64,000 bases of DNA from Bacteroidaceae bacterium (GTDB lineage Bacteria; Bacteroidota; Bacteroidia; Bacteroidales; Bacteroidaceae), in contig JAGCDE010000001.1 in assembly GCA_017651315.1 (NCBI GenBank), forward strand, positions 1-64,000. The letters are read 5' to 3'. Every line of letters begins with the position of its first letter. Within the stretch, counting starts at the first letter, position 1. A program made the translations under genes and the position numbers. Positions 1-64,000 of this stretch are shown piece by piece. The notes under the pieces are model-generated. The model searched no databases and had not been told where the DNA came from. It saw nothing but the letters and a program-made list of their open reading frames with translations.

Positions 1-1
1 A

Positions 2-205
2 AGATATCAGTATGTGTGCATCAGTCATTACAAGAACACCGGTATAACAGAAATGTCGGCCGATAATTTGGATTCATATCTGAAAGACTTGTCTAACGGA
101 AGAATAAAAGGTTTTACAATCCCATATTCATCTTCAAATTATAGATTGATCCAAAGGAATTTGTCAAGAGAATACTCCGACAAGGCTGTACTCTATCTCG
201 ATTAA
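2..205 (+). CDS. 3' end of a gene truncated by the window edge, unknown product
   Basis: The frame is open from the first bases of the window to a TAA at 203-205, so only the last 67 residues are visible. An internal GTG at 14 is unlikely to be the real start because the frame continues upstream of it. The visible part is polar and contains no family motif I recognise. It is AT-rich compared with the core genes that follow, like the neighbouring toxin module, and is closed by a strong terminator 20 bp downstream. No function can be assigned. Confidence 0.55.
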   Translation, partial: RYQYVCISHYKNTGITEMSADNLDSYLKDLSNGRIKGFTIPYSSSNYRLIQRNLSREYSDKAVLYLD

Positions 206-224
206 ACCAATAACAATAAGAAAA

Positions 225-257
225 AGAGGGTGGATATCAATGTCCGCCCTCTTTTTT
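225..257. terminator. Bidirectional Rho-independent terminator
   Basis: A 10-bp stem (AGAGGGTGGA at 225-234 against TCCGCCCTCT at 243-252, one G-T pair) with an 8-nt loop is followed by a T run and preceded by an A run. It lies between the plus-strand gene ending at 205 and the minus-strand gene ending at 271, so it can serve both. Confidence 0.8.
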
Positions 258-270
258 ATCATCATCCACT

Positions 271-693
271 TTATTTTACATTATAGATCAGGTCCAGTCC
301 CTGTTTCCTATAGAATTGAAATTTTCTGTCACTTGAAATCAAGGGAATACCATTGGTGATGGAATGTGAAATGATAACATGGTCAGAAGGATCATAATGT
401 TTTTCTTGATGGTTTAATTCCAGTTTTGAATAGGTTTCCATCTGTTCGGCGCCAACAGGAAGGATCTCTATAAAAAACACCTCTCTTATTGCATCTACCA
501 TCTCTTTTGCTGTTTTCCAAGCATGAGAAACTATTCCACCATTATTAAAACCCACAATAAGTTCCCTAACAGTTTCTGAACTGACACAGAAAATATTATC
601 GTAATCCTCCAGGATTATTTTAACGTCACGGCTTAATAGTTCTCGATCTAAAGCAAAATAGATGTAGATGTTGGTGTCAAGAAGATAACGCAC
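271..693 (-). CDS. PIN-domain toxin, VapC-like endoribonuclease
   Basis: A 140-aa single-domain protein that opens with the PIN signature LLDTNIYIYF. Probable metal-binding acids are D6, E40 or E44, D104 and D122, in the order expected for the family. VapC-type PIN toxins cut RNA, often tRNA, and are held inactive by a cognate antitoxin. Translation probably begins at the GTG 691-693, only 3 nt after the stop of the short upstream antitoxin gene, so the two are very likely co-transcribed and coupled. The gene is AT-rich relative to the core genes, as is common for mobile toxin-antitoxin modules. The PIN fold is a confident call; the RNA target is unknown. Confidence 0.85.
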   Translation of the reverse strand: MRYLLDTNIYIYFALDRELLSRDVKIILEDYDNIFCVSSETVRELIVGFNNGGIVSHAWKTAKEMVDAIREVFFIEILPVGAEQMETYSKLELNHQEKHYDPSDHVIISHSITNGIPLISSDRKFQFYRKQGLDLIYNVK

Positions 694-696
694 GGG

Positions 697-828
697 TTAC
701 AACTCAAACTTAGGGTCGATAACAGTAAATGCGCCCTGATACCTACCCATTGCCTCCCAAGTACGATTACACCTTTTTTTCTTCTCAGGAGTCTCAGATT
801 TTTGTTCTGTTTCTTTTTTCATAATCAT
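697..828 (-). CDS. Short antitoxin candidate (43 aa) paired with the PIN toxin
   Basis: A 43-codon frame begins at ATG 826-828 (an in-frame ATG at 820-822 is an alternative) and ends at TAA 697-699, 3 nt before the toxin's GTG. The product has a lysine- and glutamate-rich N-terminus and an ordered-looking C-terminus, RTWEAMGRYQGAFTVIDPK. Antitoxins of PIN toxins commonly have a small toxin-wrapping C-terminal segment. No DNA-binding domain is obvious in so short a protein. Gene order and tight spacing fit a type II operon with the antitoxin first. The pairing is inferred from position, not from a family match. Confidence 0.6.
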   Translation of the reverse strand: MIMKKETEQKSETPEKKKRCNRTWEAMGRYQGAFTVIDPKFEL

Positions 829-918
829 ATTGTTTTAAGTATTAGTAATTACATAGTCTTATATGGATTGCAAACCTATCCTGTAAAACCTATGTTCATC
901 GGCAAAGATAGTCATTAA

Positions 919-960
919 TTTTGTTGATTATCAACAAAAGGCAAATAATTCTCAATTATT
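919..960. promoter_or_regulatory. Palindromes upstream of the toxin-antitoxin operon and the BlaI gene
   Basis: A perfect 9-bp-arm dyad (TTTTGTTGA, TTA, TCAACAAAA; 919-939) is followed by a second dyad (AATAATT, CTC, AATTATT; 944-960). They lie in the 243-bp region between the divergent antitoxin gene (starts 828) and the BlaI-type gene (starts 1072). Either could be an operator for the toxin-antitoxin module or the divergent repressor. No T run follows, so neither is a typical terminator. Confidence 0.45.
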
Positions 961-1017
961 CTGTATGTTTATGTTTACAACGAAAGTATAAAAAATTGTC
1001 AAAATGTTTGGTTGTTT

Positions 1018-1030
1018 TTACAAAATGTAA
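1018..1030. promoter_or_regulatory. Candidate BlaI-type operator
   Basis: TTACA AAA TGTAA is a perfect 13-bp dyad, 41 bp upstream of the BlaI-type start. BlaI and MecI proteins bind dyads with TACA/TGTA half-sites, so this fits autoregulation of the pair. The spacing between half-sites is 3 rather than the usual 2. A weak -7-like TTATTTG follows at about 1031-1037, so a repressor bound here would block initiation. Confidence 0.5.
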
Positions 1031-1071
1031 TTTATTTGCATCGGAAGCCTGAAACAAAACATTATTGAGAT

Positions 1072-1434
1072 ATGAAAAAACTGACCGATAAGGAACTTGC
1101 AATCATGAACGTGCTCTGGGATAACGGGGCGCTGTCTATGAGAGATCTGCTGGAACGCATGCCCGAGCCTCAGCCTAACTTCAACACGCTGACTACGTTT
1201 GTGCGCCGTCTGGAGGTAAGCGGAATGATTAAACATCAGGAGCTGGGTGCCCGGTTCTTCCTGTATGAGCCTGCCGTAAGCCGTGACAAATACGTTGAGT
1301 TGATGAACAAGGAGAGTGTGTCCCGGTTCTTCAATGGCTCATACAAGGATTTCATATCCTGCCTTGTGCAGCAGGAGGAGGTAAGTATTGACGATCTCAA
1401 GGATCTTATCCGAATGGCTGAAAACGCAAAGTAA
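1072..1434 (+). CDS. BlaI/MecI/CopY-family transcriptional repressor
   Basis: A 120-aa protein with the family's winged helix-turn-helix in the first ~75 residues: the LTDKELAIMNVLWDNG opening, then the recognition region around NFNTLTTFVRRLEVSGMI. The C-terminal part (residues ~85-120) is helical and should form the dimer. In BlaI systems the partner membrane protease triggers cleavage or release of the repressor. The gene for that partner starts 5 nt downstream. In Bacteroidota such pairs control many functions besides beta-lactamase, and no beta-lactamase is nearby. The start agrees with the second copy of this family at 62830. Confidence 0.9.
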   Translation: MKKLTDKELAIMNVLWDNGALSMRDLLERMPEPQPNFNTLTTFVRRLEVSGMIKHQELGARFFLYEPAVSRDKYVELMNKESVSRFFNGSYKDFISCLVQQEEVSIDDLKDLIRMAENAK

Positions 1435-1439
1435 AAATC

Positions 1440-3674
1440 ATGGGTAGTATAGTTCTTTACATAATGGAATGGGCTTTTGCCCTGATAGTTCTGCTTACCA
1501 TCTATAAAGTGGCATTCAGCGGAACTACGTTCTGCCGTTTCAACCGCTTCTACCTGTTAGGAGCAACGGTGCTCTCGGCACTTCTCCCCTTATTGCACAT
1601 TACCATTCCTGAAAGAACTCCCGTAATGGGCGAGATGACCATTGAGCGTATGGAGTTTGCTCAGGAGTTGTCCGGCACCTTTATCCTGATAGGTGAGCCG
1701 CAGATGATGGCGGTAGAGACCTCTGAGCCTGCAGGGCACAGTATGTGGGCAGTGATACTGGTATGCATGTATTCTGCTTATGTACTGATGCTCCTGTTGG
1801 GCTGGTCACGCAGTATCATCAGGGCAAGACGGTTCTTGCGCGGCAAAAACCGCCGCCGCATAAGCCGTACGGTATGGCTGGTTACGCATGATGAGTCATT
1901 CGGCCCGTTCAGCTGGATGAATTATATTGTAATATCCGATATGGAGAACGGATTTGCCCGCCGGGCAAGCCTAAGGCATGAGTTTGCACATATAAGGCTG
2001 CTGCATTCAGCTGATCTGGTGTTCCTGTTAGCCTGCACCGTGGTTAATCCGGTATGCTGGCTTGTACTGCAAGAGATAAAGATAGTCCATGAGTTTGAGG
2101 CCGACAGCGAAGTGATCAACCGCTACGGCATACGAAACAGTGACTATCAGAAACTATTGATAATGCGGACTGTAGGTGCAGAGGCCTATGCGCTGGCCAG
2201 TTCCTTTAACCTTAACATCAAAAAGAGAATTATTATGTTGAACAAGAACCAAACCCGGAAGAGCCGCCTCATGTGGCTGCTTCTCCTGATTCCCATGCTT
2301 GGAATGACATCTGTCCTGTTTGCCCGTACTGAAAAGAAGGCCGACATGATTGAACTGGAAAACATCTATCCTACAGATGCCGATCTGTCGGCCAAACTGG
2401 CCCAAGACGGTTATCTCATCGGAAAGGTTATTGACGATAACGGTCCTGTTGCCGAGGCACGGGTCAGCGTAATAAGCCTGAAGGGGATGGTATCCTATAG
2501 CAGCCTTACTGACCAGGACGGCAACTTTATTCTGAGAGAATACAATCCGGAACACATGATAAGAATCATAAAAACCGGGTATCAGGAATTCAAGGGTATT
2601 ATCAATTCGGATAATCCGGTTATCTCTCTGACAAAACTGAAAGATAACGGCAATGCCGATAATGAGCGTGATTCCCAACAGATGGAGGCTCTTGTAATGG
2701 ACGCTGAAGAAATTCCGGAATTTCCGGGTGGCACTGTCGCTTTACTTGAGTATCTCAGAAAGAATATAAAGTATCCTGCTGTGTGCAAAGAGAACAACGT
2801 TCAGGGAAGAGTAATAGTTTCATTCATTATAGATACAGACGGCTCGATAACTGAGGCAGAGGTAGTAAGGTCAGTTGATCCGTTGCTTGATGCCGAAGCC
2901 CTGAGAACAATAAGTAAGATGCCCGCATGGAAACCCGGCAGGAAGAATGGCAACATTGTAAAAGTAAGATACTCAGTTCCCATCAATTTCAGACTTGATT
3001 CTTCAACGGCAAGACCATCATCTCCACAATGGATTTATCTTTATGATATAACAGGATCAGACGAAGATGAAATCGGCAGCATCATGATGTCATTGTTGGC
3101 ATCGTCAATAAAAAATAACGGACAGGATTTGAACCAGCCCCATCTGAATACGCCTGAATTCAGGAACCTGATGACCGCATACAGATCTGCCCAAGAAGAA
3201 CTGCAATCTTTACAAAACAAGATGCAGGAAGAGATGCAGGCTTTAAACAATGATGTGACGAAAGAAACCGAGGATTATCTGAATCGGCGGGATGAACTGA
3301 CTGAAAGCATGCGTTCCAGCTATGAAAAGGAGTTGGCTGACGATCAGCAAAAGCTGACACAGAAATATCAGGAATTTCAGGAAACTTTGCGTAAGAGAAA
3401 CGATGAACTTATTGGCAGTATCCAGCCCAGGATCAATGAAGCCTGGCGTTCCATCTCAAAGGACGGAGCATACGTTTGCTTAAACCTCACTGACGGCATG
3501 CCACATGATGATGTCATTGTATCGCCCGATAATATGGAATCGGCCATAAAAGACCTCCTTGAGGGTCGCCGCAACGCAGTTGCCATCTCATTCTCAGCAA
3601 TAACTTCACAGCAGGTCAAGCAACTGATATCAGACAAATACGCCAATAAACCTGTGTTTTTCATGAGTTTATGA
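1440..3674 (+). CDS. BlaR1-like M56 membrane peptidase fused to TonB and Skp/OmpH-like domains
   Basis: A 744-aa fusion. Residues 1-260 are an M56 peptidase domain with several membrane segments, a zinc motif HEFAH at 180-184 and a likely third ligand in HEFEAD (E220). Another membrane segment follows at ~270-295. Residues ~320-395 look like a carboxypeptidase-D regulatory domain, and ~423-517 are a TonB C-terminal domain (PEFPGG start, HxxP-like KYPAVCKENNVQGRV, later MPAWKPGR). Residues ~560-744 are a long coiled coil ending in a segment like the Skp/OmpH chaperone C-terminus (GAYVCLNLTDG, VIVSPDN). Family knowledge predicts a signal-dependent protease that inactivates the upstream repressor. 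The periplasmic TonB and Skp-like parts suggest the signal is envelope or outer-membrane state; that is inference. Confidence 0.85.
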   Translation: MGSIVLYIMEWAFALIVLLTIYKVAFSGTTFCRFNRFYLLGATVLSALLPLLHITIPERTPVMGEMTIERMEFAQELSGTFILIGEPQMMAVETSEPAGHSMWAVILVCMYSAYVLMLLLGWSRSIIRARRFLRGKNRRRISRTVWLVTHDESFGPFSWMNYIVISDMENGFARRASLRHEFAHIRLLHSADLVFLLACTVVNPVCWLVLQEIKIVHEFEADSEVINRYGIRNSDYQKLLIMRTVGAEAYALASSFNLNIKKRIIMLNKNQTRKSRLMWLLLLIPMLGMTSVLFARTEKKADMIELENIYPTDADLSAKLAQDGYLIGKVIDDNGPVAEARVSVISLKGMVSYSSLTDQDGNFILREYNPEHMIRIIKTGYQEFKGIINSDNPVISLTKLKDNGNADNERDSQQMEALVMDAEEIPEFPGGTVALLEYLRKNIKYPAVCKENNVQGRVIVSFIIDTDGSITEAEVVRSVDPLLDAEALRTISKMPAWKPGRKNGNIVKVRYSVPINFRLDSSTARPSSPQWIYLYDITGSDEDEIGSIMMSLLASSIKNNGQDLNQPHLNTPEFRNLMTAYRSAQEELQSLQNKMQEEMQALNNDVTKETEDYLNRRDELTESMRSSYEKELADDQQKLTQKYQEFQETLRKRNDELIGSIQPRINEAWRSISKDGAYVCLNLTDGMPHDDVIVSPDNMESAIKDLLEGRRNAVAISFSAITSQQVKQLISDKYANKPVFFMSL

Positions 3675-3687
3675 TATTTGTCAAAAC

Positions 3688-3725
3688 GGTACAATTGGGG
3701 TCTGACTCCAATTGTATCATTTTTT
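3688..3725 (+). terminator. Rho-independent terminator after the BlaR1-like gene
   Basis: An 11-bp stem (GGTACAATTGG 3688-3698 against CCAATTGTATC 3708-3718, one G-T pair) with a 9-nt loop is followed by a T run at 3720-3725. It separates the repressor/protease pair from the barrel gene. The arms carry TACA and TGTA, so a second role in BlaI binding is possible but unproven. Confidence 0.75.
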
Positions 3726-3737
3726 GACTTTTGCAAA

Positions 3738-3769
3738 GTTGCATCGTATAAGAAGGTGAAATAACTTTG
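3738..3769 (+). promoter_or_regulatory. Bacteroidota-type promoter of the 3775 barrel gene
   Basis: A -33-like GTTG (3738-3741), 20-bp spacer and perfect -7 box TAACTTTG (3762-3769). The box ends only 5 nt before the ATG at 3775, so the transcript would have almost no leader. Confidence 0.7.
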
Positions 3770-3774
3770 CAGGC

Positions 3775-6504
3775 ATGAATCTTAAGAGAGTTCTTTTGGC
3801 AGTGATGCTGCTTATCAGTATGGTTGTTAGTGCGCAGGATTGGAGCAGTCCTGAGACCGAGTCGATGCTACGCACTTATGTCAAGCAGATTTTCCAGGTG
3901 GATGGAAAGGTGTACGGCGTGGATGATTATGAGCCGGAGCCTTATCCGCTGCAGGGTGCCAATATCCTGGTTACCTGCATGGGCGATACCACTGAGTTTG
4001 ACGGCTCCATGGCCGATAAGGACGGTGAGTTCTGGATCTATATGTCGCGCCGTGACCGGCTTAAGGACACTCGTCTGCGCGTAAGGATATCTTATCTTGG
4101 CATGCAGACGCTGGATTCAATATTCAATCCTCCCATGAAGCGCGAGAGCGGAATACACACATATACGATCCGACTTGATTCCGTGGTGCTGCGCAGCAAT
4201 CCGCTCACCACCGAGGAGGTTGAGATTGTGGCCGAGCTGCAGCGAATGTACCAGCGCGGAGATACTGTAATTTTCAATGCCGATGCCTACGAGATGCCCA
4301 CCGGTAGCGTGCTCCTGGACTTGGTGCGCCGTCTGCCCGGACTGAAATACACTGACGGTAAGATGACCTACCTGGGACGTGACATCAATGAGATACGGCT
4401 GAACGGAGACTCGTTCTTCAAGCGTGACATGAGCATAGCCCTGAACAACATGCCCACCGAGAAGCTCAAGAGCCTCAAGGTGTATGAAGTACCTGATGAC
4501 ACCCTCAACGTGATGAGTGACAATCATCTTGTCATGGACATGCAGACCAAGACACCTATGGACCGCACCACATTCGCGAGCGTAGAACTTGGGACCACTG
4601 AGAAATTTGACAAGTACAGGGTGTCGGTCGATGGCTCCACCTGGAAGCAGGGAGGGTCTGAGATGTACGGCTCATTATCCCGTAACACTATTCCGTATGA
4701 GTATTCCAACCAGCTCAAGACCGAAAATTCCAGCGGCAACATATATTACAGCAAGGAGTTCAAGAAGCTGTCAGTCGGGGCATCGGCAAATTACGGAAGC
4801 AATTACAACGAGAACAAGACAGCCAGTTACAGCAAAATGTTCATGCCTGGGTTTACACAAAATTCAGTGACTGAGAATTCCTACTCCAATGGCGGGCGCA
4901 ACTGGAGCGGTAGTGTGGACCTGAACGGGCGGATTGATGACAAGACCTGGTATAACATGGAGTTGTCCATGTCCGGAAGTCAGAGTGAAAACAGCAGCAA
5001 TTCAACTGATTCCATATCTAATGACGGAGAGGGACTGATAAGTTCCACCAAACAATCCAGTATCGGAGAGAGCACGGGCAGTTCATACGGTTTGAACGGA
5101 GGTTTGGGCAAGACTTTCGGCAAGGATGACAGGTACCACCTGAATATCTATATGAGGGCAGCCCATTCTGATAATGACGGCATCAGTACAAACATATCGG
5201 AAAGCCGTTTCATACAGCTTGGTGACAGCGTCCGCAGGGTAAACCACAGGATTTACACACCTTCCCATACAAACAACTACAGCGCCAATGTGAATATAAA
5301 CCGTCAGATGGGTGATGCCGGCTATGTCGGATTAGGTTACCGTTTCTCATTCGATGACGGCAAAAGCATTCAGCGATATGAGGATATAAACGCTGACGGC
5401 ACCGGTACTGATGTGGATTCACTCTTCTATGACAGACGGAACAGCAATCTGACAAACACTTTTGACTTGGATTATTTCTACTCGGACTCCGTTTACAGGA
5501 TTAATATGTCAGCCAGTGCCGCTCCGGTACTTATGACTATCGATAATCTTAACAGGATCCCGGACAGGGATGACGAGCATATACGTTACAGAGGTATCCG
5601 ATACTCAGTGGATGCCGATTTCCGTGTCAAGGTATTCCGAAAGAGCCAGATAGGCCTGGGATACAACGGCTCAAACGGACTTCCCGGAGTGGAGCAGCTA
5701 TCCATGGTGACTGATTACAGCGATCCCATGAACATACATGAGGGTAACAGTAACCTCAAGAACTCATTTTCGCATAATGTAAATCTGGAGTTCCAGCTCC
5801 AGTCCTGGATGCGTACCCGCGTGAGCTACGGCACAACTTTCAACCAGATAACCACACTTACCCGTCTGGACAGGCAGACCGGTGCCAGAATAACATCGCC
5901 CGAGAATATTAACGGCAGCTGGAATACGAGTGAATACTTATTCCTTACCTATCCATTCCAGGATCTGTCGGTGAATTTTACCGCCAACCATTCTCTTCAC
6001 CATAATGTTGCTTTTGTCCAGTCTTTTACCGATGCATCCGTTAACAGGAGCGCTACGGACTATCATCAGGTGAGCCTTAGCATGGAGGGCGCGTACTCTG
6101 ACCAGTTCTGGATGATTCAGGGAAATGTGGGTTACACAATGGACCGCAGCAAGAGTGATTACCTGGACAAGGCCAGCGGTGGAAAACGCTTCAATGCCGG
6201 TGTGGAGCTGTCATACCAGTCATCGATAGGATTGGGCGCATCGACAAGATGCAGCTACAACCGCCCGTTCGGGTATGAGATGGAATCGGCCAACCGTCCG
6301 GAGTGTCTGTGGAACATTTCGGCGGAATGGAGCTTCCTAAAGAGCCGTCAGGCTACGCTCTCGCTTACGTGGCGCGACATACTCAAGCAGTACAACGGGT
6401 TTTCCGCATCGGTGTCGGGCACAAGCTGGAACGAGAGCCGTAATTTCGGCGACACCTCCATGTTCATCATCGCCTTCAGCTACCGTTTCAACGATTTCCG
6501 TTGA
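3775..6504 (+). CDS. TonB-receptor-like outer membrane beta-barrel protein
   Basis: A 909-aa protein with a signal peptide (MNLKRVLLAVMLLISMVVSA). Residues ~30-130 resemble a carboxypeptidase-D regulatory-like domain and ~150-240 a plug domain (RRLPGLKYTDGKM, EIRLNGDSFFKRD). A long C-terminal barrel rich in Tyr/Asn/Ser strands ends in IIAFSYRFNDFR, a normal barrel terminus. This matches the OMP_b-brl receptor-like proteins of Bacteroidota, which lack a clear TonB box and a SusD partner. It sits after the BlaI/BlaR1 pair but has its own promoter and a terminator in between. It may be a target of that regulator. Substrate unknown; a role in peptide or metal transport, or in envelope maintenance, cannot be separated here. 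Confidence 0.8.
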   Translation: MNLKRVLLAVMLLISMVVSAQDWSSPETESMLRTYVKQIFQVDGKVYGVDDYEPEPYPLQGANILVTCMGDTTEFDGSMADKDGEFWIYMSRRDRLKDTRLRVRISYLGMQTLDSIFNPPMKRESGIHTYTIRLDSVVLRSNPLTTEEVEIVAELQRMYQRGDTVIFNADAYEMPTGSVLLDLVRRLPGLKYTDGKMTYLGRDINEIRLNGDSFFKRDMSIALNNMPTEKLKSLKVYEVPDDTLNVMSDNHLVMDMQTKTPMDRTTFASVELGTTEKFDKYRVSVDGSTWKQGGSEMYGSLSRNTIPYEYSNQLKTENSSGNIYYSKEFKKLSVGASANYGSNYNENKTASYSKMFMPGFTQNSVTENSYSNGGRNWSGSVDLNGRIDDKTWYNMELSMSGSQSENSSNSTDSISNDGEGLISSTKQSSIGESTGSSYGLNGGLGKTFGKDDRYHLNIYMRAAHSDNDGISTNISESRFIQLGDSVRRVNHRIYTPSHTNNYSANVNINRQMGDAGYVGLGYRFSFDDGKSIQRYEDINADGTGTDVDSLFYDRRNSNLTNTFDLDYFYSDSVYRINMSASAAPVLMTIDNLNRIPDRDDEHIRYRGIRYSVDADFRVKVFRKSQIGLGYNGSNGLPGVEQLSMVTDYSDPMNIHEGNSNLKNSFSHNVNLEFQLQSWMRTRVSYGTTFNQITTLTRLDRQTGARITSPENINGSWNTSEYLFLTYPFQDLSVNFTANHSLHHNVAFVQSFTDASVNRSATDYHQVSLSMEGAYSDQFWMIQGNVGYTMDRSKSDYLDKASGGKRFNAGVELSYQSSIGLGASTRCSYNRPFGYEMESANRPECLWNISAEWSFLKSRQATLSLTWRDILKQYNGFSASVSGTSWNESRNFGDTSMFIIAFSYRFNDFR

Positions 6505-6572
6505 TTCTTCACCGGGTGGCGCAAGACCCGTCCCCTTCGGAAAAGGATTATTGTCAAACATATTCCAAAATT

Positions 6573-6608
6573 CATGGAACAAATCAAACGGATTCAAAAC
6601 AGATTCTT
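6573..6608. repeat. Partial end of the dispersed hairpin element
   Basis: CATGGAACAAATC followed within 25 bp by AAAACAGATTCTT resembles the right terminal repeat of the full elements at 14798-14953 and 51743-51906. The rest of the element is absent. It lies directly upstream of the manC promoter. Confidence 0.5.
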
Positions 6609-6622
6609 AGAAAGAAAAATAG

Positions 6623-6630
6623 TATTTTTG
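6623..6630 (+). promoter_or_regulatory. -7 box of the manC promoter
   Basis: TATTTTTG matches TAnnTTTG and ends 4 nt before the manC ATG at 6635. No good TTTG -33 element is seen at the usual spacing. The position implies a very short or absent leader. Confidence 0.55.
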
Positions 6631-6634
6631 CAAC

Positions 6635-7999
6635 ATGAAAATAATCCTTTTGTCCGGAGGCTCAGGACAACGGCTTTGGCCTCTATCAAACGATGCCCGT
6701 TCCAAGCAGTTCCTTCAGTTGCTTGAGAAACCCGGTGGCGGAATGGAGTCAATGGTGCAGAGAGTGGTGCGTCAGATACAGGAGGCACATCTTACAGACA
6801 GTATAACTATTGCCACTAATGCGTCCCAGAGCGATGTCATCCGGAATCAGTTAGGGGAGCTGACCGACATGGTCACAGAGCCCGAGAGGCGTGACACCTT
6901 CCCGGCTATCGCCCTCGCTGCGTCGTATCTCGCCCTCGAAAAGAGTTGCGGTATGGGCGAGACGGTTGTGGTCATGCCTTGTGACCCATATACCGAGGCG
7001 GGGTATTTCGAGACTATCCGATATATGGCACAGGCTGTAGAATCCGGAGTGGCGGAGATGGTGCTGATGGGAATAACCCCCACATACCCTTCCACAAAAT
7101 TCGGGTATGTGGTGCCGGAAGTCAGACCGGATGCCGCTTCTCACGAGCCTGTCATGGTCAGGAGATTTACGGAGAAACCATCGGCCGACAAGGCCGTGGA
7201 ACTTCTGGAAGAGGGCGCCATGTGGAATGGCGGAATCTTCGCTTTCAAGCTGGGGTACATCATGCGGATAGTCCGTAAATATGTGGACTCCGGAACTTTT
7301 GCCGGGATTCGTTCGGATTACGGAAAGTTCCCTAAGATCAGCTTTGACTATGAGGTGGCGGAGAAGGCCTCTTCAGTGGCTGTGGTCGCATATAACGGTG
7401 AATGGAAGGATCTGGGTACCTGGAACAGCCTGACTGCGGAACTCTCATCCGCAACACTCGGCAATGCCAGGATCGGGCCGGACTGTGAGAATGTCCACGC
7501 TGTCAATGAACTGCGTATCCCCATGTTTGTCAACGGTATCAGCAATGCGGTTGTGGCCGCCAGTCCCGACGGTATCCTTGTGTGTGGCAAGGATTACTGT
7601 GAGTCCCTCAAGAACCATGTGGGGGAATTCCGTTCACGTCCTATGTTCGAGGAGCGCAGATGGGGTTCATACCGGGTCCTTGATGAAAAACGGATGTCCG
7701 ACGGGATGTGGTCCCTGACCAAGCTTATGACAATAGATGCGGGCAAAGCCATCAGTTACCAGCGTCATCTTCACCGTTCCGAGACATGGACGGTTATTGA
7801 CGGTGAGGGACTGTTCGTGCTCAGCGGCAAGGTGTCGAAGATAGGTCGTGGCGATGTGGTCAGCATACCCTGCGGCGACCTGCATACCATCAGGGCGATT
7901 TCCGGAATCTCTTTCATAGAGGTGCAGATCGGCACCTGTCTCGTGGAAGAGGATATTGAACGCGTTGATTTCCGTTGGGATGGGATTATTCTGGACTGA
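6635..7999 (+). CDS. manC: Mannose-1-phosphate guanylyltransferase / mannose-6-phosphate isomerase
   Basis: A 454-aa bifunctional type II enzyme. Residues 1-~290 are the nucleotidyltransferase domain with the LLSGGSGQRLWPLS nucleotide-binding loop at the N-terminus, KQF just after it and the RRFTEKPS motif near residue 175. The C-terminal ~110 residues are the cupin-type isomerase domain (RWGSYRVLD, QRHLHRSETWTVIDGEG, IPCGDLHTI). It makes GDP-mannose for capsule, LPS or glycoprotein fucose and mannose. Length is normal for the bifunctional family. The GH43 gene follows 13 nt after the stop, so the two are probably co-transcribed. Confidence 0.92.
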   Translation: MKIILLSGGSGQRLWPLSNDARSKQFLQLLEKPGGGMESMVQRVVRQIQEAHLTDSITIATNASQSDVIRNQLGELTDMVTEPERRDTFPAIALAASYLALEKSCGMGETVVVMPCDPYTEAGYFETIRYMAQAVESGVAEMVLMGITPTYPSTKFGYVVPEVRPDAASHEPVMVRRFTEKPSADKAVELLEEGAMWNGGIFAFKLGYIMRIVRKYVDSGTFAGIRSDYGKFPKISFDYEVAEKASSVAVVAYNGEWKDLGTWNSLTAELSSATLGNARIGPDCENVHAVNELRIPMFVNGISNAVVAASPDGILVCGKDYCESLKNHVGEFRSRPMFEERRWGSYRVLDEKRMSDGMWSLTKLMTIDAGKAISYQRHLHRSETWTVIDGEGLFVLSGKVSKIGRGDVVSIPCGDLHTIRAISGISFIEVQIGTCLVEEDIERVDFRWDGIILD

Positions 8000-8012
8000 A
8001 CGTTTCTGAAAT

Positions 8013-9467
8013 ATGGCTGATATGTTGCACAAACCGCTTCTCATCATGACTTTGTTGTCATTCGGGGCAATGCTCTCTTCCCAGACATCGCCCAAGATAG
8101 GTACGGACAATGCCAATCCCGTACTGGATTTCCTCTTCACCGCTGACCCTACATCGGTCGAATATGACGGCCGCCTGTACGTGTATGGCACCGGCGACCA
8201 CGAGCAGTACGAAAAAGCTGAGAAGAACGGGTATGAGAAGATAAAGACACTGGCCATGATGTCAACTGACGACATGGTCAACTGGACATACCACGGCCTG
8301 ATTCCTGTGGGGGAGCTTGCTCCGTGGATAATAAACTCCTGGGCTCCCAGCATCATCTCACGCAGGGAATCCGATGGCAAGACACATTTCTATCTCTATT
8401 TCTCCAACAGCGGTTACGGCACAGGGGTCCTGACTGCTGAATCTCCTGTCGGTCCGTGGAAATCACCCCTGCAAAAGAGCCTTGTCGATGCCCGGACACC
8501 AGGTTTGGGTAATTGCGACGTGCCTTTCGACCCGGGTGCGGTAATAGATGACGACGGCAGGGGCTGGATAACATTCGGCGCACGTCACAGCCGTATTGCG
8601 GAACTGGGCGATGACCTGATTTCAATCAAGAGTGATTTTATTCCCCTGCCTGCCAGGAGCCATTTCGAGGCGAATGAACTCAATTACATAAACGGGACAT
8701 ACGTCTATACATATAATCTTGACTGGGAGGACCACAAGGACTGGGACCTTTCCGACGAGATTCCTCCGCGTTGCTGCATGAGCTACATGACAAGCAAGAC
8801 TCCGCTGGATTCCCTGTCCTGGCATTATGAGAACATGTACCTGAAGAATCCGGGCGATTTCGGTTATTTCGAGCACAGCAACAACCATACCCATTTGCAT
8901 AAGTATGAGGGGAAGTGGTATCTGCTTTACCACACCATGATGCTTCAGAAATCTTTCGGTACTCACGGCGGGTTCCGAAGCATCTGTATCGATGAGGTGA
9001 AAGTGGATGAGCGGAACATACATATAGACGAATGTACGGCAACCATAAAAGGGGTGGATCAGATACGTAACCTGAACCCCTACAGGCTCCAGCAGGCAGA
9101 GACATCGGCTGCCACCGAGGGAATAAGGTTTGAGCAGGGTGACAAGGCCGGCAACATGACCGTCAGGGTGGGCACTATGTCAGTCACAGCTCCGGATCCG
9201 GAGCGTGGTGTGATTGAACTGCGCGGAGTCGATATGGGGCGAAGGGCCAGGACCATGAAGGTCAGGGCCAGCGGACAGGGGCGCATCAGGGCATGTCTGG
9301 ATTCACCGGACGGTCCCGTCCTGGCTGAAATCTCCGCCGACAGTCCGGAAATGAAGGAACTCACTGTCCGGTGCAACCGCATCAAGTCATCAGGTGGGGT
9401 TCATCGCCTCTATTTCGTCCTGACCGGCGATGTGGTTTTCGATGAATGGAGGTTTACCGGCAGATAA
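8013..9467 (+). CDS. Secreted glycoside hydrolase family 43 enzyme
   Basis: A 484-aa protein with a signal peptide; ATG 8022 (MLHKPLLIMTLLSFG) is an alternative start. Residues ~30-330 form a GH43 five-bladed propeller: the catalytic base lies in LFTADPTSVEYDG (D45), the second Asp in PFDPGAVIDDDG and the acid in HFEANELNYING. The last ~130 residues look like a beta-sandwich carbohydrate-binding domain of the CBM6 type. GH43 enzymes release arabinose, xylose or galactose from plant polysaccharides; the exact activity cannot be read from the sequence. It follows manC closely. No transporter or other pectin/xylan gene is adjacent, so its pathway is unclear. Confidence 0.85.
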   Translation: MADMLHKPLLIMTLLSFGAMLSSQTSPKIGTDNANPVLDFLFTADPTSVEYDGRLYVYGTGDHEQYEKAEKNGYEKIKTLAMMSTDDMVNWTYHGLIPVGELAPWIINSWAPSIISRRESDGKTHFYLYFSNSGYGTGVLTAESPVGPWKSPLQKSLVDARTPGLGNCDVPFDPGAVIDDDGRGWITFGARHSRIAELGDDLISIKSDFIPLPARSHFEANELNYINGTYVYTYNLDWEDHKDWDLSDEIPPRCCMSYMTSKTPLDSLSWHYENMYLKNPGDFGYFEHSNNHTHLHKYEGKWYLLYHTMMLQKSFGTHGGFRSICIDEVKVDERNIHIDECTATIKGVDQIRNLNPYRLQQAETSAATEGIRFEQGDKAGNMTVRVGTMSVTAPDPERGVIELRGVDMGRRARTMKVRASGQGRIRACLDSPDGPVLAEISADSPEMKELTVRCNRIKSSGGVHRLYFVLTGDVVFDEWRFTGR

Positions 9468-9503
9468 TTGCATCCTGTTTGCCCAAGGAACCCTGAGGTT
9501 CTA

Positions 9504-9543
9504 TGAATCTGTTTTGATTTGTTTCCTTCAGGAAAGATTCTAA
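9504..9543. repeat. Collapsed remnant of the dispersed hairpin element
   Basis: TGAATCTGTTTTGATTTG followed by TTTCC, TTCA, GGAAA and GATTCT reads like the two ends of the 160-bp element joined with the middle deleted. The TTTCC/GGAAA arms still form a small hairpin. It lies in the 153-bp gap between the GH43 gene and lplA. Confidence 0.4.
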
Positions 9544-9578
9544 ATCTGTCCGATTGTTGAAAACCTTACGTTAGAACA

Positions 9579-9611
9579 GCGCATTGTTTTTTGACAAATG
9601 CGCTATTTTTG
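9579..9611 (+). promoter_or_regulatory. lplA promoter -7 box with overlapping dyad
   Basis: TATTTTTG (9604-9611) is a TAnnTTTG -7 box. Directly upstream, GCGCATT (9579-9585) and AATGCGC (9597-9603) form a 7-bp dyad that would occupy the region between the promoter boxes, so it could be an operator. The box fixes the start at ATG 9621, because the in-frame TTG at 9591 lies upstream of the expected transcript. Confidence 0.55.
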
Positions 9612-9620
9612 TTTCTATTC

Positions 9621-10343
9621 ATGAAATTACTGAGATTGCCGGAGGGCGAGAGCGATGAGGGGCGCAGGCTGGTGTTCTGGCTTGCGCTCGAAGAGTGGGC
9701 GGTCGTGCACGCTCCCGGTTCGTTCTTTGTGTGGAACGTAAGGCCCACAGTGATTTTCGGGCGCAACCAGGATATGGAGGCGGAGGTGAATGTCCCGTAC
9801 TGCAGGGAGAAAGGGATAGAGATGTACCGCCGGAAGAGTGGCGGAGGCTGCGTCTATGCCGATGCCGGAAACCTGATGGTCTCATACATAACCGGTGAGC
9901 CCGATGTGGACAAGGCGTTTGACGGATATCTCTCAAGTCTGGCCGAAGTGCTGAAGGGTATGGGGCTGGAGGCTGTACGTACAGAGCATAATGATGTGAT
10001 GGTCGGGGAGCGTAAGGTCTCCGGCAACGCCTGTTACGCCACGGCCACAGGCTGTATCGTTCACGGAACACTTCTGTACGATACGGATTTCGGCGAGATG
10101 GAGCGTGCCATCACACCCTCTATGCAGAAACTGGAGAGCAAGGGGATAAAATCGGTAAGGCAGCGTGTGGTCAACCTTAAAGATTGTGGAATACTTTTTG
10201 GCTTTGATGAATTGAGAACCAAACTAATTCATTATTTTTGTAAGGATATGCAGTTCTTAAGTGAAAAACAGCTTAAAGAGGTGCTTGAAACGGAAAAAAC
10301 CTATCTTGACGATAACTTTATAAAATATGGACGAAGAAATTAA
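9621..10343 (+). CDS. lplA: Lipoate-protein ligase A
   Basis: A 240-aa cytoplasmic enzyme that adenylates lipoate and attaches it to lipoyl domains such as GcvH. Visible motifs are RRKSGGGCVYADAGN, which binds lipoyl-AMP, and ERKVSGNA with the conserved lysine. It also contains a short C-terminal accessory region. It is the first gene of the glycine cleavage operon, and its last 17 nt overlap gcvT. This makes GcvH lipoylation the obvious job. ATG 9621 was chosen from the promoter position 9 nt upstream. Confidence 0.92.
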   Translation: MKLLRLPEGESDEGRRLVFWLALEEWAVVHAPGSFFVWNVRPTVIFGRNQDMEAEVNVPYCREKGIEMYRRKSGGGCVYADAGNLMVSYITGEPDVDKAFDGYLSSLAEVLKGMGLEAVRTEHNDVMVGERKVSGNACYATATGCIVHGTLLYDTDFGEMERAITPSMQKLESKGIKSVRQRVVNLKDCGILFGFDELRTKLIHYFCKDMQFLSEKQLKEVLETEKTYLDDNFIKYGRRN

Positions 10344-11430
10344 GAAAACCTGTCTCCATGCCTGTCATGTGGCTTTAGGAGCACAGATGAGCCCGTTCGC
10401 AGGCTTTGACATGCCCATCCGGTATGCGGGCATAACCCAGGAGCATCTGGCGGTAAGGAACAAGGTCGGAATGTTCGATGTGTCGCACATGGGTGAGATA
10501 TTCATAAGCGGCCCGGATGCCGAGCGCTACGTGAACCACATTTTTACGAACAACATCTCAGGATACCCTTCCGGCAAGATCCTGTACGGAATGATGCTCT
10601 ATCCCAATGGGGGCTGCGTGGATGACCTGCTGGTCTATCGTGAGTTCGAGCCTGACCGTTTCCTGCTGGTGGTGAACGCCGCCAATATAGACAAGGACTA
10701 TGCCTGGATGCTGGAGCAGCAGAAAGGATACGATGTCAGGATAGACAACCGGTCGGATTCCTGGGGCCAGATAGCCATCCAAGGTCCCGAAGCTGAGAAA
10801 ACCGTCCTTGATGTATTAAGGCTGGAATGCGCCGGATCCTTAGGATTCTACGAGTACTGCAATGCAGAGTATAACGGTCACCGCCTGATAGTAAGCCGGA
10901 CCGGCTACACAGGCGAGGATGGTTTTGAACTCTACGCCACCCCGCAGGACACGGTGGAAATCTGGGACCGCCTCCTGAAAGCGGGAGTCGAGCCCTGCGG
11001 CCTGGGCTGCCGTGACACATTGCGCTTTGAAGCCGGCCTGCCCCTATACGGTGATGAACTGAGCGCCGACATAAGCCCGATCGAGGCCGGCCTTGGCATT
11101 TTCTGCAAGCTTGACAAGGCTGAGTTCATAGGCCGCGAAGCGTTAGTGACCCAAAAAGAGCTTGGAGTAGAGAAGAAACTGGTGGGAATAGAAATATTTG
11201 ACCGTGCCATCCCCCGTCACGGCTACCCCGTAGAACTGCAGGACGGCACCGTAATAGGCGAAGTAACCACCGGCTACCACAGCATCACATTAGACAAAAG
11301 CATCTGCTTCGCTCTGGTAAAGCCACAATATGCAGCCTTGGATACAGAACTTTTCATTCGCATAAGAAAGAAAGTATTCCCCGGCAAAGTAATCAAAAAA
11401 CGTTTTTACCAAACAAACTATAAAAAATAA
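10327..11430 (+). CDS. gcvT: Aminomethyltransferase (glycine cleavage T protein)
   Basis: A 367-aa protein, normal length for GcvT. It takes the aminomethyl group from lipoylated GcvH, releases ammonia and makes methylene-tetrahydrofolate. Family features: SPFAGFDMPIRYAGI near the N-terminus, FDVSHMGEI, the folate-site region around SRTGYTGEDGFELY, and the C-terminal barrel with GEVTTGYHS. The start overlaps the end of lplA by 17 nt. It is separated from gcvH by a 204-bp gap that contains an unusual inverted-repeat element. Confidence 0.95.
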   Translation: MDEEIKKTCLHACHVALGAQMSPFAGFDMPIRYAGITQEHLAVRNKVGMFDVSHMGEIFISGPDAERYVNHIFTNNISGYPSGKILYGMMLYPNGGCVDDLLVYREFEPDRFLLVVNAANIDKDYAWMLEQQKGYDVRIDNRSDSWGQIAIQGPEAEKTVLDVLRLECAGSLGFYEYCNAEYNGHRLIVSRTGYTGEDGFELYATPQDTVEIWDRLLKAGVEPCGLGCRDTLRFEAGLPLYGDELSADISPIEAGLGIFCKLDKAEFIGREALVTQKELGVEKKLVGIEIFDRAIPRHGYPVELQDGTVIGEVTTGYHSITLDKSICFALVKPQYAALDTELFIRIRKKVFPGKVIKKRFYQTNYKK

Positions 11431-11468
11431 GCTTCTGTCCTGATTCTCTCCCAAATCAGCAGTTAAAA

Positions 11469-11597
11469 GCGGGAGGAATTAGGGCAGGCAAAACCGTCGC
11501 CACCCTCGGCGCGTAAGAGGGAGGGGCCCGCCCCACAGGGGTGGGAGGGTGAGCGGAACGAAGTGGAGTGAAGTTTTGTCTGCCCTGATCCTCCCGC
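11469..11597. repeat. 129-bp inverted-repeat element between gcvT and gcvH
   Basis: About 25-bp imperfect arms (11469-11494 and 11573-11597, starting GCGGGAGGA and ending ATCCTCCCGC) enclose ~78 bp. The interior is GC-rich and has a smaller nested pair (CACCCTC near 11501, GAGGGTG near 11545) and a run of G tracts at 11519-11549. No gene-like frame fits. It could be a miniature mobile element or a structured intercistronic RNA. No clear target-site duplication is seen, and no second copy was found in the window. Confidence 0.65.
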
Positions 11598-11634
11598 GAC
11601 CAAAATGAGCAAAACGAACATAAAAAAGAATAAT

Positions 11635-12015
11635 ATGAGCAAGATTGTAGAAGGCTTAAAGTACAGCGAAACCCATGAGTGGGTAAAGGTAGAAGGTGAC
11701 ATCGCAATCATCGGAGTAACAGACTACGCCCAGAAGGAGATGGGCGAGATAACATACGTTGACTGCCCCGATGTGGATGATGAGGTGGAAAAAGGTTCAG
11801 AGTTCGGAGCCTTAGAGAGCGTAAAGGCTGCCAGCGACCTCTTCAGCCCCGTAAGCGGAACAGTAACCGAGGTGAACGACGCCGTTGTAGATGACCCGAA
11901 GCTGGTCAACGATGACGCGTTTGAGAACTGGATCATCAAGGTGCAAATGAGCGATGCATCCGAGCTTGACGACCTGATGGACGCTGCCGCATACAAAGCA
12001 TTTATCAAGGAGTAA
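11635..12015 (+). CDS. gcvH: Glycine cleavage system H protein
   Basis: A 126-aa lipoyl-carrier protein that shuttles the aminomethyl group among GcvP, GcvT and Lpd. The lipoylated lysine is K64 in GALESVKAASDL. The opening KYSETHEWVKVEGD is standard. ATG 11635 (MSKIVEGLKY) is preferred over in-frame ATG 11605 because it gives the usual family length. The stop shares one base with the ATG of gcvPA (TAATG), so translation is coupled. Confidence 0.97.
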   Translation: MSKIVEGLKYSETHEWVKVEGDIAIIGVTDYAQKEMGEITYVDCPDVDDEVEKGSEFGALESVKAASDLFSPVSGTVTEVNDAVVDDPKLVNDDAFENWIIKVQMSDASELDDLMDAAAYKAFIKE

Positions 12016-13337
12016 TGGCGGGATTCCAGTATTTTCCTCACACAGATGAGGATATAAAGGCCATGCTGGATCGGATAGGCGTAAACAGCCTGGATGATCT
12101 CTATGCCGATGTTCCGCAGGACTGTCTCTACAAGGGAGAGTATGACCTGCCGGACGCAATGACCGAGCAGCAGGTAAGGGACTTCTTTGAAGGCCTTGCT
12201 GCAAGGAATCCCAAACTCAAGGTGTTTGCCGGAGCCGGTGCATACGACCACTACACCCCGGCGGTTATACCATACATAACCCAGCGCAGCGAGTTCCTGA
12301 CAGCTTACACCCCATACCAGTGCGAGATATCGCAGGGAACACTAAGGTATATTTTCGAGTACCAGAGTATGATTTGCACCCTGACCGGAATGGACGTAAG
12401 CAACGCCTCCATGTACGACGGTCCCACCGCGGCAGCCGAGGCCATGCGCATGATGGTGGCACAGGCCAGGAAAAAGAATACCGTGCTGGTATCAGACACC
12501 CTGCTTCCGCACGTAAGGGGAGTGATAGCCACCTATGCCAAATACGCAGGAATAACCATAAAGGAGATAGCAGCCGATAACGGCCAGACAAGTAAAGCAT
12601 CACTTGAGGCACTGATAGCCCAGGGTGATGTTGCCGGAGCAATCGTGCCCTCAGTAAACCGTTTTGGAATAATAGAGGACCTGACCGGAATGGCCGATGC
12701 TCTGCACACTGATAAAGCCCTGCTTACAGTCTATTGCGACCCATCTGCCCTGGCGGTGGTAAAGACCCCGGCAGAATGGGGAGCCGATGTAGCCGTAGGC
12801 GATGGCCAACCACTTGGAATACCATTGTGTTACGGAGGTCCGTACGTAGGATTCATGGCCTGCCGTCAGGACTATATGCGTAAACTGCCCGGCCGTATCG
12901 TAGGCCAGACCACCGACAAGGAGGGCCGCCGGGCATTCGTACTTACCCTGCAGGCCCGCGAGCAACACATACGTCGCGAGAAAGCCACCAGCAACATCTG
13001 CTCCAACGAGAGTCTCATGGCACTTTGGGTAACGGTATATCTGTCACTTATGGGTCCCGAAGGCATGAAGCAGGTCAACGACCTGTGCTACCAGCGCTCA
13101 CACTACCTGTACACCAAACTGATAGGGACCGGTAAGTTTGAGCCCGTATTCAAGGACGCCGTATTCCTGAAGGAATTCGTACTGAAATCAAAGGTTCCGG
13201 TTCCGGAACTGCAGAAGAGACTGGCCGATGCCGGGTTCTTCGGAGCACTGGAGACCGAGGATGGTTACGTCAGTTTCTGCGTCACCGAGAAACGCTCTAT
13301 GGATGAGATTAATGCACTTGTTAAATGTCTGATTTAA
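12015..13337 (+). CDS. gcvPA: Glycine dehydrogenase (decarboxylating) subunit 1
   Basis: A 440-aa alpha subunit of the two-subunit P protein. Together with GcvPB it decarboxylates glycine using PLP. The family signature is clear: FPHTDEDIKAMLDRIGV at the N-terminus, GAGAYDHYTPAVIPYITQRSE, TPYQCEISQGTLRYIFEYQ and the MDVSNASMYDGPTA segment. PLP is bound by the partner. The start overlaps the gcvH stop by one base. The split P protein is usual in some Bacteroidales, while many other bacteria have a single long GcvP. Confidence 0.96.
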   Translation: MAGFQYFPHTDEDIKAMLDRIGVNSLDDLYADVPQDCLYKGEYDLPDAMTEQQVRDFFEGLAARNPKLKVFAGAGAYDHYTPAVIPYITQRSEFLTAYTPYQCEISQGTLRYIFEYQSMICTLTGMDVSNASMYDGPTAAAEAMRMMVAQARKKNTVLVSDTLLPHVRGVIATYAKYAGITIKEIAADNGQTSKASLEALIAQGDVAGAIVPSVNRFGIIEDLTGMADALHTDKALLTVYCDPSALAVVKTPAEWGADVAVGDGQPLGIPLCYGGPYVGFMACRQDYMRKLPGRIVGQTTDKEGRRAFVLTLQAREQHIRREKATSNICSNESLMALWVTVYLSLMGPEGMKQVNDLCYQRSHYLYTKLIGTGKFEPVFKDAVFLKEFVLKSKVPVPELQKRLADAGFFGALETEDGYVSFCVTEKRSMDEINALVKCLI

Positions 13338-13341
13338 CTAT

Positions 13342-13380
13342 GGCTATTGGCCAAAGTGGAAGCAAAGCTTCGTAATAGCC
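13342..13380. repeat. Nested inverted repeats between gcvPA and gcvPB
   Basis: Outer arms GGCTATT (13342-13348) and AATAGCC (13374-13380) enclose an inner hairpin GAAGC-AAA-GCTTC (13359-13371). No T run follows, so it is not a normal terminator. In the transcript it could adjust the subunit ratio or stability; that is inference. Confidence 0.5.
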
Positions 13381-13414
13381 AAAGTAAGGGATTTAGCCCC
13401 GTAAAGTATAAATA

Positions 13415-14818
13415 ATGAAGTACTACGATAAACTGATATTCGAATTAAGCAAGCCCGGCCGGACAGGTTACAGCCTGCCCCAGGTTTGTGGCAAGTGTGC
13501 CGGAACCGATGCGATACCTGCATCTCTGCGCAGGGAGGAGCAGCCCGGCTTGCCACAGGTAAGCGAGGTTGATGTCGTGCGCCACTACACCAATCTGAGC
13601 CAGATGAATTTCGGTGTCGATACCGGATTCTATCCTTTAGGCAGCTGCACCATGAAGTACAACCCCAAGATAAACGAGGAGATTGCCGCCATGCCGGCGT
13701 TCGCGGGGATTCATCCGTTGCAGAAGGAGCTTCCCGGCGTGGATGAAATATATAATGGCCTGGACCGGGCTCTTGCCGCCATAACCGGCATGAAGCACTT
13801 TACGTTCAAGCCCTGCGCCGGAGCACACGGAGAACTGACAGGTCTGATGATAATCCGTGAGTACCATCTGTCACGGGGTGACACCGGACGTACCCGTATC
13901 ATAGTACCGGACAGCGCACACGGAACCAACCCTGCCAGTGCGGCGGTATGCGGTCTGGATGTGGTTGTCGTAAAGTCAAACGCCAACGGTCTGGTTGATG
14001 TGGAAGACCTGAAACCGTTGCTGGATGATACCATAGCCGGTATAATGATGACCAACCCCAACACCTTGGGACTGTTTGAGAAGGATATAAGGGAGATTGC
14101 GGAGCTGGTACATGCGGCTGGCGGTCTGCTCTACTACGACGGTGCCAACATGAATCCGCTGATAGGTACGGTACGTCCGGGAGATATGGGATTCGACGTG
14201 ATGCACCTTAACCTGCACAAGTCATTCTCCACACCTCACGGAGGCGGAGGTCCCGGAAGCGGACCTGTAGGAGTATGTGAAAAGCTCGTTCCGTTCTTAG
14301 GTGTGAACGTATCGGGATTCAACGGCAACTTCGGGGTGATACTGCGGGCATACGCCTATATCCTGATGCTGGGACATGAGAATGTCAGGATGTGCGGAAA
14401 ACTGGCCGTTCTTGGCGCCAACTACATTAAGGAATCACTCAAGGATTGCTACAAGCTGCCCATACCGACAGTATGCAAGCATGAGTTCGTGTTCGACGGA
14501 CTCATCAATGACGGTGCACGCGAGGGTAAGGAGGGTGCCGCCACACTCGATGTCGCCAAGCGTCTGCTTGACTTCGGTTATCACGCACCCACCATCTACT
14601 TCCCGCTGCTGTTCCATCAGGCCATCATGATTGAACCGACCGAGACAGAGTCAAAAGAGACGTTGGATGAGTTTATCAAGGTGATGCGTAAGATAGCTGC
14701 CGAGGCTGCCGAGGATCCGGATATCCTGCACTCAGCTCCGCACAACACTCCGATATCCCGTCCCGACGAGACAACAGCCGCACGTAATCCGATCCTAAGA
14801 TTCAGTTTGTCTTCATGA
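13415..14818 (+). CDS. gcvPB: Glycine dehydrogenase (decarboxylating) subunit 2
   Basis: A 467-aa PLP-binding beta subunit. The PLP lysine is K269 in LNLHKSFSTPHGGGGPGSGP, and other family motifs are YPLGSCTMKYNPKINE and DSAHGTNPASA. The C-terminus reads NPILRFSLSS, and its last codons and stop lie inside the left terminal repeat of a dispersed element (14798-14953). Typical GcvPB proteins also end shortly after a P-V/I-L-R sequence, so the enzyme is not shortened, but its tail is apparently written by the repeat. Confidence 0.96.
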   Translation: MKYYDKLIFELSKPGRTGYSLPQVCGKCAGTDAIPASLRREEQPGLPQVSEVDVVRHYTNLSQMNFGVDTGFYPLGSCTMKYNPKINEEIAAMPAFAGIHPLQKELPGVDEIYNGLDRALAAITGMKHFTFKPCAGAHGELTGLMIIREYHLSRGDTGRTRIIVPDSAHGTNPASAAVCGLDVVVVKSNANGLVDVEDLKPLLDDTIAGIMMTNPNTLGLFEKDIREIAELVHAAGGLLYYDGANMNPLIGTVRPGDMGFDVMHLNLHKSFSTPHGGGGPGSGPVGVCEKLVPFLGVNVSGFNGNFGVILRAYAYILMLGHENVRMCGKLAVLGANYIKESLKDCYKLPIPTVCKHEFVFDGLINDGAREGKEGAATLDVAKRLLDFGYHAPTIYFPLLFHQAIMIEPTETESKETLDEFIKVMRKIAAEAAEDPDILHSAPHNTPISRPDETTAARNPILRFSLSS

Positions 14819-14953
14819 ATCTATTACCGCCTCTTTTTCCCTCTGTCTTTATCGTTTCCCGGTCATAATGGAACCTCCATTACTCCCTCAAACCGATATA
14901 AACAGAAAAAAACAGTAATATTATCCTTCACGAAACAAACTTAAACTGAATCT
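14798..14953. repeat. Dispersed hairpin element, copy A
   Basis: A 156-bp element with perfect 11-bp terminal inverted repeats (AGATTCAGTTT 14798-14808, AAACTGAATCT 14943-14953) and a central hairpin AATGGA-ACC-TCCATT (14867-14881). About 75 bp of the interior match copy B (51743-51906) closely, starting from CCTCT. It fills the whole gap between gcvPB and lpdA, supplying the gcvPB stop and ending 4 nt before the lpdA ATG. Confidence 0.8.
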
Positions 14954-14957
14954 GAAT

Positions 14958-16262
14958 ATGGGACGAATGCGCTTGCTGATAATAGGAGGTGGTCCGGGCG
15001 GATATGAGACCGCAGTAGAGGCCGCAAAACGTGATATGGAGGTGACCCTCATCACCGAAGGACCGTTGGGCGGAACCTGTCTGAATGAGGGTTGCATCCC
15101 CACCAAGACTTTCTGTCACTATGCCGGGCTCATTGAGCAGAACCTGAAGGCCGGTATTGACTGCAAACCGGATTTCAGAATGGTGGCGGAGCGGAAGCAG
15201 GCGGTTGTGGAGCAACTGCGCGGCGGCATTGACATGCTGCTCAGGAATGTGCAGGTGGTTCGTGGCAAGGCTGTGTTCAAGGACTCCGGGACCGTTCTCT
15301 GTAACGGTCAGGAATATTCGGCTGACAAGATAATCATCGCAACCGGTTCGGTATCGGCTTCATTGCCCATTCCCGGCGCAGAGAACTGTATTACATCGAA
15401 GGAGATTCTGGAACTTTCTGAAGTTCCCCGGAGCCTCTGCGTGATAGGAGGTGGAGTGATAGGACTGGAGTTCGCATCCATATTCCGCAGTTTCGGCACT
15501 GAGGTAACGGTGCTGGAGTTCTGCCCCAATATCCTGCCGCGATTTGACACCGACCTGGCCAAACGACTCAGGCAGTCACTTTCGAGGCGTGGCATCAGCA
15601 TTGAGGTGCAGGCTCAGGTGACAGGCATAGACGGTAATACTGTAACCTATATGAAGAAGGATAAGGAGTTTACCGTTCAGGCCGACAAGGTACTGATGGC
15701 GGTAGGCCGCCGCCCCTATACGGAAGGCCTTAACCTTGAAGCGGCAGGAATAGACTATACCCGCAAGGGAATAACTGTTGATGACCGCTTCGAGACTTCG
15801 GTTCCCGGCATATACGCAGTGGGCGATGTGACCGGCGGCATAATGCTGGCTCATGCAGCCACATTCCAGGGACTTCATGCACTTAACCATATATGCGGCA
15901 GGGAGGACGGAATCCGGTTTGACCTGATTCCTGCTGCAGTATTCACCATGCCTGAAGTGGCTTCAGTAGGACTTACCGAGGAACAGTGCAAGGAACGTGG
16001 CCTGCAGGTGCGCAGCCTCAAGTCATTCTACCGGGCCAATGGAAAGGCCGTCTCAATGGATGAGCCGGATGGCTACTGCAAGCTCATTGTCGCCGGGGAC
16101 GGGACAATTATAGGTGCACATATAATGGGAGCCCACTCATCGGACCTTATCCATGAGGTCATCACCCTGATGAATTTCGGAGGCACAGTAGAGCAGATGA
16201 AGGCCGTAATACATGCTCATCCCACACTTAGCGAGGTGCTTCAATCCGCATATAATGCATAA
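14958..16262 (+). CDS. lpdA: Dihydrolipoyl dehydrogenase
   Basis: A 434-aa FAD enzyme that reoxidises the dihydrolipoyl arm of GcvH with NAD+. It has the N-terminal FAD motif IIGGGPGGYETA, the redox disulfide GGTCLNEGCIPTK, the NAD motif CVIGGGVIGLEFAS and the C-terminal dimer region with the His-Glu pair (AVIHAHPTLSEVL). It is slightly shorter than the usual ~460-470 aa. ATG 14967 (MRLLIIGGG) is an alternative start. It completes the glycine cleavage set, and the GH16 gene starts 3 nt after its stop. Confidence 0.95.
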   Translation: MGRMRLLIIGGGPGGYETAVEAAKRDMEVTLITEGPLGGTCLNEGCIPTKTFCHYAGLIEQNLKAGIDCKPDFRMVAERKQAVVEQLRGGIDMLLRNVQVVRGKAVFKDSGTVLCNGQEYSADKIIIATGSVSASLPIPGAENCITSKEILELSEVPRSLCVIGGGVIGLEFASIFRSFGTEVTVLEFCPNILPRFDTDLAKRLRQSLSRRGISIEVQAQVTGIDGNTVTYMKKDKEFTVQADKVLMAVGRRPYTEGLNLEAAGIDYTRKGITVDDRFETSVPGIYAVGDVTGGIMLAHAATFQGLHALNHICGREDGIRFDLIPAAVFTMPEVASVGLTEEQCKERGLQVRSLKSFYRANGKAVSMDEPDGYCKLIVAGDGTIIGAHIMGAHSSDLIHEVITLMNFGGTVEQMKAVIHAHPTLSEVLQSAYNA

Positions 16263-16264
16263 AG

Positions 16265-17146
16265 ATGAAAGATTTGCAAAAAAATGTCCGGGGGAGATCA
16301 TTCTTTGGGAGACTCATTGTCCTGACAGCAATCTCAATGTCGCTCTCCTCCTGTTTTTTCCATATAGGAAAACGTGAGGCACCTGTGACCCCCGCCTATA
16401 ATGCCCCTGAAGGCTATAGTCTGGTCTGGCATGATGAGTTCGATAACGGTACTGAATTGAATCCTGAGGACTGGACTCATGAGGTACAGCGCAGTGGCTG
16501 GGTCAATCATGAACTGCAGAATTATGTTGACCACAAATCGCCCGAAGGCAATCCGGTGACCGAAATAAAGGACGGTATCCTACGAATCCACTGCTTCATG
16601 GAGAACGGCAAGATATATTCTGGCAGGGTATATGCCCATGTGAGTGAGGGCTGGCAGTACGGTTACATCGAGGCCAGCATCAAGCTTCCTGCCGGAAAGG
16701 GAACATGGCCCGCTTTCTGGATGATGCCCGTGGGCAATGACTGGAGAACCAATCCCTGGCCCATGTGCGGTGAGATTGACATCATGGAGGAGGTGGGAGT
16801 GGTGCCTAATGAGGTGTCATCGTCCATCCATACCCAGGATTACAACCACACCAGAAACACCCAGAAGACCCATGCAATGACCATAAGCAGGGCAGAGGGT
16901 GAGTTCCATACATACGCTCTGCTGTGGACTTCCGACGAGATAACCACATACGTGGATGGCCAGGTCCAGCTCAATGTGAAGAAATCGGTTCTCGGTTCCG
17001 GCCATAACCAGTGGCCGTTCCATTATCCCTTCTATGTGATATTCAATCTGGCATGGGGCGGTGACTGGGGCGGAATGCGGGGCGTTGACGAGTCGGCGCT
17101 GCCTATTACAATGGAAGTGGATTATGTAAGGGTATTCCAGAAATAG
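16265..17146 (+). CDS. GH16 endo-beta-glucanase lipoprotein (laminarinase-like)
   Basis: A 293-aa protein with a basic N-terminus, hydrophobic segment and lipobox LSSC (cysteine near residue 30), so probably outer-membrane anchored. The GH16 catalytic motif is GEIDIMEEVG, with nucleophile E170, helper D172 and acid/base E175. Other family features are WHDEFDNGTELNPEDW and PAFWMMPVGNDW. GH16 enzymes with this motif usually cut beta-1,3 or mixed 1,3-1,4 glucans. The next gene is a GH3 glucosidase, so the pair could take laminarin-type glucan to glucose. Why it follows lpdA at 2 nt spacing is unclear. Confidence 0.9.
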   Translation: MKDLQKNVRGRSFFGRLIVLTAISMSLSSCFFHIGKREAPVTPAYNAPEGYSLVWHDEFDNGTELNPEDWTHEVQRSGWVNHELQNYVDHKSPEGNPVTEIKDGILRIHCFMENGKIYSGRVYAHVSEGWQYGYIEASIKLPAGKGTWPAFWMMPVGNDWRTNPWPMCGEIDIMEEVGVVPNEVSSSIHTQDYNHTRNTQKTHAMTISRAEGEFHTYALLWTSDEITTYVDGQVQLNVKKSVLGSGHNQWPFHYPFYVIFNLAWGGDWGGMRGVDESALPITMEVDYVRVFQK

Positions 17147-17147
17147 A

Positions 17148-19439
17148 ATGTTTCGAATTATGATACGTAAAATAATTTTTGCAACCGGTCTCTTCTTTCT
17201 GACCGGAACTGTGTCAGTCGGCCAGATACCTGTATATCTGGATGAGAACAAACCTGTAGAGCAACGGATAGAGGATGCCTTGTCCAGAATGACTTTAGAC
17301 GAGAAGATTGCCGTCATCCATGCTCAGTCCAAATTCTCAAGTCCCGGGGTCAAGAGATTGGGATTCCCCGATTTCTGGACCGATGACGGCCCTCACGGAG
17401 TGCGTCCTGACGTGCTGTGGGATGAGTGGGTGCAGGCTGGCCAGACCAATGACTCCTGTGTGGCTTTTCCGGCTCTGACATGCCTGGCTGCCACCTGGAA
17501 TCCGGAGATGGCCCGTCGTTACGGTGAGTCTCTCGGTGAGGAGGCCCTTTATCGCGGCAAGAGCATGATCCTGGGGCCCGGTGTGAACATCAACCGTACT
17601 CCCCTGGCCGGACGCAATTTTGAATATATGGGTGAGGATCCGCTTCTTGCCTCCCGTATGGTAGTCCCTTATATACAAGGACTCCAGTCAAAAGGTGTTG
17701 CAGCCTGCGTCAAGCACTATGCCTTGAACAACGATGAGGAGTACCGTCATCAGGTGAATGTAATTGTGAGTGATCGTGCTCTCCATGAAATCTACCTGCC
17801 TGCATTCAAGGCTGCCGTTACCGAAGGCAAGGTGTGGGGTGTTATGGGTGCTTACAATCTTTATAAGAACCAGCACAACAGCCATAACGAGATACTCCTG
17901 AACCGTATCCTCAAACAAGACTGGGGATTTGACGGCATAGTGGTATCAGACTGGGGCGGTTGTCATGATACCGATGAGGCCGTGAAGAACGGACTGGACC
18001 TGGAGATGGGTTCCTGGACCGACGGTATGGTTATGGGAGCCACAAACGGCTATGATCGTTACTATTTGGCCTTGCCGTACAAGCGGCTTATCCGGCAGGG
18101 CAAGTATTCAACCTCCGAACTTGACGAAAAGGTACGCCGCCTCCTGCGCACGTTCTACAGGACAACCATGCGTGGTGACCGTCAGGTAGGCTTCCTCTGT
18201 TCTGAAAGCCATTACAAGGCCGCTCTTGATATTGCTACCGAGGGCATCGTGCTGCTCAAGAACGAAGCGGTGAAAGACCCTACGAAAGGCAGGAATGTCA
18301 AGAGTGCGGTCCTTCCGATTGATTTAACCGGAGTGAAACGCGTTCTGATAGTTGGTGAGAACGCCATAAAGATGATGACCGTGGGTGGAGGTTCTTCCTC
18401 ATTGAAAGCCCAGAAGGAGATACTGCCGCTTGACGGATTCAAGGCTTTGGCCGAATCCCTGTCGCCCGGTACTGTCGTTGACTATGCGCGCGGTTATGTC
18501 GGTGACACCATTCAGAGTTTTGACGGTGTTACCGTGGGTCGTAGCCTGTATGAATCACGTTCAGCTGATGAACTCAGGAATGAAGCTGTCAGCAAGGCAC
18601 GCCAGGCCGACTGCGTGATTGTGTTCGGAGGCCTGAACAAAAGTGACTATCAGGATTGTGAGGGACATGACCGCAAGGAGATGGGACTGCCTTACGGACA
18701 GGATGAACTTGTAGCGGCTTTGGTTGAGGCTAATCCCAGACTTGTGTTCGTGAACATTTCGGGCAATGCTGTTTCCATGCCTTGGATTGATAAGGTTCCG
18801 GCTGTAGTTCAGGGATGGTTCATAGGATCAGAGTCTGGTGAGGCCCTGGCGGCTGTCCTGACCGGCCAGGTGAATCCTTCCGGCAAGCTGCCGTTTACAT
18901 GGTACTCCCGTCTGGAGGACTGCGGAGCACACGCGCTCGGTACCTATCCGGGCGTATGGCGTGCAGGTCATGACATCATTGACGAGGAGTACAGGGAGGA
19001 TATATATGTAGGTTACCGCTGGTCAGACAGCCACAAGGAGAGCAAGCCTCTGTTCGCGTTCGGTCACGGGCTGAGCTACACCTCTTTCCTGTTGGGAAAG
19101 GCCGTCAGTGACCGCCAGACAATGAAGGCCGATGACGAGATAACCTTTACTGTAAGTGTCACCAATACCGGTGGCAAGGCAGGCTCTGAGGTGGTACAGC
19201 TCTATATCAGTGACCTGAAGTCATCACTTCCGCGTCCGGTAAAGGAACTGAAGGGATTCCGGAAGGTGTATCTTGAACCCGGCCAGACCAAGGAAGTCTC
19301 AATATCAATAGGCCGTGACGCCCTGAGCTATTATGATGATTCCATACAGGACTGGGTGGCTGAGCCCGGTCAGTTTGAGGCTTTGATAGGTACATCGTCA
19401 GATAAAATACTATCAAAAGTCAAATTCACACTGGAGTAA
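17148..19439 (+). CDS. GH3 beta-glucosidase, secreted
   Basis: A 763-aa protein; ATG 17160 (MIRKIIFATG) gives a cleaner signal peptide. Residues ~25-340 are the GH3 N-terminal barrel, with KHYALNND and the nucleophile region IVVSDWGG (D268 counted from 17148). Then come the alpha/beta sandwich (~370-590) and a fibronectin III-like domain (~640-755). GH3 enzymes remove single glucose units from oligosaccharides. It starts 1 nt after the GH16 stop, and a strong terminator follows, so the GH16/GH3 pair ends the long transcription unit that begins at lplA. Confidence 0.9.
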   Translation: MFRIMIRKIIFATGLFFLTGTVSVGQIPVYLDENKPVEQRIEDALSRMTLDEKIAVIHAQSKFSSPGVKRLGFPDFWTDDGPHGVRPDVLWDEWVQAGQTNDSCVAFPALTCLAATWNPEMARRYGESLGEEALYRGKSMILGPGVNINRTPLAGRNFEYMGEDPLLASRMVVPYIQGLQSKGVAACVKHYALNNDEEYRHQVNVIVSDRALHEIYLPAFKAAVTEGKVWGVMGAYNLYKNQHNSHNEILLNRILKQDWGFDGIVVSDWGGCHDTDEAVKNGLDLEMGSWTDGMVMGATNGYDRYYLALPYKRLIRQGKYSTSELDEKVRRLLRTFYRTTMRGDRQVGFLCSESHYKAALDIATEGIVLLKNEAVKDPTKGRNVKSAVLPIDLTGVKRVLIVGENAIKMMTVGGGSSSLKAQKEILPLDGFKALAESLSPGTVVDYARGYVGDTIQSFDGVTVGRSLYESRSADELRNEAVSKARQADCVIVFGGLNKSDYQDCEGHDRKEMGLPYGQDELVAALVEANPRLVFVNISGNAVSMPWIDKVPAVVQGWFIGSESGEALAAVLTGQVNPSGKLPFTWYSRLEDCGAHALGTYPGVWRAGHDIIDEEYREDIYVGYRWSDSHKESKPLFAFGHGLSYTSFLLGKAVSDRQTMKADDEITFTVSVTNTGGKAGSEVVQLYISDLKSSLPRPVKELKGFRKVYLEPGQTKEVSISIGRDALSYYDDSIQDWVAEPGQFEALIGTSSDKILSKVKFTLE

Positions 19440-19458
19440 CTGAATATTCCATGATATG

Positions 19459-19499
19459 AAAACGGCTGACAGGACCGGAATCCTGTCAGCCGTTTTTTA
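19459..19499. terminator. Bidirectional Rho-independent terminator
   Basis: A perfect 16-bp stem (AAAACGGCTGACAGGA 19459-19474 against TCCTGTCAGCCGTTTT 19481-19496) with a 6-nt loop and a T run. It lies between the converging GH3 gene and the minus-strand gene ending at 19518. Confidence 0.92.
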
Positions 19500-19517
19500 T
19501 TTTGAAGAGTGGTGGTG

Positions 19518-20393
19518 TCAGAATCCTCCGAATCCGCCTCCGAATCCGCCTCCTCCGAATCCACCTCCGAATCCGCCGCCGAAGTCGAAGTCACCTCCCA
19601 TCATCATGCCGCCACCGAAACCACCCATGTTCATTTCGCTGACCTTGCAACCCTCGGGGAGTGTGAACATCTCGGCCGGAACATCATCATTAGGAAGGAA
19701 ACCTACGGCAGTCTGGCTTGTTGTAGCCCAGTCGCTCTCAGTCACTGTGGAGAGAGGAATACCCTCATACACGCATACGGTGATATTCTGTGTGAATCCC
19801 ATCTGGTTGCTGGGGCTCATGGAGTATTTCTTGCAGGTAACACCTGCCACCTGCTCCTCGCCCAGCTCCTTGATCTTGTTGCGGCGGATGGTTTTCTTGT
19901 CAAGGTTGAGCCAGTCAATCTGACCTATCTGTCCTATTTGGGCACCACCCATACCGAAGCCGCCTCCAAAACCTCCCATACCGCCACGGCCGTTGCGTCC
20001 ACCGCCGAATATCGGCATTACGGTTGCTGTGTTCTCATTCTCATTTATGGTGTAGGTTGAGTCACCTAAAGATATCGTGCGGGTGATTTCATCTCCGTAA
20101 ACATTGACTCTTGCGGTCTTGCGGCCGTAGTCGTCAAAGTAAATCTGCTCTCTCATGTCGGCAGAGTTGAATCTGTTCATCATATTGAGGAAAGTGCTGT
20201 CGCCGAAAGCGGCCAGACCGCCTCCGCCCATGCCTCCCATTGCCGAGAAGTCAGGCATTTCCCCCATATCCGATGATATGGTTATGACACCTGATTTAAT
20301 ACCGAACAGAACTTCCTTAACCTCTTTTTTCTTGGCGTTTGCCGAAACGCACACAACTGCCAGTAAGGCAACTGCCATCAAATACTTTTTCAT
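19518..20393 (-). CDS. Secreted DUF4412-like protein with glycine/phenylalanine-rich tail
   Basis: A 291-aa protein when started at ATG 20391-20393, where a clear signal peptide begins (MKKYLMAVALLAVVCVSANA); ATG 20399 is an alternative. The middle has DUF4412-like features: a YFDDYGRKTARVNVYGDE strand region, and EEQVAGVTCKKYSM followed by VCVYEGIPLSTVTES. Glycine-rich stretches interrupt it (GGGRNGRGGMGGFGGGFG), and the C-terminus is about 35 residues of GGF repeats. Family function is unknown. The GGF tail is low-complexity and may be disordered or adhesive. It is followed by ygiQ upstream on the same strand, with a 124-bp gap. Confidence 0.7.
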   Translation of the reverse strand: MKKYLMAVALLAVVCVSANAKKKEVKEVLFGIKSGVITISSDMGEMPDFSAMGGMGGGGLAAFGDSTFLNMMNRFNSADMREQIYFDDYGRKTARVNVYGDEITRTISLGDSTYTINENENTATVMPIFGGGRNGRGGMGGFGGGFGMGGAQIGQIGQIDWLNLDKKTIRRNKIKELGEEQVAGVTCKKYSMSPSNQMGFTQNITVCVYEGIPLSTVTESDWATTSQTAVGFLPNDDVPAEMFTLPEGCKVSEMNMGGFGGGMMMGGDFDFGGGFGGGFGGGGFGGGFGGF

Positions 20394-20517
20394 TGTCATT
20401 ATTTTATAAATTGTCATTGTCGTTCGCCAACTACGAACAAAATATATCGGCGACAACGAAAAGTTAAGACATTTCATAAATATTAACCAAAAGAATTCCT
20501 TTTCCGCTTCATAAACG

Positions 20518-22317
20518 TTATCGGAAGAGGAGGGGAATGAGGTCGGGGCGGCCGATGCGTTTCAGTTCCGCTATCAGCCGGCTTCGTTGTGTCCTGTCGT
20601 ACCAGAAAAAGAACTGACGCTGAGCCTGTTTCTCCCTGTCGGTGCGGGCGGTATAGACCTCCTTCATGGTGTAGGGATCTATTCCGGTGTAGAAAATCTC
20701 GGTACTGAGGGTCATTGGGGTGGGTGTGAAGTCCTGTATCTGTTCCAGCTTGAAATTCAGCTGTTTGGTGATGACTGCCAGTAGGGCCATATCCTGTTCG
20801 GTACAGCCCGGGTGGCTGCTTATGAAATATGGTATGAGTTGCTGGTTAAGCCCGCACTCATGGTTTATACGGTCAAAGTTTTTCTTGAACTGCTCAAACT
20901 GAATGAACGGAGGCTTGCGCATGAGTTGCAGCACTGAGTCCGATGTGTGTTCCGGTGCCACCTTGAGGCGACCGCTCACGTGTCGGGTTATAAGCTCCCG
21001 GGCATACTCAGCGTGTGACTTGTCGGCCTTGGGGTCGGGGTCCCGGTACTGAAGTATGTCATACCGTATGCCGCTCCCTATGCAGGTTTTCTTTACTCCG
21101 GGAACATTGTCCGCGGCCTTGTACAGCTCTGTAAGTGTTGTCAGGTCTGTGCTCAGGTTGGGACAGACCTTGGGCGTGAGGCAGGTGGGGCGCTTGCACT
21201 TGAGGCATTTGGCCTTGTCCCTGCCGCCTGTGCCGTACATATTGGCCGACGGCCCTCCCAGATCCGATACATATCCCCTGAAATCCTCCATGCGGGTTAT
21301 CTGCCGCAGTTCCCTTATGATGCTCTCCTTGCTGCGGCTTACAATCTGCTTGCCCTGATGGGCCGATATGGTGCAGAATGAGCAGCCTCCGTAACAGCCC
21401 CGGTGGATGGTTACGGAGTGGCGTATCATCTCGTAGGCGGGGATGCGCTTGCCTTTGTAGCGCGGGTGCGGCAGGCGTGTATAGGGAAGGTCATAGACGG
21501 CGTCCAGTTCCTCAGTGGTCATGGGCGGATAGGGTGGATTGACAACCACGAACCGCTTCCCTGAAGGCTGGATTATCCTGCCGGCCTCTATCTTGTTTGA
21601 CTCCTCCTCGATAATCCTGAAGTTGGCGGCCTGCCTGCGCTTGTCCTCAAGGCACACCTCATGCGGAGCGAGCATCATGTCCCCGTCTTTCATGCCTCCG
21701 GGTATCTCCTTACAGATGAAACCCACCTGCTGTTGGCTCAGGATATCGGTCTTCCTGCCGTCATTGAGAGCATCGGCAATAGCCACGATAGGTTTTTCGC
21801 CCATACCGTAAATCAGGAAGTCTGCCCCGCTGAGTTCAAGTATGGAAGGAAGCAGTTTGTCCTGCCAGTAGTCATAGTGGGTGAACCGCCGCATGGATGC
21901 CTCAATCCCTCCCAATACTACGGGAATATCCGGGAAGAGTCTCTTCAGGGCTTTGGTATAGACAATGGAAGGATATTCCGGGCGGCCTGTGTGGCGGCCG
22001 TCTGGTGTGTAGGCATCCTCTGAGCGAAGCCTTTTGCCGGCGGTATAGCGGTTCACCATAGAGTCCATACTGCCGGCGGATACGCCGAAAAAGAGTCTCG
22101 GAGCTCCCAGTTTCCTGAAATCACGCAGGTCATCCTGCCAGTTAGGCTGGGGGACTATGGCCACCCTGTAGCCGTGCGCTTCAAGCACACGTCCTATCAC
22201 CGCACTCCCGAATGAGGGATGATCCACGTATGCATCGCCACTGAACAGTATGACATCCAACCGGTTCCAGCCTAACCGCTCACACTCCTTGACGGTTGTA
22301 GGAAGCCATCCTCCCAT
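20518..22317 (-). CDS. ygiQ: YgiQ-family radical SAM protein
   Basis: A 599-aa protein with a cobalamin-binding-like N-terminus (GWNRLDVILFSGDAYVDHPS) and the radical SAM cluster motif in HRGCYGGCSFCTIS. The long family-specific tail follows (SSHPGCTEQDM, QIQDFTPTPMTLSTEIFYTG). YgiQ proteins are conserved, but their reaction is not established. It is the last gene of a four-gene minus-strand operon, 9 nt after a small unknown gene. Confidence 0.9.
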   Translation of the reverse strand: MGGWLPTTVKECERLGWNRLDVILFSGDAYVDHPSFGSAVIGRVLEAHGYRVAIVPQPNWQDDLRDFRKLGAPRLFFGVSAGSMDSMVNRYTAGKRLRSEDAYTPDGRHTGRPEYPSIVYTKALKRLFPDIPVVLGGIEASMRRFTHYDYWQDKLLPSILELSGADFLIYGMGEKPIVAIADALNDGRKTDILSQQQVGFICKEIPGGMKDGDMMLAPHEVCLEDKRRQAANFRIIEEESNKIEAGRIIQPSGKRFVVVNPPYPPMTTEELDAVYDLPYTRLPHPRYKGKRIPAYEMIRHSVTIHRGCYGGCSFCTISAHQGKQIVSRSKESIIRELRQITRMEDFRGYVSDLGGPSANMYGTGGRDKAKCLKCKRPTCLTPKVCPNLSTDLTTLTELYKAADNVPGVKKTCIGSGIRYDILQYRDPDPKADKSHAEYARELITRHVSGRLKVAPEHTSDSVLQLMRKPPFIQFEQFKKNFDRINHECGLNQQLIPYFISSHPGCTEQDMALLAVITKQLNFKLEQIQDFTPTPMTLSTEIFYTGIDPYTMKEVYTARTDREKQAQRQFFFWYDRTQRSRLIAELKRIGRPDLIPLLFR

Positions 22318-22326
22318 AGAGTCAGT

Positions 22327-22638
22327 TTACTCTCCGGTTTGAGGGTTCTCCCTGTCCCAGCGTTCATAGAGAGCCATCAGGTTCTGGAGTCCGAAGGCCT
22401 TCATGTCGCGATGATAAATCACGTCTATACAGAGGTCCAGCAACTCCTTGGCCGATCCTTCGGGGGTGGTCAGCAGGGAGCGGATGTTGAGCTTGAGTTT
22501 GTCAAGCGACTGTTCGGTCACTATCCCGTTGCTGTCAATCAACAGCTGGAAGAGTGAGAACCGGCGGATGGTGCGCAGGTTCTCCTCGGAGACATTTATG
22601 CTCCTGGTGCCTGACTGGTTTGCTTGGATGGTAAACAT
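22327..22638 (-). CDS. Small conserved-looking protein, unknown function
   Basis: A 103-aa, mostly helical soluble protein without signal peptide or cysteines. A SVSEENLRT-like polar start is followed by a leucine-rich core (LDKLKLNIRSLLTTPEGS). I do not recognise the family. It is tightly packed between the amidase-like gene (14 nt upstream) and ygiQ (9 nt downstream), so it is a real gene in that operon. Confidence 0.65.
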   Translation of the reverse strand: MFTIQANQSGTRSINVSEENLRTIRRFSLFQLLIDSNGIVTEQSLDKLKLNIRSLLTTPEGSAKELLDLCIDVIYHRDMKAFGLQNLMALYERWDRENPQTGE

Positions 22639-22652
22639 ATTATCGTCTTTTT

Positions 22653-25541
22653 TCAGTTTGTCAGATATTTGAGTATTGAGGTCATTACTCTGGACTGCTC
22701 CTTTGGTCTTGTAATGCTCTCAAACGGGAAGCCCAAGGTCACGCAGCGGTGGTCACGCCCCTTGTAACCGACTCCGGCGCAAAGGCCGGTTCCGGAGTAG
22801 AAGAACAGTTCCTGTCCGTTATTCACGGGGCTTATTACATCGGGACGTGTCACACCGTAACGGAACTCGTCGGCTTCACGCTGTATGAGGAAGTTGTTTT
22901 TCAGTCCTCTAAGTTCCTGGGACGTGGAGTCCGGCATTGGTCCCTCCCAACGGTAGTGGAGGCAGTTTGCGGTGAATGCTTCGTCAGCAATGGCAGATAT
23001 CATGTCGGCTCCTACGTATGAGCCGCTTGCAAGCAGATAGCCCCCGTTCTCCATATAATCCTCTATCCTGCGCTGGAGGGATGGCGGGAATGTGGAATAG
23101 TCCTTGTGGTAGAGCGTGTCCCCGAGAGAACGTTTCTGAAGTCCCAGTATAAGATCAACCACCATGTAGTCCTCAAGTTTCACGCTTCCGTCCTGAACCG
23201 GCTCCCGGCTGCATGATACGAAAGACCATCCTGCATCCATTATGGCGCGACCGTGGATCTCCGGATAGTCGAATGTGTTGCCGGCAAGCAGACGGCCGTT
23301 ATATCGGTCATCGCTAATTCCGAGTGATATTTTTTCATCGTAGGCGATTGCCTTGCGGTCGAAAATGTACTGTGCACCGCACAGGATAGGCGATTTCATG
23401 TACTGTACTCCTGGGTCGGAGAGTATGTCGAATCCGAGCGCGGAGTCATTCTCCACGATAGCCGGTCCGCTAAGACGCTGGAACCCGTTCACTACCAGTA
23501 CTGTCCCTTTGCCGCCCGCCACCATTCCGGCGGCAAGTGTCTCGGACGGCATACTCTCGCCGCCCTTGTTCACGGCAGTCACCTTGAAGCGGTACAGACG
23601 GCCCTTCTCAGGTATCATGCTGTAACTGTTCTTCTTTACGGGTGTTCCGTTGTCGAACCCGTTGTCATCGACAGCGGTATAGACTATGAATCCTTCAGGG
23701 TCGGCGGTAGGCTCAAGCGGGTCACTCACAGCCTTCCAGCGAAGATGGAGCCTGTCACCGGATTCAAGCAGCTGCAGGTTCTCCACCGGCAGCGGCTGCA
23801 CCACGTACGGTACGTCATGCATGAAACTCACATACCTGAGTAGTGATTTGTAAATGGAACGTGAGGCCATGAAACGGAAATTGGAGTTCATGGCAAGCTT
23901 CATGTCCCAATAGTTCTGATGGGAGAGCAGCTCAAGCAGCATGGAGAGAACCTGAGGCTCGCGGCTCTCGCAGTAGTTCCTGTCCCAGATGCCCCTGTTT
24001 CCCCAGTCCCGGCCAATTCCGGCCTTTATGTCACGGCTGAGTCCGTCAACCACCATATCCGCCAGGTCACGGCTCACTATACGGTCGTGACCGTCGGCCA
24101 GACGGCCCTTGTTGAAATCGGTTGTGCAGATTCCGATAGACCCCACTATGGTATCACCGTAACGGTATCCGGCGTCGGTATGGAGTGCGAAATTGAGTTC
24201 TATCGGCACTCCGAGTCCCGGATTGGCAGGATTGAACACCGAGCCTCCTGATATCCAGTTGGTCATATAGGGTCGTGTCCAGATATCCTCGCGGTAGTCA
24301 TCGGCCCCGTTGTATTTGCTGTGGACACTGTCAGGCGCGCCGGCAAAACGTGTGTAGTACCTTGAGCCTATGTTGTAACGTTCTATCTCCACATCCAGGC
24401 CCTCGCGTGTCTCGCGTGCCGTACCGCCTCCAAACCTTACGGCATCGGCATTCACGGTACCCCTGGTGGAGCTGCTGTTGTCAAGCGTGACCATACCCTG
24501 CGGTGTCTGACCTTTCCTGAAACGGAATGTACCCAGATAGAGCCAGGTGCCGCCTCCCATCCGCTGGTTTACACGGAAAGTGGTTGTGCCGCCTGAGTGG
24601 AACACTATGTACCGGGCGTCATCAACACGTGTGGTATCGGACTGATAGGTGACATATACGGCATATTCCCCATCCTCAGGGATATCCGGCATCCACATGG
24701 CAGTGGACATGACTGTGCCCGGTCCGCCTCCCGCATAGGCGGTGAGCGTGGTGATTCCGTCGGTCAACGGGATTATACGGTCGGACTCAGGCAGATATCC
24801 TCCGCCTACAGATGTGATCCAGCGGCCATCGGTCCTGAAATCATCGGACCTGACAGCCTTGACTGTCACGCTACGGCTCTGCCAGTCACGTTCCTTGGCG
24901 GTATATACCACTGCTCCCGCATTCTCTAACATGGGAATCAGGAAAGGGTAGGCGAATGACTGGCTCAGCAGGTCCTCATGCGTGCAGTAGAGTGGAGGCC
25001 TCTGCCATTCCCAAAGAGTATCCCCCTTGTCATAGTAGTAGCCGTGACTCGGAGTTACCGCCATGTGTATTCCTGACAGGCCGGATATGGGTGAGTAGGG
25101 CATGTCTTCGTTCCGTTTCCAGGGTTTCCCCTTATAGCGGACGTTATTCCAGAGATTCTCCTTTATCACATTAGTCCGGGCCCAGTTGGGAATCATCTGC
25201 TCTATGTCGTAGTTGTTGGAGTGGATCCTGACATTGTATCTTTTCAGTTCATCAGGGAGGGCTTCCTTTACAATAAGGTATATGGAGTCATTCAGCTCCC
25301 GCCTGAAAAGCTGGTAGCTGAACGGCTGGTTCATGTAAATGTCAACGGTCCTGTTTCTGGTACTTATGTCAACCTTTTCAACCCTTATGGGCTTGATGTT
25401 GACATCACTCCGGTAATTATTCTGGAAATGGTTCCGCACTGAAGTGCGCACCTGGGCACTGTTGGTCTGTGCAGAAGCCACAGGACCCGCAGACAGCAAG
25501 ACGGCCATAAGCACGGACAGTGTCCTTGTCAGCCTGGACAT
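22653..25541 (-). CDS. Large secreted protein with amidase-like, golvesin-like and fibronectin III domains
   Basis: A 962-aa protein with a signal peptide (LSVLMAVLLSAGPVASAQ). N-terminal and middle parts contain an N-acetylmuramoyl-L-alanine amidase-like fold in pieces (VTPSHGYYYD; later LHTDAGYRYGD and NYCESREPQVLSMLLELLSH). A golvesin C-terminal-like domain is inserted near residues 280-400 (YAVYVTYQSD, TFRVNQRMGGGTWLYLGTF). A fibronectin III domain follows around 630-720 and an unassigned C-terminal third. Similar Bacteroides proteins are often labelled xanthan lyase, a label I would not trust. Peptidoglycan or glycan remodelling in the envelope is the reasonable guess. It sits in an operon with two small unknown genes and ygiQ. 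Confidence 0.75.
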   Translation of the reverse strand: MSRLTRTLSVLMAVLLSAGPVASAQTNSAQVRTSVRNHFQNNYRSDVNIKPIRVEKVDISTRNRTVDIYMNQPFSYQLFRRELNDSIYLIVKEALPDELKRYNVRIHSNNYDIEQMIPNWARTNVIKENLWNNVRYKGKPWKRNEDMPYSPISGLSGIHMAVTPSHGYYYDKGDTLWEWQRPPLYCTHEDLLSQSFAYPFLIPMLENAGAVVYTAKERDWQSRSVTVKAVRSDDFRTDGRWITSVGGGYLPESDRIIPLTDGITTLTAYAGGGPGTVMSTAMWMPDIPEDGEYAVYVTYQSDTTRVDDARYIVFHSGGTTTFRVNQRMGGGTWLYLGTFRFRKGQTPQGMVTLDNSSSTRGTVNADAVRFGGGTARETREGLDVEIERYNIGSRYYTRFAGAPDSVHSKYNGADDYREDIWTRPYMTNWISGGSVFNPANPGLGVPIELNFALHTDAGYRYGDTIVGSIGICTTDFNKGRLADGHDRIVSRDLADMVVDGLSRDIKAGIGRDWGNRGIWDRNYCESREPQVLSMLLELLSHQNYWDMKLAMNSNFRFMASRSIYKSLLRYVSFMHDVPYVVQPLPVENLQLLESGDRLHLRWKAVSDPLEPTADPEGFIVYTAVDDNGFDNGTPVKKNSYSMIPEKGRLYRFKVTAVNKGGESMPSETLAAGMVAGGKGTVLVVNGFQRLSGPAIVENDSALGFDILSDPGVQYMKSPILCGAQYIFDRKAIAYDEKISLGISDDRYNGRLLAGNTFDYPEIHGRAIMDAGWSFVSCSREPVQDGSVKLEDYMVVDLILGLQKRSLGDTLYHKDYSTFPPSLQRRIEDYMENGGYLLASGSYVGADMISAIADEAFTANCLHYRWEGPMPDSTSQELRGLKNNFLIQREADEFRYGVTRPDVISPVNNGQELFFYSGTGLCAGVGYKGRDHRCVTLGFPFESITRPKEQSRVMTSILKYLTN

Positions 25542-25554
25542 GAAGGTTGAAGTG

Positions 25555-25827
25555 TTATTTTTTCAACTTTTCTAACTTTTCAATCACATTCCCGATACTC
25601 TTGTTAAAGTCCTTGTAAAGGGTGCGGTAATATACCTTGGCATTGCCCGGTTCGGTGTGGTTGATGCGCTGCGTGAATTCATTGTCAATCTTGAGGAGCT
25701 CCATCATAAGGTCATCGGCTGCGACCTTGTCTGTGCCTGGAACCAGCTCCTTGTATATGAGACACTCGGTGAACAGGTCACCTATTACATAACTGATGTC
25801 CTTTTTCAGGTTTTTGCGACTTGCCAT
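25555..25827 (-). CDS. Small conserved-looking Bacteroidales protein, unknown function
   Basis: A 90-aa protein starting at ATG 25825-25827 (MASRKNLKKDISYVIGDLF). An in-frame start at 25854 is ruled out because it overlaps the promoter's -7 box at 25852-25859. The product is helical and charged, without membrane segments. It is the first gene of the operon leading to the amidase-like protein (13 nt gap). Function is not recognisable. Confidence 0.7.
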   Translation of the reverse strand: MASRKNLKKDISYVIGDLFTECLIYKELVPGTDKVAADDLMMELLKIDNEFTQRINHTEPGNAKVYYRTLYKDFNKSIGNVIEKLEKLKK

Positions 25828-25851
25828 AGTTGTGGTTTTTTGTGTATAGAG

Positions 25852-25883
25852 CAAAGATAATGCAATTGGCCGGCAATTACAAT
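25852..25883 (-). promoter_or_regulatory. Promoter of the 25827-20518 operon
   Basis: On the minus strand: ATTG (25883-25880), a 20-bp spacer and a perfect -7 box TATCTTTG (25859-25852). It decides the start of the 90-aa gene at 25827. Confidence 0.75.
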
Positions 25884-25924
25884 ATACCGTGGACGTTTTT
25901 TTACGGGATGTACTGGCCGGTATC

Positions 25925-26821
25925 TCAGGCGGGGATAATGAAGCTTATCGCTTGGGGAATGATCTCTATGCGGAAATCCTTGCCGGACAGCATCTCGCCG
26001 TCAAGACAGAGTTCTATTGTCTCGTCGCTGTGCACCTTCACCACCTTGGACTGCCTGTAAATGAATTTCCTGCTTGCCTTAGGGTCATCCAGATGTGATC
26101 CGGTGGTGTATTTTTTCAGCAGGTTGAGGAATCCGATGAGTGTTGTGGTCTTGCAGTAGCCCACTTCAATAAGGCCGTCATCGTTCCTGGCACGTGGGGA
26201 GCAGAAGAATTCCCCGCCAATGTGGTTGTTGTTGCCGAGCGTGCAAAGGAGCATCCGTCTGTCGGGATTCAGCTCCTCCCTGTCGGCCCAGACCCTGATG
26301 CGGTTGAACCTTCCGCAGAATATGGCCTTGACTATGCCCCAGCGGTATGGGTTCTTCCAGCCTTTGCGACTCAGGCGGTTGGCTGTCGATGCCACCACCG
26401 AGTCGAATCCGAAATTGCAGACGTTTATGGAGTAACGGTCCTTGTTCACCTTCATGATGTCTATCTTGTGGGGAGTGCCGTTCACCATGTCTCTCACGCT
26501 CGTGAAATCCTTGCCCTTGTAATATTTTATGAAATCGTTGCCGCTTCCGTATGCCAGAACTGCAAGATGCTTGTTTGAGGCTCCGGCCATTCCTGTAGCT
26601 ACCTCATTTATGGTGCCGTCTCCTCCGCAAGCCACAAAGCAGGTCTCCAGTTCCGGGTGTGCGGTACAAAACTCCTTTACAAATAGAGTTGCGCTTTTCT
26701 CGGCAGTAGTGCGGTAAATCTCATAATCTATCGTAATTTCAAGATTATCTATGTCGGCCTGTATCTTGTCTGGATTGCCTGCCTTGCTTGGTTCGGCGTT
26801 GATGATGAAACAGTAATGCAT
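25925..26821 (-). CDS. Diacylglycerol kinase family lipid kinase
   Basis: A 298-aa cytoplasmic protein with the DAGK catalytic motif ACGGDGTINEVATG and the following GSGND nucleotide-site motif. Length and layout fit YegS/DgkB-like kinases that phosphorylate diacylglycerol or related lipids, recycling them into phospholipid synthesis. Its true lipid substrate is not determinable from sequence. It has its own -7 box at 26850-26857 and is separated from the downstream operon by a promoter, so it may be a single-gene unit. Confidence 0.88.
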   Translation of the reverse strand: MHYCFIINAEPSKAGNPDKIQADIDNLEITIDYEIYRTTAEKSATLFVKEFCTAHPELETCFVACGGDGTINEVATGMAGASNKHLAVLAYGSGNDFIKYYKGKDFTSVRDMVNGTPHKIDIMKVNKDRYSINVCNFGFDSVVASTANRLSRKGWKNPYRWGIVKAIFCGRFNRIRVWADREELNPDRRMLLCTLGNNNHIGGEFFCSPRARNDDGLIEVGYCKTTTLIGFLNLLKKYTTGSHLDDPKASRKFIYRQSKVVKVHSDETIELCLDGEMLSGKDFRIEIIPQAISFIIPA

Positions 26822-26849
26822 TTGTCTGTCGTGAATATTGTTGAATCTG

Positions 26850-26857
26850 CAAAATTA
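26850..26857 (-). promoter_or_regulatory. -7 box of the lipid kinase gene
   Basis: TAATTTTG on the minus strand fits TAnnTTTG and lies 28 nt upstream of the ATG at 26821. The -33 element is poor. Confidence 0.5.
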
Positions 26858-26917
26858 ATTAAAATTTGTGGAAACGGATTCAATGAAGTAACTTAGCGGA
26901 ATCAAAACAGATGTGTC

Positions 26918-27607
26918 ATGAAGAAAGTGATTTTTGCGGTAGTCATACTGTGTGTGACATATACCGCGCAGGCGGCCAGGCCTATCGAGACCGTAGGATA
27001 TGACAAGTTCGGGAACAGTTTCAAACTGGACATCGTTTCGTTGGCATACGTGGCTCCGCAGATTATGTGGGAGCACTATACCGATACCCGTTTCTCTTAC
27101 GGGATATATGCGCAGGCCCATTTCCTGAACCGGAGCACGTTCAGGGACACAGAGAAGAGTCCGGGAAAGACGACTTTCGAGAACGGTGAGAGATATGATA
27201 CGAAATGGGACCGCCGTTATGCCGGTGTCATGGTGTGCCCGGAGGGGCGTTATTACGTGGGCAGTAAACCTTCCAGAGGCTTCTATCTTGCCGCAAGGGC
27301 GGACATGGGTATTTTCCGGGAGTCTTTTGATGTGAAGAGACGCCAAGTCGTTGAGGGGGTTGAGCAAACTGAGGATGATTTCATTTTCCTGTATAACGAA
27401 AAGGGGGAGCTGGATTTCGGGCTCGGATGCGGTTTCGGAATAGGGTGCCAATTCTATTTCAGCCAGAACTCCCATTGGGGCATGGATGTGAACGGTTTCC
27501 TCAAATCGGACTGGAAACTGGGCGACGATGATGAGAATGTATGGGAATGGTTCTGGGGCCCGGGGCTGTTTGCCGATCTCAATATTTCAATTTTGTACAG
27601 GTTCTGA
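26918..27607 (+). CDS. Small outer membrane beta-barrel protein
   Basis: A 229-aa protein with signal peptide MKKVIFAVVILCVTYTAQA. It shows alternating-residue strands and aromatic girdle residues (FSYGIYAQAHF, GFYLAARADMGIF, WGPGLFADLN), and ends in ISILYRF, a terminal aromatic typical of barrels. It resembles the DUF3575-like family of 8- to 12-stranded barrels in Bacteroidota. Ligand and role are unknown. It stands alone between the lipid kinase and pfp. Confidence 0.7.
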   Translation: MKKVIFAVVILCVTYTAQAARPIETVGYDKFGNSFKLDIVSLAYVAPQIMWEHYTDTRFSYGIYAQAHFLNRSTFRDTEKSPGKTTFENGERYDTKWDRRYAGVMVCPEGRYYVGSKPSRGFYLAARADMGIFRESFDVKRRQVVEGVEQTEDDFIFLYNEKGELDFGLGCGFGIGCQFYFSQNSHWGMDVNGFLKSDWKLGDDDENVWEWFWGPGLFADLNISILYRF

Positions 27608-27626
27608 TAAAGATAAGACTGTTCTG

Positions 27627-27658
27627 TTTGTAAGGTTGCGCAATTTTGACGAAATTTG
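27627..27658 (+). promoter_or_regulatory. Promoter of the pfp-GH25 operon
   Basis: TTTG (27627-27630), 20-bp spacer, GAAATTTG (27651-27658), one base off TAnnTTTG. The leader to the pfp ATG at 27707 would be about 45 nt. Confidence 0.6.
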
Positions 27659-27706
27659 CGTGACCTTTACGGTTAGAGAGAGTTTTAACAAACACATATA
27701 TTCAAA

Positions 27707-29353
27707 ATGAGTACAAAAAGCGCATTACAGATTGCACGCGCCGCCTATCAGCCCAAACTTCCCAAGGCTCTTCGCGGTGCATTGAAGGCTGTCGAGGGTG
27801 AGCCCACACAGTCAGTAGCGGATCAGGAGGAGGTTAAGAAACTTTTTCCCAACACTTACGGCATGCCGTACCTTAAGTTCGAACCGACTGAAGGCTCAGT
27901 TGCCAGGAAGACCCTGAACGCAGGTGTCATCCTGTCGGGCGGTCAGGCTCCCGGCGGTCACAACGTGATAGCCGGCCTGTTTGACGGACTCAAGAAACTT
28001 GATCCCGCCAACAAGCTGTATGGTTTCATCCTGGGCCCCGGCGGTCTGGTTGACCACAACTATATGGAGCTAACAGCCGATATCATCGACGAGTACCGCA
28101 ATACCGGCGGTTTTGATATCATCGGCTCAGGCCGTACCAAACTGGAGAAGAAAGACCAGTTTGACAAGGGCCTTGAGATACTGAAGGCTCTTGACATCAA
28201 GGCTCTGGTAATCATAGGCGGTGATGACTCCAACACCAACGCATGCGTTCTGGCCGAGTATTACAAGGCAATAGGTGCAGGAGTACAGGTTATAGGCTGT
28301 CCCAAGACCATTGACGGTGACCTCAAGAACTCCGAGATAGAGACCTCGTTCGGTTTTGACACCGCCACCAAGGTCTATTCGGAAATTATCGGTAACATCG
28401 AGCGTGACTGCAACTCTGCCCGCAAGTACTGGCATTTCATCAAGCTGATGGGCCGTTCGGCCAGCCACGTGACTCTGGAGTGCGCCCTGCAGACCCAGCC
28501 CAACATCACCCTTATAGGTGAGGAGGTTGAGGCTAAGAACCAGACTCTGGATGACATAGTCACCTATATTGCCAAGGTTGTTGCAGACCGTGCCTCACGC
28601 GGCCTGAACTTCGGTACCGTCCTGGTGCCTGAGGGCCTGATTGAGTTTATCCCGGCCATCAAGAAGCTCATTGCCGAGCTGAACGACGTTCTTGCCGCCA
28701 ACCAGGCAGAGTTCGACACAGTTCAGGCCGACAAGAAGATCCAGTACATAGTAGGCAAGCTTTCCGCTGAGAATGCCGCCATCTTCAAGAGCCTGCCCGA
28801 GAGCGTGAGCCGTCAGCTGGCCCTGGAGCGTGACCCGCACGGGAACGTTCAGGTGTCACTCATCGAGACCGAGCAGCTGATGGCCGATATGGTCGGCGTG
28901 AAACTGGCCGAGTGGAAGAAGGAGGGCAAGTATGTAGGTAAGTACTCCACACAGCATCACTTCTGCGGATATGAAGGCCGTTGCGCCGCTCCGTCCAACT
29001 TTGATGCCGACTATTGCTACAGCCTGGGTTACAATGCTTCCATGCTGATCGCCGCCGGCAAGACCGGTTACATGTCATCTATCAAGAACACAGTGGCTCC
29101 GGCTGACCAGTGGATTGCAGGCGGAATCCCCATCACCATGATGATGAACATGGAGAAACGTAACGGTGAGATGAAACCGGTTATCCGCAAGGCTCTTGTG
29201 GAACTTGAAGGCGCTCCCTTCAAGGAGTTCGTGAAACATCGTGCCGAGTGGGCCCGCGAGACAAGCTTCGTCTATCCCGGTCCTATCCAGTATTTCGGTC
29301 CCACAGAGGTTTGTGACCAGCCTACCAAGACCCTCAAGTTGGAGCACAGATAA
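27707..29353 (+). CDS. pfp: Diphosphate--fructose-6-phosphate 1-phosphotransferase
   Basis: A 548-aa PPi-dependent phosphofructokinase of the long form. It interconverts fructose 6-phosphate and fructose 1,6-bisphosphate using pyrophosphate. The nucleotide-site motif is IIGGDDSNTNA, with the second Asp that marks PPi use in place of the Gly of ATP enzymes, and the catalytic loop is PKTIDGDLKN. N-terminal GGQAPGGHNVIAG is standard. This is the usual glycolytic enzyme type in Bacteroidales. It is followed after 12 nt by a GH25 gene. Confidence 0.95.
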   Translation: MSTKSALQIARAAYQPKLPKALRGALKAVEGEPTQSVADQEEVKKLFPNTYGMPYLKFEPTEGSVARKTLNAGVILSGGQAPGGHNVIAGLFDGLKKLDPANKLYGFILGPGGLVDHNYMELTADIIDEYRNTGGFDIIGSGRTKLEKKDQFDKGLEILKALDIKALVIIGGDDSNTNACVLAEYYKAIGAGVQVIGCPKTIDGDLKNSEIETSFGFDTATKVYSEIIGNIERDCNSARKYWHFIKLMGRSASHVTLECALQTQPNITLIGEEVEAKNQTLDDIVTYIAKVVADRASRGLNFGTVLVPEGLIEFIPAIKKLIAELNDVLAANQAEFDTVQADKKIQYIVGKLSAENAAIFKSLPESVSRQLALERDPHGNVQVSLIETEQLMADMVGVKLAEWKKEGKYVGKYSTQHHFCGYEGRCAAPSNFDADYCYSLGYNASMLIAAGKTGYMSSIKNTVAPADQWIAGGIPITMMMNMEKRNGEMKPVIRKALVELEGAPFKEFVKHRAEWARETSFVYPGPIQYFGPTEVCDQPTKTLKLEHR

Positions 29354-29365
29354 AAACCATTCCTG

Positions 29366-30253
29366 ATGTCGGCCCGCAAAGGCACCACAGGTAAGGGCGC
29401 CCCATCCCGCAAGGGTGTAAAGGCTGCAGGAAAACGGAAAGGGGGGACTTCCCGGAAACGCAAGAAGGGAGGTTCCTCCGTTTCCGGTTATATGCCCGGG
29501 TGGATTCACTGGTCCGGAACGGTTATCATGCTGGCATTGGTTGCGGCAGGGGCATTCTTCTTCCTGCTGAAGCCCTATTTCTACAGGTGGAAACCATGTT
29601 TTGGGGAGAAAGAGTACAGCGTGTGCCTTCCTTCCGGATACTGTTATTACGGGATAGATGTCTCCCACCATCAGGGACGGATAGACTGGCAGCGGGTGGC
29701 GGCATCATCGGCCGGTAGCGAGTATCCGCTCAGGTTCGTTATCATGAAGGGTACCGAGGGCGGGACTTTCAAGGATCCTAATCTGGATGAGAATCTTGCT
29801 GCGGCCAGGGAGGCCGGTTTCGTGTGCGGTGTCTATCATTTCTACAATCCTGCCACTTCACCATCCGTCCAGGCCGCTTTCTTCAGGGAAAACGTGCAGC
29901 TTACTGCAGGTGACCTTGTCCCGGTGGTTGATGTGGAGACCGATGTTAAGGATGTCGGGAAGCTTCAAAGGGAGTTGACCGAGTTCCTTGTGACTGTGGA
30001 GTCATTCTTTGGGGTTAAACCGGTCATCTATACCTCGGTCAAGTTCCAGCGCCGTTATCTCAACACCCCTGCATTCAGCCGGTACCGTTTCTGGGTGGCG
30101 CATTACTATGTGGATGAGCCCGCCACCGACCTGGACTGGTCCTTCTGGCAGTTTTCGGACCGGGCCCGCATTGACGGCATCGACGGCCTTACGGATATTG
30201 ACGCTTTTCGTGGAACCAAGGCCGCCTTCGATTCCCTCCGCCTCAAGCAATAG
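29366..30253 (+). CDS. Membrane-anchored GH25 muramidase (lysozyme)
   Basis: A 295-aa protein. Residues 1-~47 are strongly basic and glycine/serine-rich, a membrane segment follows (~52-72), and then a GH25 barrel. Family motifs: YGIDVSHHQGRIDW with catalytic Asp, FVIMKGTEGG, GVYHFYNP and VPVVDVETD. The enzyme cleaves the MurNAc-GlcNAc bond of peptidoglycan. One N-terminal anchor with the barrel in the periplasm is predicted. The basic tail would face the cytoplasm and might bind nucleic acid or acidic lipid; that is inference. Co-transcription with pfp is likely from the 12-nt gap. Confidence 0.88.
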   Translation: MSARKGTTGKGAPSRKGVKAAGKRKGGTSRKRKKGGSSVSGYMPGWIHWSGTVIMLALVAAGAFFFLLKPYFYRWKPCFGEKEYSVCLPSGYCYYGIDVSHHQGRIDWQRVAASSAGSEYPLRFVIMKGTEGGTFKDPNLDENLAAAREAGFVCGVYHFYNPATSPSVQAAFFRENVQLTAGDLVPVVDVETDVKDVGKLQRELTEFLVTVESFFGVKPVIYTSVKFQRRYLNTPAFSRYRFWVAHYYVDEPATDLDWSFWQFSDRARIDGIDGLTDIDAFRGTKAAFDSLRLKQ

Positions 30254-30260
30254 GTATCCG

Positions 30261-30379
30261 AAGGCTTCGCTCACTGCTGCAAACCACCACCGCCTCAAAA
30301 AATAAAAGAGGTGCAATCAACGATTGCACCTCTTTTATTTTTTCAGATAAATTTACTTTGCAGCAGTGAGTGAAGCCTT
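30261..30379. repeat. 119-bp palindrome centred on a terminator, copying the end of the Hc1 gene
   Basis: The stretch 30261-30283 is the reverse complement of 30357-30379 with one mismatch (AAGGCTTCGCTCACTGCTGC against GCAGCAGTGAGTGAAGCCTT). The right arm is the 3' coding end of the Hc1 gene. The arms are placed symmetrically around the terminator centre at 30320. Confidence 0.75.
30300..30343. terminator. Strong bidirectional Rho-independent terminator
   Basis: A perfect 19-bp stem (30300-30318 and 30322-30340, core AGAGGTGCAATC/GATTGCACCTCT) with a 3-nt loop, flanked by A and T runs. It separates the GH25 gene from the converging Hc1 gene. Confidence 0.95.
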
Positions 30380-30526
30380 GCGGAAATCCTTCATAAGCTT
30401 CTCAAGTTCCAAAGAAGCCTTGCGTGCACGGGTACCGGCAGCCTTGTTACCTTTTTCCACCTGAGCGGCGGCATCTTTAGCAAATGCGCTGTAAAGCTCA
30501 GCAGCCTTTTTCAAAATCTCTTCCAT
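30353..30526 (-). CDS. Hc1-type histone H1-like protein (57 aa)
   Basis: A 57-codon frame from ATG 30524-30526 to TAA 30353-30355. The product is a small Lys/Ala/Glu-rich helical protein with KKAAELYSAFAKDAAAQVEK at the front and RARKASLELEKLMKDFRKAS later. It matches the short Bacteroidota proteins assigned to the Hc1/histone H1 family, thought to be nucleoid-associated. It is monocistronic, bounded by a strong terminator at one side and the DUF4468 promoter region at the other. Its last codons are duplicated in inverted form across the terminator. Confidence 0.8.
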   Translation of the reverse strand: MEEILKKAAELYSAFAKDAAAQVEKGNKAAGTRARKASLELEKLMKDFRKASLTAAK

Positions 30527-30727
30527 AGTTGTTTGTTATTGAAATGATTGAACAATTAATTCATGTTGACGCAAAAATAGCACTATTTCCTTATGTTGCA
30601 AAGGTCAATGCAATTTTTTTTAGGAAAAGTTGCAAAAGTTGTTTAAAATATGCTCTATAAGTGATATAAAATAGTCCGGTTTGTTCAAAACTGATGCTTC
30701 GGATTAGATATTCTCAATGTAAATGCT

Positions 30728-30735
30728 TATTTTTG
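30728..30735 (+). promoter_or_regulatory. -7 box of the DUF4468 operon
   Basis: TATTTTTG fits TAnnTTTG. It lies after an in-frame ATG at 30694 and 27 nt before ATG 30763, so 30763 is the better start. The -33 element is not clear. Confidence 0.55.
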
Positions 30736-30762
30736 CTGTTGTATTGCAAACAATGTGAACCT

Positions 30763-31350
30763 ATGAGAAAACTTTTACTTTTGTTCCTGGGTTGCCTGAT
30801 GACTTGCTGGGCTTTTTCAAAGGATAATCTTTCGGCTACTTCGAAATACGGTCCGGGTGCGGTTCCTGTTGAGAATGGCAAGGTTACTTTCAGGACCTCC
30901 ATTCCTCTGCCGGCAGGAACTGACATGGACAAGTGTTACGAGAGAATGCTCTCTTGGGCCAAGGGGCGCTTCGCTCTGCCTTATGCCAGGAACGCCTATA
31001 TTGTATCGGAGAATCCTGAAAGCCACCGTTTCGTGTTCAATGTGGAGCAGACTCTTGTTTTCAAGAGCTCGGCATTTGAGAGGGACGAGTCGAGGATCAT
31101 CTATAATTTCGCCTTGAACCTGAGTGACGGCAACTGTAACGTGACGGTAACAGACATCAAGTACCGTTATGAGGAGGAGCGCTACGGAGGAGGTGTGGCT
31201 TTCACGGCCGAGGACTGGATCACGGATGAAGAGGCTTTCAACCGCAAGAAAACGAAGTTCCTGAAAAAGACAGGTAAGTTCCGTATCAAGACAATTGACA
31301 TGAAGGACTTGCTGTTCCAGAGAGTACAAGAGGAGCTGGCTGGTAATTAA
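30763..31350 (+). CDS. DUF4468 domain protein, secreted (TBP-like fold)
   Basis: A 195-aa protein with signal peptide MRKLLLLFLGCLMTCWAFS. The body fits DUF4468: an N-terminal strand region (GKVTFRTSIPLPAG), a helix with MLSWAKGRF, and the NVTVTDIKYRYEEE strand near residue 130. Function of the family is unknown. It is the first gene of an operon that continues with the J-like membrane protein, a porin and an oxidoreductase. Start chosen from the promoter box and the signal peptide. Confidence 0.8.
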   Translation: MRKLLLLFLGCLMTCWAFSKDNLSATSKYGPGAVPVENGKVTFRTSIPLPAGTDMDKCYERMLSWAKGRFALPYARNAYIVSENPESHRFVFNVEQTLVFKSSAFERDESRIIYNFALNLSDGNCNVTVTDIKYRYEEERYGGGVAFTAEDWITDEEAFNRKKTKFLKKTGKFRIKTIDMKDLLFQRVQEELAGN

Positions 31351-31374
31351 ACCCGATTGAACCGATACGGACAC

Positions 31375-31782
31375 ATGGTCAAGGATGACAGGCTATACAG
31401 GCTCCTGGAGGTGGATGAGAGTGCATCGGACAGCGAGATAGCCGCCGCATTCGAGCGGTTGTGTGCGCAATATCCTGAAACCGATCCTCACCGTGCACAG
31501 ATTGACTATGCCTATTCCGTCCTGTCCGATATCTCTAAAAGGGCAGAGTATGACATTACCGGAAAAACCGGAAAAAAAATTAAGCGTTCCCGAGCCGGTT
31601 CCAACCGGAATATTGACAAGGCACGCAGCATACTGAATACAGTCTTCCTGCTTGGTGCAGCGGTGACAGCTGTCCTTTTCCTGCTTCAGTTCTCCGGCTA
31701 CAGCACCACTCCTTTCTATTGGGCTTGCGGTATCTCGCTTGTCATTAAGTTAACAGAATATATTCTCAGGCTTATTCCATAG
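31375..31782 (+). CDS. Membrane protein with degenerate J-like domain
   Basis: A 135-aa protein starting at ATG 31375 (an upstream TTG at 31357 is less likely). Residues ~5-60 resemble a DnaJ domain (LYRLLEVDESASDSEIAAAF, then YAYSVLSDISKRAEYD), but the HPD tripeptide that activates DnaK is replaced by PETDP. Residues ~88-108 and ~112-130 are hydrophobic and probably cross the membrane. Without HPD it should not stimulate DnaK ATPase, so it may be a scaffold for the porin gene that begins immediately after its stop. That role is inference. Confidence 0.65.
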   Translation: MVKDDRLYRLLEVDESASDSEIAAAFERLCAQYPETDPHRAQIDYAYSVLSDISKRAEYDITGKTGKKIKRSRAGSNRNIDKARSILNTVFLLGAAVTAVLFLLQFSGYSTTPFYWACGISLVIKLTEYILRLIP

Positions 31783-33900
31783 ATGGCGGGCTGCCTAAAC
31801 ATATTCCATCGTTTTCGCGGGACACTGGTACGGGTGCTTGCCGTTGTCCTGCTTTTGCCGGTTTCCGTAGTCTGCCTCTCCCAGAGCACCCTTTCACAGA
31901 ATCAGGACGGATTCAACGGGGAGATGATGGACGGGTTCATGAATATGGAACCTACCAAGGATTCGACTGTTGTGGAGCGGGTGGTTTCCCATGAGTACAG
32001 TCAGTGGGTCATTGACCCTGATACAGGACTTCCTGAGGATGTTGAACCTGATTCCCTTCATCATCTGTTCCAATATGTCCATCTGACCGACGGCCTTGAG
32101 GGCAGCTACAGTCATCTGGGCAATATGGGTTCACCGCGTCTTTCACGCCTCTATTTCGAGCGTGAGGAGATTCCGCCGTTCATGTTCGACTCTCCGTTTG
32201 ATTTCTGGATAAGGCAGCCGTCGGACTTCAGGTTCACCGACACCAAGACCCCGATGCTTAAGCTTGATTATTATAAAGGTGGTGACAAGCGGACGGGAGA
32301 GGAACGTATCAAAGGTTTCTTTGCAGCCAATTTCGGAAGGAAGACCGGTATTGGCTTTGACATGGACTATCTGTTGGGGCGTGGCCGTTACGAGAACCAA
32401 TCGACATCGTTCTTTGACAGCCGGCTGTATGCCTACCACAGGGACGAGGCTTACAGCATCTATGTCTCTGTGAACAGGGACAAGATGAAACTCGCCGAGA
32501 ACGGAGGTATTCTTGACTACCGTTACATAACCAGTCCCGAGGCCATGGCGGAAGGACGTAAGCAGTACAGTGCCGAAGATATCCCGTTCAGGCTTTACAG
32601 CAACTGGAACAATCTGGAGAGGAAGCAGGCATTGCTTAACCAGAGCGTATTGCTGAGCAAGCAGATAAGTTATCTGGACAGTATAGGGGACACCGTCTTT
32701 GCAAGAAGGAGAACCATAGAATACGGAAAGGTTGCCCATACCCTTGAAATAGGCAAGCTATCCCGCAAGTACCAGTCCTGGTCGCAGCCCGATTTCTATT
32801 ATGAGCGAACCTTCCTGAACAATGACTCCGTTGACAGGATGTCCGATTTCTATGTGACCAACACGTTGTCCTTTTCGCTGCTGGAAGGCTTCAGCAAGTG
32901 GGCGGTGGCCGGTCTGTCAGCATACATCGGGTTTGAGCACAAGAACTATTCCATGCCAGACACGTTAGGCGGTGACTGGAGCAGTGAGTATATGCGCCGT
33001 TGGGGTGAGAACAATCTCTTTGTGGGCGGCAGGTTAGAGAGGAAAACCGGCGACAACCTTTCGTTCAGCGCCGATGCCAGGACTGTCATTCTCGGCGACG
33101 AGTTGGGAGACATAGAGATAAATGGCGAGATTGAACTGAACCACAAGCTTCTCGGGGAGGATGCCAGACTTGGTGCCGATGTCACGGTCAGTGCCTTGAC
33201 ACCATCATTTTTCCTGGAGAATTACCATTCCACGTTCAGTTGGTGGGACATCAGTCTTGACAAGGAACTGCGCACCAGGATTGGAGGCTGGCTTGAAATA
33301 GAGAAGACAGGCACCCGCTTAGATGTGAACGTGGAGAGCGTATCCAACTATACCTATCTCAAAAATACCGGAATAGGTTATGACAATGGCAGTGGCATAG
33401 AGATTCCCACATATAACATAACTGCTGCGCAGGACAAAGGGTCGATACAGGTGCTGAGTGCCCAGCTCCGGCAGAACCTCAAGGCCGGCCCGCTGCATTG
33501 GGACAATGTCGTGACATGGCAGCTCTCAGGCGATGAGGATATCATTCCGCTGCCCACATTCAACATTTTCTCAGATCTCTATTTCAAGTTCACCTATTAC
33601 AGGAGGCTTCAGATGGAGATAGGGGCCAATGCCGTCTGGTTCACCCGCTACAAAGCCCCGTCCTACTGTCCTGCAGTGGGAATGTATCATCTTCAGAGCA
33701 GCCAGTGCATACAGGAGGTGGGCGGATATCCTCTGCTTACAGGGTATATGAACTTCTCTATCCGGGGCGTGCGGTTCTACGTTATGTACTATCATGCCAA
33801 TGACGGCCTGTTGAACAATACTGACTCATTCATTGTGCCGGGGTATCCGGCCAACCCGGGTATGGTGAAGTTCGGACTGAGCTGGCCGTTGTTTGATTGA
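31783..33900 (+). CDS. Putative porin, outer membrane beta-barrel
   Basis: A 705-aa protein with a signal segment (VLAVVLLLPVSVVCLSQ). Residues ~100-705 match the Bacteroidota putative porin family: FDSPFDFWIRQPSDFRFTDT near the N-terminus, then long amphipathic strands with aromatic girdles and a C-terminal VKFGLSWPLFD. It is presumably an outer membrane channel; substrate unknown. Its ATG follows the stop of the J-like gene with no gap, so the two are coupled, and the oxidoreductase gene follows after 9 nt. Confidence 0.8.
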   Translation: MAGCLNIFHRFRGTLVRVLAVVLLLPVSVVCLSQSTLSQNQDGFNGEMMDGFMNMEPTKDSTVVERVVSHEYSQWVIDPDTGLPEDVEPDSLHHLFQYVHLTDGLEGSYSHLGNMGSPRLSRLYFEREEIPPFMFDSPFDFWIRQPSDFRFTDTKTPMLKLDYYKGGDKRTGEERIKGFFAANFGRKTGIGFDMDYLLGRGRYENQSTSFFDSRLYAYHRDEAYSIYVSVNRDKMKLAENGGILDYRYITSPEAMAEGRKQYSAEDIPFRLYSNWNNLERKQALLNQSVLLSKQISYLDSIGDTVFARRRTIEYGKVAHTLEIGKLSRKYQSWSQPDFYYERTFLNNDSVDRMSDFYVTNTLSFSLLEGFSKWAVAGLSAYIGFEHKNYSMPDTLGGDWSSEYMRRWGENNLFVGGRLERKTGDNLSFSADARTVILGDELGDIEINGEIELNHKLLGEDARLGADVTVSALTPSFFLENYHSTFSWWDISLDKELRTRIGGWLEIEKTGTRLDVNVESVSNYTYLKNTGIGYDNGSGIEIPTYNITAAQDKGSIQVLSAQLRQNLKAGPLHWDNVVTWQLSGDEDIIPLPTFNIFSDLYFKFTYYRRLQMEIGANAVWFTRYKAPSYCPAVGMYHLQSSQCIQEVGGYPLLTGYMNFSIRGVRFYVMYYHANDGLLNNTDSFIVPGYPANPGMVKFGLSWPLFD

Positions 33901-33909
33901 TTTTTCCGT

Positions 33910-34878
33910 ATGATACGCTGGGGATTCATAGGTTGCGGTCAGGTGACCGAGAAAAAGAGCGGTCCGGCATTCGCCAAGGCCGAGGGTTCGTCAATATATG
34001 CGGTCATGAGCCGTGATGCAGCCAAGGCCCGTTCGTATGCCGAACGTCACTCCATAGGCAAGTGGTTCACCGATGCCATGGAGATAATCGACAACCCCAA
34101 TGTGGATGCCGTCTATATAGCCACCCCACCATCTTCACATGCTACATACGCCATCATGTCCATGAAGGCCGGCAAGCCTGTCTATATCGAGAAACCAATG
34201 GCTCAGAGCTACGAGGAGTGCATGAGGATAAACCGGGTGTCACGTGAGACTGGCGTCCCCTGTTTCGTGGCATACTATCGCCGTTACCTTCCCTATTTTG
34301 ACAAGGTTCGCGAACTGACAGGGAAGATAGGCAAACTCATCAACGTGCAGGTCAGGTTCGCCCAGCCGCCCAAGGAACTGGACTATAACAGCACGAACCT
34401 TCCCTGGAGAGTCATACCTGACATTTCCGGAGGTGGTTATTTCTATGACCTTGCTCCGCATCAGATTGACATGATACAGGAACTGTGCGGCTGCATAATC
34501 GATGCCTATGGGGTCTGCAGCAACCGTGCCGGACTCTATCAGGCTGAGGATACGGTAAGCGCTTGTTTCAAGTTCGAGACAGGGCTCGTCGGTTCCGGCT
34601 CATGGTGTTTCGTGGCCGACGAGTCCGCCAAGGAGGACCGCATAGAGATTGTGGGTGACAAGGGAATGCTCTGTTTCTCCGTTTTCACGTTCCAGCCCAT
34701 AGCGCTTCATGATTCCGATGGGCGGCATGAATTCGATATACCCAATCCCGAGCATGTGCAGTTCCCTCTGGTCCAGGCCGTGGTGGACCATCTGAACGGA
34801 AAGTCCGTATGTACCTGTGACGGCATAAGCGCTACGCCCACCAACTGGGTGATGGACCGTATTCTGGGTAAATTCTGA
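33910..34878 (+). CDS. Gfo/Idh/MocA-family oxidoreductase
   Basis: A 322-aa NAD(P)-dependent enzyme with the Rossmann motif WGFIGCGQVTE at the N-terminus, the VYIATPPSSHATYA segment and the family's YIEKPMAQSYEE motif with catalytic lysine. The C-terminal domain has GGGYFYDLAPHQIDMIQEL. Members act on sugars, inositols and related cyclitols; the substrate is not readable. No signal peptide is seen, so it should act in the cytoplasm. It is the last gene of the porin operon, closed by a terminator. Confidence 0.88.
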   Translation: MIRWGFIGCGQVTEKKSGPAFAKAEGSSIYAVMSRDAAKARSYAERHSIGKWFTDAMEIIDNPNVDAVYIATPPSSHATYAIMSMKAGKPVYIEKPMAQSYEECMRINRVSRETGVPCFVAYYRRYLPYFDKVRELTGKIGKLINVQVRFAQPPKELDYNSTNLPWRVIPDISGGGYFYDLAPHQIDMIQELCGCIIDAYGVCSNRAGLYQAEDTVSACFKFETGLVGSGSWCFVADESAKEDRIEIVGDKGMLCFSVFTFQPIALHDSDGRHEFDIPNPEHVQFPLVQAVVDHLNGKSVCTCDGISATPTNWVMDRILGKF

Positions 34879-34896
34879 TAAGGTTGAATGTGAAAA

Positions 34897-34929
34897 AAGC
34901 CCGGGCGGCTTTTGAAACCGTCCGGGCTT
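34897..34929. terminator. Bidirectional Rho-independent terminator
   Basis: A 12-bp stem (AAGCCCGGGCGG 34897-34908 against CCGTCCGGGCTT 34918-34929, one G-T pair) with a 9-nt loop. An A run precedes it, giving a T run for minus-strand transcripts. It lies between converging genes. Confidence 0.8.
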
Positions 34930-34956
34930 GACTAACAACTACGGATTAATATTTGG

Positions 34957-36381
34957 TCAGAAACACCAGCCCATGGTCACCATGAACTTGTCTTTCTTAG
35001 TGATATAATCAATGTTGATGTCCTCGTCATACTGGTTCAGGTTGAACCCGTTCTCTCTGTTGGTGTGGATGTAGGCCATATCAATGTAGAACTGTGAGTT
35101 GGATTCATTGACGGCAGAGCAGTAGCCGAGCCCGAGAGTGAAGTTTCTGACCCTTCCCAATCTCTCGGTCTGGAAATCCAGACGACCCAGATCTCCGTTC
35201 TCACCTGCATTGAATTCCGAATCTCCCAAATAAACCAATGCATCCTCCCTGATCATGGGGCTTGTGGTGTTGTAACCTGCCCTAAGGCTCAGCTTTCCTA
35301 TATTCTGCTCAATACCGCATGCAATTTTAGAATAGTCCTTGTAGTCAATGGCTCCCTGTCCCGACATCCTCTTGTTGCCGACCGACAGCGATGCGCGTTC
35401 CACAAAGTAGTTCTCATACTCGAAACCCAGTGCGGTTTTCCCGATGGTGAAACCGGCGCTCAGGTTGAGCGACATGGGCGATGATATGGTGTAGTCTGTA
35501 TAGCTTTCGAACTTGTCCGGGTTGCTGTATTCGATCAGGTTATGTGCGTACATGACATCGGAATATCCAAGCTCCTGTTTGAACCACGTGGGACTCTTCA
35601 CGGCGATTCCGAGCCTGAGGGGTTGGATGGGACGGACAATCATACCTGCCGCTAAATTCCATCCGTTTCCTGTGGCGGTGTTCATCTTCGCTGCGTTGAG
35701 TTTGTATTTCTGGTTGATTCCTTCCAGGGCATGGGCATAGTAGTCCATGATATAACCTTCTGACCATGTGTCGGTTGACAGAAGACCAAGAGTGATTCCG
35801 AAATGGAACAGGTCATTGGCGTTGTACGATATGTTGAAATCGAATGATTTGACCTTGTTGTTCTGATGGTCCTCAAAGTCGCACCAGATTTCATCGCCAT
35901 TGGCATCATTGAATGACTCATAGAATGTGAGAGTCTTGTCAAGGTTGAGCAGACGGCGGTATGAGAATCCGAAATTCACATAGCCGTGTTCACCTTCATT
36001 ACCGCAGACAACGAACGAGAAATTGTCAAGGTCCATCCTTATATCCGATTTGTCATTGCCGGAGTAGTATGTGGTGACACCGTCATATCCGAGGAGCTGG
36101 CGGTTTTCGCTCGAGAAGGGCGATGTCTCTACCGATGTGCCGAACCCTGAGAGAGTAGTATTGACCTCACTCTGATGATAGGCTGCAATGCCGGCCGGAT
36201 TGTGGCTTATCACTGACATGTCATTGCCGAGTGCGCTCATGGCACCTCCCATTCCCACATACCTTGCGGTTCCGTTGAGCTCCTCCTCGAACAGCTTGGC
36301 TGCATCGAACGAGGTCTGTGCACCGGCGGTCATGACTGTTCCGACTGCTGCAATCATTATAAATAATCTTCTCTTATTCAT
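34957..36381 (-). CDS. OmpP1/FadL-family outer membrane protein
   Basis: A 474-aa protein with a signal peptide (LFIMIAAVGTVMTAGAQ) and the family's N-terminal hatch segment (NGTARYVGMGGAMSALGNDM, then SHNPAGIAAY). The rest is barrel strands, with FTLGLGYCSAVN near the end and VTMGWCF at the terminus. FadL-type barrels pass hydrophobic compounds through a lateral opening; Bacteroidales members are sometimes called hemin receptors without proof. It follows the Ser/Tyr-rich gene by 58 bp on the same strand and may be co-transcribed. Confidence 0.8.
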   Translation of the reverse strand: MNKRRLFIMIAAVGTVMTAGAQTSFDAAKLFEEELNGTARYVGMGGAMSALGNDMSVISHNPAGIAAYHQSEVNTTLSGFGTSVETSPFSSENRQLLGYDGVTTYYSGNDKSDIRMDLDNFSFVVCGNEGEHGYVNFGFSYRRLLNLDKTLTFYESFNDANGDEIWCDFEDHQNNKVKSFDFNISYNANDLFHFGITLGLLSTDTWSEGYIMDYYAHALEGINQKYKLNAAKMNTATGNGWNLAAGMIVRPIQPLRLGIAVKSPTWFKQELGYSDVMYAHNLIEYSNPDKFESYTDYTISSPMSLNLSAGFTIGKTALGFEYENYFVERASLSVGNKRMSGQGAIDYKDYSKIACGIEQNIGKLSLRAGYNTTSPMIREDALVYLGDSEFNAGENGDLGRLDFQTERLGRVRNFTLGLGYCSAVNESNSQFYIDMAYIHTNRENGFNLNQYDEDINIDYITKKDKFMVTMGWCF

Positions 36382-36439
36382 AGTTGTATCTTTTTGTCGT
36401 TATTGTACATATCCTTATTCACTCTGTCGGCCGGGAATC

Positions 36440-38020
36440 TCAACGGCGGCCACCGGAGCTGCTGCGTCCGCCACCGCCGGAGCTGCCGGAAGAACTGCGG
36501 CTTGAGGAACCGCTGTAGCTGCTTGAGCCACCGCTGTAGCCCGACGATGATGACACACTGCGGCTACTGCTGCTGTAACTGCTTGAACTACCGCTGTAGC
36601 TGCTTGAGCTGCTGCTGTAGCTGCTTGAGCTGCGCGATGAGGATGAACTTACACTACGGCTGCTTGAACTGCTCGGAGTAGTGGTTATTGACCGGCTTGT
36701 GCTGCTCGAGCTGCGGGTCGGGTTCGTCACGGGAGTACGTGTCCCTACAGTGCCGGCAGAACCTGCGCTTACGCTGCGTGAGACATTGGTGATGGACGAT
36801 GATGATGTGGTCCCTGTGCTGCGTGAGGTGCTGCTCTCGCCTGTCACGGTGCGGTTGGCACTGGTGCTGCTCGGACGGTTATAGGTCGAAGCCGCCGATG
36901 ACTGCGTGGAACGGGTAGCCTGTGTGGCCTGTGTTGATGTGGTGGAGCGGCTGCTTGTGCCGGTCCCGGAGACCGAACGGCCGGATGAACTTGCCGATGT
37001 CGAGGTGGATGCCGAGCGGCTTGAAGTGGCTGGAGCCACGCTCCTTACCTGCTGTGAACCGGAGGATGTCACAGAGCGGCTGCCTGTGGATTGTGACACG
37101 CTCCTTGACGAGGCCGTTGAGGATGCGGTTCTGGAAGATGTGGCAGAGGATGCACTTCTGGAAGCGGTGCTGCTCACGCTCCTTGTGGATGCAGCCGATG
37201 CGCTCGAACTTGAGGCAAGGCTCCTGGAACCATTCAGGGATGAACCGCGTGATGCCACTGACCTGCCGGAGAGACCGCTGTCCCATCCGCGACCCTGAGG
37301 CTTTGATGGATTGAAGTTCTCTATACGGGACACGATTCTCCTGTCACGTCCGGCACCGGGGCCGACATAGGCGTGTGTGTAGTACGGATTGTAGTAATAA
37401 GGATCGTAATACCATGAGGAATAGTACCAGGGGTCATAGTACCAGGGATCATAGTACCATGAGTAGTAGGAACCACCGTAGAACCAGGGATCATAATAAT
37501 ATGGAGTGTAGAGATACCTGTTGAAATAGTGGGTACGGTACCATGCGGGATCCCAGAGTATGAAGTCCCAGTACGCCATATCCCAGATGAGGTCGGCATA
37601 GAGACCCCAGTAGGTGCGTCCGTTCCTGTGGAAGCGGTACAGGCGCAGTGTGTTCTCGTAATCATCAATTGCGTCCTTGTAGCCATCGGAGTATGAGCCG
37701 CCGCCGTTGGCGAGCACATAAACGGTGTCGTGTACATAGACTGTGGGTACATCATAGTAAGCACCGTCATCGAACACGACATCGCTGGTGGAGGATGCGG
37801 AAGAATAACGGCGGTTGTACTCATCGGGATCACGATTCTCTATTATCTGCCGTGTAGCGGCCGGAGCTGAAGATACAGCCGGAGTGGTTGCGACCGAAGT
37901 GGCCGGAGCTGATACTGAGGCTGACTTGCCTGAAGAGCCAGTTGAATACAAGTCATTCCTCTGTGCAAAGGTTGTCACTGACGCTGTCAGCAGAACCATC
38001 ATTAAAACTGACTTTTTCAT
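36440..38020 (-). CDS. Ser/Tyr-rich low-complexity secreted protein
   Basis: A 526-aa protein. ATG 38018-38020 gives the signal peptide MKKSVLMMVLLTASVTTFAQ, and ATG 38047 is an in-frame alternative. Residues ~60-160 are a compact region. Residues ~165-215 are packed with YYDPWYY-type repeats (Tyr, Trp, Asp, Pro). From ~253 to the end the chain is mostly Ser, Thr, Arg and Ala, with SSSS tracts, finishing in SSGGGGRSSSGGRR. Such tails are commonly disordered and possibly O-glycosylated in Bacteroidales. No catalytic family is recognisable; a surface matrix or aggregation role is only a guess. Confidence 0.7.
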   Translation of the reverse strand: MKKSVLMMVLLTASVTTFAQRNDLYSTGSSGKSASVSAPATSVATTPAVSSAPAATRQIIENRDPDEYNRRYSSASSTSDVVFDDGAYYDVPTVYVHDTVYVLANGGGSYSDGYKDAIDDYENTLRLYRFHRNGRTYWGLYADLIWDMAYWDFILWDPAWYRTHYFNRYLYTPYYYDPWFYGGSYYSWYYDPWYYDPWYYSSWYYDPYYYNPYYTHAYVGPGAGRDRRIVSRIENFNPSKPQGRGWDSGLSGRSVASRGSSLNGSRSLASSSSASAASTRSVSSTASRSASSATSSRTASSTASSRSVSQSTGSRSVTSSGSQQVRSVAPATSSRSASTSTSASSSGRSVSGTGTSSRSTTSTQATQATRSTQSSAASTYNRPSSTSANRTVTGESSTSRSTGTTSSSSITNVSRSVSAGSAGTVGTRTPVTNPTRSSSSTSRSITTTPSSSSSRSVSSSSSRSSSSYSSSSSSYSGSSSSYSSSSRSVSSSSGYSGGSSSYSGSSSRSSSGSSGGGGRSSSGGRR

Positions 38021-38072
38021 AACCGTATTCTTTAAAATGTTAGACATATCGTTTTCGTTTTTGTTTCCAATG

Positions 38073-38080
38073 CAAAAATA
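38073..38080 (-). promoter_or_regulatory. -7 box of the Ser/Tyr-rich gene
   Basis: TATTTTTG on the minus strand fits TAnnTTTG. It lies 53 nt upstream of the preferred ATG (38020) and 26 nt upstream of the alternative (38047). Confidence 0.5.
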
Positions 38081-38173
38081 ATCCGGGAATATTACTCTGA
38101 ACAGGGAAAAACCCTATTCTTACGGGGGAAATCTCCTAAAGTTGCAGGAGTGACAAATTACATGTAATCCGGA

Positions 38174-39493
38174 TTATTCCAGATACTGCATGATGCGGCC
38201 GCTGATCTGCATAAGGGAGATCTCGCATACCTTGGTGTCATACTGTGCCTGGAGCAGGCTCTCTTCGGCATCCAGAAGGGATTTCTGCGCCTCACGCATC
38301 TCTATTCCGGACAGGTTTCCGAGCATGTAACGTTCCTGGGCTATCTCCATTGTCTCCTGCGCGGTCTTGAGGTTCTGCTCCTGGAGTTCCAGAAGGAGCA
38401 GGTTGTTGCAGTATGCCTGCCAGAAATCATCCAGGTTGGCACGGAGCTGCAGTTCAAGCTGGTCAATGGTGATATCGGCGTTCAGCTCGTCCAGAATGGC
38501 GTTGCGCTCCTGTGTGCGTTGCTTGCCGTTGACAAGGTTCATGCCCACGGTAGCTCCGAAATTCGGTCCCCAGTTGGTGCGGTTGGTGTATGTGTTGGTT
38601 TCGTAGATGTTGTGAGTGAGGCCGTATGAGGCGTTAAGGCGCAGATACGGATAGTTGCGGGACTGTACGGTCCTGCGGTCCATGCGTGCCAGGGCGCGGT
38701 TGCTCTCGGCCCGGAGCAGGGATGCGTTGGTCCTCATCATGTCATCATAGAGCGACTGGTAGTCCAGACCTGTGAGAAGGGTGATGGCGGTATCGGCTGC
38801 CACATGGACGGCACGCAGGTCCTGATTGGACATGAGGCGGTTGATGCGGATGTTGGCCGATGCCACGGCCTCGTGCTGCTTGAGGCTCCTGGCGCTGTCG
38901 GAATTGAAATATACCTGCGCCTGCTGATAGTCCAGACGTGAGTCTCCTCCCATATCGTAACGTTCGCTGGTTATGCGCAGACGCTCACGTGAAAGAGCTG
39001 TCGCATAATCCAGGTTTTGCAGATGAATGGTCTGCCGGACCAGATTGTAGTACTCTGTTGTCAGGCTGGCTATGTAATCTTCGATAGCGATGCGTGTCTG
39101 GATGGTCCCTTGGTTATGCAGTTCCTCCATGCGGTCACGTGTGGCCTGTATGCTGAATCCCTCGAATACGGTCATGTCCGCACGGACCTGCGCGTTGAGG
39201 GTATGGTCCAGAACGTTGCGGCTGGATACGGTGGAGCCGTCGGATCGGAGCGTAGCGTCGTTACTGGCCATCGAGCCGGAATAACCGCCAGATACGCTTA
39301 CCGTTGGCAGACCGCCGGCGTAAGCCCATGAATCATTGTTGGCCGCTTTCTCCTCGGAAATGTTGACCAGTCTTATCTGATAGCTCTCGCGGATACCCTC
39401 CTCAAGGCACTCCCTGAGTGTCATAATCTGGGCCGATGAACCCGTGCAAAGGGTCATGGCTGTTAAAGCCAATGTTATTCTGTATGGTTTCAT
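38174..39493 (-). CDS. TolC-family outer membrane channel of the RND efflux system
   Basis: A 439-aa protein with a signal peptide and the duplicated OEP layout: ECLEEGIRESYQIRLVN near the N-terminus and long coiled-coil helices. The second repeat starts near residue 230, and the end has LLDAEESLLQAQYDTKVCEI. It forms a trimeric outer membrane exit duct. It is the last gene of the adaptor-pump-channel operon, and its start overlaps the pump gene by 4 nt. Confidence 0.92.
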   Translation of the reverse strand: MKPYRITLALTAMTLCTGSSAQIMTLRECLEEGIRESYQIRLVNISEEKAANNDSWAYAGGLPTVSVSGGYSGSMASNDATLRSDGSTVSSRNVLDHTLNAQVRADMTVFEGFSIQATRDRMEELHNQGTIQTRIAIEDYIASLTTEYYNLVRQTIHLQNLDYATALSRERLRITSERYDMGGDSRLDYQQAQVYFNSDSARSLKQHEAVASANIRINRLMSNQDLRAVHVAADTAITLLTGLDYQSLYDDMMRTNASLLRAESNRALARMDRRTVQSRNYPYLRLNASYGLTHNIYETNTYTNRTNWGPNFGATVGMNLVNGKQRTQERNAILDELNADITIDQLELQLRANLDDFWQAYCNNLLLLELQEQNLKTAQETMEIAQERYMLGNLSGIEMREAQKSLLDAEESLLQAQYDTKVCEISLMQISGRIMQYLE

Positions 39494-42400
39494 TCCTTTT
39501 TCTTGCGGGTTTTACGGTCAGTTGATATGTAGCTGTATATGGACGGTACAATATACATGGTGAAGAATGTGGAAATGAGCATTCCGCCTACCACGGCAGT
39601 ACCCATAGCCACTCGTCCGGCACTGCCCTCGCCGTGTGCGAACATCAGCGGCAGCAGACCAAGCATTGTGGAAGTGCTGGTCATGAGGATAGGACGGAGA
39701 CGCTGAATGGAGGCGTCGCGGATGGCTATGAACTTGTCCTGTCCGGCCTCCTGTTTCTGATTGGCGAACTCCACGATCAGGATACCGTTCTTGGCAACAA
39801 GCCCAATAAGCATTATTATACCTATCTCACTGAAAATGTTCATGGTCTGTCCGCCTCCGCGCAGGAATACCAGAGCTCCGAACACGGCTAAAGGCACGGT
39901 AATCATAACAATGAGCGGGTCCTTGAAACTCTCGAACTGTGCAGCCAGAATCAGATATATAAGCAGCAGTGCCAGTCCGAATGCGAAGAGCAGGCTGTTG
40001 GAGCTCTCACGGAAATCCTTGGACTCGCCGGTAAGTGCGGTGCGGAAAGTGTCATCCAGAGTCTCCTTGGCTATCTTGTCCATCTCGTCAAGTGCCTGGC
40101 CTAAGGTATAGCCCTTGCCGAGTCCGGCCGATACTGTGGCCGATACAAAGCGGTTGTAGCGGTACAGGCGGGGTGGGGCGATATCCTCCTTGAGATCTAC
40201 AAGGTTCTCCATCTGTATCATGTCACCGCTTCCGCTACGCATGTAGATGGATTTGAGCGCCTGTGTGGTGTTGCGCTGCTGGCGGTTTATCTCACCTATT
40301 ATGTCATACTGCTTTCCGTTCATGTAGAGATAGCCCATGCGCTGGCCGCTCAGTCCCCATTGAAGTGTCTGGGCTATGTCGCGGGTGCTCACACCCAACA
40401 GGTTGGCTTTCTCGCGGTTGATGGATATGCGGACCTCCGGTTTGGAGAACTTGAGGTCGGCATCGGCCATCTGGAAGGCGGGATTCTCATTGACCTTGGC
40501 AAGGAAGGTGGGCAGTACATCCTGCAGTTTCTCGATGTTGGTGGCCTGCAGAACGTAGCGTACCGGCATACCGCCGCGGCCTCCTGCAAATGACGACTGC
40601 TGCTGCACGAAAGCGCGGGCATCGTTCTCGCGGCGAACTGCGGCGCTCAGTTTCTCAAACACCTCCATCTGGGAGTAGCTGCGCTCTTTTATGTCCTTCA
40701 GGGTAATCTGTATGTTGCCGCCACCCGATGATACGCGGGCTGTCACGAACTTGGCATCGGGCATGAGTGAATCCACCACGTCGTTTATGCGCTCGGTGTA
40801 GTCACGCATGTACTCGTAGGTTACGCCCTCGGGGCCCTGGGTGCGCACAGTCACCTGTGAGCGGTCCTCCATAGGAGCCATCTCGGACGGGGTCTTTGTC
40901 CACATCCAGACGGCAGCTCCCAGTGCCAGAACCATTGTGGCAAGGGTTATCCAGCGGTTGCGCAGAACGAACTCGAGACTCTTGCTGTAGTAGCGGTTCA
41001 GACCGTCAAAGAAAGGCTCTGACCAGGCGTAGAAACGGTTTTTCCTTTCACGGCGTACAAGAATCTTGGTGGAGAGCATGGGGGTGAAGGTGAGTGCGGC
41101 AAAGGTGGAAATCACTACGGCACCGGCTATAACGAAAGCGAACTCGCGGAACAGGCGGCCTGTCTGGCCCTGCATGAACACGATGGGTACGAACACGCAG
41201 AGCAGTGTTATTGAGGTTGAAATGATGGCGAACAGGATCTCACGCGAGCCGTCAATACCGGCCTGGAGCGGAGTCATGCCCTTTTCTATCCGGTTGTATA
41301 TGTTCTCGGTCATGACTATGGCGTCATCTACCACAAGTCCCACCGAAAGCACCACGGCAAGCATGGAGAGCACGTTGATGCTGAATCCCAGAAGGTACAT
41401 TACAAAGAATGAGCCGATGATTGATACCGGGATTACCAGCACCGGGATAAGCGTCACGCGCCAGTCACGCAGGAACAGGAATATTATGAATATAACCAGT
41501 ATGAACGCCTCGTACAGCGTGGTCTTGACCTCATTGATGCTGGCGCGGATGAATCGTGTGTTGTCAAATCCGTACTCGTAACCCACATCTTCGGGCAGGT
41601 CCTTCTCCATCAGTTTCATGCGGTCATAGACGGCGTTGGCTATGTTGATGTGGTTTGCACCGGGCTGGGGTGTTACCGCCACACCCACCATGGGGATGCC
41701 GTTCATCTTCATGTAGCTCTTTATGTCACGCGGACTGAGTTCGGCCTGACCCACATCGCTGAATCTGATTACCTTGGTGCCGTCATGTTTTATGACCAGA
41801 TTGTTGAACTCCTCGGTGGTGTGCATCTGGCCCAGGGTACGTATCTCAAGTTCTGTCGTGTTGCCCTCAATTGTTCCGGAGGGGAGCTCCACGTTTTCCT
41901 TGTCTAAGGCGTTCTTTACATCCATAGGGGTAATACCGTACCCTGACATCTTCACGGGATCCAGCCATAGGCGCATGCAGTAGCGTTTCTCACCCCATAT
42001 CATGACGGAACTTACGTCCTGGATGGTCTGGAGCTGTTCCTTTACCACAAGGTCAGCAAGTTCGCTCAGCTCCAACAGGGAACGTTTGTCACTGTGCAGG
42101 GCCACCATCAGGATTGGCATAGCATCGGCATCGGCCTTGGATACTGTGGGCGGGTCGCAGTCTCGGGGCAGCATTCGCTGGGCACGCGACACCTTGTCAC
42201 GCACGTCATTGGCTGCGGTCTCAAGATCCACCGACAGTTCAAACTCAACCGTGATGCGGCTGTTGCCGTACTGGCTTACCGATGAGAGCGAGCGGATGCC
42301 GGGGATACCGTTGATCTGCTGCTCTAACGGCTCTGTTATCTGATTCTCGATTACTTCGGCGTTGGCTCCGGGGTAGGAGGCCGATACGGATATGATGGGG

Positions 42401-42525
42401 TTATCGACGGACGGGTATTCGCGTACACCAAGACTGGTGTAACCCACAATACCGAACAGTATTATTATGAGCACCAGCACTGTGGCAAGTACCGGACGCT
42501 TTATGCTGAGTTCTGAAATGTTCAT
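39490..42525 (-). CDS. RND multidrug efflux pump (AcrB/MexB family)
   Basis: A 1011-aa inner membrane pump with about 12 membrane helices. The N-terminus is ISELSIKRPVLATVL. The proton-relay acids lie in VGLVVDDAIVMTENI, and the C-terminal half repeats the layout with GLVAKNGILIVEFAN. It exports hydrophobic compounds or drugs using the proton gradient. It lies 12 nt after the adaptor gene and overlaps the TolC gene. No local regulator gene is beside the operon. Substrate cannot be predicted. Confidence 0.95.
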   Translation of the reverse strand: MNISELSIKRPVLATVLVLIIILFGIVGYTSLGVREYPSVDNPIISVSASYPGANAEVIENQITEPLEQQINGIPGIRSLSSVSQYGNSRITVEFELSVDLETAANDVRDKVSRAQRMLPRDCDPPTVSKADADAMPILMVALHSDKRSLLELSELADLVVKEQLQTIQDVSSVMIWGEKRYCMRLWLDPVKMSGYGITPMDVKNALDKENVELPSGTIEGNTTELEIRTLGQMHTTEEFNNLVIKHDGTKVIRFSDVGQAELSPRDIKSYMKMNGIPMVGVAVTPQPGANHINIANAVYDRMKLMEKDLPEDVGYEYGFDNTRFIRASINEVKTTLYEAFILVIFIIFLFLRDWRVTLIPVLVIPVSIIGSFFVMYLLGFSINVLSMLAVVLSVGLVVDDAIVMTENIYNRIEKGMTPLQAGIDGSREILFAIISTSITLLCVFVPIVFMQGQTGRLFREFAFVIAGAVVISTFAALTFTPMLSTKILVRRERKNRFYAWSEPFFDGLNRYYSKSLEFVLRNRWITLATMVLALGAAVWMWTKTPSEMAPMEDRSQVTVRTQGPEGVTYEYMRDYTERINDVVDSLMPDAKFVTARVSSGGGNIQITLKDIKERSYSQMEVFEKLSAAVRRENDARAFVQQQSSFAGGRGGMPVRYVLQATNIEKLQDVLPTFLAKVNENPAFQMADADLKFSKPEVRISINREKANLLGVSTRDIAQTLQWGLSGQRMGYLYMNGKQYDIIGEINRQQRNTTQALKSIYMRSGSGDMIQMENLVDLKEDIAPPRLYRYNRFVSATVSAGLGKGYTLGQALDEMDKIAKETLDDTFRTALTGESKDFRESSNSLLFAFGLALLLIYLILAAQFESFKDPLIVMITVPLAVFGALVFLRGGGQTMNIFSEIGIIMLIGLVAKNGILIVEFANQKQEAGQDKFIAIRDASIQRLRPILMTSTSTMLGLLPLMFAHGEGSAGRVAMGTAVVGGMLISTFFTMYIVPSIYSYISTDRKTRKKKE

Positions 42526-42537
42526 CCTGCGGTGATT

Positions 42538-43629
42538 TTATTTCAGTTCAACCCTCATTCCGGTACGCAGCTGCATGGTGCCGCTGGTAATAACTGTATC
42601 GCCTACATTCAGGCCGCTCAGCACCTGGACCATCGCGTCGGTGCGCAGGCCCTTGGTTATCTCCTGAGGAATGGCCTTGCCGGCCTTGTAGAGGAACACC
42701 TTGTCAATACCCATCTCGGAAATGATGGCCTCGCTGGGTACTGCAAGCGCGTTCTCGAATGTGCGGGTGTTCAGGGTCACGCTCACGTAGCGGCCGGGAA
42801 CGAGCTTGCCGCCTACATTATTATATATGGCGCGAACCAGATAGGTCCTTGTCCCCTGGTCAACCTTGGAGTTCGTGGCATAGACCTGTGCGGGATAGAC
42901 CTCGTCGCTTCCCTCTACCGTGAATGTGAGCTTGGCTCCGTTCTGTAACACTCCGGCATAACGCTCGGGTACTGCGAACTCCACTTTCAGTTTCTCGGTG
43001 TTGGTCAGTGTGGCCACATTTATACTGGGCGAGGCGTATGCGCCCACGCTGACCTGGCGCAGGCCGATGATTCCGTCAAACGGGGCCTTGAGCTCGGTCT
43101 GGTCCAGTTTGGCCTTGCACTCCTCAATATCGGCCTGGAGCTTGTTGAAATCGGCCTCGGCGGTCTGGAAGGCCTCCTTACTCACGGCTTCCTTCTCATA
43201 CAGTGCTCTCTGGCGGGCCAGGCGGTCCTCGGTCGATTGGTACTGGGCCTGCAGTTTCTTGAGCTGTGCCTGCAGCGGAGCATCGTTTATCTTGGCCAGC
43301 ACCTGACCCTTGCGGACCTTGCTGCCCTCCTCGAAGTATATCCCGGTAATCTTGCCCGATGTCTCGAAGGAGAGGTTCACCTCCTCGTTTGGGATAAGGC
43401 TTCCGCTGATGTTGATACCGTCAACAAGTTCTGTGGGCTGCATGATTGCATAGCGGACCAGTAAGGTCTGGCCGCCGCGGCCCAATGCTGCCGCCGGGCC
43501 GCTCATGGCCCCGGGTACGGGTCCAGCCGGTATGTCACTGTTTTTCTTGGGTTTGAAACTGATAATGCCCCATACTGCCAGGCCTATCACGATAACGGCA
43601 ATAAGCACACGTTTGGTTGTCTTGCTCAT
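42538..43629 (-). CDS. RND periplasmic adaptor subunit
   Basis: A 363-aa membrane fusion protein with one N-terminal membrane segment (RVLIAVIVIGLAVWGIISF). It has a split lipoyl-like domain (FEEGSKVRKGQVLAKIND and APFDGIIGLRQVSVGAYA), the alpha-hairpin between them (~residues 110-170), then beta-barrel and membrane-proximal domains. It bridges the pump and the TolC channel. It is the first gene of the operon. Confidence 0.93.
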   Translation of the reverse strand: MSKTTKRVLIAVIVIGLAVWGIISFKPKKNSDIPAGPVPGAMSGPAAALGRGGQTLLVRYAIMQPTELVDGINISGSLIPNEEVNLSFETSGKITGIYFEEGSKVRKGQVLAKINDAPLQAQLKKLQAQYQSTEDRLARQRALYEKEAVSKEAFQTAEADFNKLQADIEECKAKLDQTELKAPFDGIIGLRQVSVGAYASPSINVATLTNTEKLKVEFAVPERYAGVLQNGAKLTFTVEGSDEVYPAQVYATNSKVDQGTRTYLVRAIYNNVGGKLVPGRYVSVTLNTRTFENALAVPSEAIISEMGIDKVFLYKAGKAIPQEITKGLRTDAMVQVLSGLNVGDTVITSGTMQLRTGMRVELK

Positions 43630-43657
43630 AAGTGAAGGTGTAGTGTTGTTTAACTTG

Positions 43658-43665
43658 CAAATTTA
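43658..43665 (-). promoter_or_regulatory. -7 box of the RND efflux operon
   Basis: TAAATTTG on the minus strand is a perfect TAnnTTTG, 28 nt upstream of the adaptor ATG at 43629. No matching TTTG -33 element is seen at 19-21 bp. Confidence 0.55.
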
Positions 43666-43817
43666 CTCATTTGACACCTTTTATATTTGCGCGTGCATGT
43701 TCGTTAACGTTTTTTAAGTGCATTGATGGCTTCAATTGTGTAAACCAGTAATTATCGGGAGTCCCCTCTGTCCGTTTGGCTTACCGGAACCGGAGGAAAA
43801 AATCAAGAGTGGCTTTC

Positions 43818-43849
43818 ACGGAAATAATCAAAACAGATTCTTATTTTTG
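43818..43849 (+). promoter_or_regulatory. C10 peptidase promoter fused to a partial hairpin-element end
   Basis: CGGAAATAATC then AAAACAGATTCTT (to ~43842) resembles the right end of the dispersed element. The -7 box TATTTTTG (43842-43849) begins on its last base. The leader to ATG 43885 is about 35 nt. Confidence 0.5.
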
Positions 43850-43884
43850 CAACATAAACATTATCCAAAGCAAAGGTAGGCAAT

Positions 43885-45963
43885 ATGAAACGGTTTCTGA
43901 TTATATGTGTTGCAGCGGCCTTGTTATGCCAGGGTGTACGGGCGCAACATATCAGTGAGCGGCAGGCTATGGACCGCGCCCTGGAGTTCATTGGCGGCGG
44001 TAATATGGACGGTTCAGGCGGCATGCGTGCACAGTCCAGGAACGATGCGCTGCTTAAACCGGCTCTGGTCGATGCTCAAGGCTTTTACGCTTTCAACATT
44101 GAGGGCGGTGGCTTTGTGATTGCATCGGCCGATGAACGTGCCGTCCCGATATTGGGCTACAGTACCGGCGGCAGCCTGGAGTGGGAGCAGTTGCCCCCAA
44201 ATATGCTGGCATGGCTCAAGGGGTGTGACGATGCCATTGCTTCGCTCGCCGGCAGCAGGACTCTGGACGGGTTTGAATACAGCCAAAAGGATGCCATTGA
44301 GCCGCTAATCAAGACAAAATGGGGGCAGGCTGAACCTTTCTATAATGATATAGTCCATTATAACGGCGCTGGCAGCGAGTGGTTGGGACAGGTTTGTTAT
44401 ACCGGTTGCGGGGCAACGGCTATGGCTCAGATCATGAATTATTTTAAGTGGCCCCAACAATCCTCTGCCTCCATACCGGCGTATGATTTTGTTTCAACAT
44501 ATCTGGATGAAGAGAAAGTATGGCATATTGATTCCCTGCCACCTGTAAGATTTGATTGGAATAATATGCTTGATGAATATATCAGGGATGCAAATTCTGA
44601 TAATATACAGGTTTTGGGGGATTCAACCCAACAAAAGGCTGTGTCAACACTCATGCAATATTGCTCACAGGCAATAAAATCCGAATATTTCACCGACGGG
44701 ACCGGTTCATGGGAAAGCAATTACCCCCAGGCTTTGGTTAAGTGTTTCGGTTACTCCGAATCCATAAGGCTGATATCCCGTTCTGCCTTTGGTGTCCATG
44801 AGTGGGAAGAAGTGATTTACCGGGAGCTTGCCGCCGCACGTCCTGTCTTGTATGTGGGGCAGGGCGATGCAGGAGGACACGCCTTTATTTGTGACGGTTA
44901 TGACGGGAACGGATTGTTTCATATCAATTGGGGATGGCTTGGCGATTTTAACGGTTTCTATTCCCTGTCCGTGATTAAACCGGATGTACAGGACAGAACC
45001 AACATAAAAAGAACAGGCTTTGGCGTTGAACAGGTGGCACTCATCGGCATACAACCTCCCGGTGAAAATGAACTGGTCTGGCAGGAGTCCGACAGCATGC
45101 TACTTGGCACCGTGTGGAAGGTAACGGATAATTGCATTCGTTTTCGATGCACTTACAGTGATGGCATTACTTATATTCCTGTTCCTGCTGATTTTGCTCT
45201 TGGCACTGTGTCGGATGACGGATTGCTTACACCCTGTTTCCCCAGTGATGAGGAGGATAGCGTCCTGTATGAACGTAATTTCGTGTATGTCGAAGTTGAC
45301 TCTTTGGCCACATCCCCCGGTCAGTCACTCAAATTGTATCCCATGTGCAGGATTCACAATACCGATGACTGTCAGTGGCGGTTGTTGGGTGGTGGCCGGT
45401 GTTATGTCAGTGCGGGCTGGAATCAGGACGGTCATTTCTATTTTGATATCTGTGCTATAGATGAACTGAACCTTAGGATAGTGGATATGGGTTGTGTGCC
45501 CGATCCCGCAACATTAACGGTTGATTTATATAATGATTTTGTAGTTACCGTGCGTAATGAAAGCGGGCAGGAATATAATTCCACATTCTATGTGGCCCTT
45601 TATTATTTTGGTGATGTGGATATATTTGATATAGACTATGATACGCCATGTGAATATGGCGGATATTTTGTGAGCGGGGCTTATATCCCTTCGGGACAGG
45701 AAACGCAGTTGACGTTCAGTCTCAAACCTGACAGATTGGGTGTGGCTGCAGTCTATGTCTATGCATCACAGAATTATTCTGACGGTTTAATATATCTTGA
45801 CGGTGGTTTTCTGACAATAGAACCCCAAACCACGGGCGTAAATACTATGGAGGGCGCCAATGATACGCATCATTACATTGATTTGCAGGGCCGCGGTCTG
45901 GAGTTCAACCCCAACGGACGGACTATAATCATTGAAGGTGGCCGCAAGTTTATCCAACGGTGA
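43885..45963 (+). CDS. C10-family (streptopain-like) cysteine peptidase
   Basis: A 692-aa secreted protein: signal peptide (FLIICVAAALLCQGVRA), propeptide (~25-130), then the C10 domain with catalytic cysteine C175 in CYTGCGATAMAQI and histidine H332 in GDAGGHAFICDGYDG. A region with beta-sandwich character follows, and the C-terminal ~45 residues end in HHYIDLQGRGLEFNPNG and GGRKFIQR. That tail resembles the anchoring tails of Bacteroidales secreted proteins. C10 enzymes are inactive until the propeptide is removed. The middle is more AT-rich than the neighbours. No staphostatin-like inhibitor gene is seen beside it. Confidence 0.88.
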   Translation: MKRFLIICVAAALLCQGVRAQHISERQAMDRALEFIGGGNMDGSGGMRAQSRNDALLKPALVDAQGFYAFNIEGGGFVIASADERAVPILGYSTGGSLEWEQLPPNMLAWLKGCDDAIASLAGSRTLDGFEYSQKDAIEPLIKTKWGQAEPFYNDIVHYNGAGSEWLGQVCYTGCGATAMAQIMNYFKWPQQSSASIPAYDFVSTYLDEEKVWHIDSLPPVRFDWNNMLDEYIRDANSDNIQVLGDSTQQKAVSTLMQYCSQAIKSEYFTDGTGSWESNYPQALVKCFGYSESIRLISRSAFGVHEWEEVIYRELAAARPVLYVGQGDAGGHAFICDGYDGNGLFHINWGWLGDFNGFYSLSVIKPDVQDRTNIKRTGFGVEQVALIGIQPPGENELVWQESDSMLLGTVWKVTDNCIRFRCTYSDGITYIPVPADFALGTVSDDGLLTPCFPSDEEDSVLYERNFVYVEVDSLATSPGQSLKLYPMCRIHNTDDCQWRLLGGGRCYVSAGWNQDGHFYFDICAIDELNLRIVDMGCVPDPATLTVDLYNDFVVTVRNESGQEYNSTFYVALYYFGDVDIFDIDYDTPCEYGGYFVSGAYIPSGQETQLTFSLKPDRLGVAAVYVYASQNYSDGLIYLDGGFLTIEPQTTGVNTMEGANDTHHYIDLQGRGLEFNPNGRTIIIEGGRKFIQR

Positions 45964-46051
45964 GCTTCGAGCTGAACCCGTTGAGCTCTACCAGGTAGGG
46001 GGCGTTGGTGTCAAGTTCCATCAACTGGGCGGTTATCTGACGGACGGTCAT
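45950..46051 (-). other. Unidentified minus-strand coding remnant
   Basis: A short frame (33 aa from ATG 46049, open a little further upstream) ends at TAA 45950-45952 inside the last codons of the C10 gene. Its composition looks coding (TAQLMELDTNAPYLVELNGF), but no family is recognised. It appears cut off where the truncated hicA begins near 46077, so it may be the end of a lost gene. Confidence 0.3.
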
Positions 46052-46076
46052 TCTGCCGGTCTTGTTGGTTGCTATC

Positions 46077-46202
46077 AAGGGTGATCATAGGCAGTACAAG
46101 CATCCCACAAAAAAGGGGAAGGTAACTATCAGAGGTCACAAAAATGAGGTTTTGAATCAATTTCTTCTAAATAGCATTTGGAAACAGGCTGGTTGGAAGT
46201 AA
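46077..46202 (+). pseudogene. hicA: 5'-truncated hicA toxin remnant
   Basis: The frame encodes KGDHRQYKHPTKKGKVTI and ends in SIWKQAGWK before TAA 46200-46202. This matches the C-terminal two-thirds of HicA (GSHRQYKHP motif, catalytic His retained, LKSILKQAG-type end). The first ~20 residues and a start codon are missing: upstream of 46077 the frame runs into unrelated sequence. HicA is a dsRBD-fold mRNA interferase. The partner antitoxin hicB follows 19 nt later and is intact. Confidence 0.8.
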
Positions 46203-46221
46203 CAAATAAAAGGGCAGAGAT

Positions 46222-46632
46222 ATGGAAACAATAATTGTAAATGTATGCTGGTGTGATCATAATTTCGGTGCTTCTCTTGGGGAGAATGTTCCGGGTTCCG
46301 TAGTAGTTGCAGCTAAAACATACGATGAGCTTGTCAAGGAAGTTAAGGAGTCTCTTAAATTCCATATAGAAGGAATGTTGGCCGATGGTGATGATGTGCC
46401 CCAGTGGCTTCGTGATGGTGATTACGAATTTGAGTATCATCTTGATGCAGCAGCTATTCTTCAGATATGCGCTCCATACGCTTCAATTGCAGCAATCAGC
46501 AGAGTATCGGGTATTAATAAACATCAACTGAGCCATTATGCCAATGGCCTTAAGAAACCCCGTCCTGAACAGCGAAAACGAATCATTGACAGTATTCACA
46601 AAATAGGACAGGAACTGATTTCAGTAAAATGA
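46222..46632 (+). CDS. hicB: HicB-family antitoxin
   Basis: A 136-aa protein. Residues 1-~70 are the partly degraded RNase H-like HicB fold (FGASLGENVPGSVVVAAKTYDELVKEV). The C-terminal ~55 residues are a helix-turn-helix (AAISRVSGINKHQLSHYANG). HicB blocks HicA and represses the operon. With hicA truncated just upstream, it may persist as an orphan antitoxin or regulator. A purine-rich ribosome site precedes ATG 46222. The locus is AT-rich. Confidence 0.85.
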   Translation: METIIVNVCWCDHNFGASLGENVPGSVVVAAKTYDELVKEVKESLKFHIEGMLADGDDVPQWLRDGDYEFEYHLDAAAILQICAPYASIAAISRVSGINKHQLSHYANGLKKPRPEQRKRIIDSIHKIGQELISVK

Positions 46633-46728
46633 TACTAAGTAGTCTGTGATGCTATATCCGGTGGGAGGAGATTGATGAGGATATCCATATAAGCAGTTTC
46701 TACAATACTCACATTGTTTTATATTTTT

Positions 46729-46768
46729 AAAAAAGAGGATGACACATTTGACATGCCCCCTCTTTTTC
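46729..46768 (+). terminator. Rho-independent terminator after hicB
   Basis: AAAAGAGG (46731-46738) pairs with CCTCTTTT (46759-46766), with inner ATG/CAT pairs and a T run. It overlaps the GH97 promoter: the loop contains that promoter's -33 TTTG. Confidence 0.65.
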
Positions 46769-46777
46769 TTATCTTTG
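46747..46777 (+). promoter_or_regulatory. Consensus Bacteroidota promoter of the GH97 gene
   Basis: TTTG (46747-46750), exactly 19 bp, then TATCTTTG (46770-46777). The leader to ATG 46801 is about 20 nt. Boxes and spacer match the family consensus exactly. Confidence 0.85.
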
Positions 46778-46800
46778 AGGCAGATTATAAATAACCGGTT

Positions 46801-48735
46801 ATGAGAAGAGTTCTTTTGCTTGCGGCGTTTGCCGTTTCATTCCTTTGTCAGATATGTGCGCAGTCACAGGTTTATGAGATCAAGTCTCCCGATAAGAAGA
46901 TAAGTTTCAGTCTCAAGGTCGATGACAGTCGGCAGCTGGTCTATAAAGTTTCCGTAAAAGGCAATGATGTTATTGACTGGTCTGATTTTGGTTTCGTTTT
47001 TGGTGAGCAGGAGAGCACTTTCCGGATTAAAACCCCTCTGAACAAGTTTAAACCCGGACTTACAAATAAGACATGGAAGCCTTTGTGGGGCAAAAGGTCT
47101 AAAGTTGAAGATTTGTATTGCAGTGGCGTTATTCCAATCGCAGTTGAATGTGAAACACTCATCGAGATGGCGATAGAGGCCAGAGTATATAACAACGGTG
47201 TCGCTTTCAGATTTGATGCAGGTCTTTACCCTACGGACATTTATTTGGATTTTGATTTCCCTGTCCTGACAGAACGTACTGATTTCAATTTCGCAGGAGA
47301 TTACACCGCCTGGTATTATAACGGTGAGCGTCATAACATTGGCCCCGAGAAACTCTCTGATGCAAATGGCGAGCGCTTGCCTATAATGATTATCAAAGCG
47401 GCCGATGATCTTTATCTTGGATTACATGAGGCCGATATCCCCGAAGACGGATGGCCCATGAGATTGCGTTCTGAGGCAGGTTCCACCAAGTTTTCTGTGA
47501 TTCCTGAAAAGATTGCAGCGGACGAGAACTGGTATATCGGTGCCTGGCGTGTGCTGATGGTAGGCAAGACTCCCGGTGATCTGGTGGATTCCCATCTGCT
47601 GGAGTTGCTCAATCCCGAGCCCGAGGGTGATTTCAGCTGGGTGCGGCCCGGCGTATATCTTTGGGACTGGCGCATAGACGGCGCAGTCTGGGATGGCTAC
47701 CACTACGGCATGAACTATGACTCCTGGACCCGAATGATTGACTTTGCCTCAGAGCAGGGTTTCCAGGGACTGGTGCTGGATGCCAACTGGTACGGCCCGG
47801 AGTTTGAGAAGGATTCCGACCCAACTAAGGGTGACAAGGCGCGCGATGTCCAGCGTATAATCAAGTACGGTAAGGACAAGGGCGTGGGCGTGTGGCTCTA
47901 CCTGAATGATGTGGCCGGCACCAACTATCCCATTGAGGAGACTCTGGCGCAGTATGAGGAGTGGGGTGCAAGCGGCGTGAAATACGGTTTCATGAACGGT
48001 AATCCGCAGCAGAAGAACCGCAAGACCCAGGAGATTACGGCCCTGTGCGCCAAGCATCATCTGATGGTTGATTATCACGACTATCCCGTGCATCCGTTCG
48101 GACAGATGCGTACCTGGCCCAATGCCGTTACGCGCGAGTACTGCAAGGCGCAGTTAGACGGACGCCAGATATTCCAGCCCAAGACTTTCGTGACATCGGC
48201 CTTTGTCAATATGGTGGCCGGGCCGATTGACCAGAACAACGGATTCCTGGAGCTGCATCAGGGCCGCACCACCCGTAAGGACAACAATCAGGAGGTTCCC
48301 ACAACGGTAACAGGTGAGATTGCACGCACCCTTATTACCTGGTCCGGTGCAACGGTAATTCCAGATATACCTGAGTATTATCAGAAATACCCCACGCTGC
48401 TGGAGTTCCTCAGTGCCGAGAAACAGCCCTGGCAGGAGAGCGTCACCCTGGCCGGTGAGATAGGCGAGTACATCGTGATGGCCCGCCAGAACAAGGACGG
48501 CGACTGGCTGATAGGTGCCGCAACCAATGAGGACGCCCGCACCATAAGCGTTCCGCTCAGTTTCCTCGGCAAGGGCAAGTACATCGCAACAGTCACTACC
48601 GATGCCGGTGACACCCACTACCGCACCAACCGCGAGACCTTATCGGCAAACGAGCCCCGGAATGTAAACCGCAAATCGGTCCTGGAACTTAACCTTGCTC
48701 CCGGCGGAGGTGCCTGCGTGCTGATAAAACGCTGA
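46801..48735 (+). CDS. GH97 glycoside hydrolase with atypical catalytic positions
   Basis: A 644-aa secreted protein with signal peptide (LLLAAFAVSFLCQICA). Domains are the GH97 N-terminal beta-sandwich (~25-270), the barrel (~275-540) and a C-terminal sheet. SusB-like features include FAGDYTAWYYNGERHN, VLDANWYG and DYHDYPVHPFG. In retaining GH97 enzymes the nucleophile Asp lies in a K-x-D-F-M motif; here the same place reads KYGFM with Gly at 396. In inverting SusB the bases are Glu residues; here the nearby position is D427 in YHDYP. It may be an inverting alpha-glucosidase/galactosidase variant or a changed activity. It has its own promoter and a bidirectional terminator. Confidence 0.88.
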   Translation: MRRVLLLAAFAVSFLCQICAQSQVYEIKSPDKKISFSLKVDDSRQLVYKVSVKGNDVIDWSDFGFVFGEQESTFRIKTPLNKFKPGLTNKTWKPLWGKRSKVEDLYCSGVIPIAVECETLIEMAIEARVYNNGVAFRFDAGLYPTDIYLDFDFPVLTERTDFNFAGDYTAWYYNGERHNIGPEKLSDANGERLPIMIIKAADDLYLGLHEADIPEDGWPMRLRSEAGSTKFSVIPEKIAADENWYIGAWRVLMVGKTPGDLVDSHLLELLNPEPEGDFSWVRPGVYLWDWRIDGAVWDGYHYGMNYDSWTRMIDFASEQGFQGLVLDANWYGPEFEKDSDPTKGDKARDVQRIIKYGKDKGVGVWLYLNDVAGTNYPIEETLAQYEEWGASGVKYGFMNGNPQQKNRKTQEITALCAKHHLMVDYHDYPVHPFGQMRTWPNAVTREYCKAQLDGRQIFQPKTFVTSAFVNMVAGPIDQNNGFLELHQGRTTRKDNNQEVPTTVTGEIARTLITWSGATVIPDIPEYYQKYPTLLEFLSAEKQPWQESVTLAGEIGEYIVMARQNKDGDWLIGAATNEDARTISVPLSFLGKGKYIATVTTDAGDTHYRTNRETLSANEPRNVNRKSVLELNLAPGGGACVLIKR

Positions 48736-48831
48736 GTACGCTTTTCGCCGGCAAATCCATAATCTCACAGAGCGTTCTTCAGGCCACTCCGCCTCAATTT
48801 AGCTTGTGACCGGATAGGGAGTTCAATAAAA

Positions 48832-48870
48832 AAAGAGGATGACTGTGATTGTTCAGTCACCCTCTTTCTT
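48832..48870. terminator. Bidirectional Rho-independent terminator
   Basis: AAAGAGG and TGACTG (48832-48845, one A-C mismatch) pair with CAGTCA and CCTCTTT (48854-48867), with an 8-nt loop and A/T runs on both sides. It lies between the converging GH97 gene and the minus-strand gene ending at 48891. Confidence 0.85.
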
Positions 48871-48890
48871 TTTGTGCAGTCGTGAACTTC

Positions 48891-49580
48891 CTATTCAAGT
48901 TTGCCTCCCATGGAGAGTACAATCTGCTGCATGGCGGCCTTTACGGTAATCTTGTCCTGGCCTTTGTACTCGGCTGTGTTGTCCTGGGTTACGGTCTTGT
49001 CCTTGACAGACCACAGCTTGGCTTCATCTTTCTCAAGGTCGGCTGTCTGCTCGCGGTAATACTGGGTTGCCAGCTCAGGAGTCTGGAATGTGTACATCAA
49101 CTTGGATTCGCTGCAGTTGTCACCCCTGAATTTGGCGAGCCATTCCAGCTTGAAACCTACGTAATCCCATGAGAGCAGCACTTCGTTGCCCTTATCCTCG
49201 TATGTGGGTGTGCCTGCGCCCATAAGGGTCATGTATGAACCCACGAGGCCTCCAAGTCCGGCCTGGGCTTGCATGCCGTTGGCTTTGAGAATGGAATCAT
49301 TTACGCGGTTGGCTTCCTGTATGGAGGCGTTAAGCTCGTTTGTTGACTGGTTGAGGGCACTTACACCCTTGTTGACTTGGGCATCCACTGCTTTCTCTGC
49401 GGCACCCAATGCCTTTTCAGCAGCTTTTTCGGTAGTCTTTTCGACAGATTTGGTTACAGCTTTCTCCACACCCTTCTCGGCAGCCTTGACAGCTTTCTCG
49501 GTAAGGCGGTTAAGGAGCTGTGCTTGCGAAGGGACTGCAAGCAGAGTTGCTGCAAACAGTAAAATGACAGTTCTTTTCAT
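48891..49580 (-). CDS. Secreted protein with Lys/Glu/Ala helical repeats, unknown function
   Basis: A 229-aa protein with signal peptide MKRTVILLFAATLLAVPSQA. Residues ~24-75 are a charged amphipathic helix with KAVKAAEKGVEKAV-type repeats, likely a coiled coil or membrane-surface helix. The C-terminal ~120 residues form a separate, less repetitive domain (FRGDNCSESKLMYTFQ). No family is recognised. A consensus promoter precedes it, divergent from the 49687 gene. Confidence 0.65.
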   Translation of the reverse strand: MKRTVILLFAATLLAVPSQAQLLNRLTEKAVKAAEKGVEKAVTKSVEKTTEKAAEKALGAAEKAVDAQVNKGVSALNQSTNELNASIQEANRVNDSILKANGMQAQAGLGGLVGSYMTLMGAGTPTYEDKGNEVLLSWDYVGFKLEWLAKFRGDNCSESKLMYTFQTPELATQYYREQTADLEKDEAKLWSVKDKTVTQDNTAEYKGQDKITVKAAMQQIVLSMGGKLE

Positions 49581-49616
49581 CTTGATTGGTTTGTTAGGTT
49601 AAACGTGTCTAAATCA

Positions 49617-49648
49617 CAAAAATATGCTATTTGTTTTATCCGACCAAA
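49617..49648 (-). promoter_or_regulatory. Consensus promoter of the 49580 gene
   Basis: On the minus strand, TTTG (49648-49645), 20 bp, TATTTTTG (49624-49617). It fits the Bacteroidota consensus well and overlaps the divergent promoter region of the 49687 gene. Confidence 0.75.
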
Positions 49649-49657
49649 AAATCCCCG

Positions 49658-49665
49658 TACTTTTG
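49658..49665 (+). promoter_or_regulatory. -7 box of the 49687 gene
   Basis: TACTTTTG fits TAnnTTTG and lies 21 nt before ATG 49687. The nearest TTTG (49630) is 24 bp away, a poor spacing. Confidence 0.5.
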
Positions 49666-49686
49666 TAATATATATCTTTCGTATTG

Positions 49687-50355
49687 ATGTTAAAGAGAGT
49701 AACCTTGTTTTTCTGTCTGCTCATGTCTTTCGGCTTTTCATATCCGCAAGGATATATCTGTGACAGGGAAGGAGCCAGACTGGAGTATATAAGGAAAGCG
49801 ACCAGGGATGGCAGTTTCCGCTGGCGGCATGTGCTGACTGTCACATGTTCGGAGGAATCGGGGGCACTAAGGAAGGTGACCACTTCATCGGCTTTCCTGA
49901 AAAGCAACGGCAAGCCGCTTTACAAATCGGATGTGACAGAACGGTTTACCATAAAGGCGGATGACGTTTCGGCCGATATTGGCGAAGCGATGGCATCCTA
50001 TGTTAAGGCGCGTGTGGGGCTGAACGCTACAGGTAGCGGTACCTTGTCCGTCCTGCCGGCCGACATGCAGCCAGGCGACACGCTGCCTCCGGTCGTGGCT
50101 CAGACCAAGGTGGGACTATTGACGTATAACGTGAAAGTTACCGAGCGCAAGGTGCTGCGTGAGGAGACTATCTCAGTTCCCGCAGGCACGTTCAGGTGCA
50201 TGGTCGTGGAGGAGCATAAGGTCGAGTCCGGTCCGGGACATCACCGTGACGTGACAAACCTGACATGGTATTCGAAAGGGATCGGTTATGTCCGTCACGA
50301 CACATATATAAAAGGAGTACCTGATACTTCCGAAGTGCTCCAATCTCTCAAGTAA
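49687..50355 (+). CDS. Secreted DUF3108-like protein, unknown function
   Basis: A 222-aa protein from ATG 49687 with a signal peptide (LFFCLLMSFGFSYPQ). The fold looks all-beta: a strand with YICDREGARLEYIRKATRDG near the N-terminus and NVKVTERKVLREETISVPAG followed by FRCMVVEEH, as in DUF3108/DUF4412-like lipoprotein-associated folds. Role unknown, perhaps lipid or protein handling in the periplasm. It has its own -7 box, and it converges on the M20 gene with a 28-bp gap. Confidence 0.65.
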   Translation: MLKRVTLFFCLLMSFGFSYPQGYICDREGARLEYIRKATRDGSFRWRHVLTVTCSEESGALRKVTTSSAFLKSNGKPLYKSDVTERFTIKADDVSADIGEAMASYVKARVGLNATGSGTLSVLPADMQPGDTLPPVVAQTKVGLLTYNVKVTERKVLREETISVPAGTFRCMVVEEHKVESGPGHHRDVTNLTWYSKGIGYVRHDTYIKGVPDTSEVLQSLK

Positions 50356-50383
50356 GTAAGTGGGATCTGTCAACCGTCAGATT

Positions 50384-51730
50384 CTAATAGTAACGGTAGA
50401 ACAGGGCGATGCTCTCCATGCCCCCGAAGAACTGCCTCAGGAGGTAGCTTTCATTGGGGCTGTGGATTGTGTCACGCTCCAGACCGAAACCCATGAGCAA
50501 CGGGTCAAGTCCAAGCACCTTCTGGAACTCGGCCAGGATGGGTATGCTGCCGCCGCCACGGCTCGGGACCGGTTCTATCCCGTACACCTCGGCAATGGCA
50601 CGTGAAGCGGCCTTGTATGCAGCCGATGAAATAGGGATCAGGAAGCCGTCGCCACTCTCGAACGGCGTGACCTCCACCTTGACGTATGGAGGGGCGATGT
50701 TAAGGAAATGTTCCATGAACAGCCTTGAAATCTCCGCACTGGTCTGGTTGGGGACAAGTCGCATGGATATCTTGGCGTGAGCCTCACTGGGAAGCACCGT
50801 CTTGGCTCCCTGTCCGGTGTATCCGCCCCATATACCGCATACATCGAGCGACGGACGGATTCCGGTACGCTCCAATGTGGTGTATCCCTTCTCACCCTTG
50901 ACCTCCCTGATATCAAGGAAAGCCTTGTATTCGTCCATATCGAACGGGGCACGCGCCAGCATGGCACGCTCCTCACTGTTAAGCTCCACCACCTTGTCAT
51001 AGAATCCGGGAACGGTTATGCGTCCGTCTTTGTCAATGAGTGATGATATCATGTCGCACAGCACATTGATGGGATTGGCTACTGCGCCACCGTAATGGCC
51101 TGAGTGCAAGTCCTTGTTTGGGCCTGTTACCTTAACTTCAAGATATGCCAGCCCGCGCATTCCGCAGTTAATAGACGGTACCTTGTCCGATATCATCGTG
51201 GTGTCCGACACTAAGCAGACATCGGCCGCAAGCAACTCTCTGTTCGCCCTGATGAATTCAGGAAGCGAAGGGCTGCCAATCTCCTCCTCGCCCTCGAATA
51301 TGAACTTGACGTTATGCCTGAGCTGTCCTGTCCGGACCAGATACTCGAACGCCTTTATATGCATGAAGAGCTGCCCCTTGTCATCGTTGGCACCGCGGCA
51401 CCAGATGGCATCGTCATGGATTACAGGCTCAAAAGGGTCGGTTCTCCATTTATCCAACGGTTCGGGAGGCTGTACGTCATAGTGGCCATACACCAGCACC
51501 GTCTTGAACGACGGGTCCACAGTCTTGCGTCCGAACACGACCGGATTTCCGCTTGTAGGCATCACATCGGCCATATCTGCCCCGGCTTCAAGCAACAGTT
51601 CCCTGAGCCGTTCAGCGCAACGCACCATATCGGGCTTGTTCTCCTGTTTGGCACTTATCGATGGGATTCTCAATATGGAGAACAGTTCTTCGAAGAACCT
51701 CTCCCTGTTCTGTTCAATATACTGTTTCAT
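50384..51730 (-). CDS. M20-family dipeptidase
   Basis: A 448-aa cytoplasmic metallopeptidase. Zinc ligands are visible in VLVYGHYDVQPPEPLDKW, GANDDKGQ and FEGEEEIGSPSL (catalytic Glu pair). The lid/dimer domain sits at ~190-310 with NKDLHSGHYGGAVANP. The layout fits the CNDP/PepV-like dipeptidases that hydrolyse dipeptides. No signal peptide. Upstream lies the second full copy of the dispersed hairpin element, so its promoter region is partly repeat. Confidence 0.9.
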   Translation of the reverse strand: MKQYIEQNRERFFEELFSILRIPSISAKQENKPDMVRCAERLRELLLEAGADMADVMPTSGNPVVFGRKTVDPSFKTVLVYGHYDVQPPEPLDKWRTDPFEPVIHDDAIWCRGANDDKGQLFMHIKAFEYLVRTGQLRHNVKFIFEGEEEIGSPSLPEFIRANRELLAADVCLVSDTTMISDKVPSINCGMRGLAYLEVKVTGPNKDLHSGHYGGAVANPINVLCDMISSLIDKDGRITVPGFYDKVVELNSEERAMLARAPFDMDEYKAFLDIREVKGEKGYTTLERTGIRPSLDVCGIWGGYTGQGAKTVLPSEAHAKISMRLVPNQTSAEISRLFMEHFLNIAPPYVKVEVTPFESGDGFLIPISSAAYKAASRAIAEVYGIEPVPSRGGGSIPILAEFQKVLGLDPLLMGFGLERDTIHSPNESYLLRQFFGGMESIALFYRYY

Positions 51731-51742
51731 TTTCTTAGGGTT

Positions 51743-51906
51743 AGAATCTGTTTAAAATTGTTTCCATAAAAATCTTACAGCCTCTATTTCCCTTTGTCTA
51801 TATCGTTTCTCAGTCAAAATGGACCTCCATTATTCCCTCAAAACGATAAAAACAGAGGAAAAAATAGTTCATATTCTTTTCATGGAACAAATTTAAAACA
51901 GATTCT
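51743..51906. repeat. Dispersed hairpin element, copy B
   Basis: A 164-bp element with perfect 11-bp terminal inverted repeats (AGAATCTGTTT 51743-51753, AAACAGATTCT 51896-51906). Middle stems are ATCGTTT/AAACGAT (51802-51808 with 51841-51847) and CCTCT/AGAGG, and the apical hairpin is AATGGA-CC-TCCATT (51818-51831). It is ~80% similar to copy A across the interior. It begins 13 bp upstream of the M20 start. Confidence 0.85.
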
Positions 51907-51925
51907 TGGTTTGTGGTAAAGATAG

Positions 51926-51966
51926 TGAAAAAAACAGACGGTACAACCTTCTCAGATGGCACCGTC
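51926..51966 (-). terminator. Probable terminator of the MacAB-like operon
   Basis: GACGGT (51937-51942) pairs with ACCGTC (51961-51966), followed on the minus strand by a T run (complement of 51928-51934). It lies 40 bp after the end of the TolC gene. Confidence 0.55.
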
Positions 51967-52005
51967 CGTGGAAAACTAAAAACTATTGTCAAATGCTGTG
52001 GTGTT

Positions 52006-53328
52006 TCAAAGCCTAAAGGAACTGTTACGGTAGAACTCTAAAAGGGCGGTGTTGAAGAGATACTCGTAACGGTACTTGAGTACATCGGCCTGGGCTGTGA
52101 CAAGGCGGTTCTTGGACTCGTTGAACTCCGTTATGCCGGCCTTTCCTCCCTCGTATTTTGCCTGTACCAGCTCAAATGACTCCCGGGCGCCGGTCTCTAC
52201 TGACAGGCTGCTCTCATACCGGCTCCTGGATGCCACGGCATTGTAGTAGGCCTGCTGTATCTCCTTGTAGAGCTGTTTCCTGACGTTGTCCAACTGCATC
52301 TGCTGGTTCATCTGGTTCAGTCTGGCCGACCGCAGGTTGTTGCGGTTGGAATTGCGCGAGAACACGGGGATGCTCAGGTTCAACCCTATATACTGGCTGA
52401 AGTTGTTCTTTATCTGGTCACCGAACGCATCGGACTTGAACTTGGAGGTTGTGTAGTAGTTGGTTCCTGCGCCTGCGCTCAGGGAGAGAGTGGGGAGGAA
52501 ACCGCCTTTGGCAATCTCTATGTTCGTTCCTGTCTGTTCCAGACGCAGTTCCTCACTCTTGATAGAGGGTCTGACTCCAAGAGCCTGCGCGTAAATGACC
52601 TCGGGATTGTCGGGGATGGCGAATCCAGGTTCCCTCATGTCCGGTTCGCTGATGGCGAACCCTTCGGGCGACGGCAGTTCAAGCAACTGTGTAAGCGTGA
52701 GTACGGCCAGCTTGAGGTTGTTGTCGGCCTGTGTGACCGAGAGGCGGCTCTGTGCGAGTGTGGCGTTCTGTGATGCGACCTCGACGTTGCTTGCCTTGCC
52801 TATGGCTGCGAGGGCAGTCAGCCGCTCCACCTGCATGGAGTCTATTGTCACCTGACCCCGTGCCACATCCAATATGCTGCGGTCATACACAATCTGGATG
52901 AAGGCCTGTGCCACCGATACCCGGATATCGTCCTTGATGCGTTCCATGTCGGATTTAGCTGCCTCAAGGCTCAGTTCGGCCAGCTTGACATTGCCTGCCA
53001 TGTGTCGGCCGGCGAAGAGTGTCACGTCCGTTCCTATGTTGAACGATGTGCTGGTGGTGTTGGTATTGTCGTAGGTGTTGTTGGCGGTCAGGCCCCGGCC
53101 GAAGGACCAGTTTTGGGATGCTCCGGCCGATATGCCCGGCAGACGGTTGTTGCGGGCGGTGTTGAAGTCTATCTCACGCTGTCCGGCAGCGATGTCGCCC
53201 TGTCGGATCTGAATGTTGTTCTCAAGCGCGTAGTCAATGCAGCGTTGAAGTGTCCAGCTCTCGCCGGCATGTGCTGTTCCGGCACTCAGGAGGGCAGAAA
53301 GTACTATCGTTATTCCTGTTGTTCTCAT
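52006..53328 (-). CDS. TolC-family outer membrane channel of the MacAB-like system
   Basis: A 440-aa protein with signal peptide (IVLSALLSAGTAHA), WTLQRCIDYALENNIQIRQG and the second repeat around residue 240 (YAQALGVRPSIKSEELRLEQ), the normal TolC duplicated layout. It provides the outer membrane exit of the operon's exporter. It is distinct from the RND-linked TolC at 38174 and is the last gene of this operon. Confidence 0.92.
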   Translation of the reverse strand: MRTTGITIVLSALLSAGTAHAGESWTLQRCIDYALENNIQIRQGDIAAGQREIDFNTARNNRLPGISAGASQNWSFGRGLTANNTYDNTNTTSTSFNIGTDVTLFAGRHMAGNVKLAELSLEAAKSDMERIKDDIRVSVAQAFIQIVYDRSILDVARGQVTIDSMQVERLTALAAIGKASNVEVASQNATLAQSRLSVTQADNNLKLAVLTLTQLLELPSPEGFAISEPDMREPGFAIPDNPEVIYAQALGVRPSIKSEELRLEQTGTNIEIAKGGFLPTLSLSAGAGTNYYTTSKFKSDAFGDQIKNNFSQYIGLNLSIPVFSRNSNRNNLRSARLNQMNQQMQLDNVRKQLYKEIQQAYYNAVASRSRYESSLSVETGARESFELVQAKYEGGKAGITEFNESKNRLVTAQADVLKYRYEYLFNTALLEFYRNSSFRL

Positions 53329-53358
53329 AATTAAGGTCTTTTTGTGTCGTTCGGCTTA

Positions 53359-54504
53359 TTATTTGTTTTCAGTCTCCTTTACCGTTTCATCGGCAGCAGG
53401 GGCCTCAGTCTCACCGTCCTCGATGATGCGCGGGCCACGTACCACATCGCCCTCGCTGATACCGCTCTTAATCTGGATGTTGACACCGTCGCTTATGCCT
53501 GTCGTGACCTTGACGGGTTTATACACACCCTCCATAACCTTTGTATGGACGTATGCCTCCTCCTTTACGAACTCCAGTGCACTTTCCGGAATGCTCAGGA
53601 CTCCCTCCATCTTTTCAAGTTCAATCTGTGCATTGGCACTGTAACCGGAACGGATGGTGTGCCCGGAATCCACCTTGACGGCGGCCTTGACCTTGAACTG
53701 GTTGGCTCCGTTGTTCTCGACAGCCTTGGGTGAGATATACTCCAGGTCGGCATCGAAGGTATAGTCGCTCAGGGCGCCGATGGTGATGGTCAGAGGCATT
53801 CCCTCATAGAGAGAGCCAACTTCGGTTTCGTCAATCTGGCCCTCGAAAATAAGGTCGCTCATGTTTGCCACAGTGGCCACCGTGGTGCCGTCGTTCATCG
53901 TGTTGGCCTGGATGACGGAGTTTCCTGTCTTGACGGGGATGTCCAGGATGAGACCGGTTATTGTGGATCGGATCAGGGTGGAACTGGATGTGGCGTTCTT
54001 TGACGAAACTCCGTCACGTATCACCTCAAGCGACTCCTGCGATGCGGTGTACTCCTCCTTGGCCTGGTTCAGTTGCTGCTCCACCTTCTCATATTCCTCG
54101 GCACTGATAAGGTTCTTCTCGAAAAGTGCCTTCTCGCGCTCGAAGTTGGTATTGGCCTGTTTCAGGTTAATCTCTGACAGACGCACGCGGCTCTGGGCTG
54201 CGGAGAGTGAGTTCATGTCAGGGATGACGGTCAGGCGTGCTATGACTTCGCCCTTCTGGACCGTTTGGCCCGCCTCTTTGAAGATCTCTGCTATGATACC
54301 GTTTATCTGGGGCTTGATATTGACCTCGTTGCGCGGCACAATCTTGCCGGTGATCACGGTTGTGCGTGCAATGTCCTGCCTTGATGCAGTAAATTCCTGA
54401 TAGTGTATCTCCTCGGGTTTGGATTTCCTGTAGAGGAAAACGAATGTTCCCACGAGCACTGCTACTATGAGTGCTACAACAATGTACCTGATTGCTTTTT
54501 TCAT
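53359..54504 (-). CDS. MacA-like periplasmic adaptor (HlyD family)
   Basis: A 381-aa membrane fusion protein with one N-terminal membrane segment, a split lipoyl domain (EAGQTVQKGEVIARL; IRSTITGLILDIPVKTGNSV), an alpha-hairpin between them and a beta-barrel domain. The C-terminus is acidic and low-complexity. It links the MacB-like permeases to the TolC channel. Confidence 0.9.
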   Translation of the reverse strand: MKKAIRYIVVALIVAVLVGTFVFLYRKSKPEEIHYQEFTASRQDIARTTVITGKIVPRNEVNIKPQINGIIAEIFKEAGQTVQKGEVIARLTVIPDMNSLSAAQSRVRLSEINLKQANTNFEREKALFEKNLISAEEYEKVEQQLNQAKEEYTASQESLEVIRDGVSSKNATSSSTLIRSTITGLILDIPVKTGNSVIQANTMNDGTTVATVANMSDLIFEGQIDETEVGSLYEGMPLTITIGALSDYTFDADLEYISPKAVENNGANQFKVKAAVKVDSGHTIRSGYSANAQIELEKMEGVLSIPESALEFVKEEAYVHTKVMEGVYKPVKVTTGISDGVNIQIKSGISEGDVVRGPRIIEDGETEAPAADETVKETENK

Positions 54505-54538
54505 ATCTGTATGTTTTTATTCTTGTTTCCTTAATGTC

Positions 54539-55798
54539 TTATTCGTCACGCATCGCATCGACCGGTTTTACCGCCATGGCTCTCAATGCGGGGGCCAGAC
54601 CGGCTAAAGCTCCCAATACCGCAAGCAGCAATGCCGCCAGAATGGCTGTACTGAAGGATATCTGGAACACGGTCCCGTCGCCTACGGCTTTCTCGAATAT
54701 GTTGAGCAAAAAGACCGTGAACACTATTCCTGCACTTCCGGCGGCGAGAGTCAACGCTATGCTCTCCGTTATAATCTGGGAAAGTATCTCACCAGGGAGT
54801 GCACCTATGGCACGTCGTATGCCAATCTCTGTAGTGCGTTCCTTTACTGTCACCATCATGATGTTGCTAACTCCTATGCAGCCTGCCAGCAGAGTGCCTA
54901 AGCCTACCAGCCAAATCAGGAAGTTGAGGCCGCGGAACAGGTTGTCGATAATCATGAAGAGCTGTTCGGTGTTGAGTATCATCATGGCCTCGTTGTCTTC
55001 GGGGTCAAGTGTATGCTGGCGGGCTATTATGGAGCGGATGCGCGGCTCCAGGGCACTGGTGTGGATACCGCCCTTGGCGGTCAGGCATATGATATCCACA
55101 TTATTGCCGCGGTTGCCTATCCGGGCGGCAAGAGTCTCCGGGATGATAAGCGCCTCGCTGGAGGAGCCGTTTATGTTTATGTTGCTGGTGCAGAAATCCA
55201 CTCCGATTATCTTCAGATACAGGTTTCCTGCCTTTATGTACTTGCCGCTGGGATCACCGCCATCGGGAAACAGGCTCTGATATACTCTTTTGCCTATTAC
55301 ACATACTTTGCGTTCCATCTTTATGTCAGTCTCGTTGAGATAGCGGCCGTAACGGAGAACAGGCTGCTCTATCTTGCAGTAGTCGGCGTTAACACCTTTT
55401 ATGTTGACAGAACAGGTGTTGTCGCCATACTCTGCCTCGTTGCCCCAAACGCTAATCATGGGTGATATCACATCCAGCTCAGGGACCATCTGCCGGAGAC
55501 GGTCTATATCGGTCCTGTCCAGTTCCCAGTAACGACCCTCAGGAAGGCCCTTGTATGGTTTGGAGGTGTTGGAAGAGATCAGGATGACGGTGTTTGAAGC
55601 AAACCCTCCGAAATTTTTCTCTAACAGCCCCTTGATTCCATTTCCGCCGCCTATCATGAAGAGCAGCATGAAGAGTCCCCAGAACACTCCGAATCCGGTA
55701 AGTATGGTACGGCGTTTGTTCCTGACCAGGGAATCAGCCGTCTCCCGTAATGAATCAATATCTAATCTCATAATTCTCAGAATCTGTTTAATCCTCAA
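54539..55798 (-). CDS. MacB-like ABC transporter permease 2
   Basis: A 419-aa protein: N-terminal membrane helix, large periplasmic MacB-PCD domain (~50-270) and C-terminal FtsX domain with three helices (IGVSNIMMVTVKERTTEIGI motif). The adjacent permease is similar in layout and overlaps it by 4 nt, so the two probably form a heterodimer. Such tripartite systems export peptides, siderophores, lipids or antibiotics using ATP. Confidence 0.9.
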   Translation of the reverse strand: MRIKQILRIMRLDIDSLRETADSLVRNKRRTILTGFGVFWGLFMLLFMIGGGNGIKGLLEKNFGGFASNTVILISSNTSKPYKGLPEGRYWELDRTDIDRLRQMVPELDVISPMISVWGNEAEYGDNTCSVNIKGVNADYCKIEQPVLRYGRYLNETDIKMERKVCVIGKRVYQSLFPDGGDPSGKYIKAGNLYLKIIGVDFCTSNININGSSSEALIIPETLAARIGNRGNNVDIICLTAKGGIHTSALEPRIRSIIARQHTLDPEDNEAMMILNTEQLFMIIDNLFRGLNFLIWLVGLGTLLAGCIGVSNIMMVTVKERTTEIGIRRAIGALPGEILSQIITESIALTLAAGSAGIVFTVFLLNIFEKAVGDGTVFQISFSTAILAALLLAVLGALAGLAPALRAMAVKPVDAMRDE

Positions 55799-57063
55799 TC
55801 TGCCCTGAGGGCTTCAATAGGCCGGACCCGAGCCGCCTTCAAGGCTGGGAAGAGTCCTGCAACCGTACCTGCGACAACAAGCAGGACTGTTGATTTTATG
55901 GCTTCGCTAAATCCGACCGTCGGATTGACCAGCAGGCGGATGCTCTGTCCGAAGACATCCATCGACTCCTGTCCGATGGTCTGGTCCATCACGATGCAGG
56001 CAATCATCCCCAGCACCATTCCTAAATATCCGAACAGGCCTGTTATGCCTATGCTCTCGGCTATTATCAGTTTGGTGATGCTCCAGGGCTTGGCACCTAT
56101 GGCCTTGCGGATACCGAACTCATGGGTACGTTCCTTGACCGTGATAAGCATGATGTTGCTTACGCCAACCACTCCTCCTAACAGTGTAAAGAGTCCCACA
56201 ATCCATAGACCGGTGTTGAGAATATTGTGCCCCTTCTCCATCTGGAGGTTCTGGGTGAACTGGTTCCAGATGAAAAATGAACTTTCGTCATCGGGAGCGG
56301 CATTGTGACGGCTGTTAAGAATCTGCTTGATGCGTTTCTCGAACTCCTCGTTCTCCTCCTCTGATTCCAGACCGTGAAAAGTGAATGAAATCTCGTCCAA
56401 GTCATTGCCCATACCGAATATTGTCTTGGCTGTGGTGAACGGAATAAACAGTTCACGGTCATTGCGGTTCTCCTCAGAGTGGCGTACACCGATTATCGTG
56501 AACACCAGATTGCCCACCTTCACCCTCTTGCCCAACAGGGAACTGTAGTCTGTGCCACCCTCAAGCAGATTCTTGGCTGTGAGATGTGTAAGGACTATGA
56601 CCTTGCGTTTCCCTGCTATGTCCAGGTTATTGATGAACCGTCCTGCAAGCATCCGTATATGGTTCATTGTGGCATGTCCGGGGAATGTCCCGTCCAGATT
56701 CATCCCGGTGATGTTTTTCTTTTTATAGCTTATGGTGAATCCTCCGCGTGAAACCGATGTGGTCACTTGGTCAATTATATCCGGGAAATGACGTGAAAGG
56801 AACTCCAGGTCCTGCCCGTTGAGCTTCATGTAGCGTCCTTTCCTGAGACCCTGGTAGGGTTTTGAGGTGACGCTTGGGTATATGGTCATGGTGTTCGAGG
56901 CGAAACCTTCGCTGTCTTGGTTGAAGGAGTTCATTAACCCGTTGCCGGCACCTAAGAGCACAATGATCATGAAAATACCCCATGCCACGGAGAATCCGGT
57001 CAGTGTAGTGCGAAGCTTGTTGCGCCTCACGCTCTCCCATATTTCAGTGAATAAATCGTGCAT
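55795..57063 (-). CDS. MacB-like ABC transporter permease 1
   Basis: A 422-aa protein with the same layout as the next gene: N-terminal helix (GFSVAWGIFMIIVLLGAGNG), periplasmic domain with YQGLRKGRYMKL, and the C-terminal FtsX part (GVSNIMLITVKERTHEFGIR). Unlike E. coli MacB, it carries no ATPase domain; that is the separate upstream gene. The start overlaps nothing; 41 bp separate it from the ATPase. Confidence 0.9.
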   Translation of the reverse strand: MHDLFTEIWESVRRNKLRTTLTGFSVAWGIFMIIVLLGAGNGLMNSFNQDSEGFASNTMTIYPSVTSKPYQGLRKGRYMKLNGQDLEFLSRHFPDIIDQVTTSVSRGGFTISYKKKNITGMNLDGTFPGHATMNHIRMLAGRFINNLDIAGKRKVIVLTHLTAKNLLEGGTDYSSLLGKRVKVGNLVFTIIGVRHSEENRNDRELFIPFTTAKTIFGMGNDLDEISFTFHGLESEEENEEFEKRIKQILNSRHNAAPDDESSFFIWNQFTQNLQMEKGHNILNTGLWIVGLFTLLGGVVGVSNIMLITVKERTHEFGIRKAIGAKPWSITKLIIAESIGITGLFGYLGMVLGMIACIVMDQTIGQESMDVFGQSIRLLVNPTVGFSEAIKSTVLLVVAGTVAGLFPALKAARVRPIEALRAD

Positions 57064-57104
57064 ATCTCTGATTCTTATATATATGACGTATTCCGTCAGC
57101 TCCT

Positions 57105-57827
57105 TTATTTCATTATCGTGGTGGTGCCGAATACCGATGAGTCGTGCCGTAGGTTATCCTCAATATGTCCGATGATACCGTCCTTGATGTGGATGATGCG
57201 GTTGGTGCAGTTGGCCACGCCGCTCTCGTGGGTCACCACCACGATGGTCATGTTCTCCTCGCGGTTGAGCCTGCTGAGCAGCTCCATAACCTCGACCGAT
57301 GTCTTGGAGTCGAGGGCCCCTGTAGGCTCGTCGGCCAGAATAATCTGAGGGCGTGTAATCAGGGCACGGGCTATTGCCACGCGCTGCTTCTGTCCGCCGG
57401 ACATCTCGTTGGGGTAGTGGCCGGCCCACTCCCTGAGACCGAGACGGTCCAGGTACTCCAAGGCCATCCGTTGACGCTGGCGGCGGCCCACACCCTGATA
57501 GAACAGGGGCAGCTCCACGTTCTCCACGGCAGTCTTGAACGATATAAGATTAAAGGACTGGAATATGAATCCTATCATGCGGTTGCGGTACCCGGCAGCC
57601 TGGCGTTCGGTCAAGTCCTTTATGAGTCTGCCGTCCAGATGATACTCTCCGGTGTCATAGTTGTCAAGGATGCCCAGTATATTGAGCAAGGTGGATTTTC
57701 CTGACCCCGATGCCCCCATTATGGAGACGAATTCACCCTTTCCGATGCTCAGGTCTATTCCCTTGAGCACATGCAACGGCTGTCCGTTGTTGTAGGTTTT
57801 GTTTATGTCTTTTAGTTCAATCAACAT
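57105..57827 (-). CDS. ABC transporter ATPase (LolD/MacB type)
   Basis: A 240-aa protein with Walker A GASGSGKST, Q-loop, signature MSGGQKQRVA, Walker B IILADEPTGALDS and the H-loop VVVTHE. It powers the two permeases downstream. It is the first gene of the five-gene operon ATPase-permease-permease-adaptor-channel. Confidence 0.95.
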   Translation of the reverse strand: MLIELKDINKTYNNGQPLHVLKGIDLSIGKGEFVSIMGASGSGKSTLLNILGILDNYDTGEYHLDGRLIKDLTERQAAGYRNRMIGFIFQSFNLISFKTAVENVELPLFYQGVGRRQRQRMALEYLDRLGLREWAGHYPNEMSGGQKQRVAIARALITRPQIILADEPTGALDSKTSVEVMELLSRLNREENMTIVVVTHESGVANCTNRIIHIKDGIIGHIEDNLRHDSSVFGTTTIMK

Positions 57828-57880
57828 AAAATCAGATGGTTGAAAGTAGTTGTTTGGTGTCTTAGTTTATTAGTACACTA

Positions 57881-57911
57881 CAAAGATGATGCTTTTTGTC
57901 GGATCTGCAAT
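57881..57911 (-). promoter_or_regulatory. Promoter of the MacAB-like operon
   Basis: On the minus strand: ATTG (57911-57908), 19-bp spacer, CATCTTTG (57888-57881), one base off TAnnTTTG. The leader to ATG 57827 is about 50 nt. Confidence 0.6.
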
Positions 57912-58039
57912 GAAAAAATAATGACATTAACATTATTTTAGGATTCGTTTGAATATGTTTCCATATTCTTCTTCATGTCCATGGAATAGGAAAAGATTCC
58001 TTTCTTTGTCCTGTCTGCAGGTGTCTGGAGTCAGATTCG

Positions 58040-58146
58040 CCGCAAATATCCGCAAATCCTCTGACATGACGCAGGCCGTTAGTTTTTGTTACATCTTCCA
58101 AATACTATTTTTTGTATTTTAAACAGATTATCCTATATTTGCGGAT
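58040..58146 (+). promoter_or_regulatory. Operator-like repeats and consensus promoter of the GH3 lipoprotein
   Basis: The 378-bp gap 57828-58205 holds two divergent promoters and no gene. For the GH3 gene: TTTG (58111-58114), 19 bp, TATATTTG (58134-58141). Two direct CCGCAAAT copies (58040-58047, 58050-58057) face an inverted ATTTGCGG (58137-58144) that overlaps the -7 box; as ATCCGCAAAT/ATTTGCGGAT the dyad is 10 bp. A looping regulator would fit. Confidence 0.6.
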
Positions 58147-58205
58147 AAATGTAAATGTATATGTTGACTCGTGGAGCATAATCTATGAATCTTAAATAAC
58201 CTCTT

Positions 58206-60851
58206 ATGAAAAGAACCTTAATCGTATTGGCCGCGATGTCACTTGCTTTGGCATCCTGCGGCGGTGGAAAGTATGAGTATCCTTTCCAGAACCCTAACCT
58301 AAAGGTTGACAAACGTGTCGATAACCTGATGTCGCTGCTCACCCCGGAGGAGAAAGTGGGACTCATCATGAACAAGTCCGTTTCAGTGGACCGTCTTGGA
58401 ATCCCATCCTACAACTGGTGGTCAGAGGCCTGCCACGGCGTGCGTCAGGGTGGCTACACTGTGTTCCCGCAGCCCATCGGCATGGGTGCCTCCTTCAACG
58501 AGCAGCTGGTCTATGATGTCTTCACGGCTGTGTCCGATGAGGCCCGCGCCAACTGGAACCGTTCAAATCATGACATCTTCAACGTTCAGATGGGTGCCAA
58601 CTACACACCCGGCAACCCTGAGCTTACGTTCTGGTGCCCGAACGTGAACCTTTTCCGTGACCCGCGCTGGGGTCGTGGTCAGGAGGCCTACGGTGAGGAT
58701 CCCTACCACATGAGTGTCCTTGGTGTGGCTAACGTCAAGGGTATGCAGGGCAATGACAAGAAGTATTACAAGACCCACGCCTGCGCCAAGCACTATGCCG
58801 TGCACAGCGGCCCTGAGTCACAGCGTCACCGCTATGACGCAGTGGTGTCAATGCGTGACCTGTGGGAAACCTATCTGCCCGCTTTCAAGGCTCTCGTGCA
58901 AGAGGGTAACGTACAGGAGGTCATGTGCGCCTACAACCGCTATGAGGGTGAGCCCTGCTGCGCAAGTGACCGTCTGCTCACGAATATCCTTCGTGAAAAA
59001 TGGGGATATAAGGCAATCGTTCTGACAGACTGCGATGCCATAAACAACTTCTTCAACAGGAACCAGCACGGAACCCATCCGGATGCCGAGAGCGCATCGG
59101 TCGATGCAGTCCTGTCCGGTACGGACCTGGAGTGCGGCCGTGCATTCATGTCGCTGGTCGGCGGTCTGGAGGATGGCAAGATCAACGAGGCCGATATTGA
59201 TGTTGCTCTCCGCCGCGTTCTGAAAGGCCGTTTCGAACTGGGTATGTTCGATCCCGCCGAGATGCTGCCCTGGGCAAATTTCGGACCTGAGGTCATCAGC
59301 AGCGAGAAGAATGACGAGCTGGCTGTAGAGGCTGCCCGTCAGGCTATGGTGCTGCTCAAGAACAACGGCGTTCTCCCGCTCAGCAAGAGCATAAAGAAAC
59401 TGGCTGTGGTAGGTCCCAACGCTGCCGATGCAGGCATGATGAACGGTGAGTACGGCGGCAGCCCCACACGTGAGCATACCCGTACGCTGCTTGACGGTAT
59501 CAGGAAGTATTTCCCCAATACCGAGATTGTATATGACCGTGCGTGCGAGGTACGCAACGAGTACTATACCACATATTACACCCAGGATATCAACGGCGGC
59601 CAGGGTCTCAAGGGCGAGTTCTGGAAGAATGCCGAGTTCAAGGGCGCTCCCGCAGTGACCGGCAACTACAAGGAGGTTAACTTCTCCAACTTCGGTGCCT
59701 ACAACTTTGTGCAGGGTCTGGACCAGAGCGATAACATATCGGCACGTCTTACCGGTAAGCTCGTGGCTCCGTTCACAGGTGACATGAACTACAGCATCAA
59801 CTCAGACAACGGCTTCAAGCTCTATGTGAACGGCCGTCTGGTAGAGGAGCAGCAGGCCGGTCAGGGCGGCGGTGGCCGTGGCGGCTTCGGCGGCGGCTTT
59901 GGCGGTTTCGGACGTGGCGGCGCAATGCAGCAGATGAAGTCCTTCAAGGTTGTCAAGGGTCAGTCATACGATATCAAGGTTGAATATACCCACGCTACAG
60001 GTAACTTCGCCCGCTTGAACGCCCAGTTCTGCGTGCAGAAGATTGCCGAGTTCGGTGACCTTGCCAAGAGCCTTGTTGACCAGAACGTGGAGGCTATAAT
60101 CATTATAGGTGGTATCACTCCTTCCATGGAGGGTGAAGGCGGTGACAAGCCTGACATTGAGATTCCTGCAGTTCAGCAGCGCCTTATCCGTGCTATGCAC
60201 GCTACCGGCAAGCCCGTCATATTCGTTGACTGCGCAGGCTCATGCATGGGATTCGGAAGCCTTGAGGACCAGTTCGACGCCCTCATCCAGGCCTGGTATC
60301 CCGGTCAGGGCGGTTCACAGGCTCTCGCCGAGATCCTGAACGGTGACTGCAACCCCAGCGCCAAGCTGCCTGTTACATTCTACAAGAGCACAGACCAGCT
60401 GCCCGAGTTCACAGACTACTCGATGGAAGGCCGCACATACCGCTACTTCAAGGGCGAACCTCTCTATCCGTTCGGTTACGGTCTGAGCTACACCACTTAC
60501 AAGTACGGTCAGGCTACCCTGTCCAAGAACTCCATGAAGAAGAACGGCAGCGTGACCATCACCATTCCGGTTACAAACACCGGCAAGCGTGAGGGTACAG
60601 AGATTGTCCAGGTCTATGTCAAGAGCCTTGACAATCCGGCAGCTCCCATCAAGGGTCTGCAGGGCTTCCAGCGCGTGACTCTCAAGGCAGGTGAGACCGG
60701 CAATGCCGTCATCACACTGACCGGTAAGTCGTTCCAGTACTACGACGAGAAGATTGACGAGCTGTCAACCTTCAGCGGCCGTTACAAGCTCCTCTACGGC
60801 TCTTCATCAGCCGACAAGGACCTTCAGTCACTCGACTTCGAGGTGCTCTGA
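58206..60851 (+). CDS. GH3 beta-xylosidase/glucosidase lipoprotein with PA14 domain and GGF insert
   Basis: An 881-aa protein with lipobox LALASC (Cys ~18), so probably membrane-anchored. The GH3 barrel (~40-350) has FRDPRWGRGQEAYGEDP and the nucleophile region VLTDCDAI (D275). The sandwich domain (~375-740) is interrupted by a PA14 domain (~460-620), which contains a glycine-rich insert at ~549-577 (GGRGGFGGGFGGFGRGG). A fibronectin III-like C-terminus follows. The barrel sequence suggests a plant-type beta-xylosidase rather than the glucosidase type at 17148. It is a single-gene unit. Confidence 0.9.
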   Translation: MKRTLIVLAAMSLALASCGGGKYEYPFQNPNLKVDKRVDNLMSLLTPEEKVGLIMNKSVSVDRLGIPSYNWWSEACHGVRQGGYTVFPQPIGMGASFNEQLVYDVFTAVSDEARANWNRSNHDIFNVQMGANYTPGNPELTFWCPNVNLFRDPRWGRGQEAYGEDPYHMSVLGVANVKGMQGNDKKYYKTHACAKHYAVHSGPESQRHRYDAVVSMRDLWETYLPAFKALVQEGNVQEVMCAYNRYEGEPCCASDRLLTNILREKWGYKAIVLTDCDAINNFFNRNQHGTHPDAESASVDAVLSGTDLECGRAFMSLVGGLEDGKINEADIDVALRRVLKGRFELGMFDPAEMLPWANFGPEVISSEKNDELAVEAARQAMVLLKNNGVLPLSKSIKKLAVVGPNAADAGMMNGEYGGSPTREHTRTLLDGIRKYFPNTEIVYDRACEVRNEYYTTYYTQDINGGQGLKGEFWKNAEFKGAPAVTGNYKEVNFSNFGAYNFVQGLDQSDNISARLTGKLVAPFTGDMNYSINSDNGFKLYVNGRLVEEQQAGQGGGGRGGFGGGFGGFGRGGAMQQMKSFKVVKGQSYDIKVEYTHATGNFARLNAQFCVQKIAEFGDLAKSLVDQNVEAIIIIGGITPSMEGEGGDKPDIEIPAVQQRLIRAMHATGKPVIFVDCAGSCMGFGSLEDQFDALIQAWYPGQGGSQALAEILNGDCNPSAKLPVTFYKSTDQLPEFTDYSMEGRTYRYFKGEPLYPFGYGLSYTTYKYGQATLSKNSMKKNGSVTITIPVTNTGKREGTEIVQVYVKSLDNPAAPIKGLQGFQRVTLKAGETGNAVITLTGKSFQYYDEKIDELSTFSGRYKLLYGSSSADKDLQSLDFEVL

Positions 60852-60888
60852 TTCCTACCATCAGGCATCTTGCCAAAGTATGACATAA

Positions 60889-60921
60889 CAACCCCTTCCA
60901 CAGGCTTTGTGGAGGGGGTTG
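60889..60921 (+). terminator. Probable terminator hairpin after the GH3 gene
   Basis: CAACCCC-TCCACA (60889-60902) pairs with TGTGGA-GGGGTTG (60908-60921), 13 of 14 positions, with a 5-nt loop. There is no good T run, so termination may be weak. Confidence 0.55.
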
Positions 60922-60991
60922 CTGTGTAGTGCCCCTTCAAAATGACCCTTTGTTCCACACAAATCTGTGATAGAGTGTACTCAATAAAAAC

Positions 60992-61035
60992 GTGGCAAAA
61001 ATTTAAGTTATAATTTTTATTATTATATTTGCCAC
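60992..61035 (+). promoter_or_regulatory. Promoter and palindromic operator of the Xre-ImmA-PIN module
   Basis: TATATTTG (61024-61031) is a perfect -7 box. Arms GTGGCAAA (60992-60999) and TTTGCCAC (61028-61035) form a perfect 8-bp dyad that brackets the promoter spacer. The leader to ATG 61070 is about 33 nt. The arrangement fits autorepression by the Xre protein. Confidence 0.65.
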
Positions 61036-61069
61036 AGATTTTGCATTTGTACTGAAAGAAGAGAGAATT

Positions 61070-61408
61070 ATGAGCAACGTGATTGGAAGAAACCTGAAAG
61101 TGCTGCGTGAGGCCAATGATTTGACGCAAGAGCAGATGTCAAGCTACCTTGGCATCGGGCGTAGTGCGTATGCTAATTATGAGGCTGGCGAGCGCGAGGC
61201 TCCGCTGGAGGTATTGGAACGCTCAGCATCTTTGCTGGGTTGTGAGTTGGAATTACTGTTCGAACTGGATATGGAGACAGTGAAAGACCAGATGATGGTT
61301 TGCGCCTTCCGCACAGACGGGCTGACAGAGGCCGATATGAAGCAGGTGGCACGTTTCAAGCAAGTGGTGCTGGAGTATATGAAAATGCAGAGAATGCTCG
61401 GAGAATGA
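61070..61408 (+). CDS. Xre-family helix-turn-helix regulator/antitoxin
   Basis: A 112-aa protein. Residues ~6-60 are an Xre HTH (LKVLREANDLTQEQMSSYLG, SAYANYEAGER). The C-terminal part is helical (EADMKQVARFKQVVLEY) and probably mediates dimerisation or partner binding. The stop overlaps the ImmA start (ATGA). In Xre/ImmA systems this protein represses the operon and is the substrate of the protease. Confidence 0.9.
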   Translation: MSNVIGRNLKVLREANDLTQEQMSSYLGIGRSAYANYEAGEREAPLEVLERSASLLGCELELLFELDMETVKDQMMVCAFRTDGLTEADMKQVARFKQVVLEYMKMQRMLGE

Positions 61409-62115
61409 AGAGGTTAACCAAAGAAGCCATCGAGCAGCTGGCGCTTAAAATGCGATTACAGGCAGGCTTGAACCCGTCAGAGCCTATCCACACGAAGACG
61501 CTGCTCAGAAAACTGGGGATTATGGTCATCTATCGTCCCCTCTCAGAGAAGGCTTGCGGTCTTTCGATGCGCTCAGCCGACGGACGTGGAAAGTTCATGC
61601 TCATCAACTCGAACAATTCGCGCGGACGCCAGCACTTCACCATTTGCCACGAGCTGTTCCATCTGTATTACGACGAGGAACCGAAACCGCACATATGCGG
61701 CACCCCCGGTTTGGAGAAAAATCCCGCCGAGATCAATGCCAACGCCTTTGCCTCAGCCCTACTTTTGCCACAGGCAGGTGTATTGGAGTTGATACATTCG
61801 GAAGAGATTGTGAACCGTCACATCTCCACCGCCACGATGCTGCGTGTGGAGCAGTTGTTTGGTGTCAGCCACCAGTCACTGTGCTATTGTCTCCGCCACC
61901 TGCGCCTGCTTACCGAAGAGGAATTGCAGGATCATTTAGCCGAGAGCATGGAGATTCAGCAGATTGCCACAGAATACGGTTATGACCTTTCGCTTTATCA
62001 GCCAGGCAACGAAGGCGTGGTGATAGGCGATTTCGGTGAGAAAGCACGCCTGTTGTTCGAGCAGGAACGCATTTCCGAGGGCCACTATGTTGAACTGTTA
62101 AACCTACTGAAATAA
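61405..62115 (+). CDS. ImmA/IrrE-family metallopeptidase
   Basis: A 236-aa protein starting at ATG 61405, overlapping the previous stop by 4 nt. Zinc site: HELFH at residues 82-86 within FTICHELFHLYY, and third ligand E109 in EINANAFASALLLP. The C-terminal half resembles the extra domain of COG2856 proteins. Known members cleave an Xre-type repressor (ImmR, DdrO) in response to DNA damage or conjugation signals; in some loci the same pair acts as toxin-antitoxin. The PIN gene follows 2 nt after the stop. Confidence 0.92.
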   Translation: MKRLTKEAIEQLALKMRLQAGLNPSEPIHTKTLLRKLGIMVIYRPLSEKACGLSMRSADGRGKFMLINSNNSRGRQHFTICHELFHLYYDEEPKPHICGTPGLEKNPAEINANAFASALLLPQAGVLELIHSEEIVNRHISTATMLRVEQLFGVSHQSLCYCLRHLRLLTEEELQDHLAESMEIQQIATEYGYDLSLYQPGNEGVVIGDFGEKARLLFEQERISEGHYVELLNLLK

Positions 62116-62117
62116 GG

Positions 62118-62645
62118 ATGGCCAAAGGAGCAAAGATAAAGATACAGATTGTCTTGGATGCAGATGTTGTGATACACTTCGCCAAAGGGGGACGGCTCAG
62201 TCAGTTGCCCAGCATTTTCCCTGACTATGAATACGTGTTGCTGGAAGCTGTGCACGAGGAATTGCAGTCGGACATTAGGACGCAAGTTGACAATCAGATC
62301 ATGCTGTTGAAGACCATTACGCTCCACTCCTTTGCGCCTCATGGCGAGATGCTTCGCGAATATGCCATGCTAAGAAGCCGATTCGGTAAGGGCGAGAGTG
62401 CCTGCATGGCCTATTGTCTGTTTACCCACAATGTGATAGGTAGCAGTAATCTGTGCGACATCCGTGCTTATTGCCAAGAGAAGCAGATAACGTATCTCAC
62501 TACGATAGACTTTCTCTGGTACGCATGGCGTAAGCATCTGATGACTACTGATGAGATAAAGACGTTCATCTGCGAAGTAAGGTCAAAAGGAAGTATTTTG
62601 CCTGAAGTGGATATAGAGAAGTATGTATGTGATACAGTTTTGTAA
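62118..62645 (+). CDS. PIN-like nuclease, third gene of the Xre-ImmA module
   Basis: A 175-aa protein with PIN acids in order: D14 and D16 (IVLDADVVIHF), E43 and nearby E47/E48 (LLEAVHEEL), E92 (GKGESACMAY) and D113 (NLCDIRAYC). It is likely an RNase effector. It differs clearly from the 140-aa PIN toxin at 271. Two base pairs separate it from the ImmA gene, so all three genes form one coupled operon. Whether it is toxin, effector or regulator is open. Confidence 0.8.
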   Translation: MAKGAKIKIQIVLDADVVIHFAKGGRLSQLPSIFPDYEYVLLEAVHEELQSDIRTQVDNQIMLLKTITLHSFAPHGEMLREYAMLRSRFGKGESACMAYCLFTHNVIGSSNLCDIRAYCQEKQITYLTTIDFLWYAWRKHLMTTDEIKTFICEVRSKGSILPEVDIEKYVCDTVL

Positions 62646-62735
62646 GCAGAATTCTCTCATATGAGAACTCGGATTCCTTTGTTAAAAATAGAAGTAAAAC
62701 TAAATACCGTTAACAACTAATTATTTAGGTTAAAG

Positions 62736-62823
62736 TCACGCATATTTTGAATATTTGTGCGTGATTTGCTTGCTTTCAGATTGTTCATGAACTTTCTTTG
62801 CTGTGTCAACTAAAAACTTAGTT
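62736..62823 (+). promoter_or_regulatory. Dyads upstream of the second BlaI gene
   Basis: TCACGCA (62736-62742) and TGCGTGA (62758-62764) form a dyad with a 15-bp spacer. A second dyad, AACTAA-AAAC-TTAGTT (62808-62823), ends 6 bp before ATG 62830. Both sit in the 184-bp gap after the PIN gene. The second is a likely operator for the adjacent BlaI-type repressor. Confidence 0.5.
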
Positions 62824-62829
62824 AGAAAT

Positions 62830-63201
62830 ATGAAGGCATTGACAGAGAAAGAGCAGATGGTAATGAGTGTGCTTTGGGAGCATCGTCATTGCGGCGTTGA
62901 GGATGTGATAAGTCACCTTGGCGAGCCCAAGCCCGCGTACAATACCATCCTTACGTTCCTCCGCATCCTTGAGCAGAAAGGTTTCATATACTATGAGGTA
63001 AAAGGAAAGAAACATATCTATTATCCTGTAATAGAAAAAGGAGAGTACACCCGATGGACACTTACCGATATGAAGGATAAACTCTTTAACGGTTCGGCCC
63101 GTTCCATGGTGAACACATTTATCCTGGAGTCGGGCCTGTCGGAATCCGATGTACGTGAACTCATCGGGATGTTGAACGAACTTGAAACTTCAAAGCTATG
63201 A
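62830..63201 (+). CDS. BlaI/MecI/CopY-family repressor, second copy
   Basis: A 123-aa winged-helix repressor (LTEKEQMVMSVLWEH; AYNTILTFLRILEQKGF). An in-frame GTG at 62803 is less likely: ATG 62830 (MKALTEKEQ) lines up with the first BlaI-type protein at 1072. The C-terminal part is helical. The stop overlaps the ATG of the M56 gene (ATGA). The pair repeats the gene order at 1072-3674. Confidence 0.9.
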   Translation: MKALTEKEQMVMSVLWEHRHCGVEDVISHLGEPKPAYNTILTFLRILEQKGFIYYEVKGKKHIYYPVIEKGEYTRWTLTDMKDKLFNGSARSMVNTFILESGLSESDVRELIGMLNELETSKL

Positions 63202-64000
63202 TTTACCTTGTTGTCTCGGCAATTTCGCTCGCCTTGATGGTGATTGTCTATCGCCTGGCCTTGAGCCGCACCACTTTCCATGGTTTCAACCGTTATGTGC
63301 TGTTGTCGTCATTGGCTCTCGCTGCGGTTCTGCCGCTTATACATCTGCAGGGCCTGGGTGTCAAGGCTGCCGGTCCGGTGGCCTACATGCTGAACGAGAT
63401 AACGGTTTTTGCCGACGGCTCCACCCGTATAGCTCCGGCGGCTGCACAGACCGCAAACGGTGTCGGCATAGTGTCAATCCTTACCTTGGTCTGGCTGGCA
63501 GGGGTGGCTGTATGCCTGATGAGGGTGGCTATAGGTATAGTCAGTTCCGAGATAATATGCCATCACCGTTCCAGAAGGCTTTCCGACGGTTCCCGCCTTG
63601 TCATAACCGGACGTGACTACGCGCCTTTCAGCTGGCGTAACTTCATAGTCATCTCAAGGAAGGATTATGAGAGCAACGGTGACATTATAATAGCCCACGA
63701 GCAGGCGCACATAAGGCTTCACCATTCGGTTGACCTCATTCTGGCCCAGTTGTTCTGCGCCGTCCAATGGTTCAACCCCGCTGCATGGATGCTCAAGCGC
63801 AGTCTGCTTGAGGTCCATGAATACGAGGCCGACGCCTCCGTGCTGGAGCGCGGCTTTGACGAGTGCCGTTATCAGATATGTCTGGTCCGTGCCGCCCTGC
63901 AAGGCAGGTTCGCGGTCACCACAAATAACTTTGCCAATTGTTCAACCAAAAAAAGAATAGTTATGATGAAAAGAATTTCAACCAATCCTTGGGCGCGTAT
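63198..64000 (+). CDS. BlaR1-like M56 membrane peptidase, second copy, cut by the window end
   Basis: The frame opens at ATG 63198 (overlapping the repressor stop) and is still open at 64000, giving 267 visible residues. It has N-terminal membrane segments, the zinc motif HEQAH at 167-171 in IIIAHEQAHIRLHHS, and EVHEYEADASVLERG as the third-ligand region. The visible end, KKRIVMMKRISTNP, matches the linker before the second membrane segment of the 1440 protein (KKRIIMLNKNQTR). It therefore probably continues into a periplasmic domain, perhaps also TonB-like, beyond the window. Confidence 0.9.
   Translation, partial: MIYLVVSAISLALMVIVYRLALSRTTFHGFNRYVLLSSLALAAVLPLIHLQGLGVKAAGPVAYMLNEITVFADGSTRIAPAAAQTANGVGIVSILTLVWLAGVAVCLMRVAIGIVSSEIICHHRSRRLSDGSRLVITGRDYAPFSWRNFIVISRKDYESNGDIIIAHEQAHIRLHHSVDLILAQLFCAVQWFNPAAWMLKRSLLEVHEYEADASVLERGFDECRYQICLVRAALQGRFAVTTNNFANCSTKKRIVMMKRISTNPWAR

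Follow-up and report, generated by a model that had tools for sequence, protein, structure and literature searches.

The DNA analysed here (the window, a 64,000-nucleotide stretch from a Bacteroidaceae bacterium) contains a cassette of three genes that is probably a mobile, self-regulated, protease-gated toxin-antitoxin module, and a split form of the layout in which a fused Xre-ImmA protein precedes a PIN gene. The module probably has a CapH/CapP-type switch and is probably used in phage defence. The three genes lie on the forward strand and form a single operon behind a palindromic operator. The first (61070 to 61408) encodes a 112-aa Xre protein of the Cro/C1 helix-turn-helix (HTH) type (Pfam HTH_3, 1.3e-12), which is a candidate repressor and antitoxin. 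The second (61405 to 62115) encodes a 236-aa ImmA/IrrE (M78) metallopeptidase (Pfam Peptidase_M78, 3.8e-18), and the third (62118 to 62645) a 175-aa PIN-like nuclease, the candidate toxin. The ATG of ImmA overlaps the stop codon of Xre in an ATGA junction, and PIN starts 2 nt past the stop codon of ImmA. The open reading frames thus bore out a first-pass annotation of this DNA, which had described an Xre/ImmA/PIN module with these two junctions.

The third protein showed no credible Pfam match (the best, at E 0.2, was to an unrelated family) and no NCBIfam match. It was assigned to the PIN class because its relatives are matched by the PADLOC model PDC-S70 (14 of 16, best 2.1e-7; window protein, 0.0014) and share conserved acids; PDC-S70 is called a PIN nuclease in the available text of PMC12988326. 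D14, D16 and D131 are each found in 82 of 83 sequences, E48 and E93 in all 83, and D114, which the first-pass annotation had numbered D113, in 80. Nuclease activity appears likely, not certain, because Asn111, invariant in 83/83 sequences, stands where PIN proteins usually have their fourth acid when the family is aligned with two remote relatives. No solved relative of the family was detected even at E 10, its remote members also matched no PIN family above the Pfam cut-offs, and DUF4411 gave no match among 16 members at E up to 1. The PADLOC model PDC-M69C matched weakly (8 of 16 members at E up to 0.1, best 0.0012, the window protein not among them); in 247 genomes of the phylum it gave two weak matches, neither with Xre, ImmA or the PIN family beside it. 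One of the 16 members was matched by the PADLOC model RT_UG20 at 5e-6, hinting at related domains in a DRT system.

Homologous loci were collected with PIN as the query, which biases the set towards this gene: the best 80 of 219 relatives from a scan of named genomes and six from a viral scan. Xre, ImmA and PIN occurred in this order at 82 of the 86 loci, and the other four were cut by contig starts. The possibility that PIN stands beside ImmA in one strain only, raised with the first-pass annotation, did not hold, and a strain-specific accident is ruled out by these 82 loci with all three genes. By their titles, almost all the records come from Bacteroidales or Bacteroidetes groups, many of them of ruminant origin. 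The gap between Xre and ImmA is −4 in 61 of the 82 loci, and the start of PIN overlaps the end of ImmA in 69. Shortened copies exist, with minimum lengths of 79 (Xre), 150 (ImmA) and 121 aa (PIN). A copy of this otherwise Bacteroidales-type module was also found in a record titled Pseudoflavonifractor (L099), which may reflect transfer or a mislabelled MAG.

Among 399 genomes of the family, a set that partly overlaps the 86 loci, PIN was present in 15, each time preceded by Xre and ImmA on the same strand. A search with ImmA as the query detected 18 genomes, namely the same 15 and G178, G218 and G380. The locus of G218 is cut by a contig end, and G380 encodes a distant fused Xre-ImmA protein. 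G178 (L131:1200-1490) keeps the operator, Xre and ImmA together with a short remnant of PIN, a loss expected if PIN is the harmful part. PIN is present in 15 of 17 ImmA-family genomes.

Pairwise distances of the three proteins correlated with r of 0.845-0.875 (permuted maximum, 0.128); this shows joint inheritance, not contact. All three genes are under purifying selection, with pN/pS of 0.045-0.181 against nine close relatives. In a search of the phylum, the PIN profile matched in 5 of 395 genomes, of which three have the split form (two already in the set) and two the fused form. In the latter (L139 and L140), one fused Xre-ImmA protein directly precedes PIN and has Phe-Arg or Tyr-Arg at the junction. 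Split and fused Xre-ImmA forms thus both precede related PIN genes. A Hymenobacter plasmid copy (L141:6841-8504) has ImmA in two overlapping frames and lies near a reverse transcriptase gene.

The operator (60992 to 61035) is an inverted pair of half-sites, GTGGCAAA and TTTGCCAC, with a spacing of 28 bp in the window copy. The regions upstream of Xre were scanned in the window copy and in 79 of the 82 loci, 80 in all. With two or fewer mismatches in 16 positions allowed, 76 of them carry the pair over the promoter, compared with 0 of 4000 mononucleotide shuffles. Fifty-eight of these copies are perfect, 15 have one mismatch and three have two, and the spacing is 28-30 bp in 72 of the 76. The usual promoter element of Bacteroidetes is TAnnTTTG, and the right arm forms the TTTG of this box in 74 of the 76 copies. 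The palindrome seen in the first-pass annotation is therefore real and far stronger than was said there. An exact copy of the pair is found only once in the window's own genome (83% complete), so Xre probably acts on itself alone, by autoregulation without a wider regulon. The reading as a DdrO-like global regulator was rejected because of this single exact operator. The exact pair was found in 15 of the 399 family genomes, in nine of them at Xre-ImmA loci and in six elsewhere (a reversed control pattern, in three genomes), and was absent from 8 of 17 genomes of the window's ImmA family, which counts against its use as a family signature. A mismatch scan of five of the eight copies lacking the exact pair (all but L008, L011 and L012) located it with two or three mismatches in L004, L013 and L015 and found none at up to three mismatches in L016 and L017. 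In viral contigs, 88 stretches contained the operator pattern, counted by pattern alone.

Xre and ImmA both resemble the parts of a proteolytic switch. Outside the HTH match, Xre has F80 and R81, each invariant in 83/83 sequences. This pair is similar to the site at which VapB52 is proposed to be cut, and by analogy Phe80-Arg81 is the predicted cleavage site of Xre. The PADLOC capH model matched Xre in 16 of 16 relatives over nearly its full length; PDC-M69A matched 12 of 16 (best 5.9e-7, window 8.3e-4), and capH and other HTH models scored better. The metallopeptidase residues of ImmA are H82, E83, H86 and E109, and the HELFH motif named in the first-pass annotation is present as residues 82-86. 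ImmA was matched in 16 of 16 relatives by the capP model and also in 16 of 16 by PDC-M69B (best 3.1e-29, window 1.3e-20), and the best PDB match of its family profile was the CapP chain 7t5t (3e-7). Cys98, 12 residues past H86 and aligned with a cysteine of this chain, is found in 75 of 83 sequences and is possibly the residue of a cysteine switch; its absence from the other eight indicates that such a switch is not universal.

In the mechanism that we propose, Xre would bind both half-sites that cover the promoter of its own gene and so keep expression of the operon low, as suggested by the conservation of the operator. Gene order, overlap and co-inheritance suggest that Xre, the conserved C-terminal part of ImmA, or both, would hold PIN inactive. 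The trigger would most likely be single-stranded DNA (ssDNA) arising from DNA damage or phage replication; PprI is likewise reported to be stimulated by ssDNA (PMC10904395, available part). By comparison with CapP and VapB52, the trigger would open the cysteine switch, upon which ImmA would cut Xre beside Phe80-Arg81. Loss of Xre would derepress the operon and free or over-produce PIN, which may then cut tRNA or other RNA, so that growth would stop and infection would be abortive.

The neighbourhoods of the module agree in part with a role in defence. In 14 of the 82 loci, an HsdR-like gene is one of the four genes closest to the module on one side or the other. The expected number is 0.32, which serves as a rough indication because it was calculated from 86 HSDR_N matches in 61 genomes with rounded sizes and with related loci treated as independent. 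These 14 genes are of at least three types by eye, and one is an 89-residue fragment. A Pfam search of the neighbours confirmed HsdR for one cluster member and HsdS for one gene, and it identified two Eco57I-type enzymes; HsdM in L048 and L098 was named by eye. Some copies of the module lie inside type I restriction-modification loci. The PADLOC enrichment is modest and counts as weak evidence, with the type I restriction enzyme model matching 5 of 124 neighbour genes and 1 of 124 control genes (124 of 139 deredundant genes, 156 before, compared over the best 25 of 306 families, and of 166 for the control). No CBASS family was among these best 25 of 306, and the control stretches also contained a type III CRISPR locus. 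The window copy is flanked by metabolic and BlaI/M56 genes and lies in no visible defence island. An extension of the proposed mechanism, which we offer only tentatively and consider unlikely as a whole, is that one proteolytic cut in trans would eliminate two things at once, the repressor and the partner that binds the toxin, and a single ssDNA-sensing protease would thereby switch on an RNase toxin. Where HsdR follows PIN, restriction would also be raised, which would place abortive infection and DNA restriction behind a single gate that responds to DNA damage.

Such HsdR genes also bear on an alternative that we consider rather improbable, in which Xre and ImmA form a transcription-only controller of the CapH/CapP type. 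The pair would then be a DNA-damage switch and PIN, sometimes with a following HsdR, the controlled effector, without protein-protein neutralisation. According to the available text of PMC13373217, CapH and CapP regulate the immune operons beside them (CapH/CapP are also described in PMC10904395), and they share with the window family a separate HTH repressor and M78 protease, the near full-length capH match and the aligned cysteine. The capH and capP matches in all 16 relatives, the position of CapP as best PDB match, and the HsdR-like genes that start within 10 bp of the PIN stop codon in L059, L063, L070, L075 and L083 also favour a controller. However, a general controller should meet varied effectors, as CapH/CapP do in the operons described, whereas the window family has its own PIN gene at all 82 uncut loci, a count biased by the PIN query, and in 15 of 17 ImmA-family genomes. 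The fused relatives moreover share the antitoxin layout of RosmerTA and VapBC52, and VapB52 is reported to bind its toxin (PMC13273310, available part), which speaks against this alternative.

VapBC52 of Mycobacterium tuberculosis is a characterised fused two-gene system, for which the available text of PMC13273310 reports ssDNA-triggered self-cleavage of the antitoxin and a C-terminal antitoxin domain that blocks the active site of the toxin. Its HTH-like domain, IrrE peptidase with a cysteine switch, FR motif and PIN toxin all recall the window module. The blocking domain would be compatible with a RosmerTA-like arrangement in which ImmA itself neutralises the toxin directly and Xre only represses the operon; on mean, residues 187-233 of ImmA are the most conserved part of the protein (0.75, compared with 0.64 for residues 41-165). 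No sequence match between this tail and VapB52 was seen, as the profile met chain 9vzy, taken as VapB52 from its length and name, only at query positions 48-175, and we regard a direct ImmA antitoxin as improbable. The toxin-antitoxin module proposed here differs from VapBC52 as described in that the VapBC52 antitoxin is one fused, self-cutting protein, whereas Xre and ImmA are separate genes that are fused only in the remote L139 and L140. The VapBC52 toxin is compared in that text with DUF4411 PIN proteins, whereas the window PIN family has no credible Pfam match.

A three-component toxin-antitoxin system (TAS) with these parts was predicted in 2009, reportedly by Makarova et al. The available text of PMC2701414 describes operons in which COG2856-Xre genes accompany PIN or RelE toxins, suggests "a novel, three-component TAS" and proposes that the protease cleaves the Xre repressor, so that both the components and the proposed logic are those of the window module. 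The first-pass annotation had suggested a protease-controlled repressor that releases an RNase effector; this fits our findings, but the layout is not new in kind, as it was predicted in 2009 and similar models are listed by PADLOC. What is available of the 2009 work is a prediction with the fused COG2856-Xre form foremost, and gives no operator, cleavage site or defined family. PADLOC lists PDC-M69, a candidate phage defence system that has three components by the names of its models; model A matches Xre, model B ImmA and model C PIN. With a strong B match and weak A and C matches, the window module is at best a divergent member, judged by the models and not by a system definition; no paper using the PDC-M69 names was found in the literature searched. 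RosmerTA has an ImmA-domain antitoxin with a variable toxin, and the available text of PMC10440598 associates ImmA/Rosmer antitoxins with PIN-like domains and reports antiphage activity of one member. In RosmerTA the HTH is frequently part of the antitoxin protein itself, and the toxin that was tested depolarises membranes, whereas in the window HTH and ImmA are split, and the RmrA models accordingly matched Xre and ImmA on two separate proteins. The conserved antitoxin-toxin operon with its own operator that characterises type II, VapBC-like, protease-gated systems is found in the window family. A search by title and abstract start found no experimental study of the split form within the literature searched. 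In this well-defined Bacteroidales family, for which a conserved operator and a predicted cleavage site and switch residue can now be named, the 2009 prediction can be tested directly. Because related PIN genes follow both split and fused forms, the family also forms a bridge between separate CapH/CapP-like regulators and fused antitoxins of the RosmerTA/VapBC52 type.

The cassette is located between a GH3 gene and a BlaI gene. We compared this place with the 14 BlaI loci closest to it within the genus. Ten of them, in ten genomes, show GH3 followed directly by BlaI, with 130-456 bp between and no module; the remaining four had no GH3 match in 1.5 kb upstream and other reading frames instead. 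Because these ten same-genus genomes show the empty site, the cassette is a discrete insertion of about 1.78 kb (~60928-62705) with no genes besides these three. Two of the ten genomes define the left edge at 60927, and the others lose similarity at 60847-60852. No integrase gene was found inside the cassette. Elsewhere, one copy lies between terminase large subunit and portal genes on a phage-like contig (L113:2052-7885), and another beside a terminase gene (L002). Xre/ImmA pairs are known switches of prophages and ICEs, which together with the copies in phage-like contigs might suggest a regulatory or decayed prophage remnant without toxin function, but purifying selection on all three genes, the conserved operator, single in its own genome, and an insertion of only three genes make this very improbable.

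Directly downstream of the cassette, positions 62830-64000 of the window encode a BlaI-like repressor and an M56 peptidase as a pair, and a second BlaI homologue is located on contig C55 of the same genome. In another genome of the genus (L144:615-1320), a RelB antitoxin and a PIN_3 protein occupy the slot upstream of BlaI. Homology of this PIN_3 protein to the window PIN family was unsupported, as the profiles align over 13 columns with a probability of 1.0 percent. The slot upstream of BlaI may attract toxin-antitoxin cassettes.
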